A stretch of 36,026 nucleotides of DNA from Solirubrobacteraceae bacterium (GTDB lineage: Bacteria > Actinomycetota > Thermoleophilia > Solirubrobacterales > Solirubrobacteraceae). The notes below the pieces were generated by a model. The model did not search any database and had not been told where the DNA came from. It saw only the letters and a list, made by a program, of their open reading frames with translations. Location of the stretch: NCBI GenBank assembly GCA_017882375.1, contig JADGPP010000031.1, positions 1-36,026 on the forward strand, in the 5' to 3' direction. The position numbers were made by a program, and so were the translations under genes. Position 1 is the stretch's first letter, and each line of letters opens with the position of its first letter. Below are positions 1 through 36,026 of this stretch, one piece after another.

Positions 1-668
1 CGCCCGACCCACTGCGTCGCGCGCCCGAGCACCGGCACGATGCGGTCGAACCACACCGCGTAGAAGACCGACAGCGGCGGTCTGGTCGGCGTGGTGATCT
101 CCAGCACGACCACACGCCCTCCCGGGCGCACCACGCGCACCATCTCCTCCAGACCGCGACCGAGGTCGGCGAAGTTGCGTGCGCCGAAGCCGACGGTCGC
201 CGCGTCGAACGCGTCGTCGTCATAGGGCAGGCCCAGTGCGTCGCCCCACTCGAAGCGCAGGCTCGCGGCGGTGGCTGGGCGCGCCGCGCCCTTTGCCCGC
301 GCACGCGCGAGCATCCCCTCGGCGAAGTCGCTGCCCACCACCTCGCCGTCCGGCGCCACGCGCCCGGCGAGCTCGATCGCCAGATCGCCTGTGCCGGTCG
401 CCACGTCGAGCACGTGCGACCCCGGGCCTACGCGAGCGAGGTCGGCCGCGCGCGCGCGCCAGCGGTGGTGCAGACCGGCCGTCATCGCCGTGTTCAACAG
501 GTCGTACACGCCCGCGATGCCGTCGAACATCGCGCGCACCTGCGTGGCCTCCAGGCGGCCCGCCTGTGAGCCGGCCGGCGGCGGCTCGCCCGAGGCAGCG
601 ACGGCGTGCCGTGCCCCGTTCTCGCCGCTCGGTCCGGTTGCAGCGCCGGCGCCTTGCTGAGCGGGCAT
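1..668 (-). CDS. menG: Demethylmenaquinone methyltransferase (MenG/UbiE), 3' end cut by window edge
   Basis: This SAM-dependent enzyme would catalyse the last step of menaquinone synthesis, C-methylation of demethylmenaquinone. About 222 residues are visible and the C-terminus runs off the left edge. After a ~40-residue Ala/Gly/Pro-rich leader comes the family's N-terminal signature, MFDGIAGVYDLLNTAMTAGL, followed by HHRW. The SAM-binding motif I is VLDVATGTGDLA, with the acidic GSDFAEGML strand after it and the motif GFGARNFAD further on, all typical of UbiE/MenG. The ATG at 668 lies 9 bp after the stop of the cytochrome b/c gene, so it looks like the last visible gene of the operon. Placing the quinone-finishing enzyme beside the quinol-oxidising complex makes functional sense. 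Family membership is secure. The choice of MenG over UbiE rests on the menaquinone-based context. Confidence 0.9.
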   Translation of the reverse strand, partial: MPAQQGAGAATGPSGENGARHAVAASGEPPPAGSQAGRLEATQVRAMFDGIAGVYDLLNTAMTAGLHHRWRARAADLARVGPGSHVLDVATGTGDLAIELAGRVAPDGEVVGSDFAEGMLARARAKGAARPATAASLRFEWGDALGLPYDDDAFDAATVGFGARNFADLGRGLEEMVRVVRPGGRVVVLEITTPTRPPLSVFYAVWFDRIVPVLGRATQWVG

Positions 669-677
669 GACGCGACG

Positions 678-1412
678 CTACTTCAGTTGCGTCAGGAAGG
701 CGACGACCGCGTTGAACTTCTTCGGCGGCAGGTTCTTGAACGACGGCATCGGCGCCGTCGGGTTGACCAGCGTGCGGGCGATCCCCTGGCGTTCCAGGCG
801 CGCGCCGATGTTCGTCAGCTGCGGGCCCGGCCCGTCGTTGCCGTTCTCGCCGATCTTGTGACACGCCAGGCAACCGGACTGCGCGACCACCTTCTTGCCG
901 GCTTCATATTCCGCAAGCGTCTGCCCGCCAGCGTTGAGCACCGTCTGCGGCGTCTTCAGTTCGATCGCCGTCGGCGATCCGGCGTTTGCGCCGGAGTACG
1001 TCAGGAAGGCCATCGCGCCGATCACCGCGATGCCAGTGATCGTCGCTATCGGGCGGCGCTCGGGACGGCGCTCGGGGCTGCGGTCATAGAACGGCAGCAG
1101 GAACAGCAGGATCATCCCCAGCGTCGGCACGCCGATCGTCGCCAGCGGCACGAGGCTCGGCGGCTTGACCACGCGCAGGACCTCGAACAAGAAGAAGAAG
1201 TACCACTCCGGGCGCGGCACGTACGTCGTCGTCGTCGGGTTCGCCTTGGGCCCGAGCTCCGCGCCCAGGACCAGCGACATCGCGATGATGACCACCATCA
1301 CCACGCACGCCATCGCCCCGTCCTTGGCCACGGCGTAGGGGAAGAACGGCTTGCCCTGAGCCTTCAGGATCGAGTAGTCGCGGAGGTACTCCTCCTTCTC
1401 GCGCTGGTTCAT
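678..1412 (-). CDS. qcrC: Menaquinol:cytochrome c reductase, cytochrome b subunit IV / cytochrome c fusion
   Basis: This 244-residue protein is a subunit of the membrane bc complex. Its N-terminal half matches subunit IV (PetD-like) of b6-type complexes, with about three membrane segments (residues ~33-52, ~88-108, ~122-140) and the quinol-site motif PEWY at 68-71. The C-terminal half is a class I cytochrome c domain facing the extracytoplasmic side. It has one heme-binding site, CLACH at 181-185, and a probable axial methionine at M222 (motif APMPSF). This split cytochrome b with a fused c domain resembles Bacillus QcrC and differs from the full-length cytochrome b of Streptomyces and Mycobacterium. 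The ATG at 1412 follows the stop of the cytochrome b gene by 6 bp. No key residue appears to be missing. Confidence 0.92.
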   Translation of the reverse strand: MNQREKEEYLRDYSILKAQGKPFFPYAVAKDGAMACVVMVVIIAMSLVLGAELGPKANPTTTTYVPRPEWYFFFLFEVLRVVKPPSLVPLATIGVPTLGMILLFLLPFYDRSPERRPERRPIATITGIAVIGAMAFLTYSGANAGSPTAIELKTPQTVLNAGGQTLAEYEAGKKVVAQSGCLACHKIGENGNDGPGPQLTNIGARLERQGIARTLVNPTAPMPSFKNLPPKKFNAVVAFLTQLK

Positions 1413-1418
1413 TGCGCG

Positions 1419-2231
1419 CTAGACCTCCGCCTCGAGCAGCTCTGGGCGCTCTTTGGCTTTCGACCACGGCGGCGCCGTCGTGCCGAGCTTGGCGACGAGG
1501 TACAGGTGGAAGCCGATCAGCGCCGCCAGCAGTCCCGGTATCAGCAGCATGTGGATCGCATAGAAGCGCGACAGCGTCGTCGCGCCAAATTCCCCGCCGC
1601 CGCGCAGGAAGTCGCTCAGATACGGACCGACCAGTGGGCCCGTGCCGTTGATGTTCACGCCGACGATCGTCGCCCAGTAGGCGCGCTGGTCAAACGGCAG
1701 CAGGTAGCCGGTGAACGACATCACCATCGTCAAGATCAACAGCACCACGCCGATCACCCAGTTGAGCTCGCGCGGGTACTTGTACGCGCCGAAGAAGAAC
1801 GTGCGGCCCATGTGCAGGAAGATCAGGATCACCATCACGCTCGAGCCCCACTTGTGCATGCCGCGCACGAACTGGCCGAGGAAGACCTCGTTGGTGACGT
1901 GGCGAATCGATTCGTAGGCCCCGCCGGCTGGGTCCGGGCGATAGTACATCGCCAGGAAGACACCCGTAACGGCCTGCGAGAGGAACGCGAACATCGTCGC
2001 CGAGCCGAGCGTGTAGAACCAGTTGGTGCCCTTTGGCACCTTGCGGAACAGCAGCCAGCGTCCGGCGCCGCTCAGCGAGGTGCGCTCATCGACCCAGTCG
2101 ACGACGGTGATGCCGGCCTGCTTGCCCTGCTCCAGCGGCCCGGCCTTGCCGTTGCCCTCGCCCGGGCGCGGAGGGGGCGCCTGCAGGGCAGCCGGAAGAG
2201 GCGGGGCGGGGAGCTTTGGCAGCCTGGGCAC
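1419..2231 (-). CDS. qcrB: Menaquinol:cytochrome c reductase, cytochrome b6-type subunit
   Basis: This 270-residue protein is the diheme core of the bc complex. A ~50-residue Pro/Ala-rich N-terminal extension precedes four membrane helices. Two histidine pairs would ligate the hemes: H126/H140 (13 residues between) and H227/H242 (14 residues between). The 14-residue spacing of the second pair is the b6f type; bc1 complexes have 13. The b6-like ending after helix 4, with subunit IV encoded by the next gene, agrees. The GTG at 2231 has a strong Shine-Dalgarno (GGAGGAG about 6 nt upstream), one of the few clear ones in the window. The gene lies 15 bp after the Rieske gene and 6 bp before the b/c fusion gene. 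Confidence 0.93.
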   Translation of the reverse strand: MPRLPKLPAPPLPAALQAPPPRPGEGNGKAGPLEQGKQAGITVVDWVDERTSLSGAGRWLLFRKVPKGTNWFYTLGSATMFAFLSQAVTGVFLAMYYRPDPAGGAYESIRHVTNEVFLGQFVRGMHKWGSSVMVILIFLHMGRTFFFGAYKYPRELNWVIGVVLLILTMVMSFTGYLLPFDQRAYWATIVGVNINGTGPLVGPYLSDFLRGGGEFGATTLSRFYAIHMLLIPGLLAALIGFHLYLVAKLGTTAPPWSKAKERPELLEAEV

Positions 2232-2246
2232 GCGTTCTCCTCCGGC

Positions 2247-2912
2247 CTACAGTTTGCGCTCGGTCGGGCGCGACGGGTAGAGGTACTGGCCGATGCCGTC
2301 CAGCGGCTCGCCGGGGTCGCGCGGTGAGAAGCGCCGCAGCTCGCTGTTGACGCTGAAGCGTGGGCCGATCTGCACGCTTTCGCCCTCGACGCGCGTGTAG
2401 AAGCGGTCCAGCGGGCGAACCGGCGGGCCGCCGACGCGCTTGCCGAGCAGGTCATACACGCCGCCGTGGCACGGGCAGATGAAGCGCTCCGCGGCGTCGA
2501 CCCAGCGCACCGGGCAGCCCAGGTGCGCGCAGCGGCTGGAGATCGCGATGTACGGCGTCGACGCGTCGTACGGATCGGTGTCGATCTTCGGATTGAACTT
2601 GCGCACGTACGCCGTCGAGGTGCCCGCCTCGCCGATGCCCGGCGTCAGCGTGACGACCACCGGCACGTAGTTGTCTTCGCTGAAAGAGCTGGCCGGGCCG
2701 ACGGTCTGCCAGGTGTGCGGCGTTTTCTTGAAGATCGGGCCGAGCGCGAAGCCGAGCGCCGGCAGCGCGAACGCGGCTGCGGCGATCCCGCCCGCCGTGT
2801 GTGCCGTGCCCGTCATGAAGCGCCGGCGCGTCACCGTCTCGCCCTCGAAGGCGCCCGGGATCATGCGGTCGGCGGTGTATTTGGACTTGTGCTTTGCGTG
2901 CTTGTCGGACAC
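2247..2912 (-). CDS. qcrA: Menaquinol:cytochrome c reductase Rieske iron-sulfur protein
   Basis: This 221-residue protein is the Rieske 2Fe-2S subunit that takes electrons from menaquinol. The N-terminus carries a Tat-type signal (TRRRFM at 28-33) followed by one membrane anchor (~38-60). The cluster box has CAHLGC at 128-133 and CPCHGG at 146-151. By family precedent C128, H130, C146 and H149 are the cluster ligands, and C133 and C148 form the disulfide. A short C-terminal tail (~35 residues) follows the cluster domain. The start is a GTG at 2912 without a Shine-Dalgarno. A TATTGT hexamer 9 nt upstream (2922-2927) looks like a -10 element, so the qcrABC genes may have an internal leaderless promoter in addition to read-through. 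Confidence 0.94.
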   Translation of the reverse strand: MSDKHAKHKSKYTADRMIPGAFEGETVTRRRFMTGTAHTAGGIAAAAFALPALGFALGPIFKKTPHTWQTVGPASSFSEDNYVPVVVTLTPGIGEAGTSTAYVRKFNPKIDTDPYDASTPYIAISSRCAHLGCPVRWVDAAERFICPCHGGVYDLLGKRVGGPPVRPLDRFYTRVEGESVQIGPRFSVNSELRRFSPRDPGEPLDGIGQYLYPSRPTERKL

Positions 2913-2939
2913 CGACCGCGAACAATATCGAGGCGCGAT

Positions 2940-3524
2940 TCAGGGCGTGCTCGGCATGACGAGCATGCTTGTGCGCATCGCCTCGATCGCTTCGCCGGAC
3001 CCGGCCGCCACGAGCCCCTTGGCCCGGCTGTGTTCCTCGCTCGGCCCCCAGCCGACGGCGCGCGCGCCGGCCGCCCACACGGCCTCGGCCAGAGGCTCGT
3101 CTCCGGCGCCCTGGGCGAGCGCGCTCAGCGTGATCGTGTCGGCCAGCTCGGCCACCGCCACGGTGTCGCCGATATCGACCAGGCGCGCGAGGCCGATCGC
3201 ATACAGCCGGTCGCCGGCGAGCACGCGCAGATCCGCCTCCGGCGTGCGCACCACGCGCGGCGAGCCGTAGTGCAGCAGGTAGCCCTCGTAGATCGCCTCG
3301 ACCAGCAGCTCGTACTCCTCGCGCCGGCCCTGCGCGCGCGGGCCCCGGGCGGCAACGCTCGCCGGGCTGACCGCACGATCGCCGGTCGGCCCGCGATCGA
3401 GGTCGTCCTCGCCGACGAGCGTCGCGATCAGACCGCCCTCGTTGCGCAGCAGCGCGCGCAGGCGCTCCAGCGCCACAGGCGCGCCGGTGACGCCAAGGTC
3501 TTCAACACCGCCACGCGAGCTCAC
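2940..3524 (-). CDS. Polyprenyl-synthase-like helical protein of unknown function
   Basis: I do not recognise this 194-residue protein with certainty. The GTG at 3524 overlaps the hemL stop as GTGA, indicating translational coupling; a longer reading frame upstream is only the opposite frame of hemL. The protein is rich in helices. The segment RVLAGDRLYAIGLARLV (about residues 107-123) and the following VAELADTITLSA resemble the gating and helix region of polyprenyl diphosphate synthases and of the non-catalytic HepS-type subunit. No DDxxD aspartate motif is present, so catalysis alone is unlikely. A helper subunit for the menaquinone side-chain synthase would fit a position between hemL and the bc complex with menG downstream, but this is inference. 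The similarity judgement is by eye. Confidence 0.7.
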   Translation of the reverse strand: MSSRGGVEDLGVTGAPVALERLRALLRNEGGLIATLVGEDDLDRGPTGDRAVSPASVAARGPRAQGRREEYELLVEAIYEGYLLHYGSPRVVRTPEADLRVLAGDRLYAIGLARLVDIGDTVAVAELADTITLSALAQGAGDEPLAEAVWAAGARAVGWGPSEEHSRAKGLVAAGSGEAIEAMRTSMLVMPSTP

Positions 3525-4819
3525 ACGGTCGCTCCCACGCCACGCAGGCTGGCAAACGCCGCCGTCGCCGCTTCCACCGTGCGGGCGATCTGCTCGGCCG
3601 AGTGGGCCAGCGAGGGGAACCACGCCTCGAACTGCGATGGCGGCGGGTAGACGCCGCGCGAGAGCAGTGCGCGACACCAGCGCGCGTAGGAATCCAGGTC
3701 GCACGCCTGAGCGTCGGCAAAGTCAGACGGCGCCCGCTCGCTGAAGAACACCGTCAGCAGGCCCGGCGCGGAGACGACCTGCACGGGGTAATCGCCGGCG
3801 GCATCGCGCAGCCCCGCGGCCAGCCGCTCGGTCGTCGTCGCCAGCCGCGCGTAGGCGCCTTCGTCGAGCAGCGCCAGCGTCGCCAGCCCGGCCGCCACCG
3901 CGAGCGGATTGCCCGACAGCGTGCCCGCCTGGTAGACGTCGCCGGCCGGCGCGAGCATTCGCATCAGCTCGGTCCTCCCGCCCAGCGCCGCCGCCGGCAG
4001 CCCGCCGCCGATCACCTTGCCCATGATCGTCAGGTCGGCGCCGACGCCCGTCAGCTCCTGCGCGCCGCCGCGCGCGACGCGAAAGCCGCTGATCACCTCA
4101 TCGAGCACCAGCAGCGCTCCCGTCGCGTCGGCGCGCTCGCGCAGCAGCTCGAGAAATCCCTCGCGCGCCGCAACCAGGCCCATGTTCGCCGGCAGCGGCT
4201 CGGCCACGATCGCCGCCAGCTCGTAGCGCTCCGTCGCCTGCCGCAGCGCCTCTGGGTCGTTCCACGGCACGACCACCGTCCCCGCGGCGGCGCCCTGCGG
4301 CACGCCCGGACTCGCCGGCAGCGCCTGCGTCGCCAGCCCCGAGCCGGCCTGCGCGAGCAGCCCGTCGACGTGGCCGTGGTAGGCGCCGGCGAACTTCAGC
4401 ACGTGCTCGCGCCCCGTCGCCGCGCGCGCCAGGCGGATCGCCGTCATCGTCGCCTCCGTGCCCGAGGAGGTCATGCGCAGCATCTCCACGCGCTCCATCC
4501 GTGCGACCACCGCAGCGGCCAGCTCGACCTCGCCCGGCGTGGCCGCACCGAAGCTCGTGCCCAAGGTGGCCGCCTCCTGCACGGCCGCGAGCACCTGCGG
4601 ATGCGCATGCCCGTGGATCAGCGGTCCCCACGAGCACACGTAGTCGATGAAGCGATTGCCGTCGACATCGACCAGTTCCGCGCCCTCGCCGCGCGCGATG
4701 AAGATCGGGTCGCGCCCGATCGAGCGCATCGCGCGCACGGGCGAGTTCACGCCGCCGGGAAGCAGCTCCACGGCGCGCCGGTACAGCTCGGCCGAGCGTC
4801 TGTCACGCAGCGATGCCAT
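3521..4819 (-). CDS. hemL: Glutamate-1-semialdehyde 2,1-aminomutase
   Basis: This PLP enzyme converts glutamate-1-semialdehyde to 5-aminolevulinate in the C5 route of tetrapyrrole synthesis, in the cytoplasm. It has 432 residues, the usual family length. Clear family signatures are LLPGGVNSPVRA near the N-terminus, TSSGTEATMTAIRLAR at ~118-133, AYHGHVDG at ~146-153 and LVLDEVISGFRV at ~237-248. The PLP lysine is K268 in GKVIGGGLPAAALGG. The N-terminal ATG at 4819 lies 55 bp downstream of the siroheme decarboxylase gene, and the stop overlaps the next gene by 4 bp. Together with hemB two genes upstream it supplies the early heme pathway. The glutamyl-tRNA reductase, hemC and hemD genes are not in the window. 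Confidence 0.97.
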   Translation of the reverse strand: MASLRDRRSAELYRRAVELLPGGVNSPVRAMRSIGRDPIFIARGEGAELVDVDGNRFIDYVCSWGPLIHGHAHPQVLAAVQEAATLGTSFGAATPGEVELAAAVVARMERVEMLRMTSSGTEATMTAIRLARAATGREHVLKFAGAYHGHVDGLLAQAGSGLATQALPASPGVPQGAAAGTVVVPWNDPEALRQATERYELAAIVAEPLPANMGLVAAREGFLELLRERADATGALLVLDEVISGFRVARGGAQELTGVGADLTIMGKVIGGGLPAAALGGRTELMRMLAPAGDVYQAGTLSGNPLAVAAGLATLALLDEGAYARLATTTERLAAGLRDAAGDYPVQVVSAPGLLTVFFSERAPSDFADAQACDLDSYARWCRALLSRGVYPPPSQFEAWFPSLAHSAEQIARTVEAATAAFASLRGVGATV

Positions 4820-4874
4820 CAGTCGATCAGCAGATCGCCAAGCAAGCCCGCGGGGAGTGCCTCACGGGCACTCC

Positions 4875-6023
4875 TCATCCGTGTTTCCTCTCCCAGTCCT
4901 TGAACGTGTCTGTGAAGTACAGCAGGCGGATCTTCTTGAACTCCGTCGACGAGTACAGCGTCGCGCGCTCTGAGATGCCCGTCTGCTCGGCGATCGCATC
5001 GAGCACCGCATCGCACTCCTGCTTGGAGCGTCCGTGAGCCATCGTGAAGACCGAATACGGCCAGTCGGCGTACGTCGGGCGCTGGTAGCAGTGGGAGATG
5101 CCGCGCACCGCCGCCATGCGCCGGCCGATGTCTGCAATCTGCTCGTCCGGGACCTGCCACACGCCCATGCCGTTGGCCGAGAAGCCCGCGCGACGGTGGT
5201 AGAGGATCGCCGCGACGCGACGCAGGATGCCGCGCTCCTGCATACCCGAGAGGTGGTCGAGGAAGGCCGCTTCGGGCATGCCGAGCGCGGCGGCGGCAGG
5301 AGCGTAGGGCTCTGAGACGACCGGCATGTCGCCCTGCAGGGCGCGGATAACCGCGATGTCGAGCTCGTCGTAGGGCTGCGGGTCGAGCTCGAGCGGCTCT
5401 TTCGCCTCGACGGCGCTGGAAAGCGCCTTCGTGTCGCCCTCCATTTCCAAGTCCATGCGGATCTTGAACAGCTTCAGCGTCGGCAGCTGGCGCACCGATT
5501 CGGCGCCCGCTTCGCGCGCGAGCACCTCCAGCGTGCCCTCCAGGCCCAGCTGCGAGTCGGGCTCGGTGGCGATCGTGAACCACAGGTTGAACTCGTGGTT
5601 GCGCAGGTAGTTGTGCGAGACGCCCGGGTGCTCGTTGATCACCTGCGCCGCGCGATGCGGGTGCTCGGGATCGACCTTCGCCGCGACCAGCATCGAGGAG
5701 TACCCGAGAGCGCGCGTGTCGAAGATCGGCGTGACCTGGCGGATGATCCGCTTGTCCAGCAGGCGCTGCACGCGGCCCATGACCTCCGCCTCCGCCACGT
5801 TCGCCAGCGACGCCACGTGCTCGTACGGCCGCGGGGCGATCGGGAAGCTCCCCTGCATCAGGTTCAGCAGCTTGCGGTCGAGGTCGTCCAGCGGGATCGC
5901 CGCGCCGTCCTTGCGGCTGCGCAGCTTCGGCGTCGCCGTCGTCGCGCGCGTGTCGTCGGCCACGTCGGCCAGCAGCGCGTCGCCAGCTGAGGCCTCGGCG
6001 GTCGTCGGCTCGGGCTCGATCAT
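4875..6023 (-). CDS. ahbAB: Fused siroheme decarboxylase (AhbA-AhbB type, two Lrp/AsnC-like halves)
   Basis: This ~382-residue protein consists of two tandem Lrp/AsnC-like units, each a winged helix followed by an alpha/beta domain. The first unit holds the motif HNYLRNHEFNLWFT and the second holds HCYQRPTYADWPYSVF. Such H-[NC]-Y-x-R motifs are typical of AhbA/AhbB siroheme decarboxylases (and of the related NirD/L/G/H proteins), not of amino-acid-responsive Lrp regulators. In that family the two subunits decarboxylate siroheme to didecarboxysiroheme in the alternative heme or heme d1 route. Here they are joined in one chain. I chose the ATG at 6023 because it overlaps the hemB stop as ATGA; an ATG at 6038 is also in frame. 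The position between hemB and hemL supports a tetrapyrrole role over general regulation. A heme-sensing regulator is the main alternative. Confidence 0.85.
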   Translation of the reverse strand: MIEPEPTTAEASAGDALLADVADDTRATTATPKLRSRKDGAAIPLDDLDRKLLNLMQGSFPIAPRPYEHVASLANVAEAEVMGRVQRLLDKRIIRQVTPIFDTRALGYSSMLVAAKVDPEHPHRAAQVINEHPGVSHNYLRNHEFNLWFTIATEPDSQLGLEGTLEVLAREAGAESVRQLPTLKLFKIRMDLEMEGDTKALSSAVEAKEPLELDPQPYDELDIAVIRALQGDMPVVSEPYAPAAAALGMPEAAFLDHLSGMQERGILRRVAAILYHRRAGFSANGMGVWQVPDEQIADIGRRMAAVRGISHCYQRPTYADWPYSVFTMAHGRSKQECDAVLDAIAEQTGISERATLYSSTEFKKIRLLYFTDTFKDWERKHG

Positions 6024-7000
6024 GCCTGCGTCAACCATCTCGCCGCGTCCTTGGCGTGGTAGCTGACGATCGTGTCCGCGCCGGCGCGGCGCAGCGATGT
6101 GAGGATCTCCAGCACCGTCGTACGCTCATCTACGTAGCCGGCGGCCGCCGCCGCCTTGACCATCGCGTACTCACCGCTGACGTTGTACGCCGCCACCGGC
6201 AGGCGCGTCTCGCGCTTGACCGAGGCGATCACGTCGCCGTAGGCGAGCGCAGGCTTGACCATCACCATGTCCGCACCCTCCTGCACGTCCAGCAGCGCCT
6301 CGCGCACCGCCTCCTCGCCGTTGGCCGGGTCCATCTGGTAGCCGCGGCGGTCGCCGAACGACGGTGTCGAGCCCGCCGCCTCGCGAAACGGCCCGTAGAA
6401 CGCCGACGCGAACTTCGCCGAGTAGGCGAGGATCGGCGTGTCTGAGAATCCCTCGCCGTCGAGCTCGCAGCGGATCTCGCGCACACGCCCGTCCATCATG
6501 TCCGACGGCGCAACCAGGTCGGCGCCGGCGCGCGCCTGGCTGACCGCCGTGCGCGCGAGCAGCTCGACGCTCGCGTCGTTGTCGACCGCCCCGTCCTCGC
6601 GCAGCACCCCACAGTGGCCGTGGTCGGTGTACTCGCACAGGCACACGTCGGTGATCACGAGCACGTCCGGCTGCGCCTGCTTGATCGCCGCCGTCGCCAG
6701 CTGCACCACGCCCTGCTCGTCCCACGCTCCCGAGCCCTGCTCATCCTTCTCCGCCGGCACCCCGAACAGCATCACCGCGGAGACGCCCAGCGCAGCCGCC
6801 TCACGCGCCTCCTGCACCGCCGCCGCGACCGACAGGCGCTGCACGCCGGGCATCGTCGCGATCGGCTCGCGTGCGTCACCGGCCTCGGCGACGAACATCG
6901 GCAGCACCAAGCGGTCTGCCGTCAGCGCGGTCTCGCGCACGAGTCCGCGCAGCGAAGCCGATGCGCGCATCCTGCGCATACGCGTCTGTGGAAACGCCAT
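6020..7000 (-). CDS. hemB: Porphobilinogen synthase (delta-aminolevulinic acid dehydratase)
   Basis: This enzyme condenses two 5-aminolevulinate molecules into porphobilinogen. It is about 326 residues from the ATG at 7000; an ATG 6 nt further upstream (7006) would add two residues, and numbers here use that longer form. A cysteine-rich metal site, C122, C124 and C132 in DVCLCEYTDHGHCG, marks the zinc-dependent class. The two substrate lysines are K198 (YSAKFASAFYGPF) and K251 (MVKPALAY). A TAACCT -10-like hexamer at 7010-7015 would place transcription start just before the ATG at 7000, which is why I prefer that start. It is the first gene of the heme/quinone/bc run and overlaps the next gene by 4 bp. 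Confidence 0.96.
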   Translation of the reverse strand: MAFPQTRMRRMRASASLRGLVRETALTADRLVLPMFVAEAGDAREPIATMPGVQRLSVAAAVQEAREAAALGVSAVMLFGVPAEKDEQGSGAWDEQGVVQLATAAIKQAQPDVLVITDVCLCEYTDHGHCGVLREDGAVDNDASVELLARTAVSQARAGADLVAPSDMMDGRVREIRCELDGEGFSDTPILAYSAKFASAFYGPFREAAGSTPSFGDRRGYQMDPANGEEAVREALLDVQEGADMVMVKPALAYGDVIASVKRETRLPVAAYNVSGEYAMVKAAAAAGYVDERTTVLEILTSLRRAGADTIVSYHAKDAARWLTQA

Positions 7001-7009
7001 AGACATCTC

Positions 7010-7015
7010 AGGTTA
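7010..7015 (-). promoter_or_regulatory. Putative -10 element for the hemB operon (TAACCT)
   Basis: TAACCT matches the actinobacterial TANNNT -10 pattern and ends 9 nt before the hemB ATG at 7000. No recognisable -35 was found at 16-19 bp. It would start a transcript with at most a few leader bases. Confidence 0.4.
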
Positions 7016-7041
7016 GAGCCTTCCCGGCGTCCGGCGCTGGA

Positions 7042-7130
7042 TCGGCCCGTCTGCGTCGGCCTTCGTCTCAGCCGGCCCGTCTCGGTCGGCGTCCGTTTTC
7101 AGTCGGCCTGTCTCAGTCGGCCTGTCGCAG
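7042..7130. repeat. Degenerate short tandem repeat (unit about 14-17 bp, core TCGGCCTGTCTCAG)
   Basis: About six imperfect copies of a TCGGCC-TGTCTCAG-like unit run through the gap between the ABC permease and hemB. The last two, at about 7103-7130, are near-identical and reach into the last codons of the permease. The unit is asymmetric, so it is not a simple terminator hairpin. No function can be assigned. It could be a protein-binding array or slipped-strand expansion. Confidence 0.55.
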
Positions 7131-8441
7131 ACCCGCGCGCGCGAGCGCGCCGAACACGAGCGTCAGGACGGCCAGGTGCACGAGCGGCAGCCCGATCGAC
7201 GGCGAGGCGCCGTTGACGGCTGCGTCAAGCGCCTGCAGCGCCGCCTTGAACGGAAACACGAACGAGACCACGCCGATTGCGTCGTAGACCCCGCCGCCGA
7301 CGGCGCCGCTGGGCACGAGCGCGAGGAATGCCAGCGGCAGCGACAGCAGGAATGCCAGCAGCGACGCGGCGCGCACCTCGCGCGCGAGCGCTCCGATCGC
7401 CACGCCGAGCGCGGCGAAGCCGGCGGCGCCGAGCGCGAGCGCGGCGAGCCACAGCCCGAAGCGGCTCCAGTCGAGCGCCACGAACGCGGCGATCCCTGCG
7501 AGCATCGCCAGCGCCAGCACCAGCGAGCAGCCGGCCGCCAGCAGCGCCTTCTCGGCCAGCAGCGCCGAGCGCGACACCAGGCCGCGCACCAACCGCGCCA
7601 GCGTGTGCTCTTCGCGCTCCAGCGCAACGCCGCCCGACGCCAGCAGCACGCATACGAACATCAGCGACACGCTCACCGCCACGACCACCGCGAACGTGTT
7701 CAGCGGGGTGCGACGGCCGCTGATCAGCGTCGTCTTGACGTGGATCGGCTGGCCGATCGTCGACAGCACGTTCTTGGCAAGATTGAGGTTCTGCGAGGCA
7801 AAGCGCGCGAACGACTCGACCCGTTCCAGCGCGGCACGGTCGCCACCCGGCGCCATGCGCGCGACGATGCCGTGCAGCTCGCCGGGTATCTGGCCCAGAC
7901 CGATCAGGTCCGGCGCACCGAGCACGCCCAGGTTGCGCCCACTCAGCAGCGCGCCGATCGCCTGCGACGCGGCGCGCTGGATCTGTTCGGAGAAGCCGAT
8001 GTTGGCTTGCGCGAGCGCCGCTTCGATCTGCGACTGCACCAGCGACTGCTCCAGCGCGTTGCCGTTGTACAGCACTTCCAGCTGCGCCTGTTTGAGGCCC
8101 GACCCGACGCGCGCGGCGACGTTCGCTGGGATCACGACCGCCGCCAGCACCTTGCCCGACTTGACGTCGCCGAACGCCTTTGAGCGCGTCGGCACCTTGA
8201 CCGACTGCACCTGGTCGAAGAGCTGTTCGGCATAGCGACTGACCGGCACTCTTTCGCTGCCCACCTGCACGGTCTGCCCGGGCGGCGTCTCGTCCACGAT
8301 CGCCACCTTCGGCTTGCCCGGCCCCCGCGAGATCGCCAGCCCGATCAGCAGCGCGATCGCGATCGGGTAGACGACCAGCACGCCGACGAGCAGGCGCGAG
8401 CGGCGCAGGATCAACAGGTCCTTGAGCAGAAGCGCCTTCAT
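7113..8441 (-). CDS. ABC-2 type transporter permease
   Basis: This 442-residue integral membrane protein is the permease of an ABC exporter. One membrane segment near the N-terminus (after MKALLLKDLLILRRSRLL) is followed by a large extracytoplasmic domain of ~220 residues and then a cluster of about five to six membrane segments in the C-terminal ~190 residues, the layout of the ABC-2 / YhgE-type permeases. The ATG at 8441 shares one base with the stop of the ATPase gene (TGATG), so translation is coupled and the pair forms one transporter. An in-frame upstream extension overlaps the ATPase and is Arg-rich, so I rejected it. The substrate cannot be read from sequence; drugs, lipids or polymers are typical for the family. 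Confidence 0.88.
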   Translation of the reverse strand: MKALLLKDLLILRRSRLLVGVLVVYPIAIALLIGLAISRGPGKPKVAIVDETPPGQTVQVGSERVPVSRYAEQLFDQVQSVKVPTRSKAFGDVKSGKVLAAVVIPANVAARVGSGLKQAQLEVLYNGNALEQSLVQSQIEAALAQANIGFSEQIQRAASQAIGALLSGRNLGVLGAPDLIGLGQIPGELHGIVARMAPGGDRAALERVESFARFASQNLNLAKNVLSTIGQPIHVKTTLISGRRTPLNTFAVVVAVSVSLMFVCVLLASGGVALEREEHTLARLVRGLVSRSALLAEKALLAAGCSLVLALAMLAGIAAFVALDWSRFGLWLAALALGAAGFAALGVAIGALAREVRAASLLAFLLSLPLAFLALVPSGAVGGGVYDAIGVVSFVFPFKAALQALDAAVNGASPSIGLPLVHLAVLTLVFGALARAGLRQAD

Positions 8442-9184
8442 CAATGGCCCCGCGCGCCGAGGAACGCGACGAACGCTCCCTCGAAATCGTCGTCGGTGGC
8501 GCCGCCGCGCGCGACGAGCTCGGCCGGCGCCCCGTCGAACAGCAGCTCGCCGTCGGCCAGCACGATCGCCCGCGTCGCATACCGTCGCACCTCCCCCAGG
8601 TGGTGGGTGGAGAACAGCACGCTCGTGCCGTGCGCGGCGAGCGCGCCGACAAAGTCCCACAGTCGCGCGCGCTGTCCCGGATCAAGCGCCGAGGACGGCT
8701 CGTCGAGCGCGAGCACGTGCGGGTCCGCGAGCAGCCCGAGCGCCACGTTCACGCGCTGGCGATTGCCGCCTGAGAGGCTCTGCACGCGCTCGTCCGCGCG
8801 CTCGCCGAGACCCGTCTGCTCGAGCATCTGCGCGACCGCCGCATCCGCATCGAGGACCTCCTCCAGGCGCGCGAACAGGCGCAGGTTCTCGCGCACGGTG
8901 AGCTTGGAGTAGAGCGCCGGCTGCTGGGGTGCCCAGCCGATCTGGCCGGCGCCACCGGCGACCGCCGGCCCGCTCACGCTACCCGCGCTGGCACTCTGCG
9001 CACCGGCGATGATCGACAGCAGCGTCGTCTTGCCGGCGCCGTTGGGGCCGACCACCGCGACCAGCTCACCCGGGTGTACGTCGAAGCTCACGTCGCGCAG
9101 CGCCTCGCGCTCGCCGTAGCGCTTGGCCAGGCCACTGACGCTCAGGACCGGCTCGGCCACCGCCGTTGGGCGCGGACCCTCCAC
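8441..9184 (-). CDS. ABC transporter ATP-binding protein
   Basis: This 247-residue ATPase powers the adjacent ABC-2 permease. It shows all nucleotide-binding motifs: Walker A GPNGAGKTT (46-54), Q-loop around WAPQQPA (~84-90), signature LSGGNRQR (137-144), Walker B VLALDE (157-162) and a switch histidine in FSTHHLGEV (~197-200). The domain type is that of CcmA/NatA-like exporters. The GTG at 9184 lies 4 bp after the stop of the AI-2E family gene, so a three-gene unit (permease-like, ATPase, permease) is likely. It ends with a TGATG junction to the permease gene. Confidence 0.95.
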   Translation of the reverse strand: MEGPRPTAVAEPVLSVSGLAKRYGEREALRDVSFDVHPGELVAVVGPNGAGKTTLLSIIAGAQSASAGSVSGPAVAGGAGQIGWAPQQPALYSKLTVRENLRLFARLEEVLDADAAVAQMLEQTGLGERADERVQSLSGGNRQRVNVALGLLADPHVLALDEPSSALDPGQRARLWDFVGALAAHGTSVLFSTHHLGEVRRYATRAIVLADGELLFDGAPAELVARGGATDDDFEGAFVAFLGARGH

Positions 9185-9188
9185 GCGA

Positions 9189-10382
9189 CTACAGCAGGCT
9201 CTCGCGCGAGCGGTCCCAGGATTCGAGCGTGAGATGCCGGCTCAGATACAGCACCGTCTCGCGCAACACCGAGAGGATCGGCAACGCCAAGAGGGCACCG
9301 ACGATGCCGTCGACGTGCAGGCCGAGCAGCAGCGCGAAGATCACCAGGATCGGGTTGATCCGCAGCGTGTGGCCGAACACCTGCGGCGCGACCACGTGGC
9401 CCTCCAGCTGCTGCAGGCCGATGAACAGGGCCACCAGCCAGACGGCGGAGATCGGTTTGGTGAACAGCGCGACGAGCACCGGCGGCGCGGCGCCGAGGAT
9501 CGGGCCGATGTACGGAACCAGCTCCATCACGCCGTAGAACACGGCGAAGGCGATCGCGTACTTCTCCCCGTCGGGAAACAGCCCGACGAGGCCGAAGACG
9601 TACAGGCTTACGCCCGCCGAGGCGCCCATGATCACGCTGAACAGCAGTTGGCCACCCACGTACCGCGAGACCGCGCGCTGAACCAGGTGGGGATAGTCGT
9701 CGGCCGGCGTGCCGTCGCTCTCCGGCATCAGCCGCCGCGCGAGCTTGCCGATGCGCTCTCCGTACAACAGCATGTACACCGACAGCACGAAGACGAGGAC
9801 GAGATCGAAGATCGCGCTCGCCGCTTCGGTCAGCAGGCCGCCGCCGAAGGACGCCAGTTTGCTCGCGCTCTTGGCGATTTTGTCCTGGAAGGTCTGCAGC
9901 GCCGTTTTGCCCTGTTTGACGAGTTCCACGTGCAGGCCGCTTTTGTCGAGGCTGTTCTGCAGTGAGGCGATCTGCTTGTTGGCTTCGTCAACGAGGTGGG
10001 GCAGGTTGTTGGAGAACGTGCGCACCTGGTTGGAGATAGGGTTGGCGACCAGGAAGCCGATCCCTCCCAGCGCCAAGAAGAACCCAAGGAACACGGCCAG
10101 CACCGCCAGCCCGCGCGGAAGGTGGCGACGCTGGAGGAAGGCGACGGCCGGATTGAGGATCAACGCGATGAGGCCCGCCACGATGAACAGCAACAGCACC
10201 GGCCCCGCTGCCTTGGCCAGCGACCACACCGCCAGCACCGCCAGCGGCAGCGCGACGAGCTGGATCCAGCGCGGGACGACGGCGCGCGGCGGCTCGTCGT
10301 GGGACGCCCCGCGACCGGGCGAGTCGTCGACGAGCTTCTCCTCCTCGCCGCTCGGCGGACCTTTCTCTGGACCCTCCGTCAA
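9189..10382 (-). CDS. AI-2E family transporter (PerM-like permease)
   Basis: This ~397-residue membrane protein belongs to the AI-2E / PerM family. Features are an acidic ~45-residue cytoplasmic N-terminus, two or three closely spaced helices (~50-120), an amphipathic helical stretch, and a C-terminal bundle with the family motifs MELVPYIGPILGA and GLQQLEGHVVAPQVFGHTL. Family members move varied substrates (AI-2, Na+/H+), so the substrate here is open. The start is uncertain. I chose the TTG at 10382, with GGGAGG just upstream and a CATACT -10-like hexamer at 10403-10408. A GTG at 10448 is in frame but would overlap the divergent gene that begins at 10406. Confidence 0.88.
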   Translation of the reverse strand: MTEGPEKGPPSGEEEKLVDDSPGRGASHDEPPRAVVPRWIQLVALPLAVLAVWSLAKAAGPVLLLFIVAGLIALILNPAVAFLQRRHLPRGLAVLAVFLGFFLALGGIGFLVANPISNQVRTFSNNLPHLVDEANKQIASLQNSLDKSGLHVELVKQGKTALQTFQDKIAKSASKLASFGGGLLTEAASAIFDLVLVFVLSVYMLLYGERIGKLARRLMPESDGTPADDYPHLVQRAVSRYVGGQLLFSVIMGASAGVSLYVFGLVGLFPDGEKYAIAFAVFYGVMELVPYIGPILGAAPPVLVALFTKPISAVWLVALFIGLQQLEGHVVAPQVFGHTLRINPILVIFALLLGLHVDGIVGALLALPILSVLRETVLYLSRHLTLESWDRSRESLL

Positions 10383-10405
10383 CTGCCTCCCACCATCGCC
10401 AGAGT

Positions 10406-11269
10406 ATGGCTGAGCCTCAGGCGGCGCCCGCGGGGCGATCGGCCGCACACGGTGACTCCCAGCCGGGCGCGTCGGACGGCGCTGCGGCGCGCATCCTGTT
10501 CGTCGGCGACGTCGTCGGCGGCATCGGCCGGCGCACGCTGCTGGAGTCCCTGCCCGTGCTGCGCGAGCGCCACACGCCGACGTTCGTCGTGGTCAACGCC
10601 GAGAACATCGCCGGAGGACTCGGGATCACGCCGAAGATCGCCGACGAGCTGCTCGCGGCCGGCGTCGACGCGATCACGCTCGGCAACCACACCTATCACC
10701 GCCGCGAGATCTACCCGTACCTGGATTCCCAGCCGCGCATCTTGCGCCCGGCCAACTTCTTGCGCAGCCAGCCCGGGCACGGCACGTGCGTGGTAGAGCA
10801 CGACGGCCTGCGCCTGGGGGTCGTCAACCTCAGCGGCAATCTCTACCTGCGGGCCGGGCGCTCGGCGTTCACCGAGATCGAGGCGGCGCTGGGAGAGCTC
10901 GGCGCCGTCGACCACATCCTCGTCGACATGCACGCCGAGGCGACGTCGGAGAAGGTCGCGATGGGCTGGCACCTCGACGGCCGCGTGACAGCCGTCGTGG
11001 GAACGCACACGCACGTGCCCACAGCCGACGCGCGAGTGCTCCCGCAGGGCACCGCCTACATCACCGACGTCGGCATGACCGGGCCGCGCGGCGGCGTGAT
11101 CGGCGTCAAGCGCGAGCAGGCGATCCAGTCGCTGCTGACGCAGATGCCCGTGCGTTTCGAGACCTCCGACGAGGACCCGTGGCTGATGGGCGTGCTGATC
11201 AGCTGCTCACGGCCACGACAGGCGGATGCGATCGAGCAGATTCTGATGCCCCGTCCGCCCGGGCCCTGA
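10406..11269 (+). CDS. TIGR00282-type metallophosphoesterase (YmdB-like)
   Basis: This 287-residue cytoplasmic enzyme belongs to the YmdB group of metallophosphoesterases, of which Bacillus YmdB hydrolyses 2',3'-cyclic AMP. After a ~28-residue Ala-rich leader the metal-site motifs appear in order: FVGDVVGGIGR, VVNAENIAGGLGIT, TLGNHTYHRREI and GTHTHVPTADARVLPQGTAY followed by ITDVGMTGP. All are intact and at family spacing. The ATG at 10406 lies close to the divergent AI-2E gene. The 3' end overlaps the convergent GT-C gene by 71 bp. The physiological substrate is unknown here. Confidence 0.93.
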   Translation: MAEPQAAPAGRSAAHGDSQPGASDGAAARILFVGDVVGGIGRRTLLESLPVLRERHTPTFVVVNAENIAGGLGITPKIADELLAAGVDAITLGNHTYHRREIYPYLDSQPRILRPANFLRSQPGHGTCVVEHDGLRLGVVNLSGNLYLRAGRSAFTEIEAALGELGAVDHILVDMHAEATSEKVAMGWHLDGRVTAVVGTHTHVPTADARVLPQGTAYITDVGMTGPRGGVIGVKREQAIQSLLTQMPVRFETSDEDPWLMGVLISCSRPRQADAIEQILMPRPPGP

Positions 11270-13070
11270 CCGGAGCGCCGTAGCGCCCGAGCAGCGCGAG
11301 CATCACCAGCGGGAAGAACCACGGGATGTACAGATAGAACCAGTGGTCGATGCCCAGCTGCACGGCGACGATCACCGCCGCGCAGGCCGCGGCCAGGCCG
11401 ATCACGTCCGCTCTGCGCGGGATCACCGCGAGTGCCACCGCCAGCACGACCGCGGCGATCTGCGCGGCCTCCTGCCAGCCGCGGAGGCCGGCGTACAGGC
11501 CCCACACCGAGAACGGCGAGCCGCGGTTGGCCTGGTAGGCGAACGTCCGCTCGTAGATCGTGTGCAGCGAGTCGTGGCTGAGCGCCGGGATGCTCGCCAC
11601 CGCGCCGATCAGCACGAAGGCGAGGACGAAGCTCGCCAGTTCGCGCACGCGGGTTCGCCCACGACAACCGTCCGAGCGATCCCACAGCCCGTGCGTCGCC
11701 AGCAACGGCGCGATCGCCAGCGGGGCGAACTTCGTCAGCCCCGCCAGCACGGCGAACGCGCCGCGAGCCGGTGGACCAAGCTTCGATCGGTAGGTTGCCG
11801 CGAGCACCGCCGCGAGCACGAGCACGGCGACGAGCGTGTCGTTGGAGTTGCTCTGCAGCGAATACAACGTGAATGGGAACGCCGCCCAGGCGTACACCAG
11901 CGCGACGCCGAGGCTCGGCCCGCGCACGCGCCGCCCGATCAGGAACAGCAGCGCCATCGCGAGCAGGTCGAAGGCGATCGACGCGGCGTGCGCCGCCGGC
12001 AGGTCGTCCCACCTGCCGCTCCAGCCGAACAGCTGCTCGAACGGCACGTAGGCCTCGTAGTTGGCCGGGCCGTACGTGTCGCCATGCTCGTTGTCCGACG
12101 GCCAGTGCCCGTACAGCGGCTTGCCGTGCACGACGTGCTGCGCACCGATCACCCCGGCGTAGCCGACATCGATCACGTTGGCGTCGGTCACGTTCAGCGC
12201 GACGCGAAAGCCGATCAAGAAGACGACGGCGAGGGCCAGCCATGGGGCGGGCACCAGCAGGCGCAGCGGCCCCGGCTCGCGCCGGCGGCGACTCGGCCGA
12301 GCCAGCGCGAGCATTCGCGCGAGCAGGTACAGCAGCGGCGGGTAGACCAGCGGCACCGACTGGTAGATGCGCCCGTGGTTGAAGAACGCCAGCGACACCG
12401 AGAAGGACAGCAGCGCGAGCAGGTCGAGGTGCAGCAGCTTCAGCGGCCGGCGGAAGTCGAAGAACGCCAGCAGGAACAGCACGCACAGAGGCAGCCAGAT
12501 GTACAGCGCGTTGACGTGCCTGCCGAACGCGCCGGGGTAGCCGCGCGCCATCGTCCACGGCACCTGAAAGCCCGTCCACTGTTCGAGCACGCGCCCGGAG
12601 AGGTCGTCGAGGATGACCTGCCCGATCTCCTTCTTGCCGTTCTTGGAGAAGTAGCTGACCTGCCAGTGAAAGGGGGCCTTCAGGTACGCGCCGCCGTATG
12701 AGCCCGCGTATTTCGCGCGCACGGCCTTCATCTTCGGCAGGCGTTCGGCGATCGCCAGCACCTGGTTGGGCGACAGACGCCGGCCGGCCGGCGGCGTGTC
12801 CGACGGCGGCACGGGGACCGGGGCGTTGGGATCGGTCTGCGTCGTCGAGGTGGTCGTCGTCGAGGACGCGCTCGTCGCCGTGTTCTCGGCGCCCGGCGAC
12901 GCGCCCCGGGTCAACGTGTTGGACGTAGCCTCGCCTGGCGTGACGGTCGGTGGCGCGCCTGTCAGTTGCGCGGGCTGCGGCACGCTGCCGAGCACGTCGC
13001 CGGCCGCGTGCGCCGTCACGGGCAGCGCGAGCGAGAGCAGCAGAGCGATCGCTGTCGCGAGGCGTCGCAT
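11199..13070 (-). CDS. GT-C (GT87-like) membrane glycosyltransferase with extracytoplasmic N-terminal domain
   Basis: This 623-residue protein starts with a signal peptide (MRRLATAIALLLSLALPVTA, then HAAG), followed by a Thr/Ser/Pro-rich linker (~residues 30-95). Next is a ~75-residue domain resembling PepSY (segment VLAIAERLPKMKAVRAKY, then a hydrophilic W-x-V-S strand). About ten or eleven membrane helices follow. The first large loop carries VIDVGYAGVIGAQHVVHG and YGPANYEAY, the D-x(n)-G-x-P-x-Y pattern of GT87 polyprenyl-phosphate-mannose-dependent transferases. The donor and acceptor are unknown. The start at 13070 is supported by the signal peptide and a TACGCT -10 element 6 nt upstream. 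The 3' end overlaps the convergent metallophosphoesterase gene by 71 bp. Confidence 0.8.
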   Translation of the reverse strand: MRRLATAIALLLSLALPVTAHAAGDVLGSVPQPAQLTGAPPTVTPGEATSNTLTRGASPGAENTATSASSTTTTSTTQTDPNAPVPVPPSDTPPAGRRLSPNQVLAIAERLPKMKAVRAKYAGSYGGAYLKAPFHWQVSYFSKNGKKEIGQVILDDLSGRVLEQWTGFQVPWTMARGYPGAFGRHVNALYIWLPLCVLFLLAFFDFRRPLKLLHLDLLALLSFSVSLAFFNHGRIYQSVPLVYPPLLYLLARMLALARPSRRRREPGPLRLLVPAPWLALAVVFLIGFRVALNVTDANVIDVGYAGVIGAQHVVHGKPLYGHWPSDNEHGDTYGPANYEAYVPFEQLFGWSGRWDDLPAAHAASIAFDLLAMALLFLIGRRVRGPSLGVALVYAWAAFPFTLYSLQSNSNDTLVAVLVLAAVLAATYRSKLGPPARGAFAVLAGLTKFAPLAIAPLLATHGLWDRSDGCRGRTRVRELASFVLAFVLIGAVASIPALSHDSLHTIYERTFAYQANRGSPFSVWGLYAGLRGWQEAAQIAAVVLAVALAVIPRRADVIGLAAACAAVIVAVQLGIDHWFYLYIPWFFPLVMLALLGRYGAPVRARADGASESARSHPPVVAVSS

Positions 13071-13076
13071 CGTGCG

Positions 13077-13082
13077 AGCGTA
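13077..13082 (-). promoter_or_regulatory. Putative leaderless -10 element (TACGCT) for the GT-C gene
   Basis: TACGCT ends 6 nt before the ATG at 13070. With transcription starting 6-7 nt after the hexamer, the mRNA would begin at the start codon. There is no Shine-Dalgarno. Confidence 0.5.
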
Positions 13083-13163
13083 ACGGTCGGGCTGGCGTGC
13101 CAGGGCCGCCTGCCGATCCGCCGGCGGCGCTCGCAGCGGCGCTCGTAACACGCGCCGCGCCCC

Positions 13164-13192
13164 TTGACCGGCCGCACGGGCGCGACTAGGTT
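13164..13192 (+). promoter_or_regulatory. Sigma70-type promoter: TTGACC, 17 bp, TAGGTT
   Basis: This is the best two-box promoter in the window. The -35 TTGACC (13164-13169) and -10 TAGGTT (13187-13192) are separated by 17 bp. Transcription would begin at about 13199-13203, at or next to the GTG at 13203. This makes the in-frame TTG at 13164 (inside the -35) an unlikely start. Confidence 0.6.
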
Positions 13193-13202
13193 ACGGCGCA
13201 CG

Positions 13203-15698
13203 GTGGCCATCCTAGGCAGAGCTCTGTTTCCGTGGCGCGCGCTGCTGCTGGCCGCCGTCCTCTGCGCGCTGATCGGCGGCGTCCTCGGGGGGCTGGGCGG
13301 CGCGGGCTCGGGCGGCGCCACCCAGACCGCATCGGCGCCCGATCCGCTTACATCGCTACCGCTCGCCGCGCGGGGGCCCGTGTCGGCCGCCATCGGCGCG
13401 GGGCAGAGGGCGTTCGCCGTGCGCGCAATCGGCGACGGGGGCTTCTCGGCGCGCAACGTCCGCCAGCAGCTGGGCGCGAGCTTCACCCGCTCCGGCGCGA
13501 CGGTCCTGTCGCGCGGCCTACGCCTGTCGCTGCGCCTGCGTGCGATCGGCTACGGCGCCTCGCTGCGCCCGCTCGGCGAGGTCGCGCCCAGCGCGAGCGC
13601 CAACCGTGTCACCTACGCGCACGCGGGCGTGAGCGAGTGGTACGCGAACGGGCCGCTCGGGATCGAGCAGGGCTTCACCGTCGCACGGCGCGCCGGCGCT
13701 CGGGCCACGGGCAGCCAAGCCGAGGGCAGGCTCACGCTCGCGATGGCGCTTTCGAGCAACGCCGCCCTCTCGCTGTCGGCCGACGGCCAGAGCCTCGGGC
13801 TGGCCCGCGGCGCGAACCGGCTGCGCTACGACGGTCTCGTCGTGACCGACGCCGGCGGCCGGCGTCTGCCCAGCCGCCTGTCCCTTTCGCGCGGCGAGTT
13901 GCGCATCGGCGTCGACGCGCGCGGCGCGCGCTACCCGCTGCACGTGGACCCGTTCGTGCAGCCGGTCAAACTGACCGCCAAAGAACAGAACGGCGGCAGC
14001 AACTTGGGCCAGAGCGTCGCGATCTCGGCTGACGGCAGCACGATCCTCGTCGGCGGCCCGAGCGACGAAGAACCGGGGAAAGGCGAAATGCTCGTCGGCG
14101 CGGCGTGGGTGTTCACGCGCGCGGGCTCGAGCTGGGTGCAGCAAGGGCCGAAGCTGCGTGGCTCCGACCGCGAAGGCGAAGGCCAGTTCGGGATCAGCGT
14201 GGCGCTGTCGGCCGACGGCAACACGGCGCTGATCGGCGGGATCAACGACGCCAACGTCGGCGCGGCGTGGGTGTTCACGCGCACCGGCGGGAAATGGACC
14301 CAGCAGGGCCTGAAGCTGACGGGCGGAGGCGAAGAGACGGGCAGCGGACGCTTCGGCAAGAGCGTGGCGCTCTCGGCCGACGGCAACATGGCGCTCGTCG
14401 GTGCCTACTTCGACAAAGGCAGCACGGGTGCGGCGTGGGCGTTCAGGCGCTCCAGCTCGACCTGGAGCCCCTACGGCAAAAAGATCACGGGGGCGGGTGA
14501 GGAAGGCCCGGGCCAGTTCGGCCTGTCCGTGGCGCTCTCCTCCGACGGCAAGACGGCAATGATCGGCGGTCCGGCCGACGAAGGCTCGACCAAAGAACCG
14601 ATGGCGGGCGCGGCCTGGGCCTTCACGGACTCCGGATCGGGCTACGCCGAGCAAGGACCGAAGCTGACGTCGGGCGCCGCCAAAGGACCCGGCGAACTGG
14701 GCACGAGCGTGGCGCTCTCGGTCGACGGCAACACTGCGCTCGTCGGTGCGCCTGCGGACGGCGAAGCCGGCGGCGCGCGCGCCTACCAACGCACGGGGGC
14801 GACGTGGGCTCAGCAGGGCGCCGAGCTGAAACCGAGCGACGCCACGAGCGGCGCCGGATTCGGCACGGCCGTCGCCCTGTCGTCCGGTGCGACGACGGCA
14901 CTGATCGGCGGACCCGTCGACGCGGACGGCCCGGTCGGGGGAACCGGGCCGACGCCTTCGGGGGCCGTCTGGCAGTTCGAGCGGACAGGCAGCTCGTGGT
15001 CGCAGCAAGGCGCCAAGATCGTAGGGACGACAAGCGAAAGCGAATTCGGCGCGGCGGTGGCGCTCACGCCCGACGCGCAGCTGGCGGTGATCGGCGGCCC
15101 GATCGACAGCACGGGCGCTGTTCCGGATGCGGGGGCATTCTGGGTCTACGTGAACCCTGTCTCGGGCGAACCCGGCCACGAAGCGGTTCCGCTGATCACC
15201 TCCCCGCCGGTGGTGAGCACGGTGCCGCCCCCGGTGCGCCCGATCCTCTCGAACGTCTCCCAATCCCACGCCCGCTGGCGCACGGGCAGCGCAGCGGCCC
15301 GCCTAAGTGCGAGCGCGGGCAGCCGGACGGCGAGCGCAGCCAAGTCGAAGCCCAAGGCCAAAGTGCGCCGCCCGCCGCTCGGTACGACGTTCTCGTTCAC
15401 GCTCAACACGGCGGCGAGCGTGGAGCTCACGTTCACCCGTGCCGTGACGGGGCGCCGTGCCAAAGGCCGCTGCGTGGCCCAGAGCAAGAGCAACCGACAC
15501 AAGCCGCCGTGCAAACGGACGGTGACGCTGCCCAAGCCGCTCTCCTTCCCTGCCCATGCGGGCGCCGACAAGATCTCCTTCCAGGGAGTCGTGCCCGGCA
15601 TAAAGCTTGGGCCCGGTTCCTACACGGTCACGCTGGTAGCGACGAACGCAGGGCTCAGCTCCGCGCCCAAGTCGCTCTCGTTCACGATCGTCAGGTAG
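13203..15698 (+). CDS. Secreted or membrane-anchored FG-GAP-like repeat protein
   Basis: About 831 residues. A hydrophobic segment near the N-terminus (FPWRALLLAAVLCALIGGVL) would export or anchor it. Residues ~40-240 form a region without a recognised domain. Then come about seven ~50-60-residue repeats with the recurring pattern F-G-x-S-V-A-L-S-x-D-G-x-T-A-L-I-G-G and A-A-W-V-F-T-R, i.e. FG-GAP / integrin-alpha-like beta-propeller blades. A ~110-residue C-terminal beta domain (PLGTTFSFTLNTAASVELTF, two cysteines, ending in SLSFTIV) resembles a module seen at the end of many Thermoleophilia secreted proteins. The likely role is surface or extracellular, possibly adhesion; ligand unknown. The GTG start fits the promoter immediately upstream. 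The stop overlaps the convergent phosphodiesterase gene by 8 bp. Confidence 0.82.
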   Translation: MAILGRALFPWRALLLAAVLCALIGGVLGGLGGAGSGGATQTASAPDPLTSLPLAARGPVSAAIGAGQRAFAVRAIGDGGFSARNVRQQLGASFTRSGATVLSRGLRLSLRLRAIGYGASLRPLGEVAPSASANRVTYAHAGVSEWYANGPLGIEQGFTVARRAGARATGSQAEGRLTLAMALSSNAALSLSADGQSLGLARGANRLRYDGLVVTDAGGRRLPSRLSLSRGELRIGVDARGARYPLHVDPFVQPVKLTAKEQNGGSNLGQSVAISADGSTILVGGPSDEEPGKGEMLVGAAWVFTRAGSSWVQQGPKLRGSDREGEGQFGISVALSADGNTALIGGINDANVGAAWVFTRTGGKWTQQGLKLTGGGEETGSGRFGKSVALSADGNMALVGAYFDKGSTGAAWAFRRSSSTWSPYGKKITGAGEEGPGQFGLSVALSSDGKTAMIGGPADEGSTKEPMAGAAWAFTDSGSGYAEQGPKLTSGAAKGPGELGTSVALSVDGNTALVGAPADGEAGGARAYQRTGATWAQQGAELKPSDATSGAGFGTAVALSSGATTALIGGPVDADGPVGGTGPTPSGAVWQFERTGSSWSQQGAKIVGTTSESEFGAAVALTPDAQLAVIGGPIDSTGAVPDAGAFWVYVNPVSGEPGHEAVPLITSPPVVSTVPPPVRPILSNVSQSHARWRTGSAAARLSASAGSRTASAAKSKPKAKVRRPPLGTTFSFTLNTAASVELTFTRAVTGRRAKGRCVAQSKSNRHKPPCKRTVTLPKPLSFPAHAGADKISFQGVVPGIKLGPGSYTVTLVATNAGLSSAPKSLSFTIVR

Positions 15699-17244
15699 CG
15701 GGCCCGAGTGCCCGCGCGCCGCTGGGCGCGAGACCGAAGTGCGCAAGCACGATCGGCGCGATGTCGCGGATCGCCCACTGCGCGGGCTCCTCGGCGGGCA
15801 GCTCGACGCCGCAGGCGATCAGCGCGCCCAGCGAGTCCGAAGCATGCAGCGAGCCGTGGCTGCCGCCGCCGACGTGCGCCTGACCACCCCAGTCGAGGAA
15901 CTCGTAGCCGGGCGCAGCCGACAGCAGCACCTCACCAGAGGTGGGGCAGGTCAGCGCGGCCCACACGCGCGCAAGCACGTCGGGATACTCCGGCGTGAGC
16001 AGGCGCCCATCGGCCAGCGAGCCGCCGATCACCTGCAGCGGGCCCTCGACGTTCCAGCGGACGCCGCGGGGGTCGCACAGCGCCTCGCCCTCCGGCGCAG
16101 CGCCCTGCACGCCGTCCGGGCTGAAGCGCAGCTCGCCGCGCGCGCGGCTGGATATGACCCCCTCGCTCGGGCGTTCGTGCGCGTCGCGCGCCAGCCACAT
16201 GACGTGCTCGACGCCCTCGATCGTCAGCGCGCGCGTGACGACCGATGCGCGCATGGCATCGCGCTCGAGCTCGTGCAGCGCATAGACCATCGCCGCCCGC
16301 TGGGAGGGGCAGACGGCGATCCGCGGTTCCTCCTCGCCGGATGCGCGCGAAGGGCCGAGCACGCCGAGGTCGGCGAGCTCGTCCTGCAGGGCAATCGTGT
16401 CGGTCACCGGCGCCTGGGAGTGATCGGCCATCGCGATCACCGCGTGCTCTGAGAGGAACTCGTCGACGCCGCCGGCCGCCTCGCACACGCGCGCAAGCTG
16501 CAGGTCGGCCTGGGCGAGCGACTGCAGCTGCGCCTCGGGCCCGCGCTTGTGCGAGTACCAGTCGTTGTCGGGCAGCGAGAGCAGCAGGAAGTCGAAAAGG
16601 TCGTGCTCGACCATGTAGCTGGAGACGCACCCGGAGTGGCGGTCGCGCACGCCGGGCATCCCCAGCCCCGAGCGGCAGCCGGTGCGGCGCGAGGCGAAGA
16701 TGTCGGCGTAGAACAGCTCGCGCGGGCCCATCACCGCGTGGCGCATCAGCGTGGAGGCGACGCGCGTCAGGGCGGTGTCGCGCTGGGGCTCGTGACGGTA
16801 GCGCCCGCGGTACATCAGATACGTCGTGCCGGCCGTGCGCACGTCGGCGTCGTCGAGCGTCTCGAACACGGTCGGCGTGTCCTGCGACAGGTGCGCGCGG
16901 TTCATGTTGTAGACGGTGTCGGTCAGCTGGCGAGTGATCCCGAAGCGCTGAGCCGAGCGAAAGCTCGAGCCGTATTCGACGTAACGGTTCTCCTCGCGGT
17001 GAAACCAGTTCATCGCCGGCACGCGGTGCTGGTCCTGCGCCAGACCGGTCACGATCGAGGCCGCGCAGACGGGTGTCACGGAGGGAAACGCGGCGACGCA
17101 GTCGGGCACGTAGTGGCCACGCTCCATCAGCGTCGCAAGCACCGGCGCGGCGCCGGACGCGACAGCGCGCTCGAGCATCTCCGGCGCCATCGCGTCGATC
17201 ACGCACAGCACCAGCTTGGGCGGTCGCGAGCCCGGCCCGGCCAT
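15691..17244 (-). CDS. Alkaline-phosphatase-superfamily phosphodiesterase / nucleotide pyrophosphatase-like protein
   Basis: This 517-residue protein has the layout of the type I phosphodiesterase/nucleotide pyrophosphatase family. The first metal aspartate is in LVLCVIDAM (D17), and the nucleophile threonine T57 sits in AFPSVTPVCAASIVTG. A second metal set is in SLPDNDWYSHKRGP, followed by IAMADHSQ and a late histidine in the GGGSHGSLH region. No export signal is visible, so it is probably cytoplasmic, unlike many relatives. The substrate may be a phosphodiester or phosphonate and cannot be chosen from sequence. The ATG at 17244 shares one base with the stop of the upstream membrane gene (TGATG), so the two are co-translated. 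An Arg-rich upstream extension overlaps that gene and was rejected. Confidence 0.85.
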   Translation of the reverse strand: MAGPGSRPPKLVLCVIDAMAPEMLERAVASGAAPVLATLMERGHYVPDCVAAFPSVTPVCAASIVTGLAQDQHRVPAMNWFHREENRYVEYGSSFRSAQRFGITRQLTDTVYNMNRAHLSQDTPTVFETLDDADVRTAGTTYLMYRGRYRHEPQRDTALTRVASTLMRHAVMGPRELFYADIFASRRTGCRSGLGMPGVRDRHSGCVSSYMVEHDLFDFLLLSLPDNDWYSHKRGPEAQLQSLAQADLQLARVCEAAGGVDEFLSEHAVIAMADHSQAPVTDTIALQDELADLGVLGPSRASGEEEPRIAVCPSQRAAMVYALHELERDAMRASVVTRALTIEGVEHVMWLARDAHERPSEGVISSRARGELRFSPDGVQGAAPEGEALCDPRGVRWNVEGPLQVIGGSLADGRLLTPEYPDVLARVWAALTCPTSGEVLLSAAPGYEFLDWGGQAHVGGGSHGSLHASDSLGALIACGVELPAEEPAQWAIRDIAPIVLAHFGLAPSGARALGPAT

Positions 17245-17870
17245 CAGCGGCGCAGGATGCGCAGTCCGGCGTACTTTTCCTCGCCGCGCGCGCGTCCGCG
17301 CAGGGCGAACCAGGCGAGCAGCGCGAGCGCGACGTAGCCGAGCGGGTGAAGCAGCGCGACGAGGACCGCCAGCAGCAGCGAGGCGGCATCGAGATAGACA
17401 GTCAGCGCCTGTCTTGCCGCGCCGTCGGCGAGCCGGGCGCGCGCTCGCGCGAACACCGGGAGCACCGCGCGCTGTGCCAGGGCGACGACCGCCAGGCCGC
17501 CGATCAGCCCCGGCCACCAAGCGTCGCCGTGCGCGGCGAGCGTGCCGGCGAACAGCACCGCTCCCGCGCCGTAGCCGAGGCTGGCCAGCGTCGCCGCAAG
17601 CGGCTGCGGGCGCAAGCGCTCGGCGGCGGGATCGGCCAGCGCGGAGAGCCCGAGCAGCAGCTGCAGCGCGTAGGCGAGCACGAGCGCGACCGCGACGACC
17701 AGCAGCCACCAATCCGATTGAGCGAAACGGAAGGGGTCGGCGGCGAAGCTGACGCCCAGCGCCTTGGCGGACGCGAGCGCGCCGGCGAGCAGCACCGGCA
17801 GAAACGGGCGCAGCCCACAGGCCGCCGCGAGGCCGGCGGCGAGCCCTATGTCGAAGAAGGTGCCGTTCAT
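17244..17870 (-). CDS. DUF4126-like small polytopic membrane protein
   Basis: A 208-residue membrane protein with about five or six hydrophobic segments. The start, MNGTFFDIGLAAGLAAACGL followed by RPFLPVLLAG, resembles the DUF4126 family, which carries a GLRxxxP motif in its first helix. No biochemical function is known to me. The ATG at 17870 is chosen because the hydrophobic domain begins at once; the in-frame extension to 18041 is Arg/Cys-rich and overlaps the divergent aminotransferase gene. Its stop is fused (TGATG) to the start of the phosphodiesterase gene, so the two may act together at the membrane, for example on a phosphorylated lipid intermediate. That link is inference. Confidence 0.72.
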   Translation of the reverse strand: MNGTFFDIGLAAGLAAACGLRPFLPVLLAGALASAKALGVSFAADPFRFAQSDWWLLVVAVALVLAYALQLLLGLSALADPAAERLRPQPLAATLASLGYGAGAVLFAGTLAAHGDAWWPGLIGGLAVVALAQRAVLPVFARARARLADGAARQALTVYLDAASLLLAVLVALLHPLGYVALALLAWFALRGRARGEEKYAGLRILRR

Positions 17871-18003
17871 GCGATCAGCGTGCGGGTGTGCGCTACCGTG
17901 CGTGCAGCAGCGAGCGGTCAGGGACGATAGACGACGCGCACGGCAATTCGCCCGAGCCGGGGCGAGGTCCGGCGGGCGCGATGGCGAATAGAGACGACAG
18001 CGG

Positions 18004-19461
18004 ATGAACCGATCGATCAGCGGAGCTGGCGGCGGACGCAAGGCCCGCCCGGCGGCGCACGAGCTCGCACGCTACGAGGCGCTGTTCGCCGCGCGCACGC
18101 GCGGGATGAAAAGCTCGGCAATGCGCGAGATGATGGCGTTGACCGAGCGCCCCGACGTGATCTCGCTGGCGGGCGGGCTGCCCGACACGACGACGTTCGC
18201 GCCTGAGCTGTACGCAAAGCTGATGTCGCAGGTCGCCGCCGAGCAGACGGCGCGCGCGCTGCAGTACGGTCCGACCGAAGGGATGGCCGTGACGGTGCAG
18301 TGCATCGTCGAGGTGATGGCCGCGGAGGGGACGCTCGTCGACCCCGGCGAGGTGATCGTCACGACCGGCGGCCAGCAGGTGATCGACCTGGTGTGCAAGA
18401 CGCTGATCGATCCCGGCGACGTGATCGTCGCCGAGGCGCCGACGTATCCGGGCGCGGTGCCGACGTTCAGCGCCTACCAGGCCGAGGTCGAGCAGATCGA
18501 GATGGACTCCGACGGCATGCCGATCGACGAGCTGGAGCGCACGCTCGACCGTCTGCAGGCCGAGGGCCGCCGACCGAAGTTCATCTACACGATCCCCAAC
18601 TTCCAGAACCCGGGCGGCGTGACCATGTCGCTGGCCCGCCGGCGGCGTCTGGTGGAGGTCGCGCACGAGCGCGAGCTGCTGATCCTCGAGGACAACCCGT
18701 ACGGGCTGCTGCGCTACGAGGGCGAGCCGCTGCCGACGCTGTACTCGCTCGACGCCGAGGCGGGCGGCGCGGCCGACCTGGTGATCTACCTCGGCACGTT
18801 CTCGAAGATCCTCTCGCCGGGCCTGCGGCTCGGCTGGGCCGTCGCCCCGCGCCCGGTGCTGGAGAAGCTGAACCTCGGCAAGCAGGGCGCCGACCTGTGC
18901 TCCTCGCCGGTGACCCAGCTGTTCGTCGCCGAGTACTTCAAGCAGCACGAGGGTCACGGCGAGCCGCACTGGCTGGGCTACCTGGAGCAGCTCAAGGAGC
19001 TGTACCGGCGCAGGCGCGACGTGATGCTGGCGGCGCTCGACGAGCACTTCGGCGAGCAGGCGCGCTGGACCAAGCCGCAGGGCGGGCTGTTCGTGTGGGC
19101 GACGCTGGACGAGCGCATCGACACGACCGACCTGCTCGCGCAGGCGCGCGAGCAGGAGGGCGTCGCGTTCGTCCCCGGGCGCGCCGCGTACATGGACGGG
19201 CACCGCGGCTCCTCCTCGATGCGGCTGAACTTCGCCGGCGTTCCCGACGACGACATCCGCGAGGGCATTCGGCGCATCGGCAAGGTCGTGCGCGAGCAGG
19301 TGAGTCTGTACGGAACGCTCACCGGCTCCTCCTCGGCAGCCAAGCCGCCTGCCGAAAGCGCGCCGGAGCCGGCGGCCGAGCAGGCTCCCTCGCTTGCCGA
19401 CGTCGTCGCTCTCCCGCGTCGCGAGCAAGAAGGACCGGCGCGCCAGCGCAAGGATCGATGA
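18004..19461 (+). CDS. PLP-dependent aminotransferase, class I/II fold (LysN / 2-aminoadipate aminotransferase-like)
   Basis: This 485-residue enzyme has the fold-type I layout. It shows ISLAGGLPDTTTF near the N-terminus, QYGPTEG, the ligand motif IPNFQNPGG (~196-204), ILEDNPYGLLRYEG (~227-240) and the PLP lysine in LGTFSKILSPGLRLGW (~258-273). The motifs fit the MocR/LysN-related aminotransferases that act on 2-aminoadipate, branched or aromatic amino acids. There is no N-terminal helix-turn-helix domain, so it is an enzyme and not a MocR regulator. The last ~45 residues are a low-complexity Ala/Glu/Pro tail with no counterpart in the family core. The stop overlaps the next gene as ATGA, coupling it to D-Ala-D-Ala ligase. 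The substrate is unassigned. Confidence 0.92.
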   Translation: MNRSISGAGGGRKARPAAHELARYEALFAARTRGMKSSAMREMMALTERPDVISLAGGLPDTTTFAPELYAKLMSQVAAEQTARALQYGPTEGMAVTVQCIVEVMAAEGTLVDPGEVIVTTGGQQVIDLVCKTLIDPGDVIVAEAPTYPGAVPTFSAYQAEVEQIEMDSDGMPIDELERTLDRLQAEGRRPKFIYTIPNFQNPGGVTMSLARRRRLVEVAHERELLILEDNPYGLLRYEGEPLPTLYSLDAEAGGAADLVIYLGTFSKILSPGLRLGWAVAPRPVLEKLNLGKQGADLCSSPVTQLFVAEYFKQHEGHGEPHWLGYLEQLKELYRRRRDVMLAALDEHFGEQARWTKPQGGLFVWATLDERIDTTDLLAQAREQEGVAFVPGRAAYMDGHRGSSSMRLNFAGVPDDDIREGIRRIGKVVREQVSLYGTLTGSSSAAKPPAESAPEPAAEQAPSLADVVALPRREQEGPARQRKDR

Positions 19462-20411
19462 CCGCGGCCAGCAAGGTGGCGGTGCTCAAGGGCGGCCGCT
19501 CGCTGGAGCGCAACGTCTCGCTGCGCTCGGGCGCGCATGCGCAGGAGGCGCTTGCTCGTCTCGGGCACGAGGTCGTCGCGATCGACGTCGACGCGCAGCT
19601 CGTCAGCCGCCTGCGCGAGGCCAAGCCCGACGCAGCGCTGATCGCGCTGCACGGCCCAGACGGCGAGGACGGCACGATGCAGGCCCTGCTCGAAGCGATC
19701 GCCATTCCCTACACCGGCTCGGGCCCGGCCGCGTGCATGTGCGCCACCGACAAGGTGCTCGCCAAGCACCTGATGCGCAACGCCGGCATCCCCACTCCCG
19801 CGTTCCACTCGCTGCGCGAGACGTCGATCAAGGAGCTCGGCGCAGCCGGCGCGGTGCCCGACGTCGAGGCGGCGCTCGGCTTCCCGCTCGTCGTAAAGCC
19901 GGCAAGCCAGGGCTCGGCGCTCGGGGTCAAGTTCGCGCGCAACGACCAGGAGCTTCCCGGCGCGCTCGTCGGCGCGTTCTCCTATGACCGCAAGGTACTG
20001 ATCGAGCGCTACGTCAAGGGCGCCGACCTGGCCGTGTCGGTGCTCGACGGCCCGACCGGGCCACTGCCGCTGCCCGTCGTCGAGGCCGTCCCGCGCGAGG
20101 AGGACTTCTACGACTACGAATCGCGCTATGAGATCGGCATGACGACGTTCGTGTGTCCGGCCGAGCTGCCCGACGACACGACCGCACGCGCGCAGGAGCT
20201 GGCGCTGGACGTCTACCGGCTGCTCGGCTGTCGCGGCGTCGCGCGTGTCGACCTGATGCTCGACGAGCAAAGCGGCGAGCTGTGGGTGCTGGAGACCAAC
20301 GTCATCCCCGGCATGACCGAGACCAGCCTGCTGCCGCAGGCCGCAGACGCCGCCGGCATCAGCTTCGACGAGTTGATCTCGCGGCTGCTGGACAGCGCGT
20401 TTACGCGCTAG
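19458..20411 (+). CDS. ddl: D-alanine--D-alanine ligase
   Basis: This 317-residue ATP-grasp enzyme makes the D-Ala-D-Ala dipeptide for peptidoglycan. Motifs in order: VAVLKGGRSLERNVSLRSG (residues ~7-25), LHGPDGEDGTMQALLEAIAI with PYTGSGP after it, VVKPASQGSALGV, the loop FYDYESRYEIG that carries the tyrosine typical of D-Ala-D-Ala rather than D-Ala-D-Lac ligases, and the metal/ATP end ETNVIPGMTETSLLP. The usual Glu before VSL (EREVS) is Asn here. The ATG at 19458 overlaps the aminotransferase stop by 4 bp; a longer frame upstream is an opposite-frame reading of that gene. The stop overlaps the convergent nuclease gene by 4 bp. Confidence 0.95.
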   Translation: MTAASKVAVLKGGRSLERNVSLRSGAHAQEALARLGHEVVAIDVDAQLVSRLREAKPDAALIALHGPDGEDGTMQALLEAIAIPYTGSGPAACMCATDKVLAKHLMRNAGIPTPAFHSLRETSIKELGAAGAVPDVEAALGFPLVVKPASQGSALGVKFARNDQELPGALVGAFSYDRKVLIERYVKGADLAVSVLDGPTGPLPLPVVEAVPREEDFYDYESRYEIGMTTFVCPAELPDDTTARAQELALDVYRLLGCRGVARVDLMLDEQSGELWVLETNVIPGMTETSLLPQAADAAGISFDELISRLLDSAFTR

Positions 20412-20899
20412 GAGTCGCCCGCTGCAAAATCCTCGGGCGAGACCTCATCGAGGAACTCCTTGAACTTCTCGACGACGTCCTCGGACTCCTCGACGTCGTG
20501 CTCGAACTCGATCGCCGACTCGGCGATCACCTCCTCGGCCGCGTAGATCGGCGCGCCGCAGCGCACGGCGAGCGCGATCGCATCGCTCGGTCGCGAGTCG
20601 ATCTCCAGCTCACGGCCGGCGACGCTGAGCGTGATCGACGCGAAGAACGTGTTCTCGCGCAGCTCGGTGACCGACACCTGCGTGCATTTCGCGTCCAGCT
20701 CACCGAGGATCTCGCTCAGCAGGTCGTGGGTCATCGGCCGCGGCGTGCCCGCGCCCTGCAGCTTCATGAGGATCGAAGCGGCCTCCGGATGACCGATCCA
20801 GATCGGCAGGAACTTGTTGCCCTCGACCGTCTTCAGAAGCACGATCGGCTGCTTACCAACCATGTCGAAGCTGACGCCGTAGATGACCATCTCCTGCAC
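20408..20899 (-). CDS. Bifunctional nuclease family protein (BFN / DUF151)
   Basis: This 163-residue protein matches the DUF151 family, of which a plant member has been called a bifunctional nuclease. Characteristic segments are FLPIWIGHPEAASI, RPMTHDLLSEIL and IDSRPSDAIALAVR, followed by an acidic C-terminal tail. The start is a GTG at 20899, supported by a strong Shine-Dalgarno (GGAGG, 7 nt upstream). A TATACT -10 at 20930-20935 gives a short normal leader, unlike many genes in this window. The DUF151 identity is secure, but the true cellular role of bacterial members is not established. Confidence 0.92.
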   Translation of the reverse strand: MQEMVIYGVSFDMVGKQPIVLLKTVEGNKFLPIWIGHPEAASILMKLQGAGTPRPMTHDLLSEILGELDAKCTQVSVTELRENTFFASITLSVAGRELEIDSRPSDAIALAVRCGAPIYAAEEVIAESAIEFEHDVEESEDVVEKFKEFLDEVSPEDFAAGDS

Positions 20900-20929
20900 G
20901 AAAAGTCCTCCGAGAGGGGGAAAGGCCAG

Positions 20930-20957
20930 AGTATAGGTACCCGTCAGGGCCGTCCAA
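20930..20957 (-). promoter_or_regulatory. Promoter for the DUF151 gene (TTGGAC, 16 bp, TATACT)
   Basis: The -10 TATACT (20930-20935) differs from the consensus TATAAT at one position, and a partial -35 TTGGAC lies at 20952-20957. Predicted transcription starts about 23 nt before the GTG and leaves room for the GGAGG ribosome site. Confidence 0.6.
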
Positions 20958-20975
20958 CCGGCCCGGATCGTGCGC

Positions 20976-21485
20976 TCAGCGCGTCGGCTCGGCGAGGCCG
21001 GTGGCCTCCGAGCGAAAGCTCCAGAGCTTGTTGCCGATGAAGTTGAAGGGCATCGAGGCGGCCACCGCCAGCGCCTGAGCGGGCACCTTGGCAAGGCCGG
21101 CTGTCTCGACCAGCAGAGTTAGCAGCAGTAGGCTGAAGGCGAACGCGACGAGGCTGACGACGATGAAGCGCATCGCCTGGGCATGGGCCTGCCCGCCGCG
21201 CGCGTCGAACGTCCAATGGCGGTTGAGCACGAAGTTGTTCAGTACGGCCACCAACCATGCGGCAACCGCCGCCGCGTGGTAGTCGACCCCGAGCGGATGC
21301 ACGAACAGCGCATAGACGGCGAGGTTGACGACGAAGCCGACACCGCCGACGATGCCGAAGCGCACGAGTTGCAGCCAGTTGGCCGGCTTGCGCAGGCCGT
21401 GCACCAGCCGCATGTGCGGCTGCAGCTGGACCGGTGCGCGAATCTTGCGGGCGTGAATGTCTAGGACTGTGGCCTCGTCTGGCAT
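20976..21485 (-). CDS. GtrA family membrane protein
   Basis: This 169-residue protein has four membrane helices in the GtrA / DPM3-like layout. After a ~38-residue cytoplasmic start comes LVRFGIVGGVGFVVNLAVY, then the conserved NNFVLNRHWTF between helices 2 and 3, and MPFNFIGNKLWSF at the end. Family members are thought to flip or help flip undecaprenyl- or polyprenyl-linked sugars for cell-envelope glycans. The ATG at 21485 has TAACCT 6 nt upstream and no Shine-Dalgarno, so the mRNA is probably leaderless. A polyprenyl-sugar role would connect it to the GT-C gene in this window, but they are not adjacent. Confidence 0.92.
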   Translation of the reverse strand: MPDEATVLDIHARKIRAPVQLQPHMRLVHGLRKPANWLQLVRFGIVGGVGFVVNLAVYALFVHPLGVDYHAAAVAAWLVAVLNNFVLNRHWTFDARGGQAHAQAMRFIVVSLVAFAFSLLLLTLLVETAGLAKVPAQALAVAASMPFNFIGNKLWSFRSEATGLAEPTR

Positions 21486-21491
21486 CTGGAA

Positions 21492-21497
21492 AGGTTA
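21492..21497 (-). promoter_or_regulatory. Putative leaderless -10 element (TAACCT) for the GtrA gene
   Basis: TAACCT lies 6 nt before the ATG at 21485. No clear -35 is visible. Confidence 0.5.
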
Positions 21498-21626
21498 GCT
21501 GAGCGCAGTTGCGCGTCCGCCAAACCTTGGCAAGGACTCCGTGCGGGCTGATCGCAGACCGCCGGTCTGAGGAAGGGTAGCGGGCGCGGTCGCGAGCAGA
21601 CGGGCGCGTGGAGGGGAGACGCTCGC

Positions 21627-21632
21627 TAGCCT
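21627..21632 (+). promoter_or_regulatory. Putative leaderless -10 element (TAGCCT) for the NlpC/P60-like gene
   Basis: TAGCCT lies 7 nt before the ATG at 21640. A GGG just before the ATG is too close to serve as a ribosome site. Confidence 0.45.
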
Positions 21633-21639
21633 TGCAGGG

Positions 21640-22542
21640 ATGTCTGACTCCAGTCAAGCGCAGGCGGCTCGCCTGCTGGGCGGCAGGTTTCCTCGCTTCC
21701 CGTTGCTGGCGGCAGCGCTTGTCGCCGCGGTCAGCGCGCTGGCGATCGCTGTGTTGCTCAATGGCGGCGACTCGCACGCTCACGCCGCCGGTCGCGCGGC
21801 GCGCGCCACGACGAACGTCCACCGGACGCAGGCATCGGCGACGCCGGCCACTGTCACGGCCGCCCGCGGCCCGGCGGCAGCGGGCGCGCACGGCGCGACC
21901 GGTGGCAAGCGCGCGAACGTCTCGGAGGTCGCCGACCCCCAGGAAGCCAACAGCTTTCCCGCTCCGGCGTCGGTGCAGCACAAGGCCGCAGCGACGCCGT
22001 CAAAGGCCGGCGAACAGGTCGTCGCGGCCGGCGCGCCGTCGGACGCCGAAGTCAAGCACGAGCTCGCGCAGATGCAGGCCGTCGAACGCAGCGCCAAGCA
22101 GGCGCAGCAGCAGCGACTGACTCCGGTCGCCGGCGGCAACTCGGTCGCCGGCAACGGCGCGATCCCGATCCCAGCGAACGTCCCCGAAGTGATTCAGCGG
22201 GTGATCGCAGGCGCGAACGCGATCACCGACTTCCCCTACGTGTTCGGTGGCGGCCACGCGTCGTTCGTCGACAACGCGTATGACTGCTCGGGCTCGGTCA
22301 GCTACGCGCTCGCCGCGGGTGGCCTGCTCAGCGCTCCGCAGACCTCGGGCGAACTGGAGAGCTGGGGCGCCCCGGGGCCGGGCCGCTACATCACGGTGTA
22401 CGCAAACGCGGGACACACCTACATGTACGTCGACGGCGTGCTCTACGACACGGCCGGGCGCAGCGGCGTGTACGCCTCGCGCTGGCAGGTCAGTCCGACC
22501 GACAACAGCGGTTACGTGGCGCGACACTGGCCCGGTCTCTGA
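21640..22542 (+). CDS. Secreted NlpC/P60-like cysteine peptidase
   Basis: This 300-residue protein has an N-terminal membrane/signal segment (PLLAAALVAAVSALAIAVLL, 21-40), then ~140 residues of Ala-rich linker. A C-terminal ~110-residue domain follows, with the NlpC/P60 pattern: FPYVFGGGH before the catalytic cysteine C216 (AYDCSGSVSYAL) and the histidine H259 in GHTYMYVDG. Known family members cut peptidoglycan stem peptides. The histidine motif differs slightly from the usual HVGIY, so activity is likely but not certain. Export places it at the cell wall. The stop is followed directly by a perfect 10-bp hairpin, so transcription probably ends there. Confidence 0.85.
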   Translation: MSDSSQAQAARLLGGRFPRFPLLAAALVAAVSALAIAVLLNGGDSHAHAAGRAARATTNVHRTQASATPATVTAARGPAAAGAHGATGGKRANVSEVADPQEANSFPAPASVQHKAAATPSKAGEQVVAAGAPSDAEVKHELAQMQAVERSAKQAQQQRLTPVAGGNSVAGNGAIPIPANVPEVIQRVIAGANAITDFPYVFGGGHASFVDNAYDCSGSVSYALAAGGLLSAPQTSGELESWGAPGPGRYITVYANAGHTYMYVDGVLYDTAGRSGVYASRWQVSPTDNSGYVARHWPGL

Positions 22543-22566
22543 TGAGCGCCTCGACCGAGGCGCTCA
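22543..22566 (+). terminator. Perfect 10-bp hairpin with GACC loop after the NlpC/P60-like gene
   Basis: The arm TGAGCGCCTC (22543-22552) pairs without mismatch with GAGGCGCTCA (22557-22566) around the loop GACC. It starts on the base after the stop codon. No T-tract follows, as is common for hairpin terminators of high-GC actinobacteria. Confidence 0.65.
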
Positions 22567-22594
22567 CGGTTCAGACGAGAGCGGCCAGCGCAGG

Positions 22595-22804
22595 ATGATC
22601 GCCGCGCTGAGCGTGCTCGCGGCGAACCTCGTCCCACTGGCGCTCGACGGCGAAGCGATCAGCGAAAGCGGCGGCAACGCGACGGCGATCGCGGTGATCT
22701 CCGTCGTCTCGATCGCCGCCGGCTACGTGCTGCTGTTCGCGCTGTGGCGCTACGTGTTCAGCGCCAAGGCCAAAGCGAAGCGCGGCGAACCGCCCGAACA
22801 CTGA
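22595..22804 (+). CDS. Small membrane protein of unknown function (69 aa)
   Basis: A short frame encodes two hydrophobic segments, MIAALSVLAANLVPLALDG and AIAVISVVSIAAGYVLLFAL, and a basic tail (AKAKAKRGEPPEH). This is a plausible two-pass membrane protein. The ATG at 22595 has CAGG shortly upstream but no strong ribosome site. It stops one base before the convergent PKD-protein gene ends. I do not recognise a family. It could be a chance frame, but the clean hydrophobic/basic pattern and the fit between neighbours argue for a gene. Confidence 0.5.
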   Translation: MIAALSVLAANLVPLALDGEAISESGGNATAIAVISVVSIAAGYVLLFALWRYVFSAKAKAKRGEPPEH

Positions 22805-24679
22805 TCAGCGCGCGAGGTTGACGGTGTCGAGCACCGTCGTGACGGCCGGGCTGGCCGCGTTGTGCACGACCATGCGGATCATCAGCGACACCTTGGGCAG
22901 CTTGCGCAGGCGCGAGGCCGTCGCCTTGCTGAATTTGATCTTGTAGGTGCCCCGGCCGCCTTTGGTCGTCACCAGGATCGCTTTGGCGATGATCGTCTGC
23001 GCGGGCGTGCCTTCGGCAAGACCCGCGGCGGACGCCCCTTTGAGGCCGAGTTTGTGGGCGATCGAGCTCGCCAGCAGCACCTCGAAGCGCCCTGCGACCT
23101 GTTCGCTGACGGAGTAGCGAATCACGAGGCCGCCCTTGGCGACGGAGCTGAGACTCCGGGAGACGATCGATTGGGTGGCGAGGACTTTGGCCGGCGGGGG
23201 TTTCGCAGTGTTGTTCGAGCTCCCACTCGAGGAGGACGAGGAGGACGAGCCGGTGCCGCTCGACGATGTCGCTGCGCCGGAAGAGGGTGAGGGCGGCGCC
23301 GGGCCGGAGACGGTTACTTCGTGGGTGACACTTGCCGGGTTGCCGCCGTCGTCGATGAGTGTCAGCGTCACGTCGTACACGCCGCCGTAGGTGTAGTGGT
23401 GAACGACGCTGGCGACCGAGTTGGGGTTGCCAGTGCCCGAGCTGCCGTTGCATTTGGCCGGGATGAAGCCGCTCGTCGGTACGCGTCCTTCACAGTTCAC
23501 TTCCGTGCTCGTCCCATCGCCGAAGCTCCAGTTGTATTTGGCGACTCCGAGATCTACAACGGACTGTGATGCATTGAAGGTCACGAGGTCTCCCGAATGC
23601 ACCGGATTCGGAGAGGTGAATCGCGGTTCCTGCCTCACCTCGTTGAGACACGGTTCACCTGGGAAACCATCATATAGCGCCGCCTGATCGAACTCGTTGT
23701 TTACATAGTATTTGACGCCGGCGATGACCTGATTGAAGTCTTCAGGCGGGGCAAGTTGGAACAGGCCGCCGGTGAAGCTGTTGCGACACTTGTCCGGCGC
23801 CTCGTTCAGTTCCCCGCCGGTGTCGTGCCAGCCCGTCAACAGTGGGTCAGTTACGGTCGCGACCTGCTCCGCCGCGACCTCATTGACGATCACGTCGGCG
23901 AGGGTTTTGTTCGGAAGCTCGAGTCCTTTGCCGTCCTGGCAGCCGGTTCGAGGCGTCCAGGGCACGACCGCGTAGAGCACGGTCGCAGAGCTCACCGTGG
24001 TGAATGAGTGGTAGCTGCACAGGGATTCGCCGACGCCCGCTTTTGAGCAATGCCCGTTAGCTTTGTCGCCCTCGAGGCACACCGTCGCGGCGGGGGGGGT
24101 GAAGAGGAAATAGATCGGGGTAGCCCCGGTGGCGGGATTCAGGCCGGTGGGAAGGCCGTGTGCGTTGATGTATTTCGCCAACTCCGTGCGAATCTGCGCA
24201 TCGCTCACGCAGGGCGCGGCTTCCGAGCAGTTGAGCGTTTCGGGAAACGAATCGACGTCGGTGAAACCCCCGCGAAAGTTCATGCTGTACGCGGCTTTCC
24301 CGGACGCATCCCCGTACTGAGACGCAACGTCGAAGGCGTTCGTGAGGGCACCGCTTTCCTGTCCGGCCCCTTCCAGATAGCCCTCGATCAGGCCCTCCCA
24401 TCCGCCCATCGTTGTTTTCGGATCCCAGAAGATCGTGTACGGCGCTGTGCTGTGAACGACCGGGCCCCCGTTATAGGAGAGCGGCGTGGTCGGTTCGGTC
24501 GGCGATGCGGGGTCTTCCGGCTGCACCCCGTATGTCACGCCTTCGACGGTCCTCAGCGCCGCGTCCGCCGGAGCCGGGCGGAACGCGACAAGCAGCACCA
24601 CGCCAAGCACGACTGCCAGAAGGCTTCCGAAGAGGAGCCGCACCGGCGGCGTCGAGGACAGCTGCGATCGTGTGCTCAC
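22805..24679 (-). CDS. Secreted PKD-domain protein with EXORDIUM-like N-terminal domain
   Basis: This 624-residue exported protein has a signal segment (LLFGSLLAVVLGVVLLVAF, ending ADAAL at ~41). Residues ~70-310 resemble the EXORDIUM/phi-1-like domain found in plants and some bacteria. In relatives I recall, a S-H-E-x(2)-E-x(2)-T-D-P motif occurs here; this protein has NEVAAEQVATVTDPL at 266-280 with the histidine replaced, followed by GWHDTGGELNEAPDKC. A PKD domain follows (~355-457, core WSFGDGTS and HHYTYGGVYDVTLTL), then a Ser/Gly run (~460-495) and a C-terminal beta region. The GTG start at 24679 fits the signal peptide. Role: extracellular, substrate or ligand unknown. The EXORDIUM link is by eye and moderate. 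Confidence 0.8.
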   Translation of the reverse strand: MSTRSQLSSTPPVRLLFGSLLAVVLGVVLLVAFRPAPADAALRTVEGVTYGVQPEDPASPTEPTTPLSYNGGPVVHSTAPYTIFWDPKTTMGGWEGLIEGYLEGAGQESGALTNAFDVASQYGDASGKAAYSMNFRGGFTDVDSFPETLNCSEAAPCVSDAQIRTELAKYINAHGLPTGLNPATGATPIYFLFTPPAATVCLEGDKANGHCSKAGVGESLCSYHSFTTVSSATVLYAVVPWTPRTGCQDGKGLELPNKTLADVIVNEVAAEQVATVTDPLLTGWHDTGGELNEAPDKCRNSFTGGLFQLAPPEDFNQVIAGVKYYVNNEFDQAALYDGFPGEPCLNEVRQEPRFTSPNPVHSGDLVTFNASQSVVDLGVAKYNWSFGDGTSTEVNCEGRVPTSGFIPAKCNGSSGTGNPNSVASVVHHYTYGGVYDVTLTLIDDGGNPASVTHEVTVSGPAPPSPSSGAATSSSGTGSSSSSSSSGSSNNTAKPPPAKVLATQSIVSRSLSSVAKGGLVIRYSVSEQVAGRFEVLLASSIAHKLGLKGASAAGLAEGTPAQTIIAKAILVTTKGGRGTYKIKFSKATASRLRKLPKVSLMIRMVVHNAASPAVTTVLDTVNLAR

Positions 24680-24713
24680 GACCCCATCATCGGCACGGCC
24701 CGGCCGATGCCTT

Positions 24714-24747
24714 AGCCCCGATGGACGAGCGACGATTTCCCGGGGCT
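24714..24747. promoter_or_regulatory. Inverted repeat (AGCCCCG / CGGGGCT) between divergent genes
   Basis: A 7-bp inverted repeat with a 20-bp spacer lies in the 102-bp gap between the PKD-protein gene and the GGDEF/HD-GYP gene. It could be an operator or an RNA stem in the leader of the GGDEF gene. No known riboswitch core was recognised. Confidence 0.3.
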
Positions 24748-24781
24748 CAAGTCGACACTCCGGGCGCCCGACACTTCACGA

Positions 24782-26407
24782 ATGAGACGCGCAGATCGGG
24801 GGATCGCCGACCTTTCGTCGCTGCGCGTGCGCGAAGCGACGATCGCCGCGGGCGTGTGGCTTTCCTACGTTCTCTGCGCAGCCGGCGCGCTGTACGTGGC
24901 GCTGACCTGGGACCGGCCCCACCGCTTGGTGATCGCCGGTCTGTGCGCGGCCGGCGTGGCGGCGAGCATCACCGTGTCGCTTCTGCCACGCGAACGCATC
25001 GTGCGCAGCCGCCTTCGCGAGGAGTTCTTCTTCGCTTGGAGCGTGCTCGACCTGCTGCTGATCGGGATGTTGACGATCGCCGATGGAGGCACGGGCAGCC
25101 CGCTCGCGCTGATCTTCTTCGTGCCGGTCGTCTTCGCCGCCATGTCGTATCCGCTCGGGTCCGTGGCGGCGCTCGGAGGGTTGACGGTTGCGGGCTATCT
25201 CGCCGTGGCGGCGCTTGACGGGAGCGCCAGCTGGAGCTATCAGGCGCTGTTCGCCGTCGTGCTGCTGTGCACCGGAGCGATGAGCGCCTTTCAGGCGAGA
25301 AACCACGACCGCCAGCGCATCGCCCTCTCGCACATCTCACGCGTGGATCCGCTGACGGGCTGTCTCAATCGCCGTGGCTTCGAGGAGCGCGCGGTCGCGG
25401 AGATCAGCGTGGCGGCGCGGCGCTGCAGCCAGGGTGCGGTGCTGCTGCTCGACATCGATCACTTCAAGCCGATCAACGACCGCTACGGGCACGCCGCCGG
25501 CGACGAGCTGCTGTGCTGGGTCGTGCAGACGCTGCGCAGCGTCGTCCGCCCGGCCGACTCGATCGGGCGCCTCGGAGGAGACGAGTTCGCCGTGCTGTTC
25601 GCCGAGATGGCGCCGGCGGATGCGCTGGAGTGCGCGGAGCGGATCAAGCACGCGCTGAGCGAGCGCGCGCCATCGTCGATCGGCATCGCCACCTTCCCGC
25701 TGGACGGCGCGACGCTCGACGAGCTGGCGCGCCAGGCCGATCTGCGGCTGTACTCCTCGCGCGACGGGCGCCAGGCCCCGGACGCGACGGCGCCGACCGA
25801 GCGACTCAGCTGGGCGGCGACGCTCGCGCACGTGATCGACCTGCGCATGGACGCCGAGCACGAGCACTCGCGGGCGGTCGGCGACTGGGCCGTGGCGATC
25901 GCGCAGCGCCTCGGCTGGGAGCCCGCCGGCCTGGGGATGCTGCGCATCGCGGCGATGCTGCACGACGTGGGGATGATCGGGGTTCCCGAGCAGATCCTGC
26001 GCAAGCCCGGTCCGCTCGCGGCCGAGGAGCTGGCGACGGTCCGCGGACACACCGACAGGGGCGCGGAGATGGTCGCGCAGATCGAGGGCCTGGAGACGAT
26101 CGTCCCGTGGATCAGGCACTCGCACGAGAGCTTTGACGGCTCCGGCTACCCCGACGGGCTGAGCGGCGAGGCGATCCCCCAGGCCGCGCGCATTCTGCTC
26201 GTAGCCGACGCCTTCGACGCAATCACCAGCAGGCGCCCGTACCGCACGCCGCTGTCGTGCGCCGAGGCCTGCCGGGAGCTGCGCGGGCACGCCGGCACGC
26301 AGTTCGACCCGGCGTGCGTGGAGGCGCTCGTGTCCCATCTGAAGCCGCGCTCGGCGACGCGCGCAAGCGTCGTCGCGTCACACGCGCAGGGCGCCTGGCG
26401 CAGCTAG
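24782..26407 (+). CDS. Membrane GGDEF + HD-GYP domain protein (cyclic-di-GMP turnover)
   Basis: This 541-residue protein has about six membrane segments (~20-170), a GGDEF domain (~185-330) and an HD-GYP domain (~345-520). The cyclase motif GGDEF is intact at 265-269, and an inhibitory I-site RPAD lies five residues before it (256-259), so synthesis of c-di-GMP with product inhibition is expected. The phosphodiesterase half keeps HD (394-395) and GYP (455-457), but HDxGK reads HDVGM and the usual HHE reads SHE (RHSHESFDGSGYP), removing one commonly cited metal ligand. Degradation may therefore be altered. Both activities in one chain imply a switchable enzyme or a degenerate half acting as sensor. 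The ATG at 24782 gives the complete first helix. Confidence 0.92.
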   Translation: MRRADRGIADLSSLRVREATIAAGVWLSYVLCAAGALYVALTWDRPHRLVIAGLCAAGVAASITVSLLPRERIVRSRLREEFFFAWSVLDLLLIGMLTIADGGTGSPLALIFFVPVVFAAMSYPLGSVAALGGLTVAGYLAVAALDGSASWSYQALFAVVLLCTGAMSAFQARNHDRQRIALSHISRVDPLTGCLNRRGFEERAVAEISVAARRCSQGAVLLLDIDHFKPINDRYGHAAGDELLCWVVQTLRSVVRPADSIGRLGGDEFAVLFAEMAPADALECAERIKHALSERAPSSIGIATFPLDGATLDELARQADLRLYSSRDGRQAPDATAPTERLSWAATLAHVIDLRMDAEHEHSRAVGDWAVAIAQRLGWEPAGLGMLRIAAMLHDVGMIGVPEQILRKPGPLAAEELATVRGHTDRGAEMVAQIEGLETIVPWIRHSHESFDGSGYPDGLSGEAIPQAARILLVADAFDAITSRRPYRTPLSCAEACRELRGHAGTQFDPACVEALVSHLKPRSATRASVVASHAQGAWRS

Positions 26408-26408
26408 T

Positions 26409-27158
26409 GTGCCCGGCCAGATGCAGGACCTGAACTTCGAAATCACCCAGCACTTCCTCGACGATCGCGGGCAGCGCGCGGGCTTCATCCTGCTGGGCTG
26501 CTTCCTCGGCGCGTTCCTGTTCATCCGCACGAGCGCGCGGATGATCCGCAGCCCCAAATTCGCCTGGTGGCCGGGCAGCGTGAAGACCAAGAGCGGCCTG
26601 CACCTGCATCACCTCGTCTGGGGAATCTGCCTGATGATGAGCAGCGGCTTTCTCAACTTCGTGCTCAAGCCGGGCAGTCCGTGGTCGGAGGTGCTCGCCG
26701 CGGCGTTCGGCATCGGCGCCGGTTTGACGCTCGACGAGTTCGCGCTGTGGGTGCGCCTGGAAGACGTCTACTGGTCCCAGGAGGGGCGGATCTCGCTGGA
26801 CGCCGTCGTCGTCGCGACGCTGCTCGGGGGAATGATCGTGCTCGGGCTTGCGCCGTTCGACCTGTCCAGCCAAGGAGGCTCGATCGGCTCGCTCGTCGTG
26901 GCGGTGCTGATCGACATCGTGCTCTCGGCCCTGGCGATCCTCAAGGGCAAGCCGCTGCTCGGCCTGATCGGGATCTTCGTCCCGCCGGTATCGCTGGTCG
27001 GAGCCATCCGCCTGGCCTCGCCGACGTCGCCGTGGGCGCGGCGACGCTACGCGCCCGACGGCAGGAAAATGGCCGAGTCGCGCTCGCGCTTTGCGCGTAT
27101 GCGAAAACGGCGGCGATGGCTCAGCGACGCGATCGGCGGGACGCCCTCGGCGCAGTAG
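26409..27158 (+). CDS. Polytopic membrane protein of unknown function
   Basis: A ~249-residue protein with about five hydrophobic segments and a basic, Arg-rich C-terminal tail (~210-240). Conserved-looking polar residues sit inside or near membrane segments: GLHLHHLVWG (~63-72), then LTLDEFALWVRLEDVYW (~104-120). The cluster of His, Asp and Glu could bind a metal, but I recognise no family. A GTG at 26409 and an ATG at 26421 are both possible starts. TAGTGT (26405-26410), which overlaps the upstream stop codon, sits 10 nt before the ATG and favours the shorter form with independent leaderless transcription. It follows the c-di-GMP gene without a gap, so co-transcription is also possible. Confidence 0.75.
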   Translation: MPGQMQDLNFEITQHFLDDRGQRAGFILLGCFLGAFLFIRTSARMIRSPKFAWWPGSVKTKSGLHLHHLVWGICLMMSSGFLNFVLKPGSPWSEVLAAAFGIGAGLTLDEFALWVRLEDVYWSQEGRISLDAVVVATLLGGMIVLGLAPFDLSSQGGSIGSLVVAVLIDIVLSALAILKGKPLLGLIGIFVPPVSLVGAIRLASPTSPWARRRYAPDGRKMAESRSRFARMRKRRRWLSDAIGGTPSAQ

Positions 27159-27161
27159 ATT
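27156..27161 (+). promoter_or_regulatory. Putative leaderless -10 element (TAGATT) for the Cys-protein/ligase/amidohydrolase operon
   Basis: TAGATT overlaps the stop codon of the upstream membrane gene and ends 7 nt before the ATG at 27169. The overlap with a stop codon adds some chance of coincidence. Confidence 0.4.
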
Positions 27162-27168
27162 GCGGTCC

Positions 27169-28002
27169 ATGGACAGGACCGCACAGCTCGATCTGATGCT
27201 GCTGGCTGGGTCGCGCGCGCTGCTGCGAGCACATGCGCACGAGCTCCCCCAGCGCGACGATCTGTGTGGCGCCTTCTGCGCAGCGCTGGCGCTGCGCGCC
27301 GCCGGCGTCGAACGGTGGCGCCAGGAGCCGGTCGACCAGGACGCCGTGGCGCGGGCCGCTGGCACGGTCGTCTCGCGCGTGCCCGATCTCGCCTCCCTGC
27401 CCAACGGCGAGAGCGGCCGGCGCGACTATCGCATCACCCCCCCGCTTATCGACGATGCGGCCGTGTCGGGAACCAACTGCGCCGGCGTCGTCGCGGCGCT
27501 CGGCGAGCTCTCCGGCAAGAGCCTCGTGGCGATCCCCTACGCCGGACCGTGGACTGCGCCTGCGCTCGACGGCCTGTTCGATCTCCTGGCCGCGCTCGAC
27601 CACGCGACAGCGCTGATCGCAAACGTCGCCACAAGGCATCTATGGGGCGGCGCCCCACGCGCGGATCAGCTGCTCGACTACCTGCTCGAGGGCGCCGACG
27701 ACGGCCCGCCGCCCGACTGGAACGTCGGGCACTTCGTGTGCGTGGTCGCGCGCACGCGCGGGCCCGGGGGAAGCGTGTACGCGATCGCCGACACGTATCC
27801 GTCGCTCGGGCGTGGCGGCGTCCACGTCCAGCCGCGCGAGCGCCTCGCGCGGGCGTTGCAGCGTCCCGGCATGGCGCCCGGCGGCATGATCGCCGTAGTC
27901 GCAGACGCCGACGCGCCGGCCGTGCGCAGCGGCGCGCAGTCGCTTGGCCTGCTCGAGGGCATCTGGGACAACGGCTCGGTTACGGCCGAGACGCTGCCGT
28001 GA
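27169..28002 (+). CDS. Putative cysteine-hydrolase-like protein of unknown family (Cys-His-Asp pattern)
   Basis: I do not firmly recognise this 277-residue protein; it may belong to an actinobacterial DUF such as DUF6885. It shows an ordered pattern like papain/C39-fold hydrolases: cysteine C33 at the start of a helix (QRDDLCGAFCAALAL), histidine H188 (NVGHFVCVVA) beginning a strand, and aspartate D208 (YAIADTYPSLG) on the next strand. No signal peptide or membrane segment is present, so it should be cytoplasmic. The ATG at 27169 is preferred because a TAGATT element lies 7 nt upstream and the in-frame extension is Arg-rich. The stop overlaps the glutamine-synthetase-like gene as GTGA, so the products are probably made in fixed ratio. 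Catalytic activity is an inference from residue order only. Confidence 0.75.
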   Translation: MDRTAQLDLMLLAGSRALLRAHAHELPQRDDLCGAFCAALALRAAGVERWRQEPVDQDAVARAAGTVVSRVPDLASLPNGESGRRDYRITPPLIDDAAVSGTNCAGVVAALGELSGKSLVAIPYAGPWTAPALDGLFDLLAALDHATALIANVATRHLWGGAPRADQLLDYLLEGADDGPPPDWNVGHFVCVVARTRGPGGSVYAIADTYPSLGRGGVHVQPRERLARALQRPGMAPGGMIAVVADADAPAVRSGAQSLGLLEGIWDNGSVTAETLP

Positions 28003-29309
28003 GCGCGAGCGGGCTCGTCGCGCTGGTCTGCTGCGACCTCGGCGCGATCGTGCGCGGTCGCTCGCTGCCCGCCTCCGAGCTCGCCGCGCACGCAGACTGC
28101 GGCGTGGGCTGGGTGCCGGCCAACCAAGCGCTCACGCCGATCGGAACGCTGGCCGAGCCCAATCCCTTCGGCTCGACCGGCGATCTGCGCCTGCTGCCCG
28201 ACCTGGATACGCATGTGCGCGTGGCGGCGCCCAACGACGCGAGCGCGCTTGAGCTCGTGCTCTGCGACATCGTGCAGACCGACGGGCAAACGTGGGAGTG
28301 CTGCCCGCGGGGCTTCCTGCGCGACGGCCTGCAGCAGTTGCGGGCGCAGACCGGCCTTCGCGTCGTGGCGAGCTTCGAGCACGAGTTTCAGCTGCTCGGC
28401 GACGAGCCGTTGGCGCTGCCGTTCTCACTGGAGGCGCAACGGCGCGCCGAGCCGTTTGCCTCGCAGGTCATGGCCGCGCTGGGCGAGGCCGGGGCGGCGC
28501 CCGAGCGCTTCATGCCCGAGTACGCCGCCCACCAGTTCGAGATTCCCGTCGCGCCAGCCGACGGGCTCGCGGCTGCCGACCGTGCGGTCGTGCTGCGCGA
28601 GGTCGTCCGCGAGATCGCCCGCCGCAACGGAGCACGTGCGACATTCACGCCACTGCTGGACCCCGCCCAGGCGGGCAACGGCGTGCACATCCACCTCAGC
28701 CTGCTCGACGACGACGGGCGCGCGGCGCTGTATGACTCCTCTCGCCCGGCCTGCCTCAGCGACCTGGGCGCCAGCTTCGCCGCCGGAGTCCTGGCGCACG
28801 CTGACGCGCTCAGCGCGATCTGTGCGCCGAGCCCCGCCTCGGCGCAGCGGCTGTCTCCGCATCACTGGAGCGCGGGGGCGGCGTGCCTGGGGCTGCGCAA
28901 CCGGGAAGCCCTGCTGCGCATCCCGCCGCTGGTCGTGTCGCTGGGCGAGCCGGGGCCACAGCTGCGCCTGGAGTACCGCGGCGCCGACGCTGCGGCGAAC
29001 CCGTACCTGGCGCTCGGCGCGATCGTGCGTGCGGGGCTCGACGGCCTGCGCCGCGAGCTCCCACCGCCGCCGATCCTCGAGGACGACCCCGCCTTGCTCG
29101 ACAAGGCCGCGGCCGCCCGCCACCGCGTCGGCGGACTGCCGCCCTCGCTGCAAGATGCGCTGGACGCGCTCGCGCGCGATGAGAACGCGCGCGCCTGGAT
29201 GACGCCGCTGATGTACGAGGCCTACGTGTCGGTCAAGCGCGCGGAGATCGCCGCGGCAGCCGACGAGGAGCTGCACGAGACGTGCGGGCGCTATGCCGGG
29301 ATCTACTGA
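27999..29309 (+). CDS. Glutamine-synthetase-like ligase (GlnA-related, probably not housekeeping GS)
   Basis: This 436-residue protein has the glutamine synthetase catalytic domain. Visible active-site groups: E127 and E129 in SFEHEFQLL, E174 and E181 in PEYAAHQFEI, H230 and H232 in NGVHIHLSL, R307 in LRNREALLRI and E325/R327 in RLEYRGADAAANPYLALG. The N-terminal domain (~1-110) is short and divergent, and the adenylylation-loop tyrosine region of housekeeping GlnA is not recognisable. This fits the gamma-glutamyl-amine ligases (PuuA, GlnA3/GlnA4-like) more than ammonia-assimilating GS. The GTG at 27999 overlaps the Cys-protein stop (GTGA), and the end overlaps the amidohydrolase gene by 17 bp. 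The amine or amino acid substrate is unknown. Confidence 0.9.
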   Translation: MSASGLVALVCCDLGAIVRGRSLPASELAAHADCGVGWVPANQALTPIGTLAEPNPFGSTGDLRLLPDLDTHVRVAAPNDASALELVLCDIVQTDGQTWECCPRGFLRDGLQQLRAQTGLRVVASFEHEFQLLGDEPLALPFSLEAQRRAEPFASQVMAALGEAGAAPERFMPEYAAHQFEIPVAPADGLAAADRAVVLREVVREIARRNGARATFTPLLDPAQAGNGVHIHLSLLDDDGRAALYDSSRPACLSDLGASFAAGVLAHADALSAICAPSPASAQRLSPHHWSAGAACLGLRNREALLRIPPLVVSLGEPGPQLRLEYRGADAAANPYLALGAIVRAGLDGLRRELPPPPILEDDPALLDKAAAARHRVGGLPPSLQDALDALARDENARAWMTPLMYEAYVSVKRAEIAAAADEELHETCGRYAGIY

Positions 29310-30480
29310 CCCGCTGCTGGCCAGGCTGCTGGAGCTGATCGACGGACAGCTCGCGCAAGCGGTGCAGCTGCGCCATCGCCTGCACGAGCAGCCCGAGCTG
29401 GCCCACCACGAGCTGCGCACGGCGGCGATCGTCGCCGACGCGCTGCCGGTTGCGTGCACCACTGTGGCCGGCACGGGACGGATCGCGCTGATCGGGCCGG
29501 ACTCGGGCAGCGTGCTCGCGATCCGCGCCGAGCTCGACGGACTGCCGATCCACGAGCGCACAAACGCGCCCTTCAGCGCCGGCGGCGAGACGATGCATGC
29601 GTGCGGACACGACGTGCACATGGCGGCGCTGGTGGCTCTGGCGCGCGCTGCACACACGCTCGCCGGCGACCTGCCGGCGCCGCTGCTGGCGATCTTCCAG
29701 CCCAGCGAGGAGGCTTTTCCGTCGGGCGCCGAGCAGCTGGCGCGCGAGGAGCTTGCGGCCTGGGCGCCGGCGGCGGTCCTCGCGGCGCACGTACATCCGG
29801 AGTTGCCGTGGGGCGCCGTCGCGCTCGACGTGGGGGCGGTCAACGCGTCAAGCGACTCGGTGGAGATCGTCGTCGAGGGCGAGCCCTCCCATGGCGCCTA
29901 CCCGCACCACGGGCGCGACCCGATCCTGGCGATCGCGCAGATCGTCGTCGCCCTGCACGCGCTGGCGACGCGGCGGATCGACCCGCTCGCACCGACCGTG
30001 CTCAACGTCGGCGTGCTCGAAGGCGGCGGGGCCGAGAACGTGATCCCCCCGCACGCGCGGGCTCGCGCGACCATTCGCGCGCACCGTCCGCAGGATCGCG
30101 CGGCGCTGCGCGAGCTCGTCGCGGAGGTCGTCGTCGGCGTGGCCGCCGCGCACGGGTGCCGCGGTAGCGCTGAGCTCGTGCCGGGCGAGCCTGCGCTGGA
30201 GAACGACCCGCGGATCGTTGCGCGCACGCGCGCGCTGCTGGCACAGGCGGGTTTCGTGGCCGCTCGCGAGTGGCGCTCGTGCGGCTCGGACGATTTCTCC
30301 TTCTACGGCGAGATCGCACCGGTCGCGATGGCCTTCGTCGGCCTCGACGGTGCGCCGGGCTTCAGCGCGCGACCGCTGCACCACCCCGAGCTGCTGCCGC
30401 CGGACGAGGCCGTCGGCGCAATCGCGCGCGCACAGGCGATCCTCTACGTCGGCGCCGCGGAGTCACTTACAGCCGATTAG
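29293..30480 (+). CDS. M20D-type amidohydrolase (hippurate / IAA-amino-acid hydrolase-like)
   Basis: This 395-residue metallohydrolase shows the M20D motifs: LHEQPELAHHE (~30-40), IRAELDGLPIHE (~77-88), the metal-binding MHACGHDVHM (101-110 with C104 and H106), FQPSEEAFPSGA (E139/E140, catalytic base and ligand), AAHVHPELPWG (~162-172) and GGAENVIPPHARA in the dimerisation domain region. Relatives cleave N-acyl or aryl amides of amino acids in the cytoplasm. The ATG at 29293 lies inside the ligase gene, a 17-bp overlap typical of one operon. With the ligase upstream it could remove, edit or recycle the amide the ligase makes. The precise substrate is not deducible. Confidence 0.93.
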   Translation: MPGSTDPLLARLLELIDGQLAQAVQLRHRLHEQPELAHHELRTAAIVADALPVACTTVAGTGRIALIGPDSGSVLAIRAELDGLPIHERTNAPFSAGGETMHACGHDVHMAALVALARAAHTLAGDLPAPLLAIFQPSEEAFPSGAEQLAREELAAWAPAAVLAAHVHPELPWGAVALDVGAVNASSDSVEIVVEGEPSHGAYPHHGRDPILAIAQIVVALHALATRRIDPLAPTVLNVGVLEGGGAENVIPPHARARATIRAHRPQDRAALRELVAEVVVGVAAAHGCRGSAELVPGEPALENDPRIVARTRALLAQAGFVAAREWRSCGSDDFSFYGEIAPVAMAFVGLDGAPGFSARPLHHPELLPPDEAVGAIARAQAILYVGAAESLTAD

Positions 30481-30496
30481 CTGGACCAATGTTGCG

Positions 30497-30811
30497 CTAT
30501 CCGCCCAGCGGCGAGGGCGGGATGCGCGGCTCACCGCGCACCTCGGGGATGCGCATCATCAGCTCGTCGAGAAAGCACCACGACCAGTCTTCGCGCGGCT
30601 CGATCGAGCGGATGATCGGATGGCCGCTGGAGTGGCTGTGCGCGCTGGCGTGTCGATTCGGCGAGTCGTCGCAGCAGCCGACGTGGCCGCACTCCAGGCA
30701 GATGCGCAGGTGCAACCAGGGATCGCCGGTTTGCAGACAGTCCTCACAGCCCTCTACGGCGTCGGGCAGCTCGGTGACGTGAACGTGATCGAGGTGCGTG
30801 CAGCCAGGCAT
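30497..30811 (-). CDS. UBP-type zinc finger domain protein
   Basis: This 104-residue protein is essentially one ZnF-UBP domain. Pattern: C4 and H6 near the start (MPGCTHLDHV), CEDC, CLECGHVGCCDDS, then spaced histidines in HASAHSHSSGHPI. This is the ligand layout of the eukaryotic ubiquitin C-terminal-binding finger, but in bacteria without ubiquitin its ligand is unknown. The glycine-poor C-terminal tail is short. The ATG at 30811 has a good Shine-Dalgarno (AAGGA, 6 nt upstream), so this gene is translated from a normal leader. It converges on the amidohydrolase gene with a 16-bp gap. Confidence 0.9.
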   Translation of the reverse strand: MPGCTHLDHVHVTELPDAVEGCEDCLQTGDPWLHLRICLECGHVGCCDDSPNRHASAHSHSSGHPIIRSIEPREDWSWCFLDELMMRIPEVRGEPRIPPSPLGG

Positions 30812-31031
30812 GTCGTGTCCTTTCTGTCAGCTCTGCGTGAAGGGCAGGCGCAAGCGGAAGGTCGTGCGGCCCGGGGTGGAGTCGAGCTCGGCTCAGCCGG
30901 GGCGACTGCTGCGAGATCGGCTTGCGCGGGCATCGCGCTACTGAGCGTAGTGCGACGGGCGTCCGCCGGAAGGTGATGCGTACTACTGCGTCGCGCTCGA
31001 CGCAGCGCGGCCGCCGAGGGCGGGGCTGGCG

Positions 31032-31037
31032 TATGGT
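31032..31037 (+). promoter_or_regulatory. Putative leaderless -10 element (TATGGT) for the epoxide hydrolase gene
   Basis: TATGGT lies 6 nt before the ATG at 31044. No -35 consensus was found. The rest of the 30812-31043 gap holds no recognisable gene. Confidence 0.5.
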
Positions 31038-31043
31038 CCAGCG

Positions 31044-31934
31044 ATGCCCGAGCGGATGATCGCTTCCAACGGGATCGAGCTGAACGTGCTCGACGAGGGC
31101 GACGGCCCGCTCGTCGTGCTCTGCCACGGCTTTCCCGAGCTGGCGTACTCGTGGCGCCGGCAGGTGCCGGCGCTGACGCAGGCAGGGTACCGGGTGCTGG
31201 CGCCGGACATGCGCGGATACGGACACAGCTCTGCGCCGCCGCAGGTCGAGGCCTACGACGTCGTGAGCCTGTGCGACGACATGACCGGGCTGCTCGATGC
31301 GGTCGGCCAGGACTCGGCGATCTTCGTCGGCCACGATTGGGGCGCGAACGTGACGTGGCAACTGGCCGTTCTGCATCCCGAGCGGGTGCGCGCGGTGGCG
31401 GGCCTGAGCGTGCCATTCGTCCCGCACGCGCCAGCTGCGCCGATCCCGATCATGCGCCGGCACCTCGGCGAGGACTTCTACATCGTGTGGTTTCAGCAGC
31501 CGGGCGTCGCCGACGCTGCGCTCGCGCGCGACGTGCGACGGACACTGACGACAAGTCGCCAATGGACGGCGCAGTGGGCCGACGAGGACGCCTCGCCGCC
31601 GCGGCCGCAGCCGTGGCTTTCCGAGGACGAGCTCGCGGTATACGTCGAGGCGTTCCAGCGTACGGGCTTCACAGGGGGCCTGAACTGGTATCGCAACATC
31701 GACCGCAACTGGGAGCTCACGGCGGACGTCGCCGAGCGGCGCGTCGAGCAGCCCGCGCTGTTCCTCACCGGCGAGCGCGATCCCGTCCGCCGCTTCATGC
31801 CGGCCGAGGCGATGCACGGCTGGGTGACCGATCTGCGCGCGGAGATCGTCGTCCCGGGCGCCGGACACTGGGTGCAGCAGCAAGAGCCCGAGGCGGTCAA
31901 CGCCGCGCTGCTGGATTTCCTGCGCGGGCTCTGA
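31044..31934 (+). CDS. Alpha/beta-hydrolase, epoxide-hydrolase-like
   Basis: This 296-residue enzyme has soluble epoxide hydrolase features: oxyanion motif HGFPE (28-32), RGYGHSSAP (57-65), the nucleophile aspartate D98 in FVGHDWGAN, lid tyrosines Y146 (EDFYIVWFQQPG) and Y216 (GGLNWYRN), acid D246 in TGERDPV and base H275 in GAGHWVQQQEPE. The full set is intact, so hydrolysis of an epoxide to a diol is expected; haloalkane dehalogenase is less likely given the two lid tyrosines. No export signal is seen, so it should be cytoplasmic. The ATG at 31044 has a TATGGT element 6 nt upstream and no Shine-Dalgarno. It looks monocistronic. Confidence 0.93.
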   Translation: MPERMIASNGIELNVLDEGDGPLVVLCHGFPELAYSWRRQVPALTQAGYRVLAPDMRGYGHSSAPPQVEAYDVVSLCDDMTGLLDAVGQDSAIFVGHDWGANVTWQLAVLHPERVRAVAGLSVPFVPHAPAAPIPIMRRHLGEDFYIVWFQQPGVADAALARDVRRTLTTSRQWTAQWADEDASPPRPQPWLSEDELAVYVEAFQRTGFTGGLNWYRNIDRNWELTADVAERRVEQPALFLTGERDPVRRFMPAEAMHGWVTDLRAEIVVPGAGHWVQQQEPEAVNAALLDFLRGL

Positions 31935-32019
31935 GCCAGCCGATCGCGACGTTTCTAGGGGCGGCGATGTTGATGTGGGTACTTCAGCCGCCCTGGCGTG
32001 TTTGATAGGGCACAAGGAG

Positions 32020-32871
32020 ATGAGATCGATACGGCGTAAGAACATGAGATCGGCACGCACAACCTGTCTGGGCCTGCTTGGCCTGGTGTTCCTCGGAGCG
32101 CCGGCGCTAGCCTCGGCGGAAGAAATCCCGGCCCCGACGGTCAGGGTCAAAGCGGCGGCGGTCGCGATCCCCGGGTTTCCCGGCACGGGCAATTTCTACG
32201 GCAAGGGCGCCGACGTGGAAGCCACCCTCGAAATCGAAGGATCTGGGTATGGCGCGACGGCGCAGAACCCGAAAGGGAGCCCGCCGCCGATCTCCGCGGT
32301 CAACGTCTACCTGCCCAGGGGCGTCAGGCTCCACCGGTCCGGCTTCGCCTCCTGCACTGAAGCGACGCTCAAGAACATCGGCCCGAGCGGCTGTCCAAAG
32401 AAGTCGATCGCGAGCGCGCTCGGGAGCGCGCTCGGCGAAGTGACATTCGGCTCCGAGCGTGTGCCCGAGCCCACGTCGCTTCAGGCCTTCTTCGCCCCCG
32501 GCGGCGGCCTGCTGTTCTATACGCAGGGCTCGAGCCCGGTGAGCCTCGAAGTTGTCTCCACGGGGAAGTACGTAAGGAGCTCCGGCAAATACTCCTGGGA
32601 GCTGGAGGCACTCGTGCCACCGGTCACCACCGTGCCCGGCGCGCCGCTTGCATCGGTGAGCAAGATCCACCTGAAGGCGGGCGCCGCATTCAGGGCGCAC
32701 GGCAAAGTGGTCCCGTACGGCACCGTGCCCAAGAAGGGCGAATGCCCGAAGGGCGGCTTCTTCGGCAAGACCGAAGTCACCTTCGGCGGCATGTTCGGCC
32801 GCGAACGCGAATTCGGCATTTCACCCAAAACCGTCACCAACGTGATCCGCGTTCCCTGCCCGCGCAGGTAA
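32020..32871 (+). CDS. Secreted protein of unknown function
   Basis: A ~283-residue exported protein. The signal peptide is basic then hydrophobic (ARTTCLGLLGLVFLGAPALA, cleavage likely after SAE or ASA). The mature part has four or more cysteines (CTEATL, SGCPKK, GECPKG, RVPCPRR) and many glycines and beta-prone segments, but I recognise no domain. The start is open: ATGs at 32020 and 32044 share the context ATGAGATCG, and the signal peptide works from either. The cysteines suggest disulfides outside the cell. It is the last gene before the tRNA remnant and has the base composition of the chromosome, so it probably belongs to the host side of the junction. Confidence 0.7.
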   Translation: MRSIRRKNMRSARTTCLGLLGLVFLGAPALASAEEIPAPTVRVKAAAVAIPGFPGTGNFYGKGADVEATLEIEGSGYGATAQNPKGSPPPISAVNVYLPRGVRLHRSGFASCTEATLKNIGPSGCPKKSIASALGSALGEVTFGSERVPEPTSLQAFFAPGGGLLFYTQGSSPVSLEVVSTGKYVRSSGKYSWELEALVPPVTTVPGAPLASVSKIHLKAGAAFRAHGKVVPYGTVPKKGECPKGGFFGKTEVTFGGMFGREREFGISPKTVTNVIRVPCPRR

Positions 32872-32908
32872 CGCCGCGGATGCGTGGTGCTGACGGTGGA
32901 TTGCTCTA

Positions 32909-32953
32909 TGGGCGATCCAGGACTCGAACCTGGGACCTCTTCCTTATCAGGGA
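32909..32953 (-). pseudogene. 3' fragment of tRNA-Ile(GAU), putative attachment site / integration scar
   Basis: Read on the minus strand, the 45 bp carry CTGATAA as an anticodon loop (GAU), the 3' anticodon stem GGAAG, variable loop AGGTC, a perfect T-arm (CCAGG / TTCGAGT / CCTGG) and the acceptor end ATCGCCC plus discriminator A. The 5' half does not fold as a tRNA: the D-arm is not recognisable, and only the last bases of the 5' anticodon stem (TCC) fit. The 3' CCA is not encoded. Such displaced 3' tRNA ends are the usual trace of site-specific integration into tRNA genes. Orientation implies that host DNA lies to the left and the inserted element to the right. Confidence 0.75.
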
Positions 32954-33101
32954 CGGCCGGTAAAGCGGGCGGGGTGGCTCGAATCGCGCATGGATGCTGA
33001 CGATCGACGTCCCCGGGGCCTCCAGTAGCCGGTCAGCAGAATGTCCGCAATTTACGGCCGATCGTTGGCGATATTGGCAGGGCTGCCATTTCAGCCTCCG
33101 C

Positions 33102-33509
33102 TCAGGTCTTGGGCTCGGTGAGCAGCCCGTCGAGCCACGCGCGCACCTGCACCACCGTCTCGCGGGCCGCGGCGCGATCGAGTCGTTCATCGAGGATGTC
33201 CTCGTATCGGAACTCAACCGCCCAGGGCGCCAGGCGGCGGGCATCCCTCGCCGCTTGCGGCGGAGACAACCCGGCCTCGTTGAGCAGGACGACCAGTCGT
33301 CCGAGGTCGTGGATGCGCGGGGGCGGGACCCCGGCGTTTGCGAGAGCGGCCTTGAGCAGCTTCTCGACAGCCTGCTGCGCGTGGAAGCCGATGAGGTCGT
33401 CGGGGACATCCGGATCGTCGGCGAGCTTCTCCAGCGCGATCTCGTCGCTGCGAGCCTTCACGGAGAAGCGAGCGGCGAGGTCGCGGACGTCACGTTTCGG
33501 CGAGGACAC
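33102..33509 (-). CDS. HEPN domain protein of a MNT/HEPN pair
   Basis: This 135-residue protein is all-helical, with the HEPN signature GFHAQQAVEKLLKAAL (~41-56), then PRIHDLGRLVVLL and the late FRYEDIL segment. HEPN proteins paired with minimal nucleotidyltransferases often form toxin-antitoxin systems in which HEPN is an RNase with an RX4-6H motif. Here the arginine of RYED is present, but no histidine follows within six residues, so RNase activity is doubtful; it may be a scaffold or a nucleic-acid or nucleotide-binding partner. The GTG at 33509 lies inside the MNT gene (20-bp overlap), so the two are co-translated. It lies within the predicted island. Confidence 0.85.
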   Translation of the reverse strand: MSSPKRDVRDLAARFSVKARSDEIALEKLADDPDVPDDLIGFHAQQAVEKLLKAALANAGVPPPRIHDLGRLVVLLNEAGLSPPQAARDARRLAPWAVEFRYEDILDERLDRAAARETVVQVRAWLDGLLTEPKT

Positions 33510-33807
33510 GGCCCTCCGTCAGCGCCTCGTGGAGCAGCGTGCCGGCAACGTCCCCCCATTCCTCCATGTAGCCGTGCGGGACGACCATGACATCCGCCGC
33601 GATCCCGAGGGGGTCGAGCACGGCCCGCAGCCGCACCATCTCCTGCGCCTTGCTCGCCACAGATGGCTCGACGACGAGGAAGTCGAAGTCACTGTCGGCC
33701 CCCGCATCGCCGCGGCCGTGGGATCCGAAGAGGATCACCTTCGAGTTGCTCGGCACAGCCTCCGCCAAGAGGCGGCCAGCGCGATTGACTATCTCGGCAG
33801 CAGTCAT
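33490..33807 (-). CDS. Minimal nucleotidyltransferase (MNT) of a MNT/HEPN pair
   Basis: This 105-residue protein has the polymerase-beta-fold motif FGSHGRGDAGADSDFDFLV. G28-S29 begins the nucleotide loop and D40/D42 are the metal-binding aspartates; a third carboxylate may lie in ADVMVV. In characterised MNT/HEPN pairs the transferase modifies the HEPN partner with AMP units and neutralises it. Intact catalytic residues support an active enzyme. The ATG at 33807 has TAGCTT 7 nt upstream and no Shine-Dalgarno. It is the first gene of a two-gene unit. Confidence 0.9.
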   Translation of the reverse strand: MTAAEIVNRAGRLLAEAVPSNSKVILFGSHGRGDAGADSDFDFLVVEPSVASKAQEMVRLRAVLDPLGIAADVMVVPHGYMEEWGDVAGTLLHEALTEGRVLAET

Positions 33808-33814
33808 GGTCGCG

Positions 33815-33820
33815 AAGCTA
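33815..33820 (-). promoter_or_regulatory. Putative leaderless -10 element (TAGCTT) for the MNT/HEPN pair
   Basis: TAGCTT lies 7 nt before the ATG at 33807. A second TANNNT (TACGAT) lies just upstream and could be used instead. Confidence 0.45.
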
Positions 33821-33903
33821 TCGTAGTCTACGGCCAGCCACGCTATTGACGCACCGCTTGCAATGCGGGACGTGAGTCAGACGTCGCCGCTTGGCTTCGT
33901 CGG

Positions 33904-34551
33904 CTATTGCCGCCTAAATACGTCCAGCGCGACGCCGTTCTGCGCCGCCGTCCGAAAGCGACTCAGAAGGTCAGCCACCGTCTCAAGCGCGTCCTGACCA
34001 AATTGTGTGTCCGCGTAGCCAAGCGCCCCGTGTGCGATGTTGTTACGCCTTCGCAGGAGTTCGCTGTCGAGCCAGTTGTAGTGAAGCGTGAAAGGTTCCG
34101 CGTTCAGCCCGAGACGCGTGGCGATGTCGTCGAACTTCTCAGACTTCAGATTACCGTCAGCTTGTATCGCACGGTTTGGCGACGGAAAGACAGCCTCCGC
34201 ATTCGCGTTTCGCAATCGCGTTACGACGTCAATGTGACGACGAATACGCAGCCGGCTTCCTTCGGCCTGTGAGAGAGCTCCTGCAAGACACAGGGCGAGA
34301 TAGACGTCTGAAAGCTCACCGTACTTCAATCGTAGGCCGGTAACGTACCGCAGTAGCGATCTACTCGCCGCTACGACGTACCCCTCCCAATGCGCATAAG
34401 CGAGAGCCACCGCCGTCCTCGATGCTGTCTCGGCGGCGCGGCCATGCGCTTGCGCGAGAGACGTGCGCAGGGCCACGAACTCAACCGTCCGCCACCCCAT
34501 CTCGGCGTCAAAGCTATCAAACAAGTCCTCTCGGGAGATGGGACCGCTCAA
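33904..34551 (-). CDS. RiboL-PSP / MAE_28990-type HEPN protein, likely RNase
   Basis: This 215-residue protein resembles the stand-alone HEPN family named after MAE_28990/MAE_18760 (RiboL-PSP-HEPN). N-terminal helices carry AYAHWEGYVVAASRSLLRYV (~51-70), typical of the family, and the catalytic motif RNNIAHG supplies R169 and H174, an intact RX4H. Such proteins are linked to RNA cleavage in stress or phage defence. The start is uncertain: a TTG at 34551 is the first possible codon and has no ribosome site, while an ATG 51 nt inside would remove 17 residues. GC content is visibly lower than in the chromosome. The ISL3 element ends about 50 bp upstream and may have displaced the native promoter. 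Confidence 0.75.
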   Translation of the reverse strand: MSGPISREDLFDSFDAEMGWRTVEFVALRTSLAQAHGRAAETASRTAVALAYAHWEGYVVAASRSLLRYVTGLRLKYGELSDVYLALCLAGALSQAEGSRLRIRRHIDVVTRLRNANAEAVFPSPNRAIQADGNLKSEKFDDIATRLGLNAEPFTLHYNWLDSELLRRRNNIAHGALGYADTQFGQDALETVADLLSRFRTAAQNGVALDVFRRQ

Positions 34552-34602
34552 CGGAGTAGGGGATCAGGTGACAGACGAGAACAGGCGTCGCCCGAGTGCT
34601 AC

Positions 34603-35964
34603 GGCTCTCGGAATCCTCGGTTCCCCTCGTCATCTGGGGGTGAATCATCGGTGAGGAAGGCTGATCTGGATGCCCGAGCAGCAGAGGTAGATCATGGCGA
34701 TCAGGGCGTCTGCGGAGTGAAAGCCGTAGGCGCGGTGTGAGAGCAGGCGGATCTTGCTGTTCAGGCCCTCCAGGCGCCCGTTTGAGAGCCCGAGTTCGAT
34801 CGCGGCGAGTACGCCGGCCTTGTGCTTGCGGATCGTGCGGGCGAGCTTCACGAACGGTGTGAGCTTCGATCTGGATGCCCAGGAGAGCCACGCGTCGAGC
34901 TGCTCGCGTGCCTGGTGGCGGGGGACGCGGTAGACCCATCGCAGCTCGTGCAACAGCAGGAACGCGCGGTAGAGGCGCTTGTTGGTCTGCTGCACCTCGG
35001 CGAGGGTGGCGAGCTGACGGGCGGTCTGGTTTGAGGGGTCCTTGATCAGCGAGTAGCGCGCGCCCTTGATCCACGTGCCGTGCTTGGTCGCCGAGCGCCC
35101 GTGCTCGTTGTACTCGGCGCGGCGAACCTGGTCGGTCGCCCGGCCGCCCAACTGCACCACATGGAACGGATCGAACGCGACCTGCGCGTCGGGCACCGAT
35201 GCCTTGATCGCCTTCTCATAGCCGGCGCTCATGTCGATCGAGACCGCCCGGATCGAGGACTTCCGCTGCTCGGTGAGCTGATCGAAGAACCCCTGCAAGG
35301 TGGCGGCGTTGCGGCCGGGCGCCGCCCACACCACACCGCCCTTCTCATGGTCAGCGACACACGTCAGGAAGCGATGATCGGCGCCGTAGGAGATCTCGTC
35401 CACCCCCAGCCTCACGAGCCCGTCGAGACGACCCTCATCGAGGTGGTCGGCCACGACCCGCTCGGCGATCTTGCCGATCGAGGACCATGCGATGCGCAGC
35501 AGCCTGGTGATCTGCGTCTTGTTCATCTGCTGCGCAAGCCAGGCCGTGAGGTCCTCGAAGTCGCGCGTATACGGCGAGCCGGCGCGCGCCCACTGCACCG
35601 CCTCCGGTCGCTCGCCGCAGTCAGGGCAGCGCAGCCGTCGCAGCTCGCACTCGATGAAGCACCGGCAAGAGCCGAGATCCAGATGGCGCCAGCGCTTGAC
35701 GCGCCGATCCTTGATCTCCAGGCCGCGTGTTCCGCAGCCCGAGCACACCGGCGCGCGCCGACGCAGAGAGACCGTCACGATCACCCCCTCGCCGCTGAAC
35801 GCCACATCCTGGACCCAGGCTCCAGGGAGCCTGAGCATCCGGTTGAATGCAGTGCTGACACGCACGTCGTCCTCCTTCGCTGGCCGCTGATCTTTAGAAC
35901 AGCCAGCAGCCTGCCGGAGAGGACGGCTGCGTGTCGCTCAGCGCGTGCGCAACTTGCGAGAACC
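34603..35964 (-). mobile_element. ISL3-family insertion sequence, about 1.36 kb (ends tentative)
   Basis: The ends are proposed from a weak inverted repeat: GGCTCTCGGAA at 34603-34613 and, on the other strand, GGTTCTCGCAA at 35954-35964 (9 of 11 matching). The GG[CT]TCT start agrees with ISL3-family termini and the length fits one transposase gene. The bases flanking the proposed ends (AGTGCTAC and TTCCCGCC) do not form the 8-bp target duplication expected for this family, so the ends may be wrong or the element may have recombined. The last ~60 bp of the window lie outside it and show no complete gene. Confidence 0.55.
34645..35865 (-). CDS. ISL3 family transposase
   Basis: This 406-residue DDE transposase moves the ISL3-type element. 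An N-terminal zinc-binding region (C41, C44, C80, C83 in CSGCG and CPDCGERP) and a helix-turn-helix (~115-135) precede the catalytic domain. The acidic triad is D156 (LGVDEISYG), D211 (VSIDMSAGY) and E366 (LSNGRLEGLNSKIRLL). Family motifs FDPFHVVQL and HRAYGFHSADALIAMIYL are present. The protein is full length with no frameshift, so it may be active. The GTG at 35865 has a strong Shine-Dalgarno (AAGGAGG, 5 nt upstream). It is the only clear mobile gene in the window and supports the reading of the right end as accessory DNA. Confidence 0.95.
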   Translation of the reverse strand: MRVSTAFNRMLRLPGAWVQDVAFSGEGVIVTVSLRRRAPVCSGCGTRGLEIKDRRVKRWRHLDLGSCRCFIECELRRLRCPDCGERPEAVQWARAGSPYTRDFEDLTAWLAQQMNKTQITRLLRIAWSSIGKIAERVVADHLDEGRLDGLVRLGVDEISYGADHRFLTCVADHEKGGVVWAAPGRNAATLQGFFDQLTEQRKSSIRAVSIDMSAGYEKAIKASVPDAQVAFDPFHVVQLGGRATDQVRRAEYNEHGRSATKHGTWIKGARYSLIKDPSNQTARQLATLAEVQQTNKRLYRAFLLLHELRWVYRVPRHQAREQLDAWLSWASRSKLTPFVKLARTIRKHKAGVLAAIELGLSNGRLEGLNSKIRLLSHRAYGFHSADALIAMIYLCCSGIQISLPHR

Positions 35965-36026
35965 TTCCCGCCACGCGGAAAGCCCAGCAAACACGAGGCC
36001 AACGCGGCCCTTCAGGCTCTCACTTC

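Follow-up and report, generated by a model that had tools for sequence, protein, structure and literature searches.

Three linked genes of a soil bacterium probably encode one enzyme that attaches glutamate to an amine and two enzymes that cut such bonds. The three genes are a real module, and we consider it probable that they form a compact gamma-glutamylation module made up of a ligase, a papain-fold amidase of the DUF6885 family and an M20D amidohydrolase. Bacteria use polyamines, ethanolamine and aromatic amines by way of gamma-glutamyl tagging, and a role for it in fungal development is suggested by FluG. This analysis gives the uncharacterised Pfam family DUF6885 a predicted fold and catalytic site, and places it in metabolism through a strong link to glutamate tagging.

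Gene Organization

An ORF analysis of the window (the whole stretch of DNA analysed, 36,026 nt) gave three ORFs on the same strand at 27169–30480, all with high GC3 (Table 1). When the ORFs were re-read, the overlaps given in the preliminary description turned out to be exact: 4 bp between the DUF6885 and ligase genes and 17 bp between the ligase and M20D genes. The start of the trio, placed there at 27156, was corrected to the first ATG at 27169. One common promoter had also been proposed; we looked for a sigma-70-type site for the trio and found none, so this idea is not confirmed. In this genome, the upstream gene stops only 10 bp before the start of the DUF6885 gene. Thus, the trio could be part of a longer transcript here. 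In several relatives, a divergent gene precedes the trio. In other genomes such genes are linked to DUF6885, but no transporter or oxidase linked to the trio was found within the window. This agrees with the earlier remark that the oxidation and transport genes of Puu-like routes are missing, and the window trio consists of the ligase and two hydrolases only.

Table 1. Genes of the trio and their predicted products.
Protein	Product	Position	Strand	Length	Start codon
1	DUF6885 protein (PF21819); predicted papain-fold cysteine hydrolase	27169..28002	+	277 aa	ATG
2	GoaS/PA5508-type gamma-glutamyl-amine ligase (predicted)	27999..29309	+	436 aa	GTG
3	M20D amidohydrolase	29293..30480	+	395 aa	ATG

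Predicted Fold and Catalytic Site of the DUF6885 Protein

Protein 1 belongs to DUF6885, a Pfam family of unknown function (E 7e-74), which was its sole match in a Pfam search at E up to 1. The literature searched contained no mention of DUF6885. The AF2 model of the protein (pLDDT 83, pTM 0.85) was built from a shallow alignment (11 sequences) and is of low confidence at residues 76–98. Foldseek matched the model to papain-like structures with E about 5e-4 and prob 1.0. VIA agreed with this: the best solved match was the primitive phytochelatin synthase Alr0975 (PF05023/C83; Z 15.5 over 181 residues, rmsd 3.0), and PeiR, staphopain and C39-like enzymes gave Z 11–14. No sequence-profile link to any solved structure was found at E up to 10, so the fold claim depends on the predicted model. 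According to this model, DUF6885 can now be assigned to the papain-like cysteine-hydrolase fold (Pfam clan Peptidase_CA), as the preliminary description had supposed when it likened the first protein to papain/C39 enzymes.

That description had also pointed to an ordered Cys33, His188, Asp208 pattern, and the positions are right. In the model, Cys33 opens a helix and His188 opens a strand, while Asp208 comes just past the strand that follows. With the oxyanion residue Gln28 placed before them, they follow the order of a papain-type site, and all four are conserved. Cys33, His188 and Asp208 are unchanged in 11/11 close homologues. In an alignment of 29 members, spanning Actinobacteria to one haloarchaeon, His188 and Asp208 are each found in 29/29 sequences. 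Gln28 and Cys33 are kept wherever their columns are filled (27/27 rows each).

Alr0975 takes a gamma-glutamyl peptide as its substrate and works by an acyl-enzyme route. However, its identity to DUF6885 is 11%, the likeness is one of fold only, and the genomic setting differs. PF05023 did not match protein 1 at E up to 1 or further DUF6885 members at E up to 5. A search of 296 genomes of the phylum and of the controls gave no phytochelatin-synthase homologues, although this is not proof of their absence. The fold match brings up the idea that DUF6885 is a gamma-glutamyl transferase, similar to a transpeptidase (a mode also open to phytochelatin synthase), that moves a gamma-glutamyl or acyl group to a second acceptor, so that the module makes a metabolite instead of degrading one. 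Phytochelatin synthase forms its acyl enzyme from glutathione, acyltransferases exist in the papain-like superfamily (PMC10318531), and the window trio has neither an oxidase nor a transporter. Nevertheless, we consider this idea improbable: catabolic-type neighbours (APC permeases, aminotransferases and aldehyde dehydrogenase) are present in many other DUF6885 clusters, and conserved acceptor-making genes are missing.

Ligase and M20D Amidohydrolase

Protein 2 matched the Pfam domains Gln-synt_C (E 3e-77) and Gln-synt_N_2 (E 4e-24). The latter is a recognised domain, and what was earlier called a divergent N-terminal domain is in fact this one. The closest solved structure is 4HPP (PA5508), with 374 bits versus 133 for the next, and the ligase is ~48% identical to PA5508. 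Its glutamine synthetase (GS) active-site residues were said to be kept, and those at the metal and glutamate sites are indeed intact (E129, E131, E212, E220, H269, R321, R339, E357, R359). The ammonia-site Glu327 is replaced by Trp, and Tyr179 by Pro. In the Asp50 column, where the alignment is less certain, the window ligase has Glu and a few others have Asp. All of the DUF6885-linked ligases aligned have Trp or Phe in place of Glu327, with the catalytic metal and Glu sites intact. PA5508 and PuuA are known to lack this ammonia-site residue, and the pattern of its loss has been reported for PA5508 and GlnA4 (PMC6529630). Since the trio ligase lacks Glu327 in the same way, glutamine synthesis from ammonia alone is unlikely (PMC6529630). 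Judging by its family and residues, protein 2 is predicted to be a PA5508-type gamma-glutamyl-amine ligase and not a glutamine synthetase. Its score against the PuuA equivalog (NF045547) is 298.4 bits, far below the cut-off of 650. The closest solved and characterised ligases, PA5508/PauA7 of Pseudomonas aeruginosa and GoaS enzymes such as NpaA1/AtdA1, carry the same Glu327 to Trp replacement. These enzymes prefer aromatic amines (PMC6478659, PMC11335346). In the aniline/naphthylamine systems, the hydrolase is GATase-like (AtdA2/NpaA2) and is accompanied by a dioxygenase, whereas here the partners are DUF6885 and M20D.

Protein 3 passed the TIGR01891 (M20D) cut-off of 153.75 with 241.6 bits. 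Its motifs were read by aligning it with YxeP, ILL2 and N-acyl-glutamine aminoacylase (4EWT and 6SLF among the structures used). The metal-ligand pattern CGHD, EE, H and C-terminal H is complete, and the zinc-site pattern is Cys104, His106, Glu139/140, His166 and His363/364. Both the subfamily score and the metal motifs bear out the earlier description of an intact M20D enzyme.

Conservation of the Trio and Its Neighbours

In a survey of the genus, 12 of 24 genomes had all three genes, and the presence/absence of the three was identical throughout. The -4/-17 overlaps are shared by almost every other locus of the genus, which is more than chance would give. Outside the genus, an intact GS-family (ligase) gene adjoins DUF6885 in 15/20 actinobacterial genomes, against an expected frequency of such genes of about 0.008–0.01 per 10 kb. 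It also adjoins DUF6885 on both haloarchaeal plasmids (2/2), where the ligase, DUF6885 and M20 genes have an amino-acid permease and an amidohydrolase of the FluG-N type as neighbours. It turned out that the co-occurrence of the three families, proposed earlier as a check, extends well beyond this genome, to the genus, other Actinobacteria and haloarchaea. As far as computation can tell, none of the three refuting outcomes named in the preliminary description came true. It is very improbable that the ligase is an ordinary GS paralogue and that the co-location is incidental inheritance in one genus. The GS catalytic domain is present and the genus loci have a common ancestry, but Glu327 is lost, and the linkage repeats in other families and archaea with altered gene order and partners.

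DUF6885 is retained beside ligases of several different subfamilies and beside two very distant M20 subfamilies, M20D and ArgE/DapE. Between loci L052 and L066, the identity is 59% for DUF6885, 71% for M20D and 34% or less for the ligase. Because DUF6885 stays steady (up to 59%) while the neighbouring ligase switches subfamily, it may act on the part of the conjugates that does not change, the gamma-glutamyl half, like PuuD-type hydrolases but via a different fold.

Outside the genus, DUF6885 has no ligase nearby in 3/20 genomes, and at L048 it stands beside a ligase remnant only. Thus, its substrate need not come from the neighbouring ligase. The ligase-free loci (L049, L056, L057) have permeases, amidohydrolases, acetamidase or ADI/DDAH-like genes nearby. 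This setting would fit an order of steps in which DUF6885 and/or M20D precede the ligase and cleave an amide (an N-acyl-amino acid, amide or peptide) to release an amine or amino acid. The ligase would then attach glutamate to the freed amine, so that it can be stored, detoxified or broken down. The hydrolysis of IAA-amino acids and N-acyl-glutamine by M20D relatives also fits. For FluG, the authors propose an amidohydrolase that feeds the ligase (PMC6478659). We consider this order rather unlikely, since DUF6885 stays with ligases of different subfamilies, while an amine-specific upstream enzyme would be expected to co-vary with them if the amine varies.

Comparison with Puu and FluG

The gamma-glutamylation reading is strengthened by the neighbours of DUF6885 elsewhere: APC permeases, class-III aminotransferases, GATase/PuuD-like hydrolases and FluG-N-type amidohydrolases. 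Aldehyde dehydrogenase is also found among them. The E. coli Puu route likewise has an ATP-dependent gamma-glutamyl ligase without the ammonia-site Glu (PuuA) and a cysteine amidase partner (PuuD), and shares the APC permease and class-III aminotransferase with several DUF6885 clusters. In contrast to Puu, the window ligase is only ~27% identical to PuuA, the cysteine partner is DUF6885 with its predicted papain fold and not a class-I GATase, and there are no puuB/puuC-like genes beside the trio. The full Puu-type cluster (ligase, oxidase, aldehyde dehydrogenase, PuuD and permease) is not found here; other DUF6885 clusters hold part of it.

In the gamma-glutamylation reading, the PA5508/GoaS-type ligase would make a gamma-glutamyl amide by the ATP-dependent coupling of an organic amine to the gamma-carboxyl of glutamate, as predicted from its family and residues. 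Cys33 of DUF6885, activated by His188/Asp208 and assisted by Gln28 at the oxyanion hole, would take the gamma-glutamyl (or other acyl) group as a thioester, and water, or possibly another amine, would then accept it. The site is read from the predicted fold, and the reaction is suggested by the gene linkage. DUF6885 would then fill the role of the unrelated PuuD, and also one like that proposed for FGase-family enzymes elsewhere. M20D would cleave an amide of the N-acyl-amino-acid type. It may free the amine-bearing substrate before tagging or split an end product of the gamma-glutamyl-amino-acid kind, for example gamma-Glu-Gly.

In the fungal protein FluG, an amidohydrolase and a gamma-glutamyl ligase are fused, and several DUF6885 clusters hold both a ligase and an amidohydrolase. 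By sequence, the only solved relative of this amidohydrolase is 2QPX/LSEI_0440, which takes the place of the N-terminal half of FluG (PMC6478659). Unlike FluG, the window trio has no FluG-N-type amidohydrolase. No papain-fold partner for FluG is described in the literature searched. Tentatively, and with some doubt, we propose that DUF6885 proteins form a new class of gamma-glutamyl amidases (or transferases) with a papain fold. DUF6885 could be the general un-tagging enzyme of a gamma-glutamylation metabolism in Actinobacteria and haloarchaea, working with interchangeable amine ligases and M20 hydrolases, and often with the bacterial equivalent of the amidohydrolase in fungal FluG. If this is true, DUF6885 would supply a missing step of FluG-type pathways. 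A dedicated papain-fold hydrolase that accompanies many different amine ligases would be a handle for substrate discovery.

MurD-MurL genes are near the trio at only about half of the genus loci. A peptidoglycan role based on these neighbours was rejected, as the trio has no such neighbours here or in other lineages. FGase (PF05013) was not found in this genome. PuuD-like C26 proteins are present in 24/24 genomes of the genus, with or without the trio. Therefore, DUF6885 is not required as the sole gamma-glutamyl hydrolase, and the idea that it stands in for a missing PuuD in the genus was rejected. At L058/L059, DUF6885 and a PuuD-like protein are in one cluster.

Conservation of the DUF6885–Ligase–M20D Module

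Protein 1 (DUF6885), protein 2 (a PA5508-type ligase) and protein 3 (an M20D amidohydrolase) are encoded by three genes that overlap by 4 bp (genes 1 and 2) and 17 bp (genes 2 and 3) and have high GC with normal GC3. The shared promoter proposed in the preliminary description is unsupported, because a membrane-protein-like gene stops 10 bp ahead of the protein 1 start and our search found no sigma-70-like site.

Features of the trio, its surroundings in the window and selected loci elsewhere
Location	Strand	Feature	Remark
window:24782-26407	+	GGDEF and HD-type (HD_5) signalling protein	immediately 5' of the membrane-protein-like gene
window:26421-27158		unnamed membrane-protein-like gene	abuts the trio
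window:27169-28002	co-directional	protein 1 gene, DUF6885	Pfam
window:27999-29309	co-directional	protein 2 gene, PA5508/PauA7-like ligase	both GS domains
window:29293-30480	co-directional	protein 3 gene, M20D amidohydrolase	TIGR01891
window:30497-30811	-	small zf-UBP (UBP-type zinc finger) protein	convergent with the M20D gene
window:34645-35838	-	ISL3-family transposase	close to contig end
L025:3885-7939		acyl-CoA-dehydrogenase-like, MurL-like and MurD genes in a genus relative	example span of the set
L048:7801-8064		ligase remnant in G507	last fifth of the gene
L069:5044-7305		SIS-domain-annotated protein, Terrarubrum plasmid	C-terminal part is a PA5508-like ligase; apparent fusion

The trio is a module. 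The same 12 of 24 genus genomes hold DUF6885, the orthologous ligase (at least 63% identity) and the orthologous M20D enzyme (at least 67%). The 4 and 17 bp overlaps are repeated in nearly all other loci examined, the two exceptions being start choices of a simple gene caller. In two wider, overlapping samples, DUF6885 occurs in 22 of 399 genomes of the class and in 12 of 396 of the phylum. Outside the genus, an intact or near-intact glutamine synthetase (GS)-family gene directly adjoins DUF6885 in 15 of the 20 testable genomes, with about 0.008 per 10 kb expected by chance. Among the other five, L061 has a GS-family gene 3 kb off, L049, L056 and L057 have none nearby, and the one-contig genome G507 (L048) keeps a partial ligase gene beside intact DUF6885, which suggests that DUF6885 can persist after the loss of its ligase. 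On two Haladaptatus plasmids, a single cluster brings together genes for a ligase, DUF6885, an M20 enzyme, an amino-acid permease and an amidohydrolase.

Some flanking genes were also seen in genus relatives. Acyl-CoA-dehydrogenase-like, MurL-like (UDP-MurNAc-L-Ala-L-Glu epimerase-like) and MurD genes lie upstream of DUF6885, divergent from the trio, in L025, L030, L031, L033 and L034; this set does not adjoin the trio in the window genome. A glyoxalase-family gene lies just upstream of the trio in L026, L030, L032 and L034, and downstream of it some of these loci have genes for an MFS transporter and for a protein resembling F420H2-dependent quinone reductase.

Properties of the Three Proteins

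Protein 1 matches Pfam DUF6885 over its full length (E 7e-74); the literature searched held no mention of this family. Its AlphaFold2 model, built from 11 sequences, is papain-like (pLDDT 83, pTM 0.85). The top solved VIA match is the primitive phytochelatin synthase Alr0975 (Z 15.5, 181 residues, rmsd 3.0), followed by a lyase, the pseudomurein endoisopeptidase PeiR (13.6), staphopains and a C39-like enzyme; Foldseek agrees. Papain-like enzymes keep an oxyanion Gln a few residues before the catalytic Cys, and Gln28 occupies this position, five residues ahead of Cys33. In the model, Cys33 stands at a helix start, His188 at a strand start and Asp208 after the next strand. Across 29 homologues (identity down to about 24–30%, one haloarchaeal), Gln28 and Cys33 are invariant in all 27 rows with a residue there, and His188 and Asp208 in 29 of 29. 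The Cys33/His188/Asp208 pattern noticed earlier thus has a papain-like placement in the model and is very probably the active site; protein 1 would then be catalytic.

The nearest solved relative of protein 2, which has both GS domains (Pfam), is PA5508/PauA7 (374 bits, about 48% identity), ahead of true glutamine synthetases (133 bits). The NCBI cut-off rules out PuuA (298 versus 650 bits). Aligned to E. coli GlnA, protein 2 keeps every metal- and glutamate-binding residue, and the ammonia-site Glu327 is Trp; it is Trp or Phe in all DUF6885-linked ligases aligned. This replacement has also been described in PA5508 and GlnA4, two enzymes that attach glutamate to organic amines (PMC6529630); enzymes of this kind have been given the proposed name GoaS (PMC11335346).

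Protein 3 is an intact M20D amidohydrolase scoring above the TIGR01891 cut-off, with the usual metal-site motifs when aligned to YxeP, the plant IAA-amino-acid hydrolase ILL2 and N-acyl-glutamine aminoacylase.

Partner Exchange and Proposed Function

Without the Puu oxidation and transport genes, the trio does not count as a Puu pathway, though its ligase-plus-hydrolase core would work like that of one. PuuD-like proteins occur elsewhere in all genus genomes, which makes the trio an additional system that brings hydrolases of its own.

In other genomes, DUF6885 neighbours include APC permeases, class-III aminotransferases, GATase/PuuD-like proteins, a GntR regulator, an aldehyde dehydrogenase, SDRs and an amidohydrolase whose sole solved relative by sequence is 2QPX. 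This bacterial protein, LSEI_0440, is able to stand in for the N-terminal half of FluG from fungi, and PA5508 for the C-terminal half (PMC6478659). The L052 operon reads permease, ligase, DUF6885, ligase, M20D, FluG-N-type amidohydrolase. On proteobacterial plasmids, PA5508-like ligases are accompanied instead by isochorismatase-type cysteine hydrolases and N-formylglutamate amidohydrolase-family genes, a family proposed to hydrolyse gamma-glutamylglycine in an ethanolamine pathway (PMC6529630). Which fold serves as the hydrolase beside this kind of ligase thus varies between lineages, and DUF6885 looks to be one of the options.

Partners are also exchanged, with DUF6885 retained as the ligase changes. 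Between L052 and L066, DUF6885 is 59% and M20D 71% identical, and any ligase pair at most 34%. DUF6885-linked ligases fall into several well-separated branches, and the adjoining M20 enzymes into two very distant subfamilies. Since glutamate is the common factor of the swapped ligases, we infer that it is the gamma-glutamyl half of the conjugates that DUF6885 recognises, and that it would act as a gamma-glutamyl amidase. The role of M20D, the substrate and the step order are presumptive too: both hydrolases might act before the ligase, a reading that the ligase-less DUF6885 genes beside permeases and amidases (L049, L056, L057) fit somewhat.

At L070 and L071, two loci on alphaproteobacterial plasmids, the PA5508-like ligase gene lies between the isochorismatase-type cysteine hydrolase and N-formylglutamate amidohydrolase-family genes. 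MurR/RpiR regulators accompany these genes, and at L071 an ArgE/DapE deacylase is present as well.
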